Shown here one piece after another: positions 1 to 50,234 of a stretch of DNA of 50,234 bases. The stretch comes from a virus: the IMG/VR virus record IMGVR_UViG_3300044733_003641, positions 1-50,234 of that record; one strand, 5' to 3'. The notes under the pieces are model-generated. The model saw only the letters and a list, made by a program, of their open reading frames with translations. It ran no database searches and was not told where the DNA came from. Position 1 is the first letter of the stretch. Every line of letters starts with the position of its first letter. The translations under genes were made by a program, and so were the position numbers.

Positions 1-2
1 AA

Positions 3-302
3 ATGTTCGAAATTGCTTTGACAGCATTCACTAACAGTGAAAATTATTTTTTTGCTTTGGACGATTTTACATTCCAACATATAATGTGTTGTTACCAAAG
101 TTATTCGCCGATAATTCCAATAGCACCACAAATGCATGGAATTTCAGATATATCTGATGGTTATTATAACAATTGGTATTTACAAACTTATAATTGGAAT
201 GCCCATAGTGAAATTAAAATTCCGAATGAATTTATGGATTGGGGGGTAGTTCAAGAAATGAAAAAAAATAAAGAACACAAACAATTTTATTATGTCAGTT
301 AA
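3..302 (+). CDS. Unidentified protein, possibly 5'-truncated by window edge
   Basis: I do not recognise this protein. The frame is open to the first bases of the window, so the ATG at position 3 may be internal and the true start may lie outside. The 99 visible residues are rich in aromatic residues (several Tyr, Trp and Phe) with no membrane segment or clear catalytic motif. Its last codons overlap the start of the next gene by 11 bases, which suggests translational coupling. The two genes that follow look like sugar transferases, so a role in the same glycan pathway is possible. That is inference from position only. Confidence 0.5.
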   Translation: MFEIALTAFTNSENYFFALDDFTFQHIMCCYQSYSPIIPIAPQMHGISDISDGYYNNWYLQTYNWNAHSEIKIPNEFMDWGVVQEMKKNKEHKQFYYVS

Positions 303-1194
303 ATTTATTACTTGTATTTTCAGTGACTTAAATGGAACTGAACTAGGTGGACGACCGAGTAGAGGTGGTCATTATCGATATAGTTTATTATCACATTTAC
401 AAATGTCAGATGCTGATTTTTTGTGTTATACTTCAGAAAGAGAACTTAAAGATCTCGAAAATTTTTTCTATATTGAAAACAAAGTGGACCCAAAAAAATT
501 AGAGTTAAAAATTTTTGATCTTCAGACCACTAAATTTCAAAATTTGATCTCTGAATATAAAGATGTTGAAGGAACAAAAAGAGGGGATAGATGCGTAGAA
601 ATTCAATACTCAAAGTTTCATTGGTGGTGGAATGAAGATAAATCGTATGATTTCTACTATTGGATTGATGCTGGTCTATCCCATTGTGGTATAATACCGA
701 ACAAATATCTTGTAGATGAACATAGTTATAAGAGGTACTTTTATTCTACAATATTTGATAATACTTTTTTAAAAAACCTTTGTGATTTCACTAGGGATAA
801 ATTTTTTATAATAACAAAAGATAATGTTAAAAATTATTGGTCTGGTACTGTAAATAGAAAATGGTATAATGAGTTCTCTATGGATCTTCATGTAATTGGA
901 GGTATGTTTGGGGGGCATAGAGATACTTGGGATAGGGTTGTCAATTTATTTGAAAAATATACCGAAGATATTCTAAAAGAAGATAAAGGGTTGCCTGCGG
1001 AAGAAAATGTTATGAGTTTAATGTATTACAATCATAAAGAATTATTCGTAACAAAATATTTTGAAACATGGTGGCATGAGGACAATTACCATTCGTTTTT
1101 TGGAAACCAAACTCAAGATGTAAAAAATAACTATTTTGAAAATACTAAAAGTTTTTACAAAATTTTAGAAGAATTAAAAAATTATTATGAGTAA
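292..1194 (+). CDS. HtrL/YibB-like putative glycosyltransferase
   Basis: This 300-residue protein carries two motifs that I associate with the HtrL/YibB (WlaTC-like) family, which is annotated as glycosyltransferase-like: a WIDAGL motif near residue 124 and a GGMFGG motif near residues 203-208, followed by an acidic EE pair near residue 245. The family is linked to surface-polysaccharide loci; a biochemical reaction is not shown by the sequence. The start ATG overlaps the previous stop by 11 bases, and the stop overlaps the next gene, which carries the same motifs, by 8 bases. The three genes therefore look like one translationally coupled unit. The product may glycosylate virion parts or phage DNA, or alter host glycans. 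The last statement is inference. Confidence 0.6.
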   Translation: MSVKFITCIFSDLNGTELGGRPSRGGHYRYSLLSHLQMSDADFLCYTSERELKDLENFFYIENKVDPKKLELKIFDLQTTKFQNLISEYKDVEGTKRGDRCVEIQYSKFHWWWNEDKSYDFYYWIDAGLSHCGIIPNKYLVDEHSYKRYFYSTIFDNTFLKNLCDFTRDKFFIITKDNVKNYWSGTVNRKWYNEFSMDLHVIGGMFGGHRDTWDRVVNLFEKYTEDILKEDKGLPAEENVMSLMYYNHKELFVTKYFETWWHEDNYHSFFGNQTQDVKNNYFENTKSFYKILEELKNYYE

Positions 1195-2857
1195 CACAAC
1201 ATTAGTAACAGGATTATGGAATATAAATAGAGAAAGTCTAACAGAAGGATGGTCTAGAAGTTTTGACCACTATCTTTCGAAACTAGAACAACTATTAACA
1301 ATTGATGAAAATCTTATCATTTTCGGAGAAAAGGAACTAGAAGATTGGGTTTTAACCAAAAGGGATAGATCGAAAACTCAATTTATTGTAAGGTCTCAAG
1401 ATTGGTTCAAAAATGAATTTTTTGATAAGATTCAAACTATTAGAAAAAATCCAAATTGGTATAATCAATCAGGTTGGTTACCTGAATCTACACAAGCTCG
1501 TCTTGAAATGTATAACCCATTGGTAATGTCCAAAGTCTTTTTGTTGAATGATGCTAGAATAATGGACAGATTTAATTCAACAAATCTATTTTGGATAGAT
1601 GCAGGTATTACTAATACAGTACATTCAGGTTATTTCACTCACGACAAAGTTTTCACAAAGTTAGAAAAATTAAAAAACATAACTTTTATTGCATTCCCAT
1701 ACGAAGCGAATAATGAAATTCACGGATTTGACTATTCTGAAATGTGTCGTATGACAAACAAAAAAATTGATAAAGTATGTCGTGGTGGGTTTTTTGGAGG
1801 GCCCAAAGAAAAAATAGAAAGTTTCAATTCTCTTTATTACCATCTTATGTCTGATACTTTGTCTAAGGGATATATGGGTACTGAAGAATCACTTTTTACA
1901 CTTTTAACTTATATGCATCCTGAAAGTTTTCAGTATTTCGAAATAGAATCTAATGGATTAATATCTAAGTTTTTTGAAGATGTTAAAAATGATCAACACA
2001 AAATAAAGAGTGAGAGTGAAATTTTAATTTCAGGAAATGATCTAGACATTAATAACACCGCTCTTTATGTGATAACTTTTAATAGTCCAAAACAATTTGA
2101 GACCCTCATTGAATCGATGATACAGTATGATAGTCAGTTTATAGATGGCCCAAAAAAGTTTTTATTAGACAATTCGAGCGATGAAAGTACTTTTCAAAGG
2201 TACAGTGAATTGTGTGAGGAGTTTGATTTTGTTCATATTAAAAAAGATAATCTTGGTATTTGTGGTGGAAGACAATTTATTGCGGAACACGCCGATTTAA
2301 ATAATTTTGACTATTATTTCTTTTTCGAAGACGATATGTTTTTTTATCCAAACAAAGGTGAAGTTTGTAGAAATGGGTTTAACAGATATGTGAACAACTT
2401 TTATAAAAATGTTTTGCAAATTATTCAAAAACACAACTTCGATTTTCTCAAATTCAATTATTCAGAATTTTTCGGAGATAACGGTGTGCAGTGGTCGTGG
2501 TACAATACTCCGCAAGATGTTAGAGAAAAATTTTGGCCTGGGAAAAAAAGACTACCAGAGTTAGGTTTAGACCCGAATGCCCCAAGAACAAAGTATGAAC
2601 ACATTTGGTCTCACAATGGGATTCCATACATTAGTGGAGAAGTTTATTATTCGAACTGGCCTCAAGTAGTTTCTAAAGAGGGTAATAAGAAAATGTTTTT
2701 GGAGACAAAATGGGCCCATCCTTTCGAACAAACTTGGATGAGTTATATTTTCCAAGAAACAAAAAAAGAAAGAATTAATCCAGCAATATTATTAATGACA
2801 CCTACCGAACATAATCGTTTCGATCATTATTCTAGAGAGCTAAGAAAAGAATCTTAA
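1187..2857 (+). CDS. Two-domain glycosyltransferase: HtrL/YibB-like plus GT-A-like fusion
   Basis: The N-terminal half (about residues 1-265) repeats the family motifs of the preceding gene: WIDAGI near residue 136 and GGFFGG near residues 200-205. The C-terminal half (about 290-556) starts with a beta strand of the type seen in GT-A transferases (ALYVITFNSP near 294), then a LGICGGRQF segment and an acidic EDDM motif at 381-384 that could be the metal-binding DXD equivalent. The protein therefore looks like two transferases in one chain, able to add two sugars in succession. It overlaps the upstream gene by 8 bases. No signal peptide or membrane segment is seen, so it should act in the cytoplasm. 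The substrate is unknown. The HtrL assignment is moderate and the GT-A assignment is by motif only. Confidence 0.6.
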   Translation: MSNTTLVTGLWNINRESLTEGWSRSFDHYLSKLEQLLTIDENLIIFGEKELEDWVLTKRDRSKTQFIVRSQDWFKNEFFDKIQTIRKNPNWYNQSGWLPESTQARLEMYNPLVMSKVFLLNDARIMDRFNSTNLFWIDAGITNTVHSGYFTHDKVFTKLEKLKNITFIAFPYEANNEIHGFDYSEMCRMTNKKIDKVCRGGFFGGPKEKIESFNSLYYHLMSDTLSKGYMGTEESLFTLLTYMHPESFQYFEIESNGLISKFFEDVKNDQHKIKSESEILISGNDLDINNTALYVITFNSPKQFETLIESMIQYDSQFIDGPKKFLLDNSSDESTFQRYSELCEEFDFVHIKKDNLGICGGRQFIAEHADLNNFDYYFFFEDDMFFYPNKGEVCRNGFNRYVNNFYKNVLQIIQKHNFDFLKFNYSEFFGDNGVQWSWYNTPQDVREKFWPGKKRLPELGLDPNAPRTKYEHIWSHNGIPYISGEVYYSNWPQVVSKEGNKKMFLETKWAHPFEQTWMSYIFQETKKERINPAILLMTPTEHNRFDHYSRELRKES

Positions 2858-2861
2858 CGTG

Positions 2862-2869
2862 TATTTATT
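2862..2869 (+). promoter_or_regulatory. TATTTATT box upstream of the 126-residue gene
   Basis: TATTTATT lies 13 bases before the ATG at 2883. The same box occurs before about a dozen other genes in the window. It is a candidate late-type promoter or expression element; the function is inferred from recurrence. Confidence 0.4.
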
Positions 2870-2882
2870 GTAAAAATATCTA

Positions 2883-3263
2883 ATGAATTTTTACATAAAT
2901 AAAAATGCAAACCTTCCACTTCTGAAAATGCAAGTGGTTAAAGATGGTCGTAGTGAGTATCAACAATTTATGCAATTATTAGAAACATCATCTATTTTTT
3001 TTACGATGATTAATAGTGAAACGGGTATACCCAAAATTGTGTCTAAACCTGCTTATATTGTTGAACTGACTAGTGTAGACGAAAATGCTCAGACAGAATA
3101 TTATGTATACTTTAGATTCACGAAAAAAGATACCAATAAAGTTGGTACATACAAAGGTCAATTTTTAATCAAATCGGAAGATGGTGATCTTATTTTACCA
3201 CTAAGGGAAGAACTCAACATCTTTATTCAAGAAAGTTTTATCATAGATAGTCCTTGTTGTTGA
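2883..3263 (+). CDS. Small protein, possibly baseplate/fibre associated
   Basis: The 126-residue protein is not firmly recognised. It begins with a MNFYINKNANLPLLKMQVV strand and alternates short hydrophobic strands with polar turns, consistent with an all-beta fold. The layout (conversion to an Ig-like strand pattern with a YVYFRFT segment, then KVGTYKGQFLI) resembles N-terminal domains of baseplate upper proteins that bind fibres, but I cannot prove this. It ends in a Cys pair. It has its own TATTTATT box and stands alone between the sugar genes and DNA polymerase. Confidence 0.5.
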   Translation: MNFYINKNANLPLLKMQVVKDGRSEYQQFMQLLETSSIFFTMINSETGIPKIVSKPAYIVELTSVDENAQTEYYVYFRFTKKDTNKVGTYKGQFLIKSEDGDLILPLREELNIFIQESFIIDSPCC

Positions 3264-3305
3264 CGGGTTTTTTATTACCTTTATAGTTGAAAAGGTATAA
3301 GTAAA

Positions 3306-6062
3306 ATGATTACAACGGAGGAAATAAAAAATTTTTTGGAGGGAAACGATCCTGAGCAGCATATTGTTGCTTTGGAATTCGATTATGCCACAGAAGAAAT
3401 CTATAAGATTAAAGAAATCCCTGGTAAGGGAAAACAAATCGTAAGAGATACTTTTATACCTTTCTGTTGGGTTGGTGATCTACGTAGTTTAAATTTCTAC
3501 AAAGGGTCTAAAGCCAACCAAAAAGAAGCGATGTCCAAACATAAAATTCTGATTGAAAAATTAGAAACTTATGACAATGACAGACTGAATCAGGGTCTTA
3601 CTTTTATTGTAAAATCACTCAAAGGATACAGAAACTTAATTCAATTTTTTCGTGAGGGTGGTATAGATCCTTGGGGTGAGGTGGCTAAAGATCAGTTTCT
3701 ACTCTTACCACCAGTTGAGCAATATCTTATTCAAAAAGAAAAAAGATTGTTTAAAGGTTATGAAGAATACAATGATATTACTCGATTTGTATTTGACTTA
3801 GAGACCACCGCACTTGATCCAAAAGATGGTCGTATATTTATGATCGGTATGAAAACAAACAAAGGTTTTCATCAAGTGATTGAATGTCTTACAGAAGAAC
3901 AAGAGAAACAAGGATTGATTGAATTTTTTAGAACAATTCATAAACTAAATCCGAGTATTATTGCTGGGTATAATAGTTTTAACTTTGACTGGCATTGGAT
4001 CATTGAGAGGTCAAAGGCTTTGGGGTTAGATATGAAAAAAATTTGTATAACCTTAAACCCTGAAAGACATTTCTCACAAAAAGAACAATTACTAAAATTA
4101 GCCAATGAGGTAGAGAAATATAATCAAATTGGTATGTGGGGTTATAATGTGATAGATATACTTCACGCAGTAAGACGAGCTCAAGCAATAAATTCGAATA
4201 TTAAAAGTGCGGGTCTTAAATACATTACTCAATACTTAGAATTAGAAAGTCCAAATCGTATTTACATAGACCATCAGAACATTGGTAAGATGTATGAAAA
4301 GAAAGAGGAATATTGGTTGAATATTAACAATGGGAAATATAAGAGAGCCGACATTCCTGAATTCGAAAATTTGGATAAAAGATTTCCTTCTGTTTATGAA
4401 AAAGTAACAGGTGACAAAATCGTTGAGATGTATCTTGACGATGACTTGGATGAAACACTTCGAGTTGATGAAGAGTTCAATCAAGGTTCTTTTTTACTTG
4501 CATCATTGGTTCCAACCACATATGAAAGAGTATCAACTATGGGTACTGCAACTTTGTGGAAAATGATCATGCTTGCTTGGTCTTATAAACACAAACTTGC
4601 TATTCCTAAAAAACAAGAGAAAAAAGATTTTGTTGGTGGTTTGTCACGTTTAATTAAGGTTGGGTATTCTACAAATGTTCTTAAACTTGACTTTAGTTCG
4701 CTTTATCCGTCTATCCAATTAGTACACGAAGTTTTTCCAGATTGTGATGTAACAGGAGCTCTTAGAGGATTTCTAAAGTATTTTCGTGATACTCGTATTT
4801 TATACAAACAACTTGCTGAAGAATTTTCAGATTCAGACTCAAAGAAATCTAAATCTTACGATAGAAAACAATTACCTATCAAAATATTCATCAACAGTAT
4901 GTTTGGAGCTCTGTCAGCTCCTCAAGTTTTCGCTTGGGGTGACATGTATATGGGAGAACAAATAACTTGTACAGGGCGACAATACCTACGTCAAATGACA
5001 AAATTTTTTATGGCCCGTGGTTATGAACCTCTAGTGATGGACACCGATGGTATCAACTTCTCAGCACCTAAAGGTGTTGAAGATAGAGTTTACATTGGTA
5101 GAGGTAATAATTGGAAAGTTAAACAAGGTAAGGAGTATAAAGGAGCCGCGGCAGACATTGCCGAATACAACGACATATTTATGCGTGGTGAAATGGCCTT
5201 AGATAATGATGGAGTGTGGCCGAGTTGTATTAATATTGCAAGAAAAAATTATGCACTTTTGACTGAAAAAGGTAAGATTAAATTAGTAGGAAATACAATC
5301 AAATCCAAAAAACTACCTGGTTACATAGAGGATTTTCTAGACAAAGGAATTAAATTACTCCTTCAAGGTAAAGGTAAGGATTTTGTTGAATTTTATTATG
5401 AGTACCTTACTAAGATTTACAACAAGGAAATACCTCTCGTTAAAATTGCACAAAGAGGAAAAATAAAACAAAGTGTCAAAGAGTACGAAGAAAGGTGTAA
5501 ACAAAAAACCAAAGCGGGTAATCTTATGTCTCGACAAGCGCACATGGAGCTTGTTATTCGAAATAATATGAATGTCAATCTTGGAGATGTTATTTATTAT
5601 GTTAATAATGGAACTAAGATTTCACAGGGTGACGTTGCTAAAAAAGGAGATACTATTACATTGAATTGTTATTTAGTCAGTCAAAATGACATTGATAATA
5701 ATCCGAATCTTACTGGTGAATACAATGTACCTCGTGCCATTTCTGTATTTAACAAACGTATTGAACCACTTTTGGTTGTTTTCAAACCTGAGGTACGAGA
5801 TGTTTTGTTAATCACCGATCCTGAAAAACGAGAATATTTCACGACCCTTCAATGTGAACTAATAAATGGTCAACCTTTTAATGAAACCGATCAAGATAGT
5901 TTAGAAAAAGATGTATTAGAAATAACTGAACAAGAAATTGACTATTGGAAAAGAAGAGGATTGAATCCGAACTATATCTATGAGTTAGCTGAAAGTGGGT
6001 GGGAGAATCATATCAATCACCAAAGTTTAACTCCATCAGAGGAAAGTATGTACCAATTTTGA
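3306..6062 (+). CDS. Family B DNA polymerase (T4 gp43-like)
   Basis: This 918-residue protein is the replicative polymerase with 3'-5' proofreading. The exonuclease domain shows Exo I (FDLETT, D164/E166) and Exo II (YNSFNFDW, N223 to D228), followed by a VIDILHA segment near 282-288 and the LKYI segment near 304 that belong to the third exonuclease region. The polymerase domain shows motif A (LDFSSLYPS, D462), motif B (KIFINSMFGAL, 526-536) and motif C (MDTDG, D579 and D581). Both catalytic aspartates are kept, but the usual Ser after the second one (DTDS) is Gly. An ARKNYALL segment follows in the place of the KKRY-like motif. The length is close to T4 gp43 (898 residues). Its 3' end overlaps the convergent minus-strand gene by 46 bases. 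Confidence 0.95.
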   Translation: MITTEEIKNFLEGNDPEQHIVALEFDYATEEIYKIKEIPGKGKQIVRDTFIPFCWVGDLRSLNFYKGSKANQKEAMSKHKILIEKLETYDNDRLNQGLTFIVKSLKGYRNLIQFFREGGIDPWGEVAKDQFLLLPPVEQYLIQKEKRLFKGYEEYNDITRFVFDLETTALDPKDGRIFMIGMKTNKGFHQVIECLTEEQEKQGLIEFFRTIHKLNPSIIAGYNSFNFDWHWIIERSKALGLDMKKICITLNPERHFSQKEQLLKLANEVEKYNQIGMWGYNVIDILHAVRRAQAINSNIKSAGLKYITQYLELESPNRIYIDHQNIGKMYEKKEEYWLNINNGKYKRADIPEFENLDKRFPSVYEKVTGDKIVEMYLDDDLDETLRVDEEFNQGSFLLASLVPTTYERVSTMGTATLWKMIMLAWSYKHKLAIPKKQEKKDFVGGLSRLIKVGYSTNVLKLDFSSLYPSIQLVHEVFPDCDVTGALRGFLKYFRDTRILYKQLAEEFSDSDSKKSKSYDRKQLPIKIFINSMFGALSAPQVFAWGDMYMGEQITCTGRQYLRQMTKFFMARGYEPLVMDTDGINFSAPKGVEDRVYIGRGNNWKVKQGKEYKGAAADIAEYNDIFMRGEMALDNDGVWPSCINIARKNYALLTEKGKIKLVGNTIKSKKLPGYIEDFLDKGIKLLLQGKGKDFVEFYYEYLTKIYNKEIPLVKIAQRGKIKQSVKEYEERCKQKTKAGNLMSRQAHMELVIRNNMNVNLGDVIYYVNNGTKISQGDVAKKGDTITLNCYLVSQNDIDNNPNLTGEYNVPRAISVFNKRIEPLLVVFKPEVRDVLLITDPEKREYFTTLQCELINGQPFNETDQDSLEKDVLEITEQEIDYWKRRGLNPNYIYELAESGWENHINHQSLTPSEESMYQF

Positions 6063-6352
6063 TATACAAAAACTAGTTCTATACAGGCACCTGTCTCTAT
6101 TTGGATTTCATCCCAATGTTCATCAATTCTGTTGATATCAGGAACAATTAAAACACTCGTCAAAGCTTTAATTTTAATTCTATCAGTAGAAACACTGTTG
6201 AGGGTAATTTTACAATTCCCAACTCCTTTTACAACAATAGCATATTCACCATTGGTGGTGTATGTTTCCTCTGAAACAACCGCTAATTCTGAAGTTTTAA
6301 CTTGTATACCATTGATTATTTTTTCACTAGGTATCGATCTTATAATAGCCAT
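6017..6352 (-). CDS. Small beta-rich protein, likely virion-associated
   Basis: The 111-residue product has a repetitive beta-strand pattern (KITLNSV, RIKIKAL, SVLIVPDI, IELVFVY) and ends in WYILSSDGVKLW. Aromatic-strand endings of this kind are common at the end of small phage capsid or tail decoration domains, but no family is certain. It starts three bases after the stop of the gp13-like gene upstream on the minus strand, so it is probably co-transcribed with it. Its 3' end runs into the end of DNA polymerase on the other strand. A virion role is inferred from fold pattern and neighbour. Confidence 0.6.
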   Translation of the reverse strand: MAIIRSIPSEKIINGIQVKTSELAVVSEETYTTNGEYAIVVKGVGNCKITLNSVSTDRIKIKALTSVLIVPDINRIDEHWDEIQIETGACIELVFVYQNWYILSSDGVKLW

Positions 6353-6355
6353 ATT

Positions 6356-7471
6356 TTAAACTGTTGTTATTGGTATTGGAAATGCTCTAAACTTTAGTTG
6401 TGTATTTAGATCTGTGGCAATTTTAGCCTCTCTTTCCATTATAAATTCAGGTCTTAATCTTTCTAATCTTTTTGTTAATTCTTCCAAAAGTACCGTTTTT
6501 TCATCTTTTGCTTCGGTAGAGAGTGAGGTGTAGTCCATTTGTAGTTCACTATCGGGTGTTTTTAAGTTTCCGCTAAATTTACCCCTCACTCTAGCTAAAG
6601 TTTCTTTTGCATAAGCTGTCAACCATCTTCTAACCCATTGTTGTGCAGGATCATTCAAATCTTGCCAAGAAAGTGCATCTAATGGAATATCTGATGGTAA
6701 TTTAACAATGTCTGGATTATCTTTCAGACACTGATCTCTATCAGCATCGTTTGTATCATAATACCAATACCACACTTTACCTCTCATCAACTCCGAATTT
6801 CCAAAGTCGAATTTACCACCTGGTGTATTGTATAACATTACGGCTTTTTTACCACCAGGTAATGCTGTGACTCTGTATTGTACGTCAGGTTGTATGATCC
6901 TTCGTTTGAGGTTAATGTCTTGAAGTCTAGATAAAACATCGTAGGATGAAAAAAAGAAATACCCACCACTTCCCCATCCAGGTTGAGCAAATCCACCAGG
7001 CCCACCAATACCAGGGCCCCCAAGTGATCCAAAAGACCATGGATCGAAAAATGCACTATTTTGTTCAGAGGGTGAAAACCAAAGTAATTCATTGAGTTCT
7101 CTTCCTGCTGGTATTTCATAGATCTGTTGATTTTGTTGTAACTGAAAATAATCCTTTTTAAGTACCCAAGGCCCTGAGTTTTGAAGTCCAACAATTTTTG
7201 AGTAGGCATAGGTATATTGAGTTTCCCAATCCAATGATCTTCTCACTAGTGCATTTGCGACGGATTGAGTGTCTAAATTCAGACCATATAATGAAGTCCA
7301 TTGTGACTCTATTAACCAATCTTGAACATATTGGGTATAATCTCCAATGGAAAGTTCCATTAGTGAATCCATCATTTCATCTGTCAATTCTACGGAACGT
7401 AACGGGGCGCCCAAGAGATTATAAATTCTCTTGTACATTTTACTTCTTTCTGGTTCTGCAATAATATTCAT
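6356..7471 (-). CDS. Putative neck protein (gp13-like)
   Basis: A 371-residue protein if started at the ATG at 7471, preferred because a TATTTATT box lies four bases upstream and this removes an overlap with SOD; an in-frame ATG at 7498 would add nine residues. The N-terminus (KRIYNLLGAP, then ELTDEMMDSLMELSIGDY) matches the way T4-like neck proteins of the gp13 type begin, with a short helix, a LGxP turn and an acidic helix. A conspicuous Gly/Pro-rich loop lies in the middle (about residues 145-175), and the C-terminus is helical and charged. In T4 order, gene 13 precedes 14 and 15, and candidates for 14 and 15 follow at 11118 and 13627, though on the opposite strand. The name is an inference from pattern and order; a general virion structural protein is the alternative. 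Confidence 0.45.
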   Translation of the reverse strand: MNIIAEPERSKMYKRIYNLLGAPLRSVELTDEMMDSLMELSIGDYTQYVQDWLIESQWTSLYGLNLDTQSVANALVRRSLDWETQYTYAYSKIVGLQNSGPWVLKKDYFQLQQNQQIYEIPAGRELNELLWFSPSEQNSAFFDPWSFGSLGGPGIGGPGGFAQPGWGSGGYFFFSSYDVLSRLQDINLKRRIIQPDVQYRVTALPGGKKAVMLYNTPGGKFDFGNSELMRGKVWYWYYDTNDADRDQCLKDNPDIVKLPSDIPLDALSWQDLNDPAQQWVRRWLTAYAKETLARVRGKFSGNLKTPDSELQMDYTSLSTEAKDEKTVLLEELTKRLERLRPEFIMEREAKIATDLNTQLKFRAFPIPITTV

Positions 7472-7475
7472 AACC

Positions 7476-7483
7476 AATAAATA
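7476..7483 (-). promoter_or_regulatory. TATTTATT box on the minus strand before gp13-like gene
   Basis: Read on the minus strand, TATTTATT ends four bases before the ATG at 7471. The box has the same orientation relative to its gene as on the plus strand. The short distance is hard to reconcile with a plain -10 box, so its role is open. Confidence 0.35.
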
Positions 7484-7484
7484 T

Positions 7485-8174
7485 TCACAATCTATCATTT
7501 ACGTAATCCCAGTCCACAACCCTCCAAAAGTTTTTGATATATTCGTCTCTTCTATTTTGATATTTGAGATAGTATGCATGTTCCCATACGTCCAAACCAA
7601 GAAGTGGTTTTCCTCCATCTTTAACAAAACTCATCATCGGATTATCTTGATTTTGTGTTGTTACAATTTTTAATTTACCATTTTCTTTTAGTATCAACCA
7701 TACCCAACCAGATCCAAAAACACTTTTAGCCGCCTCATCAAATTTTTTTTTGAATTCTTTGACACTTCCAAAATTCGAGTTTATTCTCGAATCAAGTTTC
7801 ATAGGAATTCTTGGTGGGTTAGGTGTCATCATATTCCAAAACAACGAATGATTATAGGCCCCACCAGCGTTGTCTCGTATAGGTTTTTCAGTTTCTTTGA
7901 CCGAACTTACAATTTCTTCCAAAGACATATTTTCATATCTCTTTCCTTTGGTCGCTAAGTTCAATTTATCAACATAACCTTTATAGTGTTTTGTATAATG
8001 AACATTCATTGTTGTTGGATCGATGAAAGCTTTGAGAGATGTAAAAGAATAAGGTAATGGTTCAAACACTACATTACCATGTTTTATCTTGGATTTTTTT
8101 TGTTCTTCTATTAATCTTCTTCTTTCCTCAATTTTCTGTTCTATTAACTCAATTTTATTTTCCAAATACTTCAT
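7485..8174 (-). CDS. Superoxide dismutase, Fe/Mn family, Mn-type signature
   Basis: The enzyme converts superoxide to oxygen and hydrogen peroxide. The four metal ligands are visible: H59 (VHYTKHY), H109 (AYNHSLFW), D195 and H199 (DVWEHAYY). The pairing of NAGGAYNH with a Gln in TTQNQDNP (instead of Gln in the first motif) is the Mn-type arrangement, so Mn or cambialistic use is likely. I chose the ATG at 8174; a TTG at 8183 is in frame but weaker. Compared with the usual length of about 200 residues there is an extra N-terminal stretch of about 35 residues, highly charged and coiled-coil-like (KIELIEQKIEERRRLIEEQ), which could anchor it to another protein. It lies between a helicase and a neck-like gene on the minus strand. 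No signal peptide is seen. Confidence 0.92.
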   Translation of the reverse strand: MKYLENKIELIEQKIEERRRLIEEQKKSKIKHGNVVFEPLPYSFTSLKAFIDPTTMNVHYTKHYKGYVDKLNLATKGKRYENMSLEEIVSSVKETEKPIRDNAGGAYNHSLFWNMMTPNPPRIPMKLDSRINSNFGSVKEFKKKFDEAAKSVFGSGWVWLILKENGKLKIVTTQNQDNPMMSFVKDGGKPLLGLDVWEHAYYLKYQNRRDEYIKNFWRVVDWDYVNDRL

Positions 8175-8209
8175 ACTCACCAAGACTTTAGTGTCTCCTA
8201 TAAGTATTT

Positions 8210-11068
8210 TTAATTTCTGTTTTGGTTAATAGATTGAAGTATATTTTCTAGAGCATCACCTTCAAATAACATTGTATCGCCCATTACTGTATTAATAATT
8301 CTTTTTTTCTTATCCAAAATATCATAAATGATACCCTCGATTGTGTTTTCAAAAATTGGATAATAGACAACTACGTTATTTTTCTGACCATAACGATATG
8401 CTCTATCTTCTGCTTGGGAATGGTCTGATGGAAGAAAGGATAGATCATTCATAATTACAGTTTCTGCTGCGGTGAGTGTAAGCCCCACCCCTGCGGCTTT
8501 AATGTTACCCACGAATACTTTAACCTTTTCATCGGTTTGGAATTTATCAACAGCATCTTGCCTTTCGCCTTTAGGAGTTGATCCGTCAAGTTTTACAGCT
8601 ATCTTCTTGAAGTGTGAGTAGATAGTGTTAAGTGATTCTGTAAAATTGCAAAAAATGATCACTTTTTTATCTTGGTCTAAAATATTTTCACAAAGTTCTA
8701 TGGTTTGAGAAACCTTTTCGTTGGCGATAATTTGTCTAACCTTTGCGATTTTGGAAAATTGCATAGTTAAAGAATTTGACTCACCTCCCTTATCATACCA
8801 TTCGTAGTATTCCCCCATAACTTCTTCGTATTCCCGAGATTTCAATCGCATATAAATTGGAGAAATTATTTTTTCAGGTAAGTCTAGTACGTCGTTTTTT
8901 AACCTTCGTAACACAAAAGGTTTTGTTCTTTCGTAAAGTTCTTCCAAATTTGACGCACCACTTACATTCCATATTTTTCTGTTACCAGCACGGAACTGAT
9001 ACCCATTACAATAACGCCTGACATAGGCCATCCAATTCTGAGCAACATTGCAGTCTACCAAATTGAGCAGATTGAAATAATTTATTGGTCGAGATGTCAC
9101 GGGAGTCCCTGTTAACAACCAAGTTCTTTGTGATATTTTACTGATGTCATTTACAAGTTTGGTTCTCTGTGCTTGAACATTACAGATCGCGTGGGCTTCA
9201 TCAACTATTATCAAATCAAATTTTGCGTCACGTATTATTGATTCCGAATCTTTTTCTAATGTGTGAAAATTTTTCAAAATATCGTAGTTGATAATAACGT
9301 AATCGGCATCCTCCCATTTTTTACCTTCCACTATGGATATAGATTTATCAGTATAGTTTTCAAGTTCCCGTTTCCAATTTATTTTCAATGATGCAGGGCA
9401 AATAACAAGAACTTTGTTTGTATTTGACTCTATTGACGCAACTACAGCTGTTGTTGTATTGTGAGTCACAATACAATGTTCTGCAACATACAGGTTGTCT
9501 ACAGAATCTACTGAAATACAAGTACATTCGTATTCACCTTGTTTTTCAATCTTACTAATATATCTACCTGTTTGATATTTTTGTGGTTCATTATATCTAT
9601 CAGATTTTCTTTTTAATCTGAATGGATTCATACCTTTAGGTAGTTTTATATTCAATCGGTAGGATGGTCTACATTCAATTCTTTCCCCGTTTTTTTTATA
9701 AAAACTTTTTCTCTTTCTTTTACGTACAATTCCGCCCAAAGTATGAACAATTTCACACAAATCATCACAAAGTTTCTCAGATACCGTTGAAAATTCTGTA
9801 CCACAAAAATTTCCATTTTTAGATAACATACAATGGCCGTCGGTGTCCATCAATCCTTGGAGGATTGCAAGACGATTATTTACAGATGTATATTTGTATA
9901 TGTCAGGTATAAATTTATTATGTGAACGAGTATGAGATAGTGATAGATTCTTTAATGGTTCACCAATAGAAATGGAGCAGGTTCGTTTATTATCGTATTG
10001 TTTATTTTCTTTAATCTTAAAATCACCAAATAATTCATCGAAATCATCTCGATGAGTTTCGAACCTACATGAAATACTTTGGATATGACCGTCCCCCAAA
10101 ATTAGACCTAATAGATAGGGGTCTATTGGTACTTCCTCGTTATTTTCAAACTCAATTGGTTCTACTATGGGTATTTGCCATTTGTTTGCTCCGTTGGACC
10201 CTCGATAGTGAGTGTTTATTGAGTATGTTCTAAAATTATTGTATCCACGACCTTGATCTTGTATAATATGATTTTCATACATTTGTTTCGTGGATAATGT
10301 AAGAGTTTTCTTCAACCTATTGTTATTGGAGTTTTTACCATGGTTAGAAGAAGATACTGACCAGAGATGTGACTCATCGGTAAAGATAAAAAATCCATCG
10401 TTGAACGTAACTTTATATGTCTCTCGTATACCCTGAGGAAAAACACCGATTACATTAACTGGTTTTCCGTTTGAGCCAATGACTTTGTCACCAATCATAA
10501 TATCACCCATTTTTTTGGTCCCATTTGGTGTGTATATCAAAGTTTGGTTTGACAACGCTTTACCTAGGCCCAAATCATCCGCTAAAATATACTTTTTGTT
10601 TTCACACAAAGTTTTTACACCTTCTTTTTGATGTTCGAGTAATGGTCGATGTGAGTATTTCTCAAAATCAATTTCTACGTTTTTGATTTTATTATCTTTG
10701 ATTACCGCGGCTTTTGGTATCCAAATATCATGTAAACCCTGATTTTCAAAATAATATCCCCACACGTGATAAGCGGTGTCTTTTTCAACTAAAAGTTTTT
10801 CTATCCAAATTTGTGTTGGTACTTCTATAAACATTTTTTCATTTGCAATTTTACTCGCAAAATATGTGTCCAATTGTACCCATTTTTTCGCAACCTTTGG
10901 TTCTCTTTTGTGATATTTAATCACATATTCGGTTTGAGTTGCGTTAGGAAAAAATTTAGGATTTGAATCCCTTTTGTGTTTTAATTTAAGAATAAAGTTG
11001 TTCGCACCTTCATAACGATCTATAATATCTAAGGCTTGATTTTCTCTTGCGTTTAATTGACTATCCAA
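8210..11068 (-). CDS. SNF2-family DNA helicase/ATPase interrupted by an intein
   Basis: After removal of the intein (residues 171-537) the product is a 585-residue SNF2/SMARCAL1-like ATPase that would translocate on DNA, for instance to anneal strands or remodel forks; in T4 the comparable role is UvsW, though the family differs. Visible motifs: Q-like HQKEG at 146, Walker A LADDLGLGK to residue 170 continuing as TTT at 538, DEAH at 623-626, LTGTP at 652-656, and motifs V/VI near the C-terminus (AGVGLTLTAAE, QAEDRAYRYGQ). The start is a TTG at 11068: no in-frame ATG occurs before residue 79 and a stop lies just upstream. It is divergent from the gene at 11118; the short A+T-rich gap should hold both promoters. 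Confidence 0.9.
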   Translation of the reverse strand: MDSQLNARENQALDIIDRYEGANNFILKLKHKRDSNPKFFPNATQTEYVIKYHKREPKVAKKWVQLDTYFASKIANEKMFIEVPTQIWIEKLLVEKDTAYHVWGYYFENQGLHDIWIPKAAVIKDNKIKNVEIDFEKYSHRPLLEHQKEGVKTLCENKKYILADDLGLGKALSNQTLIYTPNGTKKMGDIMIGDKVIGSNGKPVNVIGVFPQGIRETYKVTFNDGFFIFTDESHLWSVSSSNHGKNSNNNRLKKTLTLSTKQMYENHIIQDQGRGYNNFRTYSINTHYRGSNGANKWQIPIVEPIEFENNEEVPIDPYLLGLILGDGHIQSISCRFETHRDDFDELFGDFKIKENKQYDNKRTCSISIGEPLKNLSLSHTRSHNKFIPDIYKYTSVNNRLAILQGLMDTDGHCMLSKNGNFCGTEFSTVSEKLCDDLCEIVHTLGGIVRKRKRKSFYKKNGERIECRPSYRLNIKLPKGMNPFRLKRKSDRYNEPQKYQTGRYISKIEKQGEYECTCISVDSVDNLYVAEHCIVTHNTTTAVVASIESNTNKVLVICPASLKINWKRELENYTDKSISIVEGKKWEDADYVIINYDILKNFHTLEKDSESIIRDAKFDLIIVDEAHAICNVQAQRTKLVNDISKISQRTWLLTGTPVTSRPINYFNLLNLVDCNVAQNWMAYVRRYCNGYQFRAGNRKIWNVSGASNLEELYERTKPFVLRRLKNDVLDLPEKIISPIYMRLKSREYEEVMGEYYEWYDKGGESNSLTMQFSKIAKVRQIIANEKVSQTIELCENILDQDKKVIIFCNFTESLNTIYSHFKKIAVKLDGSTPKGERQDAVDKFQTDEKVKVFVGNIKAAGVGLTLTAAETVIMNDLSFLPSDHSQAEDRAYRYGQKNNVVVYYPIFENTIEGIIYDILDKKKRIINTVMGDTMLFEGDALENILQSINQNRN
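9458..10558 (-). mobile_element. Class 3-like intein with LAGLIDADG endonuclease in helicase Walker A
   Basis: The 367-residue intein (A171-N537 of the helicase) lies exactly in the ATP-binding loop, between GLGK and TTT. It starts with Ala instead of Cys or Ser, ends in VTHN, and the next residue is Thr. The three residues of the WCT set that define class 3 inteins can be placed: W236 in block B (SHLW), a Cys in block F (C517, or C515, in ECTCISVD) and T535 in block G. The endonuclease part shows both LAGLIDADG helices, GLILGDG near 321-327 and GLMDTDG near 405-411, so homing may still be active. Class 3 inteins are known from phage-related helicases, including SNF2 proteins. The boundaries are supported by the perfect restoration of the Walker A loop. 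Confidence 0.9.
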
Positions 11069-11102
11069 AACAAAAATAAATTAAATATAATAATATTATG
11101 AA

Positions 11103-11110
11103 TATTTATC
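11103..11110 (+). promoter_or_regulatory. TATTTATC box upstream of gp14-like gene
   Basis: The box TATTTATC lies seven bases before the ATG at 11118, in the 49-base gap shared with the divergent helicase gene. It is one of the recurring TATTTAT boxes. Confidence 0.4.
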
Positions 11111-11117
11111 AAGAAGT

Positions 11118-11633
11118 ATGGCACAAAATCAAGTTCCAATCACAAGATTAGGTAAATTTTTCGGTCAGGAAGATTTCGATTTGGATGTTAGTATGGGTCG
11201 TGAATGGCTCGATGGTGATATGAATTTTACCATTGTTGTCTATCGCGTAAACAAACAAAAAACAAATCAAGACGATGTTTATGGCGAGGCGGTACCTCAA
11301 TCCATAGAGTTTTTACCACCAATATCAGTAAACGCTTATTTGCAAATTATGCAACCAGATATGGCTTTCTTGGGTAATTCCAAGGTTATACAAAACGAAC
11401 CGGGTAATATCAGATTCGCTATCTACCAAAAAGATTTGGATGACCTACAAGTTTCCATTAGTTTGGGTGATTACATCGGTTATTGGATTACCGAAAATCA
11501 AGTAAGATATTATTCAGTTGTTGATAAGGGGATACCCAATTATGACAACAAACATACCTATGCAGGATATAAACCTTTTTATGTCAGTTACATTGCAACA
11601 CCAGTAACTGCTAACGAATTTATGGGGATTTAA
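11118..11633 (+). CDS. Putative neck protein (gp14-like)
   Basis: A 171-residue protein without clear family motifs. It has a DDVYGEA segment near residue 54, which recalls the FGED segment of T4 gp14, and then beta strands (DLQVSISLGDYIGYWI, QVRYYSVVD, PFYVSYIA) in the same order as the C-terminal half of gp14. The T4 order 13-14-15-18-19 agrees with a gp15-like gene and the sheath gene downstream. It is shorter than T4 gp14 (256 residues). The protease gene follows after only six bases, so the two are probably co-transcribed. The identity is an inference; a general virion protein is the fall-back. Confidence 0.45.
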   Translation: MAQNQVPITRLGKFFGQEDFDLDVSMGREWLDGDMNFTIVVYRVNKQKTNQDDVYGEAVPQSIEFLPPISVNAYLQIMQPDMAFLGNSKVIQNEPGNIRFAIYQKDLDDLQVSISLGDYIGYWITENQVRYYSVVDKGIPNYDNKHTYAGYKPFYVSYIATPVTANEFMGI

Positions 11634-11639
11634 GTTTAA

Positions 11640-13559
11640 ATGATGAAAACTCAAATTATTAGAGAATTAATTCAGAAATTAAGATCTGAAAACAAAGACG
11701 ATAATGTTACTGGAATATCATATAGTAATAAGATTATCAATGGGAAATTTACGAACCACTTAAGTGTTACATTTTATGTTCAACGTAAAATTAATAAAGA
11801 TGAGATAAATCCTCAATTTTTAATACCTGATAAAATTGAATATTCAGGATATGAATTTTTAACGGATGTTAGTACGGTTGAAGTTGATTATTCTTCAGCT
11901 GAATGTCCCGATAGTTTTTATGATTGGCAAACTAATCCAATCCCATTCGAGAAAGTATCTAAACTCTCGGGTGGTACTAATATTTTATTTTGTACATTAG
12001 GGGGGTTAGTCATTGATAACACCACCAACTCTCTCGCGGGATTGACTAATGCTCATTGTGGTTGGTGGAAAAACATAAATTCAGATGTAAATCCTTTTTT
12101 TCCTTTGAATTATGGAACAACACAAATATATTACAATGGTACAAACAACGATGCTCAAATTGTTGGTATCCAAAAAAGATATAGTCCAGGTTTTAGACCA
12201 CCAACAACAACTAAAGTTGATGCTGCTTTATTAACAGTACCATATGATTTAATAGATTTTACAACATCTTATCGACAGGTAGGACTTACAGGTTGGACAC
12301 AACCTATGGATTTTGCCACAACAGAAGAAATAGATAATTTGATTTTTACAAAAGGAAATTTATACAGTACAGGAATAACCACAGGTGCTAAGGGTGAGGG
12401 TGAAATGAAGTTGGTGTGTGTAGCAACACACTTTTATCATGAATTCCGAGGTATTCCACAAGTTGAGGATATGGTTGTTTATGTTGCTAGTGCTACAACA
12501 ACACCCAATGGTACCGCGTGTCCTTACCCGATTTATTATGGTGATAGTGGATCAATTGTTTCGGCAGACATAAATGGTGTACGTAAAATAATTGGATTGG
12601 GAAGTTTGATGGTTACATATCGTACACCTTCAGGTGATCCTCTTTATGGTGCTGGGGTAGTAAGAATTGATAACATTGTCGAAAGTCTTGATATTTCACC
12701 TTGGACAGGTCAAACAGATATTTCTTTTTCGAGCACTGCGAACACAGAAACGTATTATACAGAATCAAATTACAATAACAAAACCATACAATTATCTGGT
12801 AAAACTTTTTGGCAATGGGGACAAATTGTAACCACACCCACACCATCTGTCACTGTCACCCCAACTTTATCCTATAATTCAACACCATATCCAACAGTTA
12901 CTCCGACAATCACACAAACAGTCACTCGTACCCCAGATCCCAATTGTTCACCATTTACGAATGTTATTTGTTATACTTATCGAATTGATTTTCTACCCCT
13001 TGGAATTTCAAATTCCTTTTATCCCACACTATCTATTTGGGTAACATACAAAGATTGTTTTGACCCAAATATTATTAAGTTGGTAGAAGTCCCATTAAAT
13101 ATTCCAAAATTTATATGTTCATCAGAAGTACCAATTGTGGTTAATAGTAAAGAAAATACAGCTACAGATGGATGTCCTGACATTGAGGACTTCACATCAA
13201 TCACAAAACTTGAGGTTTGTGGTTCACATTGTCCACCACCTAATCCAACCCCATCCGCAACTCCTACAAATTATTTATTGTATAGTAATTTACTACCAGC
13301 ACAAGGATCTACGACTTTTGAATTAGCATGTTCTAGACTCACCTCGGAAACTGCAATTTTATGGGGTTATAGTACAAAACCCTTGAGTGAGATGGGGTTA
13401 GCGGATGTGATTTATGATATAAACACAAATCTACCAAAACAAACATTTGGTCTTAGATTTAGAGCATTTAGTGCGACCCCAGATGTCTCGACTCAAAAAT
13501 ATGTTATTTATTGGCAGAATAGTGGTAGTTCGATAACATCTGTTGAACCTTGTATTTAA
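11640..13559 (+). CDS. Trypsin-like serine protease with Pro/Thr linkers and C-terminal Cys-containing domain
   Basis: The 639-residue protein has an N-terminal domain (about 1-90) of the type that precedes the catalytic domain in bacterial S1-like proteases, then a chymotrypsin-fold protease domain (about 110-350). The catalytic triad is visible: H139 (TNAHC), D194 (KVDAALL) and S304 (GDSGS). A Pro/Thr-rich linker follows (399-434, nucleotides about 12834-12941), then a domain with several Cys residues, a second short Pro/Thr linker (NPTPSATPTN) and a final beta-rich domain. There is no evident signal peptide. A second ATG directly follows the first. Its place between neck-type genes argues for a virion-attached enzyme that could cut host surface proteins or process phage proteins. 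It is not the usual T4 prohead protease gp21. The substrate is unknown. Confidence 0.8.
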   Translation: MMKTQIIRELIQKLRSENKDDNVTGISYSNKIINGKFTNHLSVTFYVQRKINKDEINPQFLIPDKIEYSGYEFLTDVSTVEVDYSSAECPDSFYDWQTNPIPFEKVSKLSGGTNILFCTLGGLVIDNTTNSLAGLTNAHCGWWKNINSDVNPFFPLNYGTTQIYYNGTNNDAQIVGIQKRYSPGFRPPTTTKVDAALLTVPYDLIDFTTSYRQVGLTGWTQPMDFATTEEIDNLIFTKGNLYSTGITTGAKGEGEMKLVCVATHFYHEFRGIPQVEDMVVYVASATTTPNGTACPYPIYYGDSGSIVSADINGVRKIIGLGSLMVTYRTPSGDPLYGAGVVRIDNIVESLDISPWTGQTDISFSSTANTETYYTESNYNNKTIQLSGKTFWQWGQIVTTPTPSVTVTPTLSYNSTPYPTVTPTITQTVTRTPDPNCSPFTNVICYTYRIDFLPLGISNSFYPTLSIWVTYKDCFDPNIIKLVEVPLNIPKFICSSEVPIVVNSKENTATDGCPDIEDFTSITKLEVCGSHCPPPNPTPSATPTNYLLYSNLLPAQGSTTFELACSRLTSETAILWGYSTKPLSEMGLADVIYDINTNLPKQTFGLRFRAFSATPDVSTQKYVIYWQNSGSSITSVEPCI

Positions 13560-13614
13560 TACTCAGTCTTTACCTATTCGATCATTTAATATCAATATAA
13601 TATCTTCTGATTAA

Positions 13615-13622
13615 TATTTACC
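13615..13622 (+). promoter_or_regulatory. Variant TATTTACC box upstream of gp15-like gene
   Basis: TATTTACC lies four bases before the ATG at 13627. It is a diverged member of the TATTTAT box series, so confidence is lower. Confidence 0.25.
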
Positions 13623-13626
13623 ATAA

Positions 13627-15165
13627 ATGGCTCTACCTAAAAAAGTAATACCAAATATTAATTTAGTCCCTCCAAAAATTTTACTTGAGAGGAGAGAACA
13701 ATTATTACAGGATATTACAGAAGACGGAACATATCTTCCAAAGAATTTGGGTTATGCCGAAATGGATAGAGGATTTTTAGATTTTGTTAAAAATGAACTT
13801 AAAACAGTTGTTGAGGGAAAAGTAATTCCAACAATTGACATTCTTATAACAACACAAAACTGGGCACAATTTACTCAAACTTGGTCTTTTCAAGATTTGA
13901 ACGGCAACACCGAACCACCCTTTATTACGGTGGTGAGAGTTCCTGAAGTAAAATATGGTACAAATCCTGCGACTCTTTATAATATCCCAAACCAAAAAGA
14001 ATTTTTCTATGCAGCTGTACCTACTTGGAATGGTAATGTAAAGGGGCTTGACATTTATAAAATACCACAACCAGTACCTGTTGATATCTCGTTTAGTGTA
14101 AAAATTGTTTGTAATCGAATGAGAGAACTCAACGAGTTTAACAAAAATGTTCTTCAGACATTCGCATCACGTCAAGCGTACACTAAAGTTAATGGGCACT
14201 TTATCCCAATTGTAAACACAAACATAAGTGATGAATCTGTCACACAGGTTGATAAAAGAAGATTTTACATCCAAAATTATGATTTCACACTTTTGGGATT
14301 CCTATTAGATCAAGATAAGTTCGAGGTAGCACCTGCGGTCTCTAGAGTTCTTAATGTTTTTGAGACCAATATGAAACCCATAAATCGTAAAAGAAAAAGA
14401 TTCCCTGTGAATGAAGGTGTCTTTGATCTTACGATTCAAGCGGTAAGAAACTCCCCTGTTATTAGGACAATCAGTGTTGATTATACAGGTACTTTTACAA
14501 TTTTATCAACCCAAAATGTGAGTACCTATGATTTGTTTGTTAGGTTAAACACCAGTACAGAGTTTGACTATTATGGGACAAATGTTGTCAATTTTGAGGT
14601 GAATACTGGTGACCAGTTACGATTTGAAATTACTCAAGAAAATGCCGACCCAACTTCTACCATAACATATGGGGTATCTTTTTTAGGTTCACCACAAAAT
14701 TTAACTTTCGATTTACCAACCCCGTCAATTACCCCAACAAACACAATAACCCCTTCTATTACACCAACGAGTAGTTTGACACCAACACCATCAATAACCC
14801 CAACAAAGTCAACAACACCAACGAATAGTTTGACACCAACACCTACTATCACTCCGACAAAAACTTCTAGTTTATGTCAATCTTTGGAATTAATTTGTAA
14901 TAATTATGAAATAACCAATACAACGTCTTCAGCACAACCACTTTTATTAGTATATTCAGCATGTACAAATCAACCGACAGTATCATCAATTACTTTGAGT
15001 TCTGGACAAACCACTAACTTTTGTGCAGTAGCATACACAATAGCTTATTCTGGTGGTCATATAATTAATCAAACGGGAACTTGTGGAAAATTCTGTTCTT
15101 CATTTACAAACATTTTCCTACATATACCAAATTTGACTCCAACACCTACTCCAAGTCTATCGTAA
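13627..15165 (+). CDS. Putative tail completion / sheath stabiliser (gp15-like) with C-terminal Pro/Thr linker
   Basis: Residues 1-250 resemble the T4 gp15 family: a helix at 50-62, a long strand region, then VPVDISFSVKIVCNRMRELNE near 151-170, FASRQAY near 179 and a DKRRFYIQNYDFTLLGFLLDQDKF-like ending (209-232). This is the order found in gp15, which caps the tail and joins it to the neck. The gene stands before the sheath gene, as expected. The remainder is unusual: a beta domain (about 265-360), a Thr/Pro/Ser-rich linker (364-414), then a domain with several Cys residues and a short Pro/Thr tail. The same architecture of linker followed by Cys-containing domain occurs in the protease upstream. 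The displayed domain may project from the virion. The gp15 call is moderate; the linker is seen directly. Confidence 0.55.
   Translation: MALPKKVIPNINLVPPKILLERREQLLQDITEDGTYLPKNLGYAEMDRGFLDFVKNELKTVVEGKVIPTIDILITTQNWAQFTQTWSFQDLNGNTEPPFITVVRVPEVKYGTNPATLYNIPNQKEFFYAAVPTWNGNVKGLDIYKIPQPVPVDISFSVKIVCNRMRELNEFNKNVLQTFASRQAYTKVNGHFIPIVNTNISDESVTQVDKRRFYIQNYDFTLLGFLLDQDKFEVAPAVSRVLNVFETNMKPINRKRKRFPVNEGVFDLTIQAVRNSPVIRTISVDYTGTFTILSTQNVSTYDLFVRLNTSTEFDYYGTNVVNFEVNTGDQLRFEITQENADPTSTITYGVSFLGSPQNLTFDLPTPSITPTNTITPSITPTSSLTPTPSITPTKSTTPTNSLTPTPTITPTKTSSLCQSLELICNNYEITNTTSSAQPLLLVYSACTNQPTVSSITLSSGQTTNFCAVAYTIAYSGGHIINQTGTCGKFCSSFTNIFLHIPNLTPTPTPSLS
14716..14868 (+). repeat. In-frame Pro/Thr/Ser-rich peptide repeats
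   Basis: The stretch codes for tandem variations on a six-residue unit such as SITPTN, SITPTS and SLTPTP (residues 364-414 of the gp15-like protein). The DNA repeat is imperfect, with synonymous and conservative changes, so selection appears to act on the protein. It should form an extended, flexible linker. A shorter one of the same kind is in the protease gene near 12834-12941. Confidence 0.8.
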
Positions 15166-15321
15166 TCAGTCCTCACCATAGATATCTTTTTTCTTAGTAC
15201 AGTTTTGATCTATAAGTTTTTCTAAGAACTTATAGATTTTTATTCCGTTGTCATCACAATATTTTTTCAATTTATTGTGGGAATCCACCGAAATTTTAAT
15301 GTTTTTGGTTGATTTTTTCAT
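15166..15321 (-). CDS. Small ribbon-helix-helix-like protein (51 residues)
   Basis: An ATG at 15321 opens a 51-residue frame that ends at the base next to the gp15-like stop codon on the other strand. The protein is basic and begins MKKSTKNIKISVDSHNKLKKY: a short beta strand (NIKISVD) followed by two helices (SHNKLKKYCDDNG and YKFLEKLID), the pattern of Arc/MetJ/CopG-type ribbon-helix-helix DNA-binding proteins. A GGAGG lies about 20 bases upstream of the ATG. It would repress or tune transcription, possibly of the adjacent sheath gene, as a dimer. The function is inferred from fold pattern; there is no proof that the gene is expressed. Confidence 0.6.
   Translation of the reverse strand: MKKSTKNIKISVDSHNKLKKYCDDNGIKIYKFLEKLIDQNCTKKKDIYGED
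15208..15241 (+). terminator. Possible terminator hairpin after gp15-like gene
   Basis: A perfect 11-base inverted repeat (ATCTATAAGTT / AACTTATAGAT, 15208-15218 and 15227-15237) with an eight-base loop is followed by a T run. It lies about 40 bases after the gp15-like stop. It also lies inside the small minus-strand gene, so it could be coding sequence by chance. The stem is A+T-rich, hence weak. Confidence 0.4.
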
Positions 15322-15400
15322 TAAGGATAAAAAAAGATAATTTTTTCCTCCTAATATAAATAAGTTTTTATAAAAAAAAATACTTTATCGATTAAGATAA

Positions 15401-15408
15401 TATTTATA
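15401..15408 (+). promoter_or_regulatory. TATTTATA box upstream of tail sheath gene
   Basis: TATTTATA lies 34 bases before the sheath ATG. A TATAAATA, identical to the T4 late promoter box, is also present at 15355-15362. Either or both could drive the sheath gene. The leader is A-rich and has no Shine-Dalgarno sequence. Confidence 0.4.
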
Positions 15409-15442
15409 TCAATAAAACCTAAAAAAATAAAAAAATCATCAT

Positions 15443-18400
15443 ATGGCGACTACCAATAAAATATTCGTATCCCCTGGTGTTTACACATCGGAAAGGGATT
15501 TAAGTTTTGTAGCACAAAGTGTAGGTGTTACAACCCTAGGGTTGGTTGGCGAAACCTTAACAGGTCCCGCTTTCGAACCTATTTTCATAACTAATTACGA
15601 CGAATTTGAGGCGTTTTTCGGTGGGACTATTCCCGAAAAATTTGTCAACACTCAGATACCTAAGTATGAATTAGCTTATATCGCTAAATCTTATCTACAA
15701 CAATCCAATCAGTTGTTTGTAACACGTGTTTTGGGTCTTTCAGGTTATGATGCGGGTCCAGGTTGGTCTTTATCAATTCAAGCAAATGTGGACGGAACCA
15801 CTGTAGGTTTGAATGGTTCTTCTTCCAACTATACAATTAGTTTCGTTGCCACTACTGGTGGTACCGTCACTCTCACACCTGTAGGTACGACATTAGTTGG
15901 TACAAACTTGAATAACCCTTTTACTCTTTTAAATGGAAATCAATCATCTTTCAATACTGAATTGAGTACTCAACTTACAGGTATTGTAAATGCTTCTGGT
16001 AATACTAGTGGTACTTCAGTTTATTATTTTGGTACAATCACAGACGCGGCTTACAGTGCTTTGAGTTCTTATACAGGTGAAACCAATGTGTTTGGTATGT
16101 CTGGTCTTACTAACTCTACCGCAGAATACACTTCTCCAAACAATGATGCTTGGTATTACTCTAATTTTAACGAAAGTACCAATGGTAATTATACAGGATA
16201 CTCTTTCTTTAGTGTGGTAACTTCATTAACAGATGCGGGTGGTGGAACTTATAATGGAACTATATCTGGTACTGTATTTAACTTTTCAGGCGTTTCATAT
16301 TTAGATTATAACAATGTGGTAGTAGCTACTTTACGTTCAAGAGGTATTTCGAATTATGGTTCTGGTGGAACAGGTCCAAGATATCAAGTCACTGGACTTA
16401 CAAGTGTTGTATTAAACACTACGGGGTCATACTCTGCTATTACAGAAAATCCATTCTCTCGTTTTGCTATTTCAGGTATTACGGATGGTACAGCTTCTCC
16501 TGAAAATTTCTCGTTCGTTGTTTCATTATCACAAACGGATCAAAACTACCTACCATCCGTTTTGGGTCGAACTAACTTTGGAAAAAGTAGAACTGAGGTA
16601 CCAATAATGGTTGAGGAAGTGTACCCAACCTTATTGACGTATGGGTATAATAAAGGCTTTATTAGGGGTCTTAAAACTGACTTAATTGCAACTCCTGGTT
16701 TAAGGTATAATCCTACAACTGATTCTATTGCCAATTATTTGGAAAGATACAGAGCAGCTGAATCTCCTTGGGTTGTATCACAACTTCGTGGTAGTACCGT
16801 TGAAAGATTATTTAAAATTTTAACGATATCTGATGGTGATTCAGCCAACACTCAAATCAAAATTTCTATACAAAATATTTCATTTAATAATGTGTCCTTT
16901 GATTTAGGTGTTCGTGACTTTTTCGACACAGATACTAATCCAGTTTATTTGGAGAAGTTTACTAATTGTAATATGGATCCTTCATCGAATAATTACATCG
17001 GTGTTAAGATCGGTACTTCTGACGGAGAATATGCTTTGAATTCGAAGTATATTATGTTAGAATTGGATTCGGACGCACCTATCGATTCATTACCTTGTGG
17101 TTTCGAAGGATATGTTATGAGGGAGTATCCCAATGCAATCCCTCCTTTCCCAATTTACAAAACCGCTTACTATTTCCCTGGTGAAGTTATTTACAACCCC
17201 CCATTTGGAACTACGACAGGACCTGTTTCTTCTCGTGGTATGTCAAATGCGGTTCAGAGTTCAGGAGACAGAGTAAGAACAACCTTCTTAGGTATCTCAA
17301 GTCAAATTGGTTATGATGTTGATTTTTATCAGTATAAAGGAGCTCAGTATCCCGTAAGTATTTGTGATTCTGAAGCGGCTGAACCATGGGATTACATTAC
17401 TCAAGGTTTCCATATGGACTCAGGGGCTACTGTTGTTCAAATTGCAGTAGGACCAACTTCGGGAACCCCAGCATTCCAGTGTGGTGATGCGTCATTCCAA
17501 TCCGATCCCGAAAGTTCTGAAAACCCTTACTATCAGATTCAAGCTCGTAAATTTACTTTCTTGGTTCAAAGAGGTTTTGATGGTTGGGATGTCTATCGTG
17601 AGTATCGTACAAATGGTGATAGTTTTATACTCGGTGGTGCTGGATATCAGAGAGGCGCTTGTGCAACAACAAGATATCCGAATGCCACAGGGTGGGGAGC
17701 ATTTAAACCTATTAGTGTTTCAAACTTTACAGATTACACTAATACTGACTACTATGCATATTTGTTGGGTATTAGTACATTCAATAACCCTGAATCCACA
17801 AACATCAATGTGTTCGCAACCCCTGGTATTGACTATGTTAATAACTCAAATCTTGTAGAAGACGCTATTTCGATGATTACTTATCAGAGGGCTGACTCGA
17901 TTTATATCGTCACCACACCTGATTGTAATGTGTTTTTACCAACTAGTAACGATAACTTCATTTATCCTACCGAAGCAGTTGATAACTTAGATAATACAGG
18001 TATTGATTCCAACTATACTGCTACCTACTATCCTTGGATACTTGTTAGAGATACTGTTAATAACACTCAAATTTATATTCCACCAACCAACGAGGTTTGT
18101 AGAAACTTAGCATTAACTGATAACATCGCATTCCCTTGGTTTGCAACTGCGGGTTACACACGTGGTTTAGTAAATGCTATTAAAGCTCGTAAGAAGTTGA
18201 CTCAAGAAGATAGAGACACTTTGTATCAAGGTCGTATCAATCCTATCGCAACTTTCTCTGATGTTGGTACTGTTATTTGGGGTAATAAAACTCTTCAAAT
18301 ATCTGACACAGCATTGAACAGAATTAATGTGAGAAGATTGTTACTACAAGCTAGAAAACTTATTTCTGCTGTTGCTGTAAGATTGTTGTTCGAACAAAAC

Positions 18401-18628
18401 GATGCTAAGGTTCGTCAGGACTTCTTGGATAGTGTTAATCCGATCTTGGATGCTATCAGAAGAGATAGAGGTCTTTATGACTTCAGAGTAACCGTAAGTA
18501 ACTCACCTGAGGATTTGGATAGAAACACCCTTTCAGGAAAAATTTATCTAAAACCAACTAAGGCACTTGAATTTATTGATATTGAGTTCTTGATAACTCC
18601 AACCGGAGCGTCATTTGAAAATATCTAA
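15443..18628 (+). CDS. Tail sheath protein (gp18-like)
   Basis: This 1061-residue protein forms the contractile sheath around the tail tube. The N-terminus (SPGVYTSERD at about 10-19, then TLGLVGETLTGPAF and the EFEAFFGG segment) and the C-terminal domain (RINPIATF, RRLLLQARKLISAV near 955-970, and the DLDRNTLSGKIYLKPTKA ending) are typical of T4-type sheath proteins. It is far longer than T4 gp18 (659 residues). The extra mass seems to lie in a Gly/Ser/Thr-rich beta region at about residues 105-400, probably one or two surface domains. The gene follows an A-rich leader with a TATTTATA box and precedes a HAD-like gene by six bases. Confidence 0.93.
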   Translation: MATTNKIFVSPGVYTSERDLSFVAQSVGVTTLGLVGETLTGPAFEPIFITNYDEFEAFFGGTIPEKFVNTQIPKYELAYIAKSYLQQSNQLFVTRVLGLSGYDAGPGWSLSIQANVDGTTVGLNGSSSNYTISFVATTGGTVTLTPVGTTLVGTNLNNPFTLLNGNQSSFNTELSTQLTGIVNASGNTSGTSVYYFGTITDAAYSALSSYTGETNVFGMSGLTNSTAEYTSPNNDAWYYSNFNESTNGNYTGYSFFSVVTSLTDAGGGTYNGTISGTVFNFSGVSYLDYNNVVVATLRSRGISNYGSGGTGPRYQVTGLTSVVLNTTGSYSAITENPFSRFAISGITDGTASPENFSFVVSLSQTDQNYLPSVLGRTNFGKSRTEVPIMVEEVYPTLLTYGYNKGFIRGLKTDLIATPGLRYNPTTDSIANYLERYRAAESPWVVSQLRGSTVERLFKILTISDGDSANTQIKISIQNISFNNVSFDLGVRDFFDTDTNPVYLEKFTNCNMDPSSNNYIGVKIGTSDGEYALNSKYIMLELDSDAPIDSLPCGFEGYVMREYPNAIPPFPIYKTAYYFPGEVIYNPPFGTTTGPVSSRGMSNAVQSSGDRVRTTFLGISSQIGYDVDFYQYKGAQYPVSICDSEAAEPWDYITQGFHMDSGATVVQIAVGPTSGTPAFQCGDASFQSDPESSENPYYQIQARKFTFLVQRGFDGWDVYREYRTNGDSFILGGAGYQRGACATTRYPNATGWGAFKPISVSNFTDYTNTDYYAYLLGISTFNNPESTNINVFATPGIDYVNNSNLVEDAISMITYQRADSIYIVTTPDCNVFLPTSNDNFIYPTEAVDNLDNTGIDSNYTATYYPWILVRDTVNNTQIYIPPTNEVCRNLALTDNIAFPWFATAGYTRGLVNAIKARKKLTQEDRDTLYQGRINPIATFSDVGTVIWGNKTLQISDTALNRINVRRLLLQARKLISAVAVRLLFEQNDAKVRQDFLDSVNPILDAIRRDRGLYDFRVTVSNSPEDLDRNTLSGKIYLKPTKALEFIDIEFLITPTGASFENI

Positions 18629-18634
18629 TAATAA

Positions 18635-19459
18635 ATGATTTCACACACCAAACAGGCTTTAATTTCGGAGGGTTTCGATGTTTTCGGAACCCCCGAATTA
18701 AAGTATTATGCATTTGATTGGGATGATAACATAATGCATATGCCGACCAAGATTATGGTTCTTGATGATAAAGGATCTGAAGTTGGAATGTCCACCGAAG
18801 ATTTTGCTAAGTATCGTGGAATTATAGGTAAGGAAAATTTCCCGTATGAGGGAACCACCATTGTGGACTACGCTCAAAACCCCTTTCGTAATTTTAGAAC
18901 AGAAGGAGACAGACAATTTATCATTGATAGTATGAAGGGAAAACCTGGACCAGTATGGTCCGACTTTGTGGAAGCAATCAATAATGGTTCTATTTTTTCA
19001 ATTATTACAGCTAGAGGGCATAACCCAAACACTATAAAGCAAGCCATATACAATATGATTGTGACTAATTACAATGGAATTAATAAAGATTTATTACTTA
19101 AAAACCTAAAAAAATATAGAAAGGTATCAGGAAATAGAATCAACACAAGAGACTTGATAAATTATTATATGGATTTGAATAAGTATTATCCTGTGTCTTA
19201 TGGAAGTGAGAATAGTGCAGCTAGTCCTGAAGAACTCAAAGTAAAAGCACTACAAGAATTTATTGATTATGTAAAAAGACATGCAAAAAAATTGAAGAAA
19301 AAACTTTATTTGAAAGACAATGTCAAAGGAACATTTACACCTACAATTGGATTTTCAGATGATGATATAAGAAACTTAGAAAAAATTAAACAAGAATTTA
19401 TTAAAGAACCTATATTAAAGACATATTCAACCGCGAGCGGGAAAAAAACCAGATTCTAA
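18635..19459 (+). CDS. HAD-superfamily phosphatase-like protein
   Basis: The 274-residue protein has the landmarks of a haloacid-dehalogenase-fold phosphohydrolase: motif I FDWDDN with nucleophile D28 and acid D30, motif II SIITARG with T125, and motif IV GFSDDD with D242-D244. Motif I has Asn where Thr or Val is usual. A basic Lys-rich helix (about 213-224) precedes motif IV. Proteins of this fold remove phosphate from nucleotides, DNA ends, sugars or proteins; the substrate cannot be read from sequence. The gene lies six bases after the sheath gene, so it is co-expressed with tail genes. Confidence 0.7.
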   Translation: MISHTKQALISEGFDVFGTPELKYYAFDWDDNIMHMPTKIMVLDDKGSEVGMSTEDFAKYRGIIGKENFPYEGTTIVDYAQNPFRNFRTEGDRQFIIDSMKGKPGPVWSDFVEAINNGSIFSIITARGHNPNTIKQAIYNMIVTNYNGINKDLLLKNLKKYRKVSGNRINTRDLINYYMDLNKYYPVSYGSENSAASPEELKVKALQEFIDYVKRHAKKLKKKLYLKDNVKGTFTPTIGFSDDDIRNLEKIKQEFIKEPILKTYSTASGKKTRF

Positions 19460-19502
19460 TAGAGAATATCCGAAAAAAAAACAAAGTAAATAGATAAATT
19501 TT

Positions 19503-21146
19503 TCAACGCTCAAATTTCTTCAAAAACACAATTGTACCACAATCAAAAATTCTTTCAATATTTCGAGAAACCATAATTTGTTTTTCGGTTAACTTAATAT
19601 CAAAACCTTCTTTTTTCAATTTTTCTTTTCTAAAATTCATTCTATGTACTCTTTTTTTTCCAATGATATACCAATAATTTGGTTTATTAATATTGGTCTG
19701 AGTAAACCCTAGTTTACGATACAAATGCCCCTGACTCCAACGACGATCCGCATAACTAATTATTTGAGTTGGGTGATAGTTTTTTATGAAATGATTAAGT
19801 AATTTGTCAGCCCCCCCTACAACTATCGTATCTGTTTTATTACAAAACCTACTTAATTCATATCCACTATGATGTGAACCGATACCTAGTCTTGGTTTTG
19901 TAAAGGTCATCAAAGATACTAGTTCTTGGTTATAGTATAAACCTAAATTAATTTTGGAATTGATTTTTCCTTGTAAATGGTGTGTGTCCAAAAAACTAGA
20001 CGATGTTTGGGGGTCTACATTTTTAATAACACACTTTCTTGCAAACACTCTGTCTAAGGTAAGACCTAACAAATTTTTTAATTTGGATTTAATAATGTCT
20101 TTTTTGAATAACCATTCGTCTTCAAAGATGTGAATTAGTCGTATATTATTTTGTTCACAAATTTGGGTTTTATTCAAATGATAATTCTTTCCGACCTTAT
20201 TTTCAGAATGCCAATACAGACCATTAAACTCAATTGCGAGATTATGTGAAGGTATAAAAATATCGATTTGATATGGAGGAATTATGGATAGCGATGATGT
20301 GATTGTCTGAACACCACAAGAAAGTAAAAATTGATTGATTTCTTTTTCTATGTTGGATACACTAGATGAACAGTTTGGACACCCATGCTTGGATAAATGA
20401 TCGTAGGGGAGTTGATCGAATATCCCGTGTGTTGGACAAATTATTTTAATCTTTGTGTGTGAGTTATGATATTCCACAAGAGAATAATCATATTTGTCAG
20501 AATGAATTTTTTCAGATCTTTCGATAAATTCAGATTCATTTAAACTAAACTTTTCTTTCTTTCGGTCAATTGAACATTTTTTACAACCTTGCCCGCACAA
20601 GTGTTTCGAAGGGGTTTGTTCAAAAACACCATGTTTTGGACACAAGATTTTTACATTTTTTGTAGATTTGATAAGATGCACCAATGAATAATCATAATAA
20701 GTTCCGTGTTTTTCAATTGCTTTATTAACAAAAGTTTCAGTGTTAGAACGGGGTTTACTCCTACTACAAGAAGGACAACCCTGACCAATCATATGTTGAG
20801 AAGGAAGTTTTTCAAAAATCCCATGAACAGGACATATAATTTTTACCTTGGTTTCTGAATTATCATAATTAGTTAATGAGTAGTCATATAGATCCCCAAA
20901 CCTATTTTTTACTTTGGTTAAAAACTCTTGGGTATTTGTAACCCTGTCTAAACAAAACTTACAACCATTTTTACCACGTAAATGTTCACTAGGTAATTGC
21001 ATAAAACTGTAATTGTGTAAATTACAAATTAATTTCACTTTAATAGTGGATTTTACATAATCAACAAATTCATAATTGAATTTATCAGAATATAATTTTT
21101 TTGATTTTTCAATAAATTTTGATCTGTCGTAAAATATTTTAGGCAT
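19503..21146 (-). CDS. Free-standing homing endonuclease with four zinc-finger repeats
   Basis: The 547-residue product has four repeats of about 45 residues (near 22-66, 86-128, 149-192 and 217-260), each with the pattern YDYS...KVKIICPxHGxFxxxPxxHLxGxGCxxC. Each has a CxxH pair and a later CxxC pair, a zinc-finger type (DUF723-like) known to be joined to homing nucleases. They are followed by a nuclease domain (about 265-370) with YQIDIFIPSHNLAIEFNG and YWHS, like the Vsr/EDxHD branch of the PD-(D/E)XK fold. The C-terminal part (about 370-547) is of unknown use. It lies opposite to the tail genes, between HAD and tail tube, where T4 has no gene. It should cut a related phage lacking it and copy itself. 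The target is inferred to be nearby. Confidence 0.8.
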   Translation of the reverse strand: MPKIFYDRSKFIEKSKKLYSDKFNYEFVDYVKSTIKVKLICNLHNYSFMQLPSEHLRGKNGCKFCLDRVTNTQEFLTKVKNRFGDLYDYSLTNYDNSETKVKIICPVHGIFEKLPSQHMIGQGCPSCSRSKPRSNTETFVNKAIEKHGTYYDYSLVHLIKSTKNVKILCPKHGVFEQTPSKHLCGQGCKKCSIDRKKEKFSLNESEFIERSEKIHSDKYDYSLVEYHNSHTKIKIICPTHGIFDQLPYDHLSKHGCPNCSSSVSNIEKEINQFLLSCGVQTITSSLSIIPPYQIDIFIPSHNLAIEFNGLYWHSENKVGKNYHLNKTQICEQNNIRLIHIFEDEWLFKKDIIKSKLKNLLGLTLDRVFARKCVIKNVDPQTSSSFLDTHHLQGKINSKINLGLYYNQELVSLMTFTKPRLGIGSHHSGYELSRFCNKTDTIVVGGADKLLNHFIKNYHPTQIISYADRRWSQGHLYRKLGFTQTNINKPNYWYIIGKKRVHRMNFRKEKLKKEGFDIKLTEKQIMVSRNIERIFDCGTIVFLKKFER

Positions 21147-21151
21147 GGATA

Positions 21152-21159
21152 TATTTATT
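21152..21159 (+). promoter_or_regulatory. TATTTATT and TATAAATA boxes upstream of tail tube gene
   Basis: TATTTATT lies 48 bases before the tail tube ATG and TATAAATA at 21182-21189 lies 18 bases before it. Both sit between the tube gene and the endonuclease gene on the other strand. The tube gene may therefore have its own promoter. Confidence 0.4.
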
Positions 21160-21207
21160 AAGTGTATTTAAAAAGTACGACTATAAATATAATCAAAAAA
21201 AAATAAA

Positions 21208-21696
21208 ATGGCAGATTTACTGATGAAAATGCCGGTTCCATACGAACCGAAAAGAGTAAATAGATTTATATTAAGATTTGACTCTACCCTTGGGATTAAC
21301 GAATGGTTTGTTGAATCGACGGATAGACCTTCGATTGATATCACATCTGTGGCAATCCCTTTCCTAAACACAGAAACCTATGTAGCTGGTAGGTTTAAAT
21401 GGAACGCTATGAACGTAGTATTCAGAGACCCAATTGGACCTTCGGCAACACAAGCCCTTATGGAGTGGGTACGATTACATGCGGAATCTGTCACAGGTCG
21501 TATGGGATACGCCGCAGGATATAAAAAGAATGTGGATCTAGAAATGTTAGACCCAACGGGTGTAGTGGTTGAAAAATGGATATTGGACTCTTGTATGATT
21601 ACGAAGTCAGCTTGGAATCAAGCACAATATGGTCAAGATGGTTTGGCAACATTGTCAGTCACTTTACAACCTGATCGTTGTATTCTTGTTTACTAA
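21208..21696 (+). CDS. Tail tube protein (gp19-like)
   Basis: The 162-residue protein polymerises into the tail tube through which DNA passes. Its length is the same as T4 gp19 (163 residues). Recognisable segments are VNRFILRF near 18-25, GINEWFVESTDRP, SVAIPFLN, VVFRDPIGP near 70-78 and the ending of ITKSAWNQAQYG and LATLSVTLQPDRCIL. The upstream leader is A-rich without a Shine-Dalgarno sequence. A strong terminator follows at 21714. Between it and the sheath gene lie a HAD-like gene and a homing endonuclease, both insertions relative to T4. Confidence 0.93.
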   Translation: MADLLMKMPVPYEPKRVNRFILRFDSTLGINEWFVESTDRPSIDITSVAIPFLNTETYVAGRFKWNAMNVVFRDPIGPSATQALMEWVRLHAESVTGRMGYAAGYKKNVDLEMLDPTGVVVEKWILDSCMITKSAWNQAQYGQDGLATLSVTLQPDRCILVY

Positions 21697-21713
21697 AAAA
21701 ATCTACAATACTT

Positions 21714-21749
21714 AAAAATCTCGTGTAGCAATATACGAGATTTTTTTTT
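21714..21749 (+). terminator. Rho-independent terminator after tail tube gene
   Basis: An 11-base perfect stem (AAAAATCTCGT / ACGAGATTTTT, 21714-21724 and 21735-21745) with a ten-base loop is followed by a run of T to 21749. It lies 18 bases after the tube stop codon. Confidence 0.9.
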
Positions 21750-21750
21750 G

Positions 21751-21758
21751 TATTTATT
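21751..21758 (+). promoter_or_regulatory. TATTTATT box directly after the terminator
   Basis: TATTTATT starts two bases after the terminator T run and 40 bases before the methyltransferase-like ATG at 21799. A box right behind a terminator is what a promoter for the next transcription unit would look like. Confidence 0.5.
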
Positions 21759-21798
21759 TTTCTTTGGTTGCGTCTTACATTAAAAAAAAAGAAATAAT

Positions 21799-22344
21799 AT
21801 GCCATCATTACAAATTAAAGATTTAGAGGATATCATATCTATGTGTGATTCGAATATGTCGACATATAAGTATTTTATTGAGACTGGTACATATCACGGG
21901 GAGACAACTCTTAGAATGGAGGGTTTCTTTGAAAGAATATTTACCATAGAACTTAGTACATATCTTTATCAACTTTTCACATCTAGGAATTACGATAAAA
22001 ATAAAATTACTGCTTTACTTGGTGATAGTGGAGAGGAACTTTCTAAAGTTATCCCACATCTAGACGGGGATGCTATTTTTTTCTTAGATGGTCACTATTC
22101 ATCTGGTGAAACCGCACAGGGAGTTAAGGATTGTCCACTTTTAGAAGAACTTGAAGTAATTAACAGGAATCTCCAGCACGGTGCAATTGTTATCATCGAC
22201 GATCTTAGACTTTTTGGAACCAAGATGAATGAGGATTGGACTTACATAACCAAGGAATCATTGTTAGAAAAGATTGAAAAAAGAGTGGAGAAATCATTTG
22301 ATATCAACGACAGATTTGTCATTTTACTATCTAAAAAGAAATAA
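21799..22344 (+). CDS. Class I SAM-dependent methyltransferase-like protein
   Basis: The 181-residue protein has a Rossmann-like pattern with SAM-binding motif I as FIETGTYHGETT (residues 26-37), an acidic residue at the end of the second strand (E51 in FTIEL), GDSGEE near 75-80, FFLDGHYSSG near 94-103 and VIIDDLRLFG at 131-140. This resembles small methyltransferases found beside glycosyltransferases and nucleotide-sugar genes, sometimes acting on sugar hydroxyls. The substrate is unknown. It may modify virion glycans made with the transferases at the window start (inference). It sits between the tube gene and a tube-like gene and is followed by the next start after two bases. Confidence 0.65.
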   Translation: MPSLQIKDLEDIISMCDSNMSTYKYFIETGTYHGETTLRMEGFFERIFTIELSTYLYQLFTSRNYDKNKITALLGDSGEELSKVIPHLDGDAIFFLDGHYSSGETAQGVKDCPLLEELEVINRNLQHGAIVIIDDLRLFGTKMNEDWTYITKESLLEKIEKRVEKSFDINDRFVILLSKKK

Positions 22345-22346
22345 TT

Positions 22347-22709
22347 ATGATAGAGATTCCAAATCCGATAGAACCATTAATGGCGAACAGGTACGCGATA
22401 GAAGTCGTAGGAACCGAGATTCCTAGTTATTTGTTTAGAGAATTCAAAATTTTCAATGAGGGGGACGAACTTATTTTTACGACAGAATTTTATGAAACAG
22501 TCAATTTTTGTTTTAACCCAAATGAGTTCTTCAAAATTACAGCAGTAAAAATATTATATCTAGATCCTATAGGTAGTGTTGTCAATGAATTATTGTTTGA
22601 AACAAAATCTATGAATTATGAAAAAACCGCATCATATGGTAGTGACGACCTACTGACTAATAAAATGAGGTTTGTAATTGGAAAAACACACAACTTCATT
22701 ACTTTGTGA
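22347..22709 (+). CDS. Second tail-tube-like protein
   Basis: This 120-residue protein looks like a shortened relative of the tail tube protein at 21208. Both start with a NR(F/Y) strand and both share a segment of pattern LDPxGxVVxxxLxxxxMxxxxxxxYGxDDL (here LDPIGSVVNELLFETKS and YGSDDL; in the tube LDPTGVVVEKWILDS and YGQDGL). In the T4 family, tube-like proteins gp48 and gp54 start the tube on the baseplate, so this may be a tube initiator or terminator ring. It is translated right after the methyltransferase (two-base gap). The paralogy is seen by eye, not by search. Confidence 0.55.
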   Translation: MIEIPNPIEPLMANRYAIEVVGTEIPSYLFREFKIFNEGDELIFTTEFYETVNFCFNPNEFFKITAVKILYLDPIGSVVNELLFETKSMNYEKTASYGSDDLLTNKMRFVIGKTHNFITL

Positions 22710-22743
22710 AAACAAAAATTAAAACAAAATTATATTTTAAGCC

Positions 22744-23493
22744 ATGGACGAAAATTTAAAAAAATACGGACAAGAAAATTTTTCATTACCACATGACGTT
22801 GTAAAATTACCAAGTGGTGGTAAATTCTACCCAAATAAAAAAAAGTCGGTCAAAGTTGGATATCTAACAGCAAGTGATGAAAATTTATTAATGGCGAGTA
22901 ACACAGATGACTTAATTATCAACCTATTAAGGTCAAAGGTGTACGAACCAGATTTGAGACCTGATGATATGATAAACGGAGATTTAGAAGCTATTTTAAT
23001 TTTTCTCCGAAACACATCTTTTGGTCACGAATACAACCTTCAATCTGTAGACCCAAGTACTGGGAAATTATTCCCAGTGGTAATACCTTTGGATGAACTA
23101 GAATTCAGAAAACCAAACGTAGAACCAGATGAAAACGGAACTTGGACTATTACATTACCCAAGTCACAATCTACTGTTACTCTTCGTCCTTTAATTTATA
23201 AAGAAATAACCGATATAAACCGACAAGTTGAATCTTATCCCCAAGGTAGAGTAGCACCAAGAGTTACTTGGAGATTACACAAACAAATCGTATCTGTAAA
23301 TGGGGACAACCAACCTCAAACAATTCACAAATTCGTGGACTCTATGCCAATAATGGATTCCAAATACATTAAGAACTTTTTGGAAGAGAACGAACCAAAA
23401 ATAGATTTAAAACGCACAGTTATAGCCCCGTCAGGAAACAAGGTAGATGTAGAAATCACCTTTGGGGCGGAGTTTTTTCGTGTTTTCTTCTGA
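22744..23493 (+). CDS. gp26-like baseplate/tail assembly protein
   Basis: The 249-residue protein has the signature of T4-type baseplate assembly proteins (gp26 family, also seen as tail assembly chaperones): LPSGGKFYP near 22-30, a GYLTASDENLLMA segment near 40-52, RPDDMINGDLEAILIFLR near 72-90 and SFGHEY. T4 gp26 helps assemble the central hub and is 208 residues long. The ORF ends with TTC TTC TGA and is overlapped by the +1-frame 48-residue ORF. The tape measure gene follows, the position where a tail assembly chaperone is expected. Confidence 0.7.
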   Translation: MDENLKKYGQENFSLPHDVVKLPSGGKFYPNKKKSVKVGYLTASDENLLMASNTDDLIINLLRSKVYEPDLRPDDMINGDLEAILIFLRNTSFGHEYNLQSVDPSTGKLFPVVIPLDELEFRKPNVEPDENGTWTITLPKSQSTVTLRPLIYKEITDINRQVESYPQGRVAPRVTWRLHKQIVSVNGDNQPQTIHKFVDSMPIMDSKYIKNFLEENEPKIDLKRTVIAPSGNKVDVEITFGAEFFRVFF

Positions 23494-23626
23494 TTATAGA
23501 GGCTATCAAATAGACGAGTTTTTTTTATTAAATCAGAGATTAAACGTTTCGTACTCTGATTATTTGAGTATGCCTATTTTTTGGAGAAGGAAATTATTAG
23601 AAAAAATCAACAATCAATCTATCTAA
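23480..23626 (+). CDS. 48-residue overlapping protein, possible chaperone extension
   Basis: A GTG at 23480 opens a frame in +1 relative to the gp26-like gene and overlaps its last 14 bases. The protein has a SSDYRGYQIDEFFLLNQRL segment and ends SYSDYLSMPIFWRRKLLEKINNQS. The pattern YxDxLxMPxxxRRxLLEK is common in short C-terminal partners of tail assembly chaperones. It could be an independent gene with a GTG start or the extension of the gp26-like protein made by a +1 frameshift within about 23453-23490, where both frames are open. A -1 shift would not reach it. In T4, gene 51 follows 26. Confidence 0.6.
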   Translation: MFSSDYRGYQIDEFFLLNQRLNVSYSDYLSMPIFWRRKLLEKINNQSI

Positions 23627-23643
23627 GAAATTGTTGTAGTGGC

Positions 23644-23651
23644 TATTTATT
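23644..23651 (+). promoter_or_regulatory. TATTTATT box before tape measure gene
   Basis: TATTTATT ends three bases before the ATG at 23655. The distance is too short for a classical -10 box serving that ATG. It is reported because the sequence recurs. Confidence 0.3.
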
Positions 23652-23654
23652 GAT

Positions 23655-25661
23655 ATGGATGAAAACGGACAAATTGAGGGATTTTTTGCCACATTAAAAA
23701 GGTTCCAACAAGAAGCTCTTGCTAGTTTGAGTGATTTAAGTGGACGAGCGGATGAATTAAATCGAGAGATCCTAGAGGCAAATGCTTCACTAGCAGGTAC
23801 TTTTGGACGAACCCAAAGTTCAGTACAAGGTCTTCGAAAAGAAACAATGATAGCACTACCCGAGGTGACTCGTTTAGGCGGAACTCTAACTAATGTAATT
23901 GACATACAAAAAAACGTATCTAGGGAGTTAGGAACGAACAGAATATTATTAGGCGAAACCACGCGTGATTTGTTTGTCGCAATGAAAGCCTTGGGACAGA
24001 AAGTAGAATTGAGTGGAACTATGGTTGCGGCATTTCAAGATGCGGGAATTCAAGTTGATTTAATAAAAGATCGAATGCAAGAAACCGCGAACATCGCTCG
24101 ATTGGTTGGTACCAATAGTACGAAGGTATTTGAATTGGTTTCACAAAATTTGGATAAACTAAACGAGTTTGGTTTCAAAAATGGAGTAGAGGGATTGTCA
24201 AGTATGGCGGCTAAAGCGGCAACCATGAGATTTGACATGTATCAAGTTTTTAATTTTGCTGAAAAAGTGTTCTCTCCTGAAGGAGCTATTGAAGCGGTGT
24301 CTGCTTTTCAAAGATTAGGGGTTGCGGTTGGTGACTTAGCAGATCCATTCAGGTTAATGTATTTAGCATCCGAAGATGTTGATGGATTGACGGACCAAGT
24401 CGTTAAAATGACAAGTAAATTCACTTACTTTGATGAGAAAAGTAAAGAATTCAAAGTATTTCCCAACGCTAAAAGAGATCTAAGAGATCTTGCCCAGGCG
24501 ATGGGTATATCGTATAACGAGCTAGTCAAAATGTCTATGGCACAAAGTAAATTGAATAAGCTCTCTTCAGAATTTAAGTTTTCTGGTTTTGATAAAGATG
24601 ATCAACAATTAATTGCCAATTTTGCACAATTTAGTAAAGAGAAAAACGCCTTTGTAGTGAAGGTCGATGGTAAAGAGAAATTAACTACTGAATTGAAGCA
24701 ACAAGATCTTGAGAAACTTAGAGGAAGAGCTGAAACTATGGAGGAAATAGCACAAGGCCGAATTACGGAAACCGAATTACTAGTACAGGCAATCTACAGT
24801 TTAAGAGATACGTTAGCGGGTACATCGGCTGGTAATAAAATGACTCAAGATTTAACACAAACCATAAGGGCAGGTCTTGAGACAACAAACCTTTTACCAA
24901 CGACGTTAACTACAAGAATGAGAGGAGGGCTCGAGAAAGTCGACGAAACCTATAAAAATTTCCCAGAACTTATAAAGGAAATATCTCAAGATTTTGCCGC
25001 GGGGAAATTAGATTTTCCGAAATATCAAAAAAAATTGTTTGATGCCGTTGGAGTATATTCAGACGCGTTGGAAAAGTTAGGAAAACAGATGAGTACTTTG
25101 AATGTTTCAGGTAATCTATCAAAAAGAGTTAGTGATGACAATCTAATAGCAAAATTAACGGGTGGAGGAGTAGATATTATAGAAAAGGTTGTTGGAGAGA
25201 TTGATAATTTTTTATTAAAACCCGTCAGAGAGAGTGTATCCAATGTTAAGAATGAATTAAATAATATTAAAACAACAACAGTAAATAATAATTTAAATAA
25301 TTTAGGTACACAAGCGACTAAGACTGCAACAGAGTTAGGAAATTTACAATCGACAATTAAAAATAAGTCTACAGTTTTAGCACAACCCACTACAATTAAC
25401 ACTGCGCCACCTATAAAACCCCAAAATACCCAGACCACGGTAGTTGCAACATCTCCAACTAGTATAAATCAAAATGTATCATTTTCACCAATAACGGGGG
25501 GAATAGAGGTAAAGGTCACAACTCAAGACGGACGAAGTTTGGATATAACTAATCAAATCGTGAATAGTTCCGAATTCCAAAGAAAAGTTGTTGAATTAAT
25601 TTCAGAGAGAATGAATCAACCAACATACAGTAATTTACCAAATTCAGCAAGAAGTAAGTAG
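23655..25661 (+). CDS. Tail tape measure protein
   Basis: The 668-residue protein sets tail length by spanning the tube lumen. It is helical and rich in Ala, Leu, Lys and Glu, with a TMP-like core at about residues 165-310 (SMAAKAATMRF, FNFAEKVFSPEGAIEAVSAFQRLG and YNELVKMSMAQSKLNKL). The C-terminal third (about 530-640) is Asn/Thr-rich and low in structure. It follows the gp26-like gene and the overlapping 48-residue ORF, the classical chaperone-then-tape-measure order, and precedes the very large tube/baseplate gene. It is comparable to T4 gp29 (590 residues) in size. No transmembrane segments stand out. Confidence 0.75.
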   Translation: MDENGQIEGFFATLKRFQQEALASLSDLSGRADELNREILEANASLAGTFGRTQSSVQGLRKETMIALPEVTRLGGTLTNVIDIQKNVSRELGTNRILLGETTRDLFVAMKALGQKVELSGTMVAAFQDAGIQVDLIKDRMQETANIARLVGTNSTKVFELVSQNLDKLNEFGFKNGVEGLSSMAAKAATMRFDMYQVFNFAEKVFSPEGAIEAVSAFQRLGVAVGDLADPFRLMYLASEDVDGLTDQVVKMTSKFTYFDEKSKEFKVFPNAKRDLRDLAQAMGISYNELVKMSMAQSKLNKLSSEFKFSGFDKDDQQLIANFAQFSKEKNAFVVKVDGKEKLTTELKQQDLEKLRGRAETMEEIAQGRITETELLVQAIYSLRDTLAGTSAGNKMTQDLTQTIRAGLETTNLLPTTLTTRMRGGLEKVDETYKNFPELIKEISQDFAAGKLDFPKYQKKLFDAVGVYSDALEKLGKQMSTLNVSGNLSKRVSDDNLIAKLTGGGVDIIEKVVGEIDNFLLKPVRESVSNVKNELNNIKTTTVNNNLNNLGTQATKTATELGNLQSTIKNKSTVLAQPTTINTAPPIKPQNTQTTVVATSPTSINQNVSFSPITGGIEVKVTTQDGRSLDITNQIVNSSEFQRKVVELISERMNQPTYSNLPNSARSK

Positions 25662-25679
25662 AAAAAAATCAAGGATGGG

Positions 25680-25687
25680 TATTTATT
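25680..25687 (+). promoter_or_regulatory. TATTTATT box upstream of 1638-residue protein gene
   Basis: TATTTATT lies 12 bases before the ATG at 25700, followed by an A-rich leader. One of the recurring boxes. Confidence 0.45.
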
Positions 25688-25699
25688 TGTAAATAAGTT

Positions 25700-28600
25700 A
25701 TGCCATCTAGATTAACATTTGATGCCACTTCAGCGGTAAGAAATAGTTTGTTAGTTAGGAATTTAAAACCATACTACAAACCAGGTGCTTTTGGATATTC
25801 AGTATCAAACCAACCAAATCAGTACGAACCGAGTCAATACTCTGTTATTGATTCTCCTGATCAGTTAATTGATTTAGCGCCATTTGCTGATGGCTTATAC
25901 TTAACAAATGAATTCGGACCTTATGGGGGGTATAATAAGGATATTTCGGGATTAATATCTGTATCTCAAAATCCAACAAATAGAGGTCCTTATGGTCCAT
26001 TCCCCCCCTATACAGACGCACTTAAGGTATTTTCGGAAAGTTTTCAAAAAAAAGGTCAAATAAAAAATGAATATTCACCGAGAGATGGTTTTATAAGATA
26101 CTATGATATTGGTGATATCGTTAAGGTACAAAAGAATTCAACCTATTGGGATCCACCAAGTTTCAGACCTTCTTCCTACTCTCCTTTCAGTGTTTTATTA
26201 CAAGAAATACCTGAAGGGTCTAACGGACCTGTCACGGACGATTCGAGACTAGCACAATTGAGTGTTGAGTTTCTTAAAAACGCATATCAACAAAGAGTAG
26301 ATCAAAACGTTCGAACTGAAACTCTCGGTAGGGTTAACATATTAAATGGTCTCCAAGATCCAATCAACTTATCATTAATTGTTGCTGGTAAGAGGCCGTT
26401 AATTTTTAGAGATTATAAAATCACATCGGGTGGTGAAAATATTCTATCACAAGGACAAGATATTGTCCAAAGAATTGCAGGATTTACTTTACCATTGTCA
26501 CCTATCCCAGGTGATTATTTTACAGTAGATAATGAACAAAGAACTATAAATTCAACACAATCTTTAGCAAGAGCTAGTGGGGGTGGAACTAGAGGAGGTG
26601 TATTTGGATTATTTGGAAGTAGACCAACGTCTCCTTCACAACTCTTTTTAGATTACACAGGTGAAGGTCAAAGAGCACAACTAACAAACAACTTAGATTA
26701 CAACAGATACAGACCAAGGTATAACACTGGTGGAAGTGGGGTCGTATCGGCAATTGGACAGGCAATTTTTGGGTCTCAAGCTCAAGATTTAGGTCAAGGA
26801 TTATACTATGTGGGTTCACCAGATAGAGAACCAATTTACTTAAATTCACCCCCTGGTGCAGTTCCAATCAACGAGTTTGGGCAAGAAGTTTTAGCACCTG
26901 TTTATGGACCACAAGTATTGGGTAAAGAATATGAAGGTCAAGAACTTTCAGAACAATTAAACTTTGGTTTTGTTGGAACAACATATCAAAGTCAAGGAAA
27001 TATAACGGGAGGGTTTTCTTGGGTTAATAGTAGAGTAGCTCCAGACGCGGGAAAACGAGTTGGTCCTGATGGAACAGCTTTAACCGAAGATCCTGACTAT
27101 TCTGTCATAGCTAATCAGTTTGTTGCAAGTGAGTCATCAAACCCAAGATATGAATTTAAACCTGGATCTATTCTTGATGATACACAAAGGTTAGTTGAGT
27201 CAATGCCTTTGGACGGTAATAGATACTCACATGTTGGGAATGCTATAAATCAGACAAGTAAAATTTTTAGTGACGGGTACAAATTGATTACCAAAGGGTC
27301 AAGAGTTTTGAGTTTCACACCAGGCCAACTCAATACCCCTTTGGAATATTGCCGAGTTTTTACTAAAGATACTCCGTATATTTCATATGGTGATTTACAA
27401 AAATCGGATGGAAACATTCGAAAAGCTTCCTATTCAATATTGGATAAGACTTATCAACTTAACATTGCACCCGAAAAAGGGGGTGACTCGATATTACGAG
27501 GAGAGGGTGGTGTCAAAAAGTATATGTTTTCCATTGAAAATTTGGCTTGGAGAACCTCGTCAAGACCTGGACTTAGATACCAAGATTTACCGAAATGTGA
27601 ACAAGGACCGAATGGGGGAAGAATTATGTGGTTTCCTCCGTATGATTTGGAATTTAGCGAGGACACGAGACCACAATTTAACGAAACAACATTTTTGGGT
27701 AGACCTGAACCAGTATACACCTACAGAAATACAACAAGAACTGGTACGTTAAAATGGAAAATCTTAGTAGACCATCCATCGGTATTGGATTTGGTCGCTC
27801 AAAAAGTTTTGGCGAATGAGGGCTCAAGAGAAATAGCCGATCAGGTAATTAATTCATTTTTTGCTGGTTGTAAAAAATATGATTTGTATGAGTTAGCGAC
27901 ATTTTATAATAATGTCCCATTAACAGAACTTCAAGCGTGGCAAGAAGTTGTAAACAATCCAAATGCTACGCAGGAACAATTACAAGACGCTATTGATAAT
28001 AATCAACTAGATCCACAAAGTGTTAGTATAACAACAGTCGAGCAACCACAAATTCCTAATTTACAAGAATATCTAAATTTTGGATTTTATTTTGATAATG
28101 ATATACCAAAATCTAACGATGCAAACTACGAACCATTATACTCGGCATATACATCAGTTGCAACCAAAAATAACTATCGGGCAAACACTAAACCACAAAA
28201 CCAAGTCCAACCTGTTCAAGAATTTTTTACCTCAGTAGTTCAAGGTAATTTCGAAAAAATGAAAGAGTTGTGTCAGAAAATGTACGATATTCTTTCACAG
28301 AACTCAGACGTAAAGATTAAAATTAATTTGTTCTCATCGGCATCTGAACCTGGAAGAATCTCATACAATCAGAGTCTTTCAGAAAGAAGAAATCAATCTG
28401 CATTAACTTTCTTTAAAAACTACAAATTCAGTGGAGATAAAAGTTTATCGGAATATATCAATAACAGTAGATTAACTTTTGAATTAAATGCGTCCGGTGA
28501 AACAACCACAGCAAACCCCAAGAGGGGGGATGGTCAATGTGGTAATTCAGTAAACTGTGGAAAGACTTTGACAGGTAACGCTAAAATATATTCTACTGCA

Positions 28601-30616
28601 GCCATGGCGTGTAGACAAGCAAGTATCCGAAGTATACAGGTAATCTCCGAACCGAGGAATCCAACCCCAGCAAATGTAGGTTCTAACATTGTATTGACGC
28701 AAGATGGTCGAGAAAACCAAGCATCAGCAAGACCGACACCAGTATCAGTTAATCAACCTACCAAAGACTTATACAAGGGTGCATCTAAAAAACTTTTAAG
28801 ACTATTGTTAAATGAATGTGATTATTTTGAAGTACTTAAAGAAACAGATTTCTTTGCGTACGACTCAATCAAGAATAAATTAAAACATTTCAATCCTTCA
28901 TTTCATTCAATGACCCCCGAAGGATTAAATTCACGACTTACTTTCATTCAACAATGTTCAAGACCTGGTGATACTATTCCGACAATAGGACCAAATGGAC
29001 AACCAATATACAATGACGCTTTAAACACATCTTTTGGAGCCCCACCAGTATTAGTGTTAAGAGTTGGGGATTTTTACAATACCAAGATAATTCCAACTTC
29101 ATTTGGTATTACTTACGAGAAAACTTACGATATGAACCCTGAGGGTATAGGGTTTCAACCTATGATTGCAAGTATCACCATGAGTTTCAATTTCATCGGT
29201 GGATCAGGTCTTGCTAAACCGATAGAAACACTCCAAAATGCTCTGTCTTTTAACTACTATGCAAATACAGAAGTTTACGATGAGAGAGCAGAAACAACCG
29301 ACACGTCGTTTAATGCTCTCGATAAACAAATTATTGAAAAACTACAAAACCGATTACCACTTATTGGTGTTGCAAATAACATTTACAATCTACAAAACGC
29401 TGGTGGAGACACTATCGGACTTTTTGTTGGAACAGGTGAAAATGTTTCAGGGGTTACAGGTAATTTGAACTACAAAACATTTGTCAATACTTTTGTGGAG
29501 GCGACAAAATTTTATTATACAACTACGATTAGTTTTTTTGATAATATTTTGAAAAAGTATGGGTATGGTCTTTTATCTTTAATGAATACAACAAGTGGAA
29601 ATAATAGAGGATATTCTGAAGGAGTTTTGGGGACCATACCAACTTACTTATACGGAAAACCACTTTTGTACCAAAGAAATGTAGATTCCGTTTTTGGAAT
29701 ATTACAATCTTATGTTGAATCACAGGCTTTGAATATATTCAGTGCCGCAACATTAAATAGTGCAGGAGTTGTAACGTTCAGTATTGGAGAATTAAGTGAT
29801 CCTTCGGTCACGGAAACAGACAAAGAAATTTTTAAGGGAAATTATCAAAGATTTTTGGATACCTATAGATCAAGTTTTATAAATGAAGCCACTGAAATGG
29901 TTTCTACCTTGGTAGAGTTTGAACAGAATTATGTTTTTCAAATAGATAAATCTAATTATATTATAACAGAACAGGCGGATGGAAAAATTGATTCTAAGGG
30001 TATTGCTGTAATTTATAAATTTTCAGGATCAACACCTCAAAGAACGCAACTTGGTCTTGATATAGACAGTATATCAACAAACAATACTTCCTTTTTGAGT
30101 TCTTTAGGTACAGGAGAGTTATATTTAGATAATTTCCAAACCAACCTAAATCAACCATTAACTAATCCTTATAGTTCATACATTTACATAGTAGCAACAT
30201 CAAGTTTGAGTTCCTCTAATGCGTTAATAAGTGCTCCACAACAAGCAGAGTTTTTGATTTTGAATAAAATTTATAGAGACAATACGGCACTACAAAATTT
30301 TGTAGCAGATTTAGTGGTTGGTTTATCTGAATATTCTAAGAGTGTAATTACTCAATACTATGGAACTTTTTTAAAAAACACCTATGATGGTCTTACAAAA
30401 GCAGGAGTTGACCTTCTAGAAAACTATAAATTAACACTCGGTAAAAATTTTGTGAACTACACACCATCATTTTCCTTGACTGAAGAAAGAGTGATTGACT
30501 TTCAACAAGATTTGACAAACAATAGTAGTTATACTTCTGACTTGCAACAATTGTACTCACCAAATAATCCAAATACAAGTCCGATCAATTTTAATTTAAA
30601 AAAGAAATTTAACTAA
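25700..30616 (+). CDS. Very large baseplate/tail-tube junction protein with OmpA-like domain
   Basis: The 1638-residue protein appears multi-domain. About residues 640-700 (MWFPPYDLEFSEDTRPQ, then YRNTTRTGTLKWKILVDHPS) resembles the beta domain of baseplate proteins that start the tail tube. About 840-960 (VKIKINLFSSAS then NQSLSERRNQSALTFF) matches the OmpA/MotB pattern that binds peptidoglycan. About 1115-1175 (LVLRVGDFYNTKIIPTSFGITYEKTYDM and SITMSFNFIGGSGL) again looks like a tube-junction beta domain. The C-terminal part is helical. In T4 the corresponding roles are shared by gp48, gp54 and hub proteins of 320-600 residues, so this looks like a fusion. It ends in the same bases that start the next gene. 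Confidence 0.6.
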   Translation: MPSRLTFDATSAVRNSLLVRNLKPYYKPGAFGYSVSNQPNQYEPSQYSVIDSPDQLIDLAPFADGLYLTNEFGPYGGYNKDISGLISVSQNPTNRGPYGPFPPYTDALKVFSESFQKKGQIKNEYSPRDGFIRYYDIGDIVKVQKNSTYWDPPSFRPSSYSPFSVLLQEIPEGSNGPVTDDSRLAQLSVEFLKNAYQQRVDQNVRTETLGRVNILNGLQDPINLSLIVAGKRPLIFRDYKITSGGENILSQGQDIVQRIAGFTLPLSPIPGDYFTVDNEQRTINSTQSLARASGGGTRGGVFGLFGSRPTSPSQLFLDYTGEGQRAQLTNNLDYNRYRPRYNTGGSGVVSAIGQAIFGSQAQDLGQGLYYVGSPDREPIYLNSPPGAVPINEFGQEVLAPVYGPQVLGKEYEGQELSEQLNFGFVGTTYQSQGNITGGFSWVNSRVAPDAGKRVGPDGTALTEDPDYSVIANQFVASESSNPRYEFKPGSILDDTQRLVESMPLDGNRYSHVGNAINQTSKIFSDGYKLITKGSRVLSFTPGQLNTPLEYCRVFTKDTPYISYGDLQKSDGNIRKASYSILDKTYQLNIAPEKGGDSILRGEGGVKKYMFSIENLAWRTSSRPGLRYQDLPKCEQGPNGGRIMWFPPYDLEFSEDTRPQFNETTFLGRPEPVYTYRNTTRTGTLKWKILVDHPSVLDLVAQKVLANEGSREIADQVINSFFAGCKKYDLYELATFYNNVPLTELQAWQEVVNNPNATQEQLQDAIDNNQLDPQSVSITTVEQPQIPNLQEYLNFGFYFDNDIPKSNDANYEPLYSAYTSVATKNNYRANTKPQNQVQPVQEFFTSVVQGNFEKMKELCQKMYDILSQNSDVKIKINLFSSASEPGRISYNQSLSERRNQSALTFFKNYKFSGDKSLSEYINNSRLTFELNASGETTTANPKRGDGQCGNSVNCGKTLTGNAKIYSTAAMACRQASIRSIQVISEPRNPTPANVGSNIVLTQDGRENQASARPTPVSVNQPTKDLYKGASKKLLRLLLNECDYFEVLKETDFFAYDSIKNKLKHFNPSFHSMTPEGLNSRLTFIQQCSRPGDTIPTIGPNGQPIYNDALNTSFGAPPVLVLRVGDFYNTKIIPTSFGITYEKTYDMNPEGIGFQPMIASITMSFNFIGGSGLAKPIETLQNALSFNYYANTEVYDERAETTDTSFNALDKQIIEKLQNRLPLIGVANNIYNLQNAGGDTIGLFVGTGENVSGVTGNLNYKTFVNTFVEATKFYYTTTISFFDNILKKYGYGLLSLMNTTSGNNRGYSEGVLGTIPTYLYGKPLLYQRNVDSVFGILQSYVESQALNIFSAATLNSAGVVTFSIGELSDPSVTETDKEIFKGNYQRFLDTYRSSFINEATEMVSTLVEFEQNYVFQIDKSNYIITEQADGKIDSKGIAVIYKFSGSTPQRTQLGLDIDSISTNNTSFLSSLGTGELYLDNFQTNLNQPLTNPYSSYIYIVATSSLSSSNALISAPQQAEFLILNKIYRDNTALQNFVADLVVGLSEYSKSVITQYYGTFLKNTYDGLTKAGVDLLENYKLTLGKNFVNYTPSFSLTEERVIDFQQDLTNNSSYTSDLQQLYSPNNPNTSPINFNLKKKFN

Positions 30617-30936
30617 TGGAACAATATTACAACAGATACAAAGAGTTTTTAATCAACGGAGAACAGACCGTTGTACCATTTGTTCCATTACCATCTAAAG
30701 GGACCGATCAAAGATATATTTATAAAACCGCTGTGAGTAGATTGGATAAAATATCACAACAATACTATAACACCCCCTTTTTTGGTTGGTTAATTTTACA
30801 AGCCAATCCACAATTTGGAGGGTTAGAATGGAATATTCCTGACAATTCAATAATAACCATTCCGTTTCCTTTGGTATCATCTCTTCAAGATTACCAAAAC
30901 GAGTTAAACAACTATTTCTTATATTATGGCAGATAA
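30616..30936 (+). CDS. Small LysM-like baseplate protein (gp53-like)
   Basis: The 106-residue protein has the pattern of a LysM-type domain in a baseplate wedge context: RLDKISQQYY (a helix), FFGWLILQANP, WNIPDNSIITIPFPL (a beta strand with a Pro-rich end). T4 gp53 and similar tail proteins share this kind of fold, which links the wedge or hub to the tube. It overlaps the previous stop by one base and the next gene by 11 bases. The three genes are thus translationally coupled, which supports a stoichiometric complex. Confidence 0.6.
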   Translation: MEQYYNRYKEFLINGEQTVVPFVPLPSKGTDQRYIYKTAVSRLDKISQQYYNTPFFGWLILQANPQFGGLEWNIPDNSIITIPFPLVSSLQDYQNELNNYFLYYGR

Positions 30937-33900
30937 TCTTTCGAGAGTTAATGAAGATGTATTTGTTGTTCAGAGTTACGACAATATCCTTTTGGTTGAC
31001 CCAAACAAAGTAATTAACCAAGACGGACAAGTCAGGGAGAGAGGTATAAAACAAGAAGACTTCGTAATGTATGCAAATTTGGAGGCTCAAATGCTTCCAA
31101 GAACCAAGCTTATTGAGGGTCAAGCACAAGATGATGGAATACAGACTCAAGTGTTAGCGTCTATAAATTTTTTGAGACCTGGAGGAAAGACCTTTTTAGA
31201 CAACACTTATACAGATCAATTTACGGGGTTAAACTCTTTGATCGGTGAAGGCATCAATCAACCTAGTATTCAACAAATAAGTAAACCAAATAAATCATCT
31301 GAATTTTATTATGCTCAAAACACAATAAATAAACAAGACACGGGTCTTTTGGGTATTGAAAGTATTGCGATAAAAAACACGAGATCATTCACACCTACAG
31401 TGGATATGGTTTTGATAGACACACACGGTAGAGCTTTATTTGAAAAAGGTGAAAATTCAGAGTATGCATTTTTCTTTAATTTACCATATCCGACGTTTTA
31501 TTTAACAATCAAAGGGTATTATGGTAAAGCTATTAAATACCAATTGATTCTCACCAAATTTTCGGCAGCATTTGAATCAGCGACAGGTAACTACAGAATT
31601 ACATTGCAATTTTATTCATACAAATATACGGTTCTTGCAGAAACACAAATAGGGGCTTTGTTTGCAACACCATTTATGTACGCGAGTGATTTTAAAATAA
31701 CAACAGAACAATCACCATCAGTCTCAGCGGCCCAAGTTTCTGTTGGTGATGACAAAAAAACGGCAATAAACGTAAGAACTACTCGTGGTCGACAATTTAT
31801 ATCAAATGTGTATAAAAAATACAAAGCACTTGGTTTGTTAGACCCTGACTTCCCAGAAGTTACATTTCCTGAATTTAGAGCCCAACTTCAATCTCTACAG
31901 AAAAATTTAGAAACAACTTTTGGACAATCAGATTTTACACCATTAACAAACGCTGATGACTATTTCGAAATATTACAAACATTTAGAAATGCCGTCACAG
32001 ATCCGACTAGTGAGTTTAGTTGGTTCAGAAAATACATAGATCCAGATAAAATATTTATCCTTAAACAAAAAGAAAACAACACAGGTTCCCAAGATGATAA
32101 TCAACCCACAACTCAAATTACTGAAAAACCTAAAACGCAGGTTTGGATTTTAAACCAACAAACAAGGTCTAATAGTCAATTTGTTGAAAACGCACTCACT
32201 GAATTACAACAAATAGTAACAAAATACAAAACTGCTTTATTAAAAAACCCAACGTTTGGTGTTGGTGGTACTTTTACGGTTGACAAAGTAGTACGTACTA
32301 GTCAGATAAAAACAATAGAACAAATAGACGCTTCAAAAAGTAAAGATAGAGCTTTAGTAGAAGAAAATAGCTTTGTAAAAAAAATAACAGAAAATGACAT
32401 TGATTGGGTGGAGACATTTAAAGCTAGAAACAAAAGAGCACCATTAGATGTCGAGGTGATAACACTACAGAACCAAGAAGGACAATTCTTTCGAACTATT
32501 GTAGATCAACTCGCACAAGGTGTTACATTTCCAAGTTACACGTTTGTTTTTTCAAATGGCGTTGGACAATTTGAAGAAATAATCAATAAAACATTTGGTG
32601 AGTTGGAGACTCAAAGGAAAGCTGTTATCGAGTATCTATCTATTTTTTTGAACAAAAAAATTGAAGGACCAAATGGTTTAGGATTCAAACCCACGATGAG
32701 AAATGTTATGGGTATTATTTTCGCATCGGTTGAGGCTTTTTATAGATTACTTGATCTTGTACATAAAAACGCATGGTCAGAAAGAAATAACCCAATAAAG
32801 AAATTTGCGTGTTATGAATCAAGTGATGGTGTTTCACCTGATATTAAAAACAACAATAAAGATGTTAATCAAAACAGTTTAATTAATCAAGAGGTTTACC
32901 CATGGCCTTTGTATTTAAGCAAACAGATAGAAAAAGATGGTAAACAGAACTATGTTGTTATGTATCCAGGCGAACAATCGGAAATTCAAAAAACTAGAGC
33001 GTCTAACTACCAGATATGGCCTGAAGTACAATTTGTTGAAGAATACATCAGAGGTATAACTAAAAGTTATCAGAGTGAATCCCAACAATCGGGTAACTTA
33101 AGTGAAAATGATATAGGACGAATAATCAATAGGATTACAGTTAATGCGGTTGAATTTCCAACAAGTAATGCCATACTAAGTGACTTACAAGATGTAAAGT
33201 TCCTATATGAAATATATGAGAGAGTACTTTTACAAACCTTTTGGGATCGACTATCAAGACCTAACGCTGAGAAAGTTGGTATTATAGACAGTTTGTCTGA
33301 AATGGAACTGATAAATATTCGAAACGCTTTGAATTCATTTTCCAACCCATTCATTACAAAATTATTAAAGAACACCGCTTTTAGTTCTGCAAACTACCTA
33401 CAAGTCTTGAGAAACATATCAAACGAGGGGGTTGGTATTTCTTGGCAACAATTTATAAGAGGTGTTTTTACATCAGATTATTTAAGAGCCAAAACACAAA
33501 AAGATTTCTCTATTTTACCTGCGGCAACAATAAGTTCTGGGGCTAATAATTCTAGTAAAGACACAAGTATATTGAAAAATGTCCAAGAGTTTGTTAAGAG
33601 TAGTTCATCAAACGCAACTGATTTATTAGATTTGTACCCGTTTGTAGATAATTCTTGGGTACAACAAAATCTATCGAATGTAAACAATAATTCATCGTAC
33701 AATAGTACCACAAGAAGTTTGTTTTTGAACGATACTCTAAATTACATCACCAATTTTCAAACTATTGCAAACGCTAATAACAATATCAATAGACCATTTG
33801 TAAATAATTCTTATTTATCCTTTACAGAACCCAATATTGTAATTTCCAATTTTCCACAACAAATAGGGTCTAATAATTTTGTGGACTTCAACACTTATTA

Positions 33901-36900
33901 TACAGAGAAAATTAATTCATCTAAATTTGCAATCACGGAAGGTCCTTTAAGTTATAGTGGAAATACAGGTAATCTTCAACCGAATCAAACGGTATCAATG
34001 TTGAATACCCCGTATTTTACAAACGCATTTATCGAAGGTGTACAAAACGATAGAAATGACATTCAGTATCCATATCTAAAAGCCGCATATCTATTCTTGA
34101 ATAGTTTACCATTATCCACTTTGAGGGAACCTCTCAAAGACATCGTAGACGTAACATCTAATGTTAACAATGTTTCTAAGGATTATTTATTTGCAACACT
34201 GACAAAGTTTGGTGCTATACATAGATTACCTTATGCATGGGTCTTAAAATATGGTTCCATATGGCACCGATATAAAAAGTATGTTGAGTCTGGGATCGAC
34301 ATTTTAGATTCTGTGTGGAAAAATGTGGATGTGGGGCAAATATATTATCCAACAACAAACAGTTTACAACATCAATATGTTACAAAAAATTTGTATGGTA
34401 GTGGAATTACAATATACGCTCAAACAGAAATTTTGAATCCATTTTCAATTGAATCAATTCAGAAAAAGTATGTTGGATTTTATCCGTCACTTGTAAATGA
34501 TGTTTTATTCTTTTATACTGGGTTAGACTTTTTGACTGGTTATACAAATAATGATTTAGATAACTTTGTTGATGAAGGTTTAAACATTGGAGCTACAGAC
34601 GCAACAATGAGAGAGGGAATTGGGTTCGATCCTAATTTCACAAATCGTAACGCTTCTTTGGATTTTCAGGGTTGGTTTATGACCTTCAATACTAAAACAT
34701 CCGCAAAATTCAATACCACTGCTCGAAACAAAACTATAGTTTTACCTAGTTTTGGTACTAATTACAATCAAGTAAAGTACGAGTGTTTCAAGAATAACGG
34801 AACAAGGTTGATTATGTCACAACCAATTTTAAACAACACGGCAGTTAACGATGGGTCAATTAGATTTTTCTGGGGAGCCCCCAATTTTGGGTACTTCGAC
34901 AATAGCAGTATCACAAAACCAGCATACAATGAATATGTCAATTTAATACAACCATCCAAAGATAATAGTAATGCGTTTGAAATGTCAAATAAGTATTCAA
35001 ATATTGAAGAAATTTTTGGTGTTTTTAAGACAGAAATATTGGATGAATTTGAAACAGAATTTTTAAATTTTTCTAGATCTAGTCGACAATTTAATAGTCA
35101 AGAACTTTTGTCTGATGATTTTGTGAACAGATCATTCCAACAAGTTTTTGCAAATTGTTTAGTTGTTGATGAAGTTTCTAAAGAACTGACACAAACAAAT
35201 TATGTGAATACTTGTGTAGCAAAACAAGGTAGAGTATTGACAGAGGCCATACAAAAATTTTTAAATTATAATATCGCTTTCAAATTTGGTAACCCTGGAA
35301 ATTTTGATAGAAAGTTATTTGGAAGTTTTACTACAGACGATAGGTATAGAGTTTTTGGTGGATATGAATTTTCACCATATGTACTTGGATCTTTACCAGG
35401 CGATTCATTACAAACAAGTTTGCTCGACTCACAATTTAGATATCCTGAGGCTTGGAAAACTTTAAGAACCTACGTTGGGTTTGCAAGTGTAGATGGTATG
35501 AAGTATAGTGATAGTGGAAGTTGTATTACAGATTTTTTCATTACTATGAATGTTGGGTTTACACCAGAAAACATCCAAATAGTTGCTCCACTCGTAAAAA
35601 TATTCGCCACCCAAAAACTAGTAGCACCGTTTAACAATAGAAAGTCAGGGGTGAATAGTGATTATACAATAAGTGACTTCACTTCAGAAATAAATGATTT
35701 TTATACCACAAAAAATAATTTTCTGAATTTAGTTTTAAATTCACTTTTCAATCTATTACAAAAACAATTACCTCAATTAGAGGAATCCACAGATAAACCT
35801 TTATTGTCAGCGATCAATGGAGTTCAACCCAAAATTGAATTATATCAAGCATTCAAATCTTTCAATGATAAATGGATTGCTGGTGCTAACTTTGAAGAAA
35901 AAACGATATTCGAGGAAGTTTTATTTTTAGACAGAGCAAACAGAGATGTTGGAGACGTTCTTGTTGATCCATTTAAATTACTAGAATTCTTTAATTCTTA
36001 TGCAAGTTTAGACGCACGCGTTATTGATTTTGTCAGTAAAATTTTAGTTGACAATAAATTTTTTATGATGCCAATGCCAGCCTACATTAATTGGTGGGGT
36101 CAAGGTGAAGTCCGAAATGGTATTGAACCAAAATCTCAAACTGTTGAAGACATTGCAAATAATTTATTTGGAATTTACAATAATGTAGATACACGAGATT
36201 CCAAGCCAGCGTTTTTGTGTTATTATGTTGGAAATCCAAGTGAACATTTGGATTTGAATCAGAACTCAAATTATGGATGGAGATCGGATGGTTTTGATTT
36301 TGCAAACCAATCTCAAAATAGTTCGGCAACCACAAACACTAAACAAAATTGGGCAAACACAAATAGGGTGGTTGGTTTTAATGTGGATTTTGGAACTCGT
36401 AATCAAAGTATATTTAGTTCCATTAATATGGATCAAATTCTTGGAGCATCTACCACTGAAGCAAATAAGGTAATTACAGAAATGGCAGCACAAGCAGGTG
36501 GATTAAGAACAAGTTTAGGTAGTGTAAGTCTATACAATCTTTATAAGACAAGGAGTTATAATGTACGAGTTGAAGCTTTGGGATGTGCACTTATCCAACC
36601 TACCATGTATTTTAATTTACGATATGTACCCATGTTTAATGGTGCATACCAAATACAATCAGTAGAACATAGAATAGAAGCGGGTTCGTTTAAAACATAT
36701 TTCGAGGGAATAAGAATGCCTTTTTATTCATTAGCTAAAATTGACACACAACTTTTATCAATCAATAACAACTTATTAAGCGAATTAGTTCAACAAGTTA
36801 GAAGACTGAAACAATCGAGTGCACCAACAAGTGGAACTACAAACAACATAAGTATAGTAAACTCAATTCAAACAAACCTTCGTTATACTACCGTTCAACC

Positions 36901-37519
36901 CATATTTTGTGACGCAAGTATACGAAGTTCAGAGTTACCATATAAAAATTGGGAAGGTACCGAAGGGTTTGTGTCTGGAATCACCTATGCTAATTTTAGT
37001 AACATTTTGAAACAAAAAACTACAGACCCAAGAGTAAGAGCAATGGTATTCTATACCGCATATAATAATGGACATGACGACAACCAATTTATTACGTTTA
37101 ACTACGACCTAGGAGGAACTCCGTTAGGTGGATACCCAATACCAAACATAAATTATGGTGGATTGAATAGTTACATGTCAGATGTTTATGCTTGTAAACA
37201 ATTTCCAAATGGTGGTAGAATTCCATATGCCACCTTTGCAAGTTTCGAAAAATCAATTGAGTTTATTAAAAACTTGTATTTTACAACAAATAGTAACAAT
37301 CTTTTAATACCTGATGCTAAAATTGGTTATAATAATAAGTGGGTAACTCAAGCAGATTATCGTACAAATATGTTTATCCTTTGGACTTACTATTGGCCAA
37401 GGAAAAGATTTCAAACACCAGAAGACTTCGAAAAATGGAAAACGACTAGTCAGGCAGAGATATTTATAAAAGCAGGAGACGAAGTTTATCAAAAACTTAA
37501 ACAGTTTAAGTTGATTTAA
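30926..37519 (+). CDS. Giant baseplate hub-like protein (2197 residues)
   Basis: The N-terminal region (up to about 280) has a beta-rich domain (PTVDMVLIDTHGRALFE and YPTFYLTIKGYYGKAIKYQL) like baseplate hub components. The middle (280-1800) has no recognised family. Near residues 1870-1930 a segment (NVRVEALGCALIQPTMYF then YQIQSVEHRIEAGSF) resembles the hub barrel of gp27/late-control D proteins. The last 200 residues (1991-2197) form a separate domain (ITYANFSNIL, MVFYTAYNNG, IPYATFASFEKSIEFI) with some likeness to glucosaminidase-type domains, but no clear catalytic acid is present. T4 gp27 and gp5 are 391 and 575 residues, so this protein is unusually large. The hub identity is moderate, the enzymatic idea weak. 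Confidence 0.55.
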   Translation: MADNLSRVNEDVFVVQSYDNILLVDPNKVINQDGQVRERGIKQEDFVMYANLEAQMLPRTKLIEGQAQDDGIQTQVLASINFLRPGGKTFLDNTYTDQFTGLNSLIGEGINQPSIQQISKPNKSSEFYYAQNTINKQDTGLLGIESIAIKNTRSFTPTVDMVLIDTHGRALFEKGENSEYAFFFNLPYPTFYLTIKGYYGKAIKYQLILTKFSAAFESATGNYRITLQFYSYKYTVLAETQIGALFATPFMYASDFKITTEQSPSVSAAQVSVGDDKKTAINVRTTRGRQFISNVYKKYKALGLLDPDFPEVTFPEFRAQLQSLQKNLETTFGQSDFTPLTNADDYFEILQTFRNAVTDPTSEFSWFRKYIDPDKIFILKQKENNTGSQDDNQPTTQITEKPKTQVWILNQQTRSNSQFVENALTELQQIVTKYKTALLKNPTFGVGGTFTVDKVVRTSQIKTIEQIDASKSKDRALVEENSFVKKITENDIDWVETFKARNKRAPLDVEVITLQNQEGQFFRTIVDQLAQGVTFPSYTFVFSNGVGQFEEIINKTFGELETQRKAVIEYLSIFLNKKIEGPNGLGFKPTMRNVMGIIFASVEAFYRLLDLVHKNAWSERNNPIKKFACYESSDGVSPDIKNNNKDVNQNSLINQEVYPWPLYLSKQIEKDGKQNYVVMYPGEQSEIQKTRASNYQIWPEVQFVEEYIRGITKSYQSESQQSGNLSENDIGRIINRITVNAVEFPTSNAILSDLQDVKFLYEIYERVLLQTFWDRLSRPNAEKVGIIDSLSEMELINIRNALNSFSNPFITKLLKNTAFSSANYLQVLRNISNEGVGISWQQFIRGVFTSDYLRAKTQKDFSILPAATISSGANNSSKDTSILKNVQEFVKSSSSNATDLLDLYPFVDNSWVQQNLSNVNNNSSYNSTTRSLFLNDTLNYITNFQTIANANNNINRPFVNNSYLSFTEPNIVISNFPQQIGSNNFVDFNTYYTEKINSSKFAITEGPLSYSGNTGNLQPNQTVSMLNTPYFTNAFIEGVQNDRNDIQYPYLKAAYLFLNSLPLSTLREPLKDIVDVTSNVNNVSKDYLFATLTKFGAIHRLPYAWVLKYGSIWHRYKKYVESGIDILDSVWKNVDVGQIYYPTTNSLQHQYVTKNLYGSGITIYAQTEILNPFSIESIQKKYVGFYPSLVNDVLFFYTGLDFLTGYTNNDLDNFVDEGLNIGATDATMREGIGFDPNFTNRNASLDFQGWFMTFNTKTSAKFNTTARNKTIVLPSFGTNYNQVKYECFKNNGTRLIMSQPILNNTAVNDGSIRFFWGAPNFGYFDNSSITKPAYNEYVNLIQPSKDNSNAFEMSNKYSNIEEIFGVFKTEILDEFETEFLNFSRSSRQFNSQELLSDDFVNRSFQQVFANCLVVDEVSKELTQTNYVNTCVAKQGRVLTEAIQKFLNYNIAFKFGNPGNFDRKLFGSFTTDDRYRVFGGYEFSPYVLGSLPGDSLQTSLLDSQFRYPEAWKTLRTYVGFASVDGMKYSDSGSCITDFFITMNVGFTPENIQIVAPLVKIFATQKLVAPFNNRKSGVNSDYTISDFTSEINDFYTTKNNFLNLVLNSLFNLLQKQLPQLEESTDKPLLSAINGVQPKIELYQAFKSFNDKWIAGANFEEKTIFEEVLFLDRANRDVGDVLVDPFKLLEFFNSYASLDARVIDFVSKILVDNKFFMMPMPAYINWWGQGEVRNGIEPKSQTVEDIANNLFGIYNNVDTRDSKPAFLCYYVGNPSEHLDLNQNSNYGWRSDGFDFANQSQNSSATTNTKQNWANTNRVVGFNVDFGTRNQSIFSSINMDQILGASTTEANKVITEMAAQAGGLRTSLGSVSLYNLYKTRSYNVRVEALGCALIQPTMYFNLRYVPMFNGAYQIQSVEHRIEAGSFKTYFEGIRMPFYSLAKIDTQLLSINNNLLSELVQQVRRLKQSSAPTSGTTNNISIVNSIQTNLRYTTVQPIFCDASIRSSELPYKNWEGTEGFVSGITYANFSNILKQKTTDPRVRAMVFYTAYNNGHDDNQFITFNYDLGGTPLGGYPIPNINYGGLNSYMSDVYACKQFPNGGRIPYATFASFEKSIEFIKNLYFTTNSNNLLIPDAKIGYNNKWVTQADYRTNMFILWTYYWPRKRFQTPEDFEKWKTTSQAEIFIKAGDEVYQKLKQFKLI

Positions 37520-37532
37520 TTCAATATCAATA

Positions 37533-37540
37533 TATTTATT
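37533..37540 (+). promoter_or_regulatory. TATTTATT box upstream of 74-residue gene
   Basis: TATTTATT lies 11 bases before the ATG at 37552, in the 32-base gap after the hub-like gene. Confidence 0.45.
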
Positions 37541-37551
37541 AAAAAAAGATT

Positions 37552-37776
37552 ATGGAACTACAAAATATTTTAGACAATTATTTGGGTAAAAGAACACGTT
37601 ATACCCAAAAACAAGTTGCAAATGGCTTTAGTGAGGTTTGTGATTTGGATACAGGCGACTGTTATACTGTTAGAGAAAGAGATGGATTAATTGAGAGAGT
37701 TGACAATACAATGAGAACAAATAAAAAAATCCAAGTAGAAACATCTCACGGAATTAAACAATTATTAAATGGATAA
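37552..37776 (+). CDS. Small unidentified protein (74 residues)
   Basis: I do not recognise this protein. It is basic and hydrophilic with a CDLDTGDC segment near residues 38-45 containing two Cys spaced by six residues, and no membrane segment. It is preceded by a TATTTATT box and A-rich leader and followed by the next gene after three bases, so the two are likely co-transcribed. No function is claimed. Confidence 0.6.
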   Translation: MELQNILDNYLGKRTRYTQKQVANGFSEVCDLDTGDCYTVRERDGLIERVDNTMRTNKKIQVETSHGIKQLLNG

Positions 37777-37779
37777 CAT

Positions 37780-38466
37780 ATGTCTATAGAAAAAAAAATT
37801 CTTCAAGAAATCAGACGCCATCACCAAATTAACAAATATGTGACGGAACAAGAAGTTGCACCTGATGCCGCACCACCAATTCTAGACCCCAATGCTCCAC
37901 CACCAGCAGACCCAACGGCGGGTGGTCAAACTCCACCACTCGGTGCTACAGACCCTATGCTTCCACAAGAGGCACCAACACCTGAAGTTATTGATGTATC
38001 TCAAGATGACGAAGTTGAAAAAATCGGTTCTGAAGGTCAGACTGACGAAACTGAATCAGGAACCGAGGAACTTGAGATTACGGATCTAGTAAATGCTCAA
38101 AAGGATATACAAAGTAAACAAGAAGAATACTTTGATAGGATGTTTAAACAATTAGAAACACTTCAATCGAAAGTAGGTGAGATGGATCAATTAATTGATA
38201 AAATCAATTCCTTGGAAACAAAAGTTGAAAAATACAGACCCAAAACCGCTCAAGAAAAATTAGAATTGAGAAGTTTGGATTCAGGCCCATTCAACCAAAA
38301 GTTGACAGATTTTTTTGATGAAAAAGAGGAAGACCTTGAAAAGTCAGGAAAAAATGAGTATATTCTGACATCAGACGAAGTAGAAAACATTGTACCATCA
38401 GAAGTTAAAAAAAGTTTTGATATTACTCTACCTACACCTGATACAAATTTCAGATCCTATTATTGA
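37780..38466 (+). CDS. Acidic Pro-rich protein with coiled coil
   Basis: The 228-residue protein has three parts: a basic N-terminus (about 1-24), a Pro/Ala/Thr-rich acidic stretch (26-98) of low complexity, then a predicted coiled coil (about 100-155, QKDIQSKQEEYFDRMFKQLETLQ-like heptads) and a C-terminal domain ending YY. It is likely a scaffold- or assembly-type protein, but I do not identify it. It follows a small gene by three bases and is closed by a strong terminator at 38491, so it ends a late-type unit that began with the baseplate genes. Confidence 0.6.
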   Translation: MSIEKKILQEIRRHHQINKYVTEQEVAPDAAPPILDPNAPPPADPTAGGQTPPLGATDPMLPQEAPTPEVIDVSQDDEVEKIGSEGQTDETESGTEELEITDLVNAQKDIQSKQEEYFDRMFKQLETLQSKVGEMDQLIDKINSLETKVEKYRPKTAQEKLELRSLDSGPFNQKLTDFFDEKEEDLEKSGKNEYILTSDEVENIVPSEVKKSFDITLPTPDTNFRSYY

Positions 38467-38490
38467 TTTTTTCACATTTTATCGTATATT

Positions 38491-38518
38491 AAAAGGGTTA
38501 TTAAACCCTTTTTTTTTT
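38491..38518 (+). terminator. Rho-independent terminator
   Basis: A nine-base stem (AAAAGGGTT / AACCCTTTT, 38491-38499 and 38504-38512) with a four-base loop runs into a T tract. It separates the structural unit from the replication unit that starts with SSB. Confidence 0.9.
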
Positions 38519-38547
38519 ATTCACTATTTTAAATTTCTAAAAACAAC

Positions 38548-39378
38548 ATGATGAGTTCATTAGACGCCGTTTTGGCACAGTACGAGAAAAACCACTCAGG
38601 TGATGGTTTATCTCAAGAGGAAAAAATGAAGAAATACTTCGCTTGTATCCTCCCACAAAATTCCTCAACAGGACAAAAAAGAGTACGAATTCTCCCTACC
38701 AAAGATGGTTCGTCCCCATTCAAAGAAGTTTACTACCATGAACTTCAAGTCGGTGGAAAATGGGTAAAACTGTATGACCCAGGTAAAAATGATAATGAGA
38801 GGTCTCCTTTGAACGAGCTCTACGAAGAGTTGAGGTCTACAGGAAAAGAGTCAGACAAAGAGTTGGCGAAACAATATAATTCAAGAAAGTTTTATATTGT
38901 AAAAGTCATTGATCGTGATGCTGAAGAAGAGGGTGTAAAGTTTTGGAGGTTCAAACACAACTACAAAAATGATGGGATTCTTGATAAGATCATTCCTATT
39001 TGGAGACAAAAGGGTGATATCACAGACTCCGAAAAAGGTCGAGATTTAATTATTGAGATGGCAAAACAAAAAACACCCAAAGGTGCGGAGTATACCGCAA
39101 TCCAAACCATCATGCATGATGACCCTAGCCCACTACACACTGATCCAAAAATCAAAGAAGAGTGGATTAAGGATGAACTAACGTGGAATGATGTATACTC
39201 TAAAAAACCAGTCGAGTATCTTGAAGCAATTTCAAGAGGAGAAACACCACGTTGGGACTCTAATGCTAATAAGTACGTTTACGGAGATTCAACTGAATCA
39301 CAAACAAGTATGGGTGGTGCGTCATCCTATGAAGATCCACAAATGAACGCTGATCCAGACGAAGATCTTCCTTTCTAA
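38548..39378 (+). CDS. Single-stranded DNA-binding protein (gp32-like)
   Basis: The 276-residue protein coats single-stranded DNA during replication and recombination. The core shows VRILPTKDGSSPFKEVYYHEL, GKWVKLYDPG, a YNSRKFYIVKVIDRDAEE segment and VKFWRFKH, the same order as in T4 gp32. The C-terminus is acidic and ends DPDEDLPF, the partner-binding tail typical of SSBs. The zinc-binding Cys residues of T4 gp32 are absent; the corresponding loop has no Cys. There are two adjacent ATG codons (38548 and 38551); either could be used. It follows a terminator, so it starts a replication unit with RpiB, UvsX and RNase H. Confidence 0.85.
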   Translation: MMSSLDAVLAQYEKNHSGDGLSQEEKMKKYFACILPQNSSTGQKRVRILPTKDGSSPFKEVYYHELQVGGKWVKLYDPGKNDNERSPLNELYEELRSTGKESDKELAKQYNSRKFYIVKVIDRDAEEEGVKFWRFKHNYKNDGILDKIIPIWRQKGDITDSEKGRDLIIEMAKQKTPKGAEYTAIQTIMHDDPSPLHTDPKIKEEWIKDELTWNDVYSKKPVEYLEAISRGETPRWDSNANKYVYGDSTESQTSMGGASSYEDPQMNADPDEDLPF

Positions 39379-39390
39379 GATTAGAAAAAA

Positions 39391-39837
39391 ATGAAAAAAG
39401 TATACATTGCTTCAGACCACGCAGGGGTAGATTTGAAAGAACTACTTGTGAAAAGATTACAGTCGGATGGTTTAGATGTTGAGGATCTGGGTCCTAACAC
39501 CTATGATGCGGTCGACTACCCAGACTTCGCTCACAAAGTATCCAAGAAAATCTCAAATGAACCTGAGAATTTTGGAATACTCCTGTGTGGATCTGGTAAT
39601 GGTGTATCAATTACATCCAACAAATGGGCAAATGTTAGAGCGGCAGTTTGTTGGAACTCTGAGACGGCATCTCTAGCAAGGTTACACAACAATGCAAACA
39701 TATTGTGTATACCTGCTAGATTCGTCTCTGTAGAAGATGCTATCGATATTTTGGATTATTTTATGGAAACCAAATTCGAAGGTGGAAGACACGAAAGAAG
39801 AGTCAACAAAATTCACATACCAACACATTTAATTTAA
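39391..39837 (+). CDS. rpiB: Ribose-5-phosphate isomerase B
   Basis: The 148-residue enzyme interconverts ribulose-5-phosphate and ribose-5-phosphate, the precursor of PRPP and nucleotides. Motifs: IASDHAG at 6-12, the catalytic Cys (C66 in GILLCGSGNGVS) and the phosphate loop; H99 in ARLHNNANIL corresponds to the conserved His. The usual Thr after the Cys (CGTG) is Ser, and GIG becomes GNG, which is conservative. The length is that of bacterial RpiB. It lies between SSB and UvsX, and NrdB/NrdA are downstream. It is therefore a phage auxiliary metabolic gene that probably feeds deoxynucleotide synthesis. The start follows an A-rich leader. Confidence 0.92.
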   Translation: MKKVYIASDHAGVDLKELLVKRLQSDGLDVEDLGPNTYDAVDYPDFAHKVSKKISNEPENFGILLCGSGNGVSITSNKWANVRAAVCWNSETASLARLHNNANILCIPARFVSVEDAIDILDYFMETKFEGGRHERRVNKIHIPTHLI

Positions 39838-39840
39838 GTT

Positions 39841-40854
39841 ATGGCAATTAAGAAAAAAGATTTTACAGATATTAAGAAAAAGTTTTCCACATCCGCTAAA
39901 TACAAGCCTCAAGAGTACTTTGATTTAGGCCGTGAATTTTTGGATGCCGTTGGCTTACCAGGCCCAGCGATTGGTCACATCAATATGTTACTCGGTCACT
40001 CTGACACGGGAAAAACCACCGCATTAATCAAAACAGCGATTGATGCTCAAAGGAGAAATATTCTACCCGTATTTATTATAACCGAACAGAAATGGGATTT
40101 TGGTCATGCAAAAATGATGGGTTTCGAATGTGAAGAAATTGTTGATGAGTCGACAGGTGAAATAGATTGGGAGGGGTTCTTTTTATTCAACAATAATTTT
40201 TTGTACATAGAACAAATCACAGATTATATCAATGAAATTTTGGATGCCCAGGAAAAAGGAGAAATTGATTATGATTTAGTTTTCCTTTGGGATAGTGTGG
40301 GATCGGTACCTTGTAAAATGACTTATGACGGTAAAGGTGGTAAACAACACAATGCATCTGTTCTATCTGATAAAATTGGTATGGGCATCAATCAAAGAAT
40401 TTCTGGAACAAGAAAATCTGAATCAAAATTCCAAAACTCACTGGTAATTGTTGCCCAACCTTGGGTTGAGCTTCCTGATAATCCATTTGGACAACCCAAA
40501 ATCAAGAGTAAAGGTGGTGAATCTATTTGGTTAAACTCATCGATCGTATTGTTGTTTGGGAATCAAAAGGGTGCTGGTACAACTAAAATTACGGCAACCA
40601 AGGACAAGAGAACTGTCAAATTTGCATCTCGTACCAAAATTTCAGTATTGAAAAACCACATTAATGGTTTGGGTTATGAAGATGGTAAAATCATTGTAAC
40701 ACCTCATGGGTTTATTTCGGGTAAAGATAGTACCGAAGAAAAAACTTCTGTTGAAAAATACAAAAAAGAATACGCCGATTATTGGAAAGAAATTCTCGGA
40801 TTGGAAGGTGATTTTACATTGAAGGAAGAAACTGAGATAGATAATGAACAATAG
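39841..40854 (+). CDS. uvsX: UvsX-like recombinase (RecA family)
   Basis: This 337-residue protein drives strand exchange and recombination-dependent replication. Walker A is GHSDTGKTT (52-60); Walker B is LVFLWDSVGS; a PVFIITEQKWDF segment follows the first strand. The DNA-binding loop region is around the segment GGKQHNASVLSDKIGMGINQ, and the GGESIWLNSSIVLLF and NHINGLGYEDG segments are as in UvsX. Compared with T4 UvsX (391 residues) it is shorter. Its TAG stop shares one base with the GTG start of RNase H (TAGTG), so the two are coupled. It sits between RpiB and RNase H. Confidence 0.9.
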   Translation: MAIKKKDFTDIKKKFSTSAKYKPQEYFDLGREFLDAVGLPGPAIGHINMLLGHSDTGKTTALIKTAIDAQRRNILPVFIITEQKWDFGHAKMMGFECEEIVDESTGEIDWEGFFLFNNNFLYIEQITDYINEILDAQEKGEIDYDLVFLWDSVGSVPCKMTYDGKGGKQHNASVLSDKIGMGINQRISGTRKSESKFQNSLVIVAQPWVELPDNPFGQPKIKSKGGESIWLNSSIVLLFGNQKGAGTTKITATKDKRTVKFASRTKISVLKNHINGLGYEDGKIIVTPHGFISGKDSTEEKTSVEKYKKEYADYWKEILGLEGDFTLKEETEIDNEQ

Positions 40855-41861
40855 TGAAAACATTATTAATTGATGGAGATAATTTATTCAATCTCGGATT
40901 CTTTGGTGTCAGAGACTTCTTTGTTGACGGAACACACATCGGTGGATTATACCATTTCATCGACGCCATTCGTAAACAATTGGACGAACACGATTACGAC
41001 AAGGTATTTGTGGTTTGGGATGACGAACATAACTCAAGTAGGCGACGAGAAATATACCCTTACTATAAGTTAAATCGTAGAGAAAGACTGAATGAGTTCC
41101 AAAGAGAATCATTCAATATTCAAAAAAACAAAGTCCAAAATTATCTAGAGGAGTTTTTTATAAGACAACTTAAAGTTCCTTACAATGAGGGTGATGATTT
41201 AATTTCCTACTATTGTCTACACGCAGAAAAAGAAACAATTACCATTTTTTCTTCAGATAAAGATTTACTTCAACTTTTAAATTCACGAATTAGTGTTTAT
41301 TCTCCACTTCACAAAAAATATTTTTACGAAGGTGATAAAATAAAACTTGATGAAATAGAAGTTCCTCACGTTAACTTACTACTTGCTAAAATTTTATTAG
41401 GTGACAAATCTGATAATGTTTTTGGAATATTAAACTTCGGTGAAAAAACTTTGGTTAAATTTTTTCCAGAGGTATTAGAACATCCAACAACACTTGAACA
41501 TATTCTAAGTAAAACAACAGAAATATATCAAACTAAAAAATTGAAGGGGTTAGAAAATCTGATGAGTGGTAGATGTAAGAATTCGGAAGAGGGACTAGAG
41601 TTTTTCAATAAAAGAAGAATGATTATGGATTTACACAACCCTATGATAACTGAAAACGCAAAAGAGTTGGTTCTAGAAAACATTCGAGATAATATAGACC
41701 CTGAAGGAAGAAGTTACAAAAATGTTATTCGAATGATGACACAAGATGGGTTTTTTAAGTATCTCCCTAAAACAGATGAAGGGTTTGTTGAGTTCCTTCG
41801 TCCGTTTATGAAGTTAACAAGAAAAGAAAAAAGAAAATTCAACAGAGAAGAAAAAAGTTAA
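40854..41861 (+). CDS. rnh: RNase H / 5'-3' exonuclease (T4 rnh-like, FEN family)
   Basis: The 335-residue protein removes RNA primers and flaps from lagging-strand fragments. The start is GTG at 40854, coupled to the UvsX stop. The active-site acids of the FEN family are visible: LIDGDNLF near 5-12, VVWDDEHNSSRRREIYPYYK near 58-77, a YNEGDDLISYY segment near 119-129, SSDKDLLQL near 142-150, and GDKSDNVFGI near 183-192. The size is like T4 RNase H (305 residues). It ends a chain of genes with SSB and UvsX. Confidence 0.9.
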   Translation: MKTLLIDGDNLFNLGFFGVRDFFVDGTHIGGLYHFIDAIRKQLDEHDYDKVFVVWDDEHNSSRRREIYPYYKLNRRERLNEFQRESFNIQKNKVQNYLEEFFIRQLKVPYNEGDDLISYYCLHAEKETITIFSSDKDLLQLLNSRISVYSPLHKKYFYEGDKIKLDEIEVPHVNLLLAKILLGDKSDNVFGILNFGEKTLVKFFPEVLEHPTTLEHILSKTTEIYQTKKLKGLENLMSGRCKNSEEGLEFFNKRRMIMDLHNPMITENAKELVLENIRDNIDPEGRSYKNVIRMMTQDGFFKYLPKTDEGFVEFLRPFMKLTRKEKRKFNREEKS

Positions 41862-41914
41862 AAAAATTTGAAAAACCCAAAAAAACCCTTATATTTTAAT
41901 AAATTCAATAAATT

Positions 41915-42364
41915 ATGAAAGAACAAGATTTAACTAAGTTAGAATTCCTTATCACATTGAATAACAATATTGTTATTCAAAGATATTTCAATGTGAAAAA
42001 TTACAATCCCGTGGCTGAGAGATCACTCGAAGTTTATGATTACATGAGATATTTTGTCGAAGAGTTTCTTACGGAACAGAAAATGAGAACCACAGTTTAT
42101 ATGATGGATCTCGTGGATGAGATTATGGAGGATCCTACAATATTGGAGACCTCTATGACCGATGGACCTGAAATTTTTCACTTCAAAATAATGAAAGAAA
42201 ATATGACAATTTGTCATAGATCACTAGATGCAAAAATTTTTCCACCTAAAATAAGATACACCGTAGACATACGTCAGCAAGTAAAAAGTGTACTTAAGGA
42301 CCTTACTGACATTTTTGCAGCGAAAGATTTTGAGACAAATTACCTTGACTATAGTCTAGTTTGA
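41915..42364 (+). CDS. Conserved-looking protein of unknown function (149 residues)
   Basis: I do not recognise a family. The protein begins KLEFLITLNNNIVIQRYFNV, followed by an alpha-helical acidic middle (about 30-75) and beta strands. It lies between RNase H and the helicase gene, a slot often filled by small replication accessory proteins in T4-like phages, but that is position only. It is preceded by an A-rich leader and a TATTTTAA sequence. Confidence 0.5.
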   Translation: MKEQDLTKLEFLITLNNNIVIQRYFNVKNYNPVAERSLEVYDYMRYFVEEFLTEQKMRTTVYMMDLVDEIMEDPTILETSMTDGPEIFHFKIMKENMTICHRSLDAKIFPPKIRYTVDIRQQVKSVLKDLTDIFAAKDFETNYLDYSLV

Positions 42365-42367
42365 TTG

Positions 42368-42375
42368 TATTTATC
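42368..42375 (+). promoter_or_regulatory. TATTTATC box upstream of helicase
   Basis: TATTTATC lies 20 bases before the ATG at 42396. It falls before a replication gene, so the box is not limited to tail genes. Confidence 0.35.
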
Positions 42376-42395
42376 AATACGCAAAAGAAAAAATT

Positions 42396-43778
42396 ATGTC
42401 GAGAAATTTTGAATATTTAGGAGAAACTTTCCAATTACAACTTATCAATCAACTTATTGTTGAGAAGGATTTTTCACACACTATTCTCGACGTGTTAGAA
42501 TCAACACACTTCGAAAACAAGTATTTCAAAACACTTGTTCAACTGATAAAAGAGTATTACATCAAGTATGAATGCTCACCTTCCTTTGAAACACTTTATC
42601 AAATTGTTAAAAGTGAATTTCCACAAGAACTGATGTTGAAGATATTGAATGATACAATATCAAAAATTCAAAAAGCCCCCATCGATGGTCTTGCCTTTGT
42701 ACAAGAAAAAGCCCTGAAGTTCTGTAAACAACAAGAATTACAGAAAGCCATTACCAAATCGCAAAAGATATTGGATAGTGGGGAGTTCGAAAACTACGAC
42801 AAGTTAGAGGAATTGATTAAATCAGCTCTTCAGATTGGAGAAAACAATAAAAACATTGTAGATGTTTTCGATGATCTCGAGGACCTTCTTAAAGAAGATT
42901 TCAGACACCCAATTCCTATGGGTATACCTGGTATCGACAACCTATTAAAAGGTGGACTAGCAAAGGGAGAAATAGGTGTAATACTCGCTCCGACAGGGGT
43001 TGGTAAATCGACCATTCTTACTAAGATCGCAAACACAGCGTTCAACTTAGGATTCAACGTACTTCAAATATTTTTTGAGGACAACTTGAAAGTAATCCAA
43101 AGAAAACACTTCACACTTTGGACTGGAATCTCTCCCGATGACTTACCAAATCATAAAGAAGATGTAATTGCTAAAGCTGAAGAAATCCAAAACACTTCTC
43201 AAAATAATTTATACCTTAAAAAACTAGCATCAGATACATATACTATGACTCAAATCAAAAGTATGGTAAGAAAAATGATAGCGGACGGTAATCCAATTGA
43301 TATGATTGTTTTGGATTATATTGATTGTGTCGTACCTGATAAAAACTTGGGAGATGAATGGAAAAGTGAAGGTTCTGTGATGAGGGGATATGAGGCGATG
43401 TGTCATGAAATTGGTGTTGCAGGTTGGACTGCAACCCAAGGAAATAGGAGTAGTATATCCTCTGAGATCGTAACTACCGATCAAATGGGTGGATCTATTA
43501 AGAAAGCACAAGTTGGTCACGTAATTATTACAGTTGCTAAGACCTTACAACAAAAAGAAGCGGGTCTTGCGACAATGGCCGTTACGAAGTCTAGAATAGG
43601 TAAGGATGGAGTGGTATTTGAAAATTGTAAATTTGATAATGAAATGCTCGTTATTGATACAGAAAATTCTGTGACTTTCTTAGGATTCGAAGAGAACAAA
43701 GAAGAAAGAAAAAGAGACAGAATTAAAGAACTTATGGAACAAAGACAACAAAGATTGTCAGAAAAAACAAACAACTAA
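42396..43778 (+). CDS. Replicative DNA helicase (gp41/DnaB-like)
   Basis: The 460-residue protein unwinds DNA at the fork as a hexameric ring. The N-terminal helical domain (about 1-155) is followed by a RecA-like ATPase with [21 protein letters not shown] at about 176-196, Walker A APTGVGKS (198-205), a LQIFFEDN segment, Walker [11 protein letters not shown] near 305-315 and an arginine-finger/sensor region ([20 protein letters not shown]). The length is like T4 gp41 (475 residues). It precedes NrdB and NrdA, grouping replication with dNTP supply. Confidence 0.93.
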
Positions 43779-43794
43779 TTTAAATTTAATAACT

Positions 43795-44757
43795 ATGGAA
43801 AAGATTTTACAAGAAAATCCGAATCGTTTTGTCCTATTCCCAATCCAACATGAAGATTTGTGGAAACTCTACAAACAAGCTCAATCTTGTTTTTGGACAG
43901 CTGAAGAAATTGATCTACAACAAGACCTAACTGATTGGGAAAAATTAAATGAGGGTGAAAAATATTTTGTCAAGAATGTATTGGCGTTTTTTGCGGCCTC
44001 GGACGGAATCGTAAATGAAAACCTTGCTGAAAACTTCGTAAAAGAAGTTCAGTATACTGAAGCAAAGTTTTTTTACGGGTTTCAAATCATGATGGAAAAC
44101 GTTCACTCAGAAACTTACTCTCTGTTGATTGACACCTATATCAAAGATAAAGAAGAACAAAATATATTGTTCAATGCAATAGAAACTATTCCTGCCGTTA
44201 AGAAGAAAGCGGACTGGGCACTTAAATGGATTGGATCGTCCTCCTTTACGGAAAGGTTAATTGCCTTTGCGGCAGTAGAGGGTATATTCTTTTCTGGTTC
44301 ATTTTGTTCAATCTTTTGGCTTAAAAGACGTGGATTAATGCCTGGGTTGAGTTTTTCCAATGAATTAATATCTCGGGATGAGGGACTACATACCAATTTT
44401 GCGGTTCATTTGTATCGTCATCACATCCAAGACCAACTATCAAAAGAGAGAGTTTTAGAAATTCTAACCTCAGCACTTACGATTGAAAAAGAGTTTATTA
44501 CCGAATCACTTCCAGTAGATTTAATCGGAATGAACTCTAAACTAATGTGTCAGTACTTGGAGTATGTTACTGATAGACTGTTAGTTGATTTGGGTATTGG
44601 TAAAGTTTATAATTCAGAAAACCCATTTGATTTTATGCAAAATATTGCATTAGAAAACAAAACAAACTTTTTTGAAAAACGAGTATCTGATTATTCTAAA
44701 CGAGGGGTGGGGGATGTAATTGAAACCAAAGAAATAAATTTTGAAGAAGATTTTTAA
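43795..44757 (+). CDS. nrdB: Ribonucleotide reductase class Ia small subunit (NrdB)
   Basis: The 320-residue subunit holds the diiron centre and the tyrosyl radical that starts catalysis in NrdA. Ligands visible: D70 in [11 protein letters not shown]101 and H104 with radical Tyr Y108 in [10 protein letters not shown], then the pair in [13 protein letters not shown]. The long match to the eukaryotic R2 style ([18 protein letters not shown]) and the C-terminal docking tail ending NFEEDF are typical of the eukaryote/Bacteroidota-type class Ia. It is 12 bases upstream of NrdA part 1. Confidence 0.95.
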
Positions 44758-44769
44758 AAATAAAAAGTA

Positions 44770-45960
44770 ATGGAAGTTGTAAAAAGAGACGGAACAAGAG
44801 AATATGTGAAATTTGAAAAAATTTCATCAAGAATCAAAAAGCAAACATATGGTTTGAATGAAGATTATGTTGATTACTTTGAAGTATCAAAAAAAGTAAT
44901 TGCTGGTTTATATGACGGAGTGACAACGGAGGAACTAGATCGATTGGCTGCGGAAACATCAGCATCACTAGTAACTAATCATCCTGATTATTCTACCTTG
45001 GCGGCACGTATTGCGATTACGTCGTTGTATAAAAGAGTTGATAAAAGGTTCACGGCTACAGCAGATAAGTTATATCATTACATCAATCCTAAAACAGGTG
45101 AGAAAGCGGGTATGATTTCAGATGAAGTGTACAAAGTAATTGTTCAACACGGAAAAGAATTGGATGCGATGGTTGTCCATGATCGTGATTTTAATTTTGA
45201 TTACTTTGGTTTCAAAACCTTAGAAAAAAGTTATCTACTTAAAATGTTTGGTGAGGTTGCAGAAACCCCCCAACATTTATACATGAGGGTTGCTGTAGGT
45301 ATTTGGCTTGATAATTTGGAAATGGTACAAAAAACCTATGATATGTTATCACAAGGGTTATTTACCCATGCAACACCTACGTTATTTAATTCTGGAACCA
45401 AACGACCACAATTGAGTTCTTGTTTCTTGTTAGATATTGATGATGATTCAATTCCTGGAATTTACAAGACATTATCAGATTGTGCGGTGATATCTCAAAA
45501 TGCTGGAGGTATAGGTGTAAATATTCACAAAATAAGAGCTAAAGGTGCTTATATTAAAGGAACCAATGGATCTTCAAATGGTATTATTCCTATGTTGAAG
45601 GTGTTTAATGAAACTGCCCGGTATGTTGATCAGTGTTTTGTTCCAGATACAAAAGTTAAAACAAATCTTGGTTATAAAAAAATTTCAGAGATTACTGTTG
45701 GTGATATGGTTTTGAATTCAAACGGTACTTACAATCCAGTATCAAATGTCAAGAAGTTCGAAAAGAAAGAAAGAGATTTTATAACCATCAATTCTTCTAT
45801 TGGTGAGAATACTGTAACACGAGGGCACCTATATCTTACAATAAAAAATGGTAAGAAAGATGAAAACTTAACATATAAAATTCAAAACAAGTTGGTAAAA
45901 GCGGAATGGGTTGAAGCTGAAAATTTGACAACTGAAGACATTTTGATTAAAATTAAATAA
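44770..45960 (+). CDS. nrdA: NrdA N-terminal half fused to split-intein N-part
   Basis: Residues 1-288 are the N-terminal half of the class Ia reductase large subunit: an ATP-cone-like N-terminus (about 1-90), FNSGTKRPQLSSCFLLD with the first catalytic Cys (C218), GGIGVNIHKIRAKGAYIKG and NETARYVDQ. At residue 289 the intein N-part begins (CFVPDTKVKT) and continues to the stop at 396. The gene is thus broken in the conserved VDQ-GG loop. The second half is at 46897. The total extein would be about 818 residues, typical for NrdA. Together with NrdB it makes deoxynucleotides from ribonucleoside diphosphates. Both halves are needed for catalysis, either rejoined by splicing or assembled as pieces. 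Confidence 0.93.
   Translation: MEVVKRDGTREYVKFEKISSRIKKQTYGLNEDYVDYFEVSKKVIAGLYDGVTTEELDRLAAETSASLVTNHPDYSTLAARIAITSLYKRVDKRFTATADKLYHYINPKTGEKAGMISDEVYKVIVQHGKELDAMVVHDRDFNFDYFGFKTLEKSYLLKMFGEVAETPQHLYMRVAVGIWLDNLEMVQKTYDMLSQGLFTHATPTLFNSGTKRPQLSSCFLLDIDDDSIPGIYKTLSDCAVISQNAGGIGVNIHKIRAKGAYIKGTNGSSNGIIPMLKVFNETARYVDQCFVPDTKVKTNLGYKKISEITVGDMVLNSNGTYNPVSNVKKFEKKERDFITINSSIGENTVTRGHLYLTIKNGKKDENLTYKIQNKLVKAEWVEAENLTTEDILIKIK
45634..45957 (+). mobile_element. Split intein, N-terminal part
   Basis: The 108-residue segment starts with C1 (CFVPDTKV), shows block A (KKISEITVGDMVLNSNG) and block B (TVTRGH, the TxxH motif), and ends after DILIKIK. No endonuclease domain is present. The partner is at 46897. 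Confidence 0.9.
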
Positions 45961-45977
45961 AATTTCTTCCACCTCTA

Positions 45978-45985
45978 TATTTATT
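45978..45985 (+). promoter_or_regulatory. TATTTATT box and Shine-Dalgarno upstream of nuclease gene
   Basis: TATTTATT lies 13 bases before the ATG at 45999. An AGGAG directly precedes that ATG, one of very few clear Shine-Dalgarno sequences in the window. The nuclease gene thus seems to have its own promoter and translation signal. Confidence 0.45.
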
Positions 45986-45998
45986 TGTAAAAAGGAGT

Positions 45999-46889
45999 AT
46001 GAAAAATTTTTATTCAAATGATAAATCGGGAAAGAAAAAAAAATATCATTATATGATAACATATCATCCTCAAATAACAAAAGATATTTTGGATTGGGCA
46101 AAAATTCATGGTTTGTATGGTCTTTCTTTTGATGAATTAAGTTATTTAAAGTTTCATAATTTAGAATCAGTACCATCAGACCAAAATGGATTTAAACCTT
46201 TTCATGGTTGGTCTAAAGGTTATAACAAGAATGGAAAAATAAAAAAACTTGAAGAAAAATTCATTGAAAATGATTTATTAAAGTTTAAAGTTTCACTTAC
46301 TACTGAGCAATTGGAAGGTCAAAAAAAATGTGGAATGATATCTCAAATAATACAAAACAATTATATTTTGTCGGAAAAAATTGATCAATTATATGATAAT
46401 ACAATCCCAAGGAGACAAAAAGTTGATATGTTTTTAAATGACATAGTTGAAATTCCAAAATGTGAAATATGTAAGAAGACATGTCTCTCTAGATTGACAC
46501 ATAGGGAATTCAGAAAAACGTGTTCGGAAAAATGTAGACGGGAGTTAGAGGCTAGTTTTAAATCATATGTGTTAGATATAGGGGGTGAAAAAATTAAAGT
46601 TCAGGGATATGAAAGGTATGTATTACCAACTTTAATTGAACAATATGGTAGATCTGACTTAAAAATAGGATTCGAAAATAATCCTATAGAATATACTATG
46701 GATGGAAAATTAAAAAATTATTATCCTGATATATTCGTTAAAAGTGAGAACAAAATCATTGAAGTAAAATCTACTAGAACATTTGAACTTGACAGAAAAA
46801 AAAATTTATGTAAAAGAGATGGTTGTATATCAAAGGGATATAATTTTAACTTTTACATTTGGCACAAAGGAAAAATAAAAATAATTTAA
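45999..46889 (+). CDS. Free-standing PD-(D/E)XK-type homing nuclease between NrdA halves
   Basis: The 296-residue protein lies between the two halves of NrdA. It has a Lys-rich N-terminal domain (about 1-85), a possible zinc-binding part with Cys at 155, 158, 162, 175 and 179, and a C-terminal nuclease domain with PD at 243-244 (YYPDIFV) and ExK at 255-257 (IIEVKS), the PD-(D/E)XK pattern. The ATG has an AGGAG upstream. A nuclease between split intein halves is known as a fractured-gene arrangement, where the nuclease makes the intein insertion mobile. The target is inferred to be the intein-free nrdA. It is not fused to either intein half. Confidence 0.8.
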
Positions 46890-46896
46890 AAAAACT

Positions 46897-47094
46897 ATGA
46901 AAAATACAAATATTCAATTAGACCATCAAATTTTAGATGGTGAAATCGTAAGTGAAATTGTTAATCTAAATTTAGATGAGATTGAGTTAGTAACTATAGA
47001 GTCTATTCAGGAAACAAAAATAGATACTGAAGTATATGATTTGGAAATCGAGCAACTCCCAAATTATACTACAGATATAAGTTTAGTTCACAAT
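46897..47094 (+). mobile_element. Split intein, C-terminal part
   Basis: The 66-residue segment shows block F ([10 protein letters not shown]) and block G ending SLVHN. The terminal Asn is at 66. The next codon is GGC (Gly), not Cys, Ser or Thr. Restored extein reads VDQ-GGGRRKG, as in intact NrdA, so the boundary is firm. Confidence 0.9.
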
Positions 47095-48687
47095 GGCGGG
47101 GGTAGGAGAAAAGGTTCTATTGCGGTATATCTTGAACCTTGGCATGCTGATGTATTTGACTTTTTAGACCTTAGAAAAAATCATGGTAAGGAAGAAATGA
47201 GAGCTCGTGATTTGTTTTTAGCTATGTGGACACCAAACCTATTTATGGAAAGAGTTGAGAGTGATGGACTATGGTCTTTATTTTCACCTGAGGAAGTACC
47301 TGGTTTGATTGATGCATATGATACACCTGATTCGAAAGCTTTCACTGAGCTTTATACAAAATACGAACGGGAGGGTAGAGCCATCAAAACGATCAAAGCT
47401 CGTGAACTTTGGGAAAAGATTTTGGATTCACAAATCGAGACTGGTACTCCATATATGTTGTACAAAGATGCTGTCAATTACAAAACTAACCAAAAAAATT
47501 TGGGTACAATCAAATCGTCAAATTTGTGCTGCGAAATATGCCAATATACCGACAAAAACGAGATCGCAGTTTGTAATTTAGCGTCAGTAGCACTTCCTAA
47601 ATTTGTGGACATTCCATCAGGAAAAGTACGTGAGAAAAACAAAAAGTTGCGGACTTACAACTTCCAAAAGTTATATGAAGTTGTTTATCAAATGACAGTT
47701 AACTTGAATCAAGTAATCGATATAAATTATTATCCTACAATAGAAACAAGAACTTCAAATTTCAAACATAGACCTATAGGTTTAGGAGTGCAGGGTTTAG
47801 CGGATACCTTTGCAATGTTATCTCTACCTTTTGAAAGTCCTGAGGCTCAAAAATTGAATAGTGAAATATTTGAAACAATTTATTTTGCGGCGTTGTCAGC
47901 ATCAAAAGATTTGGCAATGAAACATGGTCCATATGAAACATACGAAGGATCACCAGCATCATTTGGAAAGTTACAGTTTGATTTGTGGGATGTCAGTATG
48001 GAGAATCTTTCTGGTTTATGGGATTGGAGTACGTTAAAGTCTCAAATTGAAAAACATGGACTTAGAAATTCCTTACTTGTAGCTCCGATGCCTACTGCGA
48101 GTACCGCACAAATTCTTGGTAATAACGAATGTTTTGAACCTTTTACAACTAACTTATACAAAAGAAATGTATTAAGTGGTGAATTTGTAATCATCAATAA
48201 ACATTTGGTTGAGGATTTGGTTAACCTTGGACTTTGGAACGATAGAATTCGATTGAAACTATTTGACGGAAATGGGTCAGTCCAAAAGATAGATGAAATA
48301 CCATCTGAGATCAGAGAAGTTTACAAAACTGTTTGGGAAATGAAGGGTAAAACTATTTTGGATATGGCTCGAGACAGAGCAATTTTTATTGACCAATCAC
48401 AATCTCTAAACATTTTTATGCAAGATGTAACACAATCTAAGTTATCTTCGGCACATATGTACGGATGGAAATTAGGATTGAAAACAGGAATGTATTATTT
48501 GAGAACTAAGGCTAAAGCTGCGGCGATCAAAGGATTGGGTGTTGATATGTCAGCGTTGAATACTCCAGAAACACAAGAAAGTTTCAAACCCAAACCACTC
48601 GAAAACAATAATTTGACATTGACAGAAGATATGATAAACAAAGTTTGTTCTTTAGATGATCCAAATTGTTTGACATGTAGTTCATAG
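46897..48687 (+). CDS. nrdA: Split-intein C-part fused to NrdA C-terminal half
   Basis: Residues 1-66 are the intein C-part (see separate entry). From residue 67 the reductase resumes with [24 protein letters not shown], broken here at GSIAVY for brevity. Active-site motifs are kept: SSNLCCEI (N and C439-like), [11 protein letters not shown] (C462-like), and the C-terminal CLTC pair used for re-reduction. There is a 6-base gap to the nuclease gene upstream. Together with the first half it gives a complete enzyme. Its start is an ATG after an A-rich leader. The first extein residue is Gly, which is odd for an intein junction. Confidence 0.93.
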
Positions 48688-48694
48688 AACTACA
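48676..48694 (+). other. Hairpin spanning NrdA stop codon
   Basis: A perfect eight-base inverted repeat (TGTAGTTC / GAACTACA) with a three-base loop spans the stop codon of NrdA. No T run follows, so it is not a standard intrinsic terminator. It could protect the mRNA 3' end or be chance. Confidence 0.35.
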
Positions 48695-48714
48695 TCACAA
48701 AATTCAAGGTGGTA

Positions 48715-48722
48715 TATTTATA
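48715..48722 (+). promoter_or_regulatory. TATTTATA box upstream of baseplate genes
   Basis: TATTTATA lies 35 bases before the ATG at 48758, in the gap after NrdA. It is the candidate promoter for the gp25-gp6 unit. Confidence 0.4.
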
Positions 48723-48757
48723 TGAAACCCATCAGTCTTCAACCGATGGAATAAAAG

Positions 48758-48946
48758 ATGGGAATTGATTGTAAAAAAAACCAAATGAAAAACATCCAAA
48801 TTAAAGGATATAAACAAACATCGTCAGGAACTGACGATTACAGACGTGGAGATGAAATAAGACCAACTATTGTTGGTACAATCAATGAAGCGTCCAAAAT
48901 TCTGAACTTAGTTTCAGAATCCCAATCATCTTTAGTGGTTGGGTAG
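48758..48946 (+). CDS. Small protein (62 residues) before gp25
   Basis: I do not recognise this protein. It is hydrophilic, with a YKQTSSGTDDYRRGDE segment and a C-terminal helix (INEASKILNLVSES). A second in-frame ATG at 48785, preceded by an A run that suits the leaders in this genome, may be the real start. It precedes gp25 by nine bases, so a role in baseplate assembly is plausible but inferred. Confidence 0.5.
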   Translation: MGIDCKKNQMKNIQIKGYKQTSSGTDDYRRGDEIRPTIVGTINEASKILNLVSESQSSLVVG

Positions 48947-48955
48947 TTCAAACGT

Positions 48956-49417
48956 ATGGCTCAAGGAAAGACATATGGAATAAGTTTTCCATTCGTGGAT
49001 AGTATGGAAGGTAAGTATTTGGAGTTAACTGAATATGTTGCTGAAGAAATCCGAACGAATCTTATTCATCTTTTACTCACAAGAAAAGGTAGTAGATATT
49101 TTCTACCGAATTTTGGGACTAGATTGTATGAATACATTTTTCAACCAATGGACGGACCCACCTTTTCTGAAATTGAATCTGAGATACGAGACTCTGTACA
49201 ACAATTTTTACCCAACTTACAAATCACAAATATAGTCATACAGGCAGCTTCTGATGAAGCTGCTGGTATGACAGTGACAACTGCGGGAAATGTGGTTAAT
49301 CCTGAGTTATCAATACCAAATCAAAATGTCTCAGAATATACAGCTAAAGTTAGAATTGATTACGCAATTTCTAACGATGTCTTTAATTCTAAAGATTTTG
49401 TAATTATTAATATCTAA
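48956..49417 (+). CDS. Baseplate wedge protein (gp25-like)
   Basis: The 153-residue protein belongs to the gp25 family that initiates sheath assembly at the baseplate wedge. Motifs are EEIRTNLIHLLLTRKGSRYFLPNFGT (here seen in parts: IRTNLIHLLLTRKGSR and FLPNFGTRL), YEYIF and SEIESEIRDSVQQFLPNL, the typical ending of the family core. T4 gp25 is 132 residues. It is followed by gp6 with a single base between them. Confidence 0.9.
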   Translation: MAQGKTYGISFPFVDSMEGKYLELTEYVAEEIRTNLIHLLLTRKGSRYFLPNFGTRLYEYIFQPMDGPTFSEIESEIRDSVQQFLPNLQITNIVIQAASDEAAGMTVTTAGNVVNPELSIPNQNVSEYTAKVRIDYAISNDVFNSKDFVIINI

Positions 49418-49418
49418 T

Positions 49419-50234
49419 ATGGCTGAAAGAAAAATATCATACACTGCGAGAGATTTTGTAACTATAAGACAGGAACTCATCAATTATACAAGGACATATT
49501 ATCCTGAGTTAATTGACAACTTTAACGACGCTGCCGTATTTTCGGTATTTCTAGATCTTAACGCTGCGGTTGCGGACAATCTTCACTATAATATAGACAG
49601 AAGTATTCAGGAGACCGTACTTCAATTTGCACAACAAAGATCATCAATTTACAACATAGCAAGGACATATGGATTAAAAATTCCAGGTCAAAGACCTTCA
49701 GTTGCTTTGGTTGATTTTTCGATAACGGTACCTGCGTTTGGGGACAAAGAAGATGAACGGTACTTAGGTATTCTAAGAAGGGGAAGTCAAGTAATTGGCG
49801 CAGGTCAAATATTTGAAACGGTATATGACGTTAATTTTGCATCACCTTTCAATGTTGATGGGATTCCCAATAGGTTGAAAATACCTAATTTCGATGTAAA
49901 TAATAACCTAATTAATTACACAATAACCAAAAGAGAAACTGTAGTTAATGGGATTACAAAGGTCTTCAAAAGAACCATTCTTCCAAATGATGTAACACCC
50001 TTCTTTAGTTTTTTCTTACCTGAAAAAAATGTCTTAGGGATTACATCGATGATACAAAAGCCTGGAACTGCGTATTCGAATATTCCATCGGATCAAGAAT
50101 TTTTAGGCGCTCAAGGTAGATGGTATGAAGTCCCAGCGTTGGCTGAGAGTCGCATATTTGTTGAGGATCCATCAAAACCATCCGATGATCCAGCAATCAA
50201 AGTAGGTGTATACATTGAAACTCAAAACAGGTTT
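49419..50234 (+). CDS. Baseplate wedge protein (gp6-like), 3' end beyond window
   Basis: The ATG at 49419 opens a frame that stays open to the window end (272 codons). The start ISYTARDFVTIRQELINY, then NDAAVFSVFLDLNAAVADNLHYNIDRS and NIARTYGLKIPG segments, are typical of the gp6/baseplate J family: a YTARDF entry and a helical region for wedge contacts. In T4 gp6 is 660 residues, so about 60 per cent is outside the window. It completes the order gp25-gp6 as in other contractile systems. It is not broken in the visible part. Confidence 0.88.
   Translation, partial: MAERKISYTARDFVTIRQELINYTRTYYPELIDNFNDAAVFSVFLDLNAAVADNLHYNIDRSIQETVLQFAQQRSSIYNIARTYGLKIPGQRPSVALVDFSITVPAFGDKEDERYLGILRRGSQVIGAGQIFETVYDVNFASPFNVDGIPNRLKIPNFDVNNNLINYTITKRETVVNGITKVFKRTILPNDVTPFFSFFLPEKNVLGITSMIQKPGTAYSNIPSDQEFLGAQGRWYEVPALAESRIFVEDPSKPSDDPAIKVGVYIETQNRF

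What the first reader, a model, noticed from the sequence alone, without database searches (positions are those of the whole stretch)
46897..47103. Intein with Gly at the +1 position
After the terminal HN of the intein C-part the next residues are GGGRRKG. Canonical inteins need Cys, Ser or Thr there for branch formation. The intein has C1, TxxH, block F and HN, so N- and C-cleavage should work but splicing should not by the usual route. Either a different mechanism joins the halves, or the intein only trims itself and the two NrdA pieces work non-covalently, as in the split NrdA of phage Aeh1.
Basis: partly seen in the sequence, partly recalled or inferred. Interest (0 to 1): 0.85.

Follow-up and report, generated by a model that had tools for sequence, protein, structure and literature searches.

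The report
Intein family lacking the +1 nucleophile
A self-excising protein element interrupts the DNA-building-block enzyme of this phage at a spot where the residue needed for normal protein splicing is glycine, as it is in the related phage and bacterial genes that could be read, so the element must either join the enzyme halves by a side route or leave the enzyme in two pieces.

Summary
nrdA is split: NrdA-N + intein-N (C1 at 45634), a nuclease-like ORF, then intein-C ending His-Asn (47089-47094), then Gly+1 (47095). Uninterrupted relatives read VDQ|GGG, so insertion is exact and Gly is native: 58 of 58. It is no accident of this phage: patterns on the N side alone gave 48 loci; 42 are readable to the other junction and all 42 read HN|Gly. 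Cis versions occur in phages and in nine Bacteroidota MAGs; in seven of these the interrupted NrdA is the only class I/II reductase found, and class III was found in none of nine. Control inteins: 27 of 27 have Cys/Ser/Thr+1. The site is RNR loop 2, between yeast Gln288 and Gly289. Aeh1's NrdA is split elsewhere, loop 2 intact. Best explanation: the intein joins NrdA by direct aminolysis of the Cys1 thioester by the freed Gly amine, the route proposed for type A BIL domains. Ligation is inferred, not shown. New variant of a known kind.

The parts
43795..44757 (+). nrdB, small subunit of class I ribonucleotide reductase
   Evidence: Pfam PF00268 E 5e-111
44770..45633 (+). NrdA N-extein (ATP cone, start of barrel), ending NETARYVDQ
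   Evidence: PF03477, PF00317, PF02867 positions 1-72; frame read
45634..45957 (+). intein N part, 108 aa: C1 (45634-45636), TRGH block B (Thr 45817, His 45826); stop 45958-45960
   Evidence: PF01079 Hint E 3e-6, 27.4 bits, just below its cut-off 29.7; block-B Thr 29/31 and His 31/31 in the family rows
45999..46889 (+). free-standing ORF between the intein halves, DUF7487 with a PD...EVK motif, probably the homing nuclease
   Evidence: PF24308 E 1e-18; absent in L129 and L131, where 9 and 2 nt separate the halves; other ORFs in its place in L014 and L002. Function inferred
46897..47094 (+). intein C part, 66 aa, block F VYDLEIE, ending VHN
   Evidence: PF14890 18.3 bits, below its cut-off of 35.8
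47095..47097 (+). [quoted passage not shown]
47095..48687 (+). NrdA C-extein (GGGRRKG..., loop 2 to C-terminal CLTCSS)
   Evidence: PF02867 positions 69-523, E 4e-175

Best explanation
This is a naturally split, otherwise class 1-like intein in the allosteric loop 2 of NrdA, one member of a family of NrdA inteins that live with Gly+1, presumably because the host residue cannot change. It most likely still joins the exteins, by a shortened route. Step 1: the intein halves associate and Cys1 forms a thioester with Gln-1 (inferred from C1 and TxxH). Step 2: there is no branch; the last Asn cyclises and frees the C-extein, whose N-terminus is now Gly-Gly-Gly (inferred from HN). Step 3: while intein and NrdA fold hold the ends together, the Gly amine attacks the Cys1 thioester directly (aminolysis) and closes loop 2. 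This is the chemistry proposed for type A BIL domains and resembles sortase, which uses oligo-glycine acceptors (recalled). Shown here: Gly+1, its constancy in the sample, conservation of other catalytic residues, purifying selection between near relatives, HINT fold of the core, loop-2 location, presence in bacterial nrdA. Inferred: all chemical steps and the ligated product.
For: Exact insertion, native Gly: 58/58 uninterrupted relatives. 42/42 readable N-side loci have HN|G. Block-B His 31/31, Thr 29/31, block-F Asp 34/35 (C1 and HN were required by that script, so they are not counted there). Independent of that, all 19 N junctions printed for loci found by C-side patterns begin CF. Purifying selection on both halves, e.g. 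L023 vs L027 dN/dS 0.07 (intein-N) and 0.13 (intein-C); L023's contig has no nuclease ORF between the halves (2-nt gap in L131, the same contig). In-frame cis inteins in phage nrdA (L071, L093 etc.) and in nine Bacteroidota MAGs on contigs up to 424 kb; only PF02867 gene found in 7 of 9, NrdD in 0 of 9. Site = yeast Q288|G289 in loop 2, which bridges effector and substrate sites and uses main-chain atoms for base recognition in the dTTP/GDP complex (PMC3267527, PMC3483043 passages). HINT fold: VIA Z 11.4 to 6riz and 10.9 to 6qaz (gp41-1), 7.2 to BIL 2lwy. Type A BIL splicing without a +1 nucleophile is reviewed in PMC4031507 (passages). No intein-less nrdA split at this site in two viral scans.
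Against: No product has been seen. Reviews say BILs give mainly cleavage products (passages), so high ligation yield is not the default expectation. NrdA can work in two non-covalent pieces in Aeh1 (PMC3267527 passage). dN/dS is higher against the more distant L028 (0.22 and 0.53), and synonymous sites are saturated in several pairs. MAGs are incomplete, so absence of another RNR is weak evidence, and 2 of 9 have other RNRs. The intein is rare in cells: in a 295-genome sample of G006's class only G006 itself showed it. The AF2 model is weak at both junctions (block means 61 and 54, exteins mostly below 50), so active-site geometry is untested.
Confidence: 0.72

Rival explanations
1. Cleavage only: the intein trims itself off both ends and NrdA works as two non-covalently held chains with loop 2 open between Gln and Gly.
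For: The conserved residues allow N- and C-cleavage; BILs mostly cleave (passages); Aeh1 NrdA works in two pieces (PMC3267527 passage).
Against: The cut lies in loop 2, which links effector and substrate sites. Aeh1 is split elsewhere with loop 2 intact. Cis inteins sit in what looks like the only class I/II RNR of 7 of 9 bacterial MAGs. No nrdA split at this site without an intein was found in two pattern scans (TAA-ending N part, ATG-starting C part; 1 and 9 hits, none nrdA by translation); other stops, starts and linkers were not covered.
Confidence: 0.14
2. Another residue inside the intein supplies the branch nucleophile (a class 3-like or new internal acyl carrier), which then hands the N-extein to the Gly amine.
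For: The family differs from controls near its C-end: Tyr-x-Thr/Leu/Ile/Val (Thr 22, Leu 7, Ile 1, Val 1 of 31; Ala 0) against Phe/Tyr-x-Ala (27 of 27).
Against: No second Cys column reaches 80% in the alignments; the block-F position that I take for the class 3 Cys (recalled numbering) holds Asp in 34/35. Thr is not universal. The control set is the 27 best Pfam matches, so it leans towards canonical sequences.
Confidence: 0.08
3. A decaying intein that neither splices nor cleaves well; the phage relies on host RNR.
For: Split genes in phages can be tolerated (general knowledge); Pfam scores of the window's intein parts are below cut-off.
Against: Intact C1/TxxH/HN, low dN/dS between near relatives, distribution over phages and bacteria, intact NrdA frames on both sides.
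Confidence: 0.06

Closest known systems
Class 1 inteins, e.g. gp41-1 split intein (PDB 6qaz; variant 6riz)
   Same: C1, TxxH, block F Asp, C-terminal HN, HINT fold (VIA Z 10.9-11.4)
   Different: Gly instead of Cys/Ser/Thr at +1, so no branched ester
Type A bacterial intein-like (BIL) domains (e.g. C. thermocellum BIL, PDB 2lwy)
   Same: C1, HN, no +1 nucleophile; proposed splicing by attack of the freed amine on the thioester (PMC4031507, passages); fold Z 7.2
   Different: BILs lie in hypervariable regions of non-conserved proteins (PMC7765530 passage) and mostly cleave; this sits exactly in a conserved loop of a key enzyme and carries or neighbours nuclease-like ORFs
Fractured genes with split inteins and free-standing homing endonucleases (Dassa et al. 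2009, recalled; paper not held)
   Same: two gene halves, each with an intein half, nuclease ORF between
   Different: I recall no case with Gly+1; the paper could not be read
Aeh1 NrdA-A/NrdA-B split by mobE
   Same: nrdA broken by a homing nuclease gene
   Different: split at PF02867 221/222 after ...GNLCIEIALPTVP, no intein, loop 2 uncut

Membership tests
Class 1 intein | Cys/Ser at position 1, TxxH, block F, C-terminal His-Asn | tested here: met
Class 1 intein | Cys/Ser/Thr at +1 | tested here: not met
   Gly in the window and in 42 of 42 readable N-side loci
Class 1 intein | ligated exteins through a branched ester | not testable with these tools
   needs biochemistry
Class 2 intein | Ala at position 1 | tested here: not met
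   Cys in the window and at all 19 N junctions printed
Class 3 intein | no nucleophile at 1, Cys in block F (WCT motif) | tested here: not met
   C1 present; block-F position holds Asp in 34 of 35 (numbering recalled)
Type A BIL domain | HINT domain with C1 and HN but no +1 nucleophile | tested here: met
Type A BIL domain | located in variable regions of non-conserved proteins, not an exact in-frame insertion in a conserved site | tested here: not met
   exact insertion in conserved NrdA loop 2; definition from PMC7765530 passage
Type A BIL domain | ligation by aminolysis | not testable with these tools
   inferred only
Split intein in a fractured gene | two genes, each extein half fused to an intein half, nuclease ORF between | tested here: met
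   nuclease function of the ORF inferred

The most novel reading that the evidence does not exclude
A monophyletic 'class 4' of true inteins, inserted in ribonucleotide reductase loop 2 of phages and Bacteroidota, that ligates exteins efficiently with no C-extein nucleophile, by sortase-like attack of an N-terminal Gly-Gly on the Cys1 thioester, with its own adapted C-terminal motif (Y-x-T/L in place of F-x-A), and on which cellular DNA synthesis of some bacteria depends.
Probability: 0.5. Interest if true: 0.85.

Novelty: new variant of a known kind. Interest (0 to 1): 0.72.

Why it matters
Inteins are described as needing Cys, Ser or Thr at +1. A whole clade that keeps Gly there in a key enzyme would show that nucleophile-free ligation, so far known from BIL domains that mostly cleave, can sustain an essential protein. 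It would also widen where inteins can insert, give traceless ligation at Gly-Gly junctions with no leftover Cys/Ser/Thr, and make the open question of how BIL-type aminolysis competes with hydrolysis directly testable.

Tried and rejected
Sequencing error or a hidden nucleophile at the junction: rejected (58/58 uninterrupted and 42/42 readable interrupted loci have Gly). Class 2 or 3 intein: rejected by C1 and block F. RNA intron in the window: no Rfam match at the gathering threshold; the same scan of L002, L004 and L014 also gave nothing. Aeh1-like break: different place. nrdA split at this site without an intein: looked for with two patterns (TAA stop, ATG start only), none found. PDB by sequence gave only two weak intein matches for L121 (E 0.07-0.08). 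The tree puts 27 Gly+1 rows on one side of a branch, 100/100, against 20 control inteins (4 of the 31 representatives were left out for lack of an N part, near-copies among the controls dropped); the controls come only from the sample and the domain is short, so one origin among all inteins is not shown. Three cultured phages whose nrdA matched beyond the N-extein (Stills, LIMEstone1, pSal-SNUABM-02) were read: none has an intein at this site, LIMEstone1 has one at SNL|C. That Gly+1 inteins are not in print is a weak claim: it rests on searches of an open-access library, from which I read passages only of some papers; Dassa 2009 and Carvajal-Vallejos 2012 are not held, and Dassa 2004 and Aranko 2013 were seen only as references.

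Full report
Observation. In the window nrdB (43795-44757) is followed by nrdA in two genes. The first, 44770-45960, ends with an intein N part (NETARYVDQ|CFVPDT..., 108 aa). The second, 46897-48687, starts with a 66-aa intein C part ending VHN and goes on [17 protein letters not shown]. Between them lies a 296-aa ORF matching DUF7487 with a PD...EVK motif, probably a homing nuclease (inferred). The residue after HN is Gly, GGC at 47095. The window is an IMG/VR virus record of 50,234 bases. In Pfam the window's intein parts score below the curated cut-offs; the cis relative L121 passes Intein_splicing (45.3 bits against 35.8) and NCBIfam intein_Nterm (25.0 against 24.5).

Native Gly, exact insertion. 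Of the 80 nearest loci, 58 are uninterrupted and all 58 have Gly after the Gln; 21 carry the intein and 1 lacks the region. The spliced product would be the ordinary ...YVDQGGG(R/K)RKG...

A family, not an accident. Patterns on the C side (HN|GG...) found 17 and 26 viral stretches and 19 genome stretches. Of the 19, nine are nrdA; seven print as chance matches outside nrdA and three printed no row. Because those patterns require Gly, I sampled again from the N side only: 30 + 18 loci; 42 readable, all HN|G; five without a junction before the stretch ends; one false. In 37 of the 42 the junction was found through the downstream NrdA sequence, with no demand for Gly; in L204 and L209 it was read from translations, and in L207, L208 and L210, which have L204's sequence there, by a script asking for HN|GG. 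Of 65 loci given to (48 N-side, 9 MAG, 8 others), 59 have a junction; they fall into 31 clusters at 90% over the last 38 residues. Forms: split with a nuclease-like ORF between (window, L014, L027, L028, L135, L137, L002), split without one (L129 9 nt, L131 2 nt, L205 32 nt, L204 41 nt between stop and start), cis with LAGLIDADG (L071, L121), and a cis mini-intein L209. L004's two halves are in one frame, parted by a TAA.

Controls. Inteins were sought with Pfam PF14890 in 395 genomes of G006's phylum; 30 loci were returned. Twenty-seven reach the profile's C-end, with +1 Cys 13, Ser 10, Thr 4, Gly 0; the other three matches stop at position 96 and were not counted. These are the best-scoring matches, many of them relatives of each other, so they lean canonical. 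G006, which carries the Gly+1 NrdA intein, also has an intein that ends VVHN|SIEQDA (L247). A second NrdA intein site, SNL|C, has Cys+1: 10 junctions seen in frame among 26 starts found in the fetched loci, in L004 and L012 in the same gene as the Gly+1 intein.

Selection and motif. In one search (31 N rows, 35 C rows, near-copies included) block-B Thr is 29/31, His 31/31, block-F Asp 34/35, and the Tyr near the C-end 35/35. C1 and HN were part of that script's search terms and so prove nothing there; but all 19 N junctions printed, for loci found from the C side, begin CF. dN/dS: L023-L027 0.07 and 0.13 for the two intein halves, exteins 0.01 and 0.05; window-L028 0.22 and 0.53, with saturated synonymous sites in several pairs. 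After that Tyr plus one residue the family has Thr 22, Leu 7, Ile 1, Val 1 of 31 representatives, where the controls have Ala 27 of 27 (that script required the Tyr in the family). The tree puts 27 Gly+1 rows on one side of a branch from 20 controls, 100/100.

Bacterial nrdA. Nine MAGs carry it in frame: Saprospiraceae (L113, L121, L128), Bacteroidia (L115), Chitinophagales (L116, L120), Cytophagales (L118, L123), Hymenobacter (L122). Flanks of L113 (424-kb contig) and L121 look chromosomal by eye, e.g. an rnpA-like ORF and nrdB near L121 (no family search run on them); L202 was fetched but not read. PF02867 finds only the interrupted gene in G002-G008 (7 of 9; G008 has a TGA/frame break in the N-extein); G001 has two and G009 one further RNR. 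PF13597 (NrdD): 0 of 9. In 295 genomes of G006's class 183 match the query, but only G006 over the intein; the other matches printed (a capped list) cover at most query residues 361-390, the C-extein side. So the element is rare in cells.

Where it sits. A PDB sequence match maps the cut between Gln288 and Gly289 of yeast Rnr1. PMC3483043 gives loop 2 as residues 285-295 and calls Gln288 and Arg293 crucial for substrate recognition (passages); loop 2 links effector and substrate, with main-chain recognition of the base in the dTTP/GDP complexes (PMC3267527, passages). This would explain why Gly does not change and why an open chain here should be costly (inference).

Fold. AF2 of the L004 intein read across its stop, 19 sequences: mean pLDDT 71, pTM 0.50; core blocks 75-95, linker and exteins mostly below 50. 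Foldseek and VIA-align place it with inteins and BILs: 6riz Z 11.4 (rmsd 6.0, 122 aligned), 6qaz Z 10.9 (1.8, 65), 6y75 BIL2 Z 9.3 (1.9, 76), 2lwy BIL Z 7.2 (5.8, 121). The fold does not tell mechanism.

Mechanism. With no +1 nucleophile the branched ester cannot form. A review describes the proposed type A BIL route as thioester, Asn cyclisation, then attack by the freed amine, with cleavage products dominant (PMC4031507, passages; PMC7664689, passages, agrees on cleavage). I think the same route works here, favoured by an unhindered Gly amine and by the NrdA fold and the paired intein halves holding the ends. The main rival is cleavage with a non-covalent NrdA. Its cited model, Aeh1, is split elsewhere: NrdA-A runs past ...GNLCIEIALPTVP..., keeps SQGGVRGG, and is followed by mobE, with no intein.

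Literature. The searches named under Tried and rejected returned no paper that, from listing or passages read, describes a Gly+1 intein; key older papers are not held, so novelty in print is not certain.

Noticed in passing
L204 7517-7796 (-), same sequence region in L207, L208, L210: A group I intron (RF00028, 71.5 bits, E 5.8e-18; scanned in L204 only) lies in nrdA just after the GGG codons that follow the Gly+1 intein junction (apparent splice GGG^KRKG, by eye), so intein and intron target neighbouring loop-2 codons.
   Followed up: partly
L002 (LR756504.1), about 7350-7690: In this 636-kb phage the frame after ...GLVHN|GGGK is likewise broken for some 300 bp before [13 protein letters not shown], looking like the same intron; no Rfam match at the gathering threshold.
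   Followed up: partly
L004, L007, L012, L013, L021, L022, L030, L041, L129, L145; L073, L076, L078; LIMEstone1 (L268): Second NrdA intein site SNL|C, where +1 is the Cys of SNLC (catalytic thiyl Cys by recall), canonical Cys+1; L096 and L208 show only an intein start there.
   Followed up: partly
window 45999-46889 and L014, L002: Different nuclease-like ORFs sit between the same intein halves: DUF7487 in the window; in L014 and L002 ORFs with a YEF.GD..HGNP motif and no Pfam match above cut-off.
   Followed up: partly
L002 (LR756504.1): Among the 60 records listed of 4153 in the phage tblastn of the N half, only the uncultured megaphage LR756504.1 was seen to carry this intein; three others with long matches were read and lack it, the rest were not read.
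   Followed up: partly
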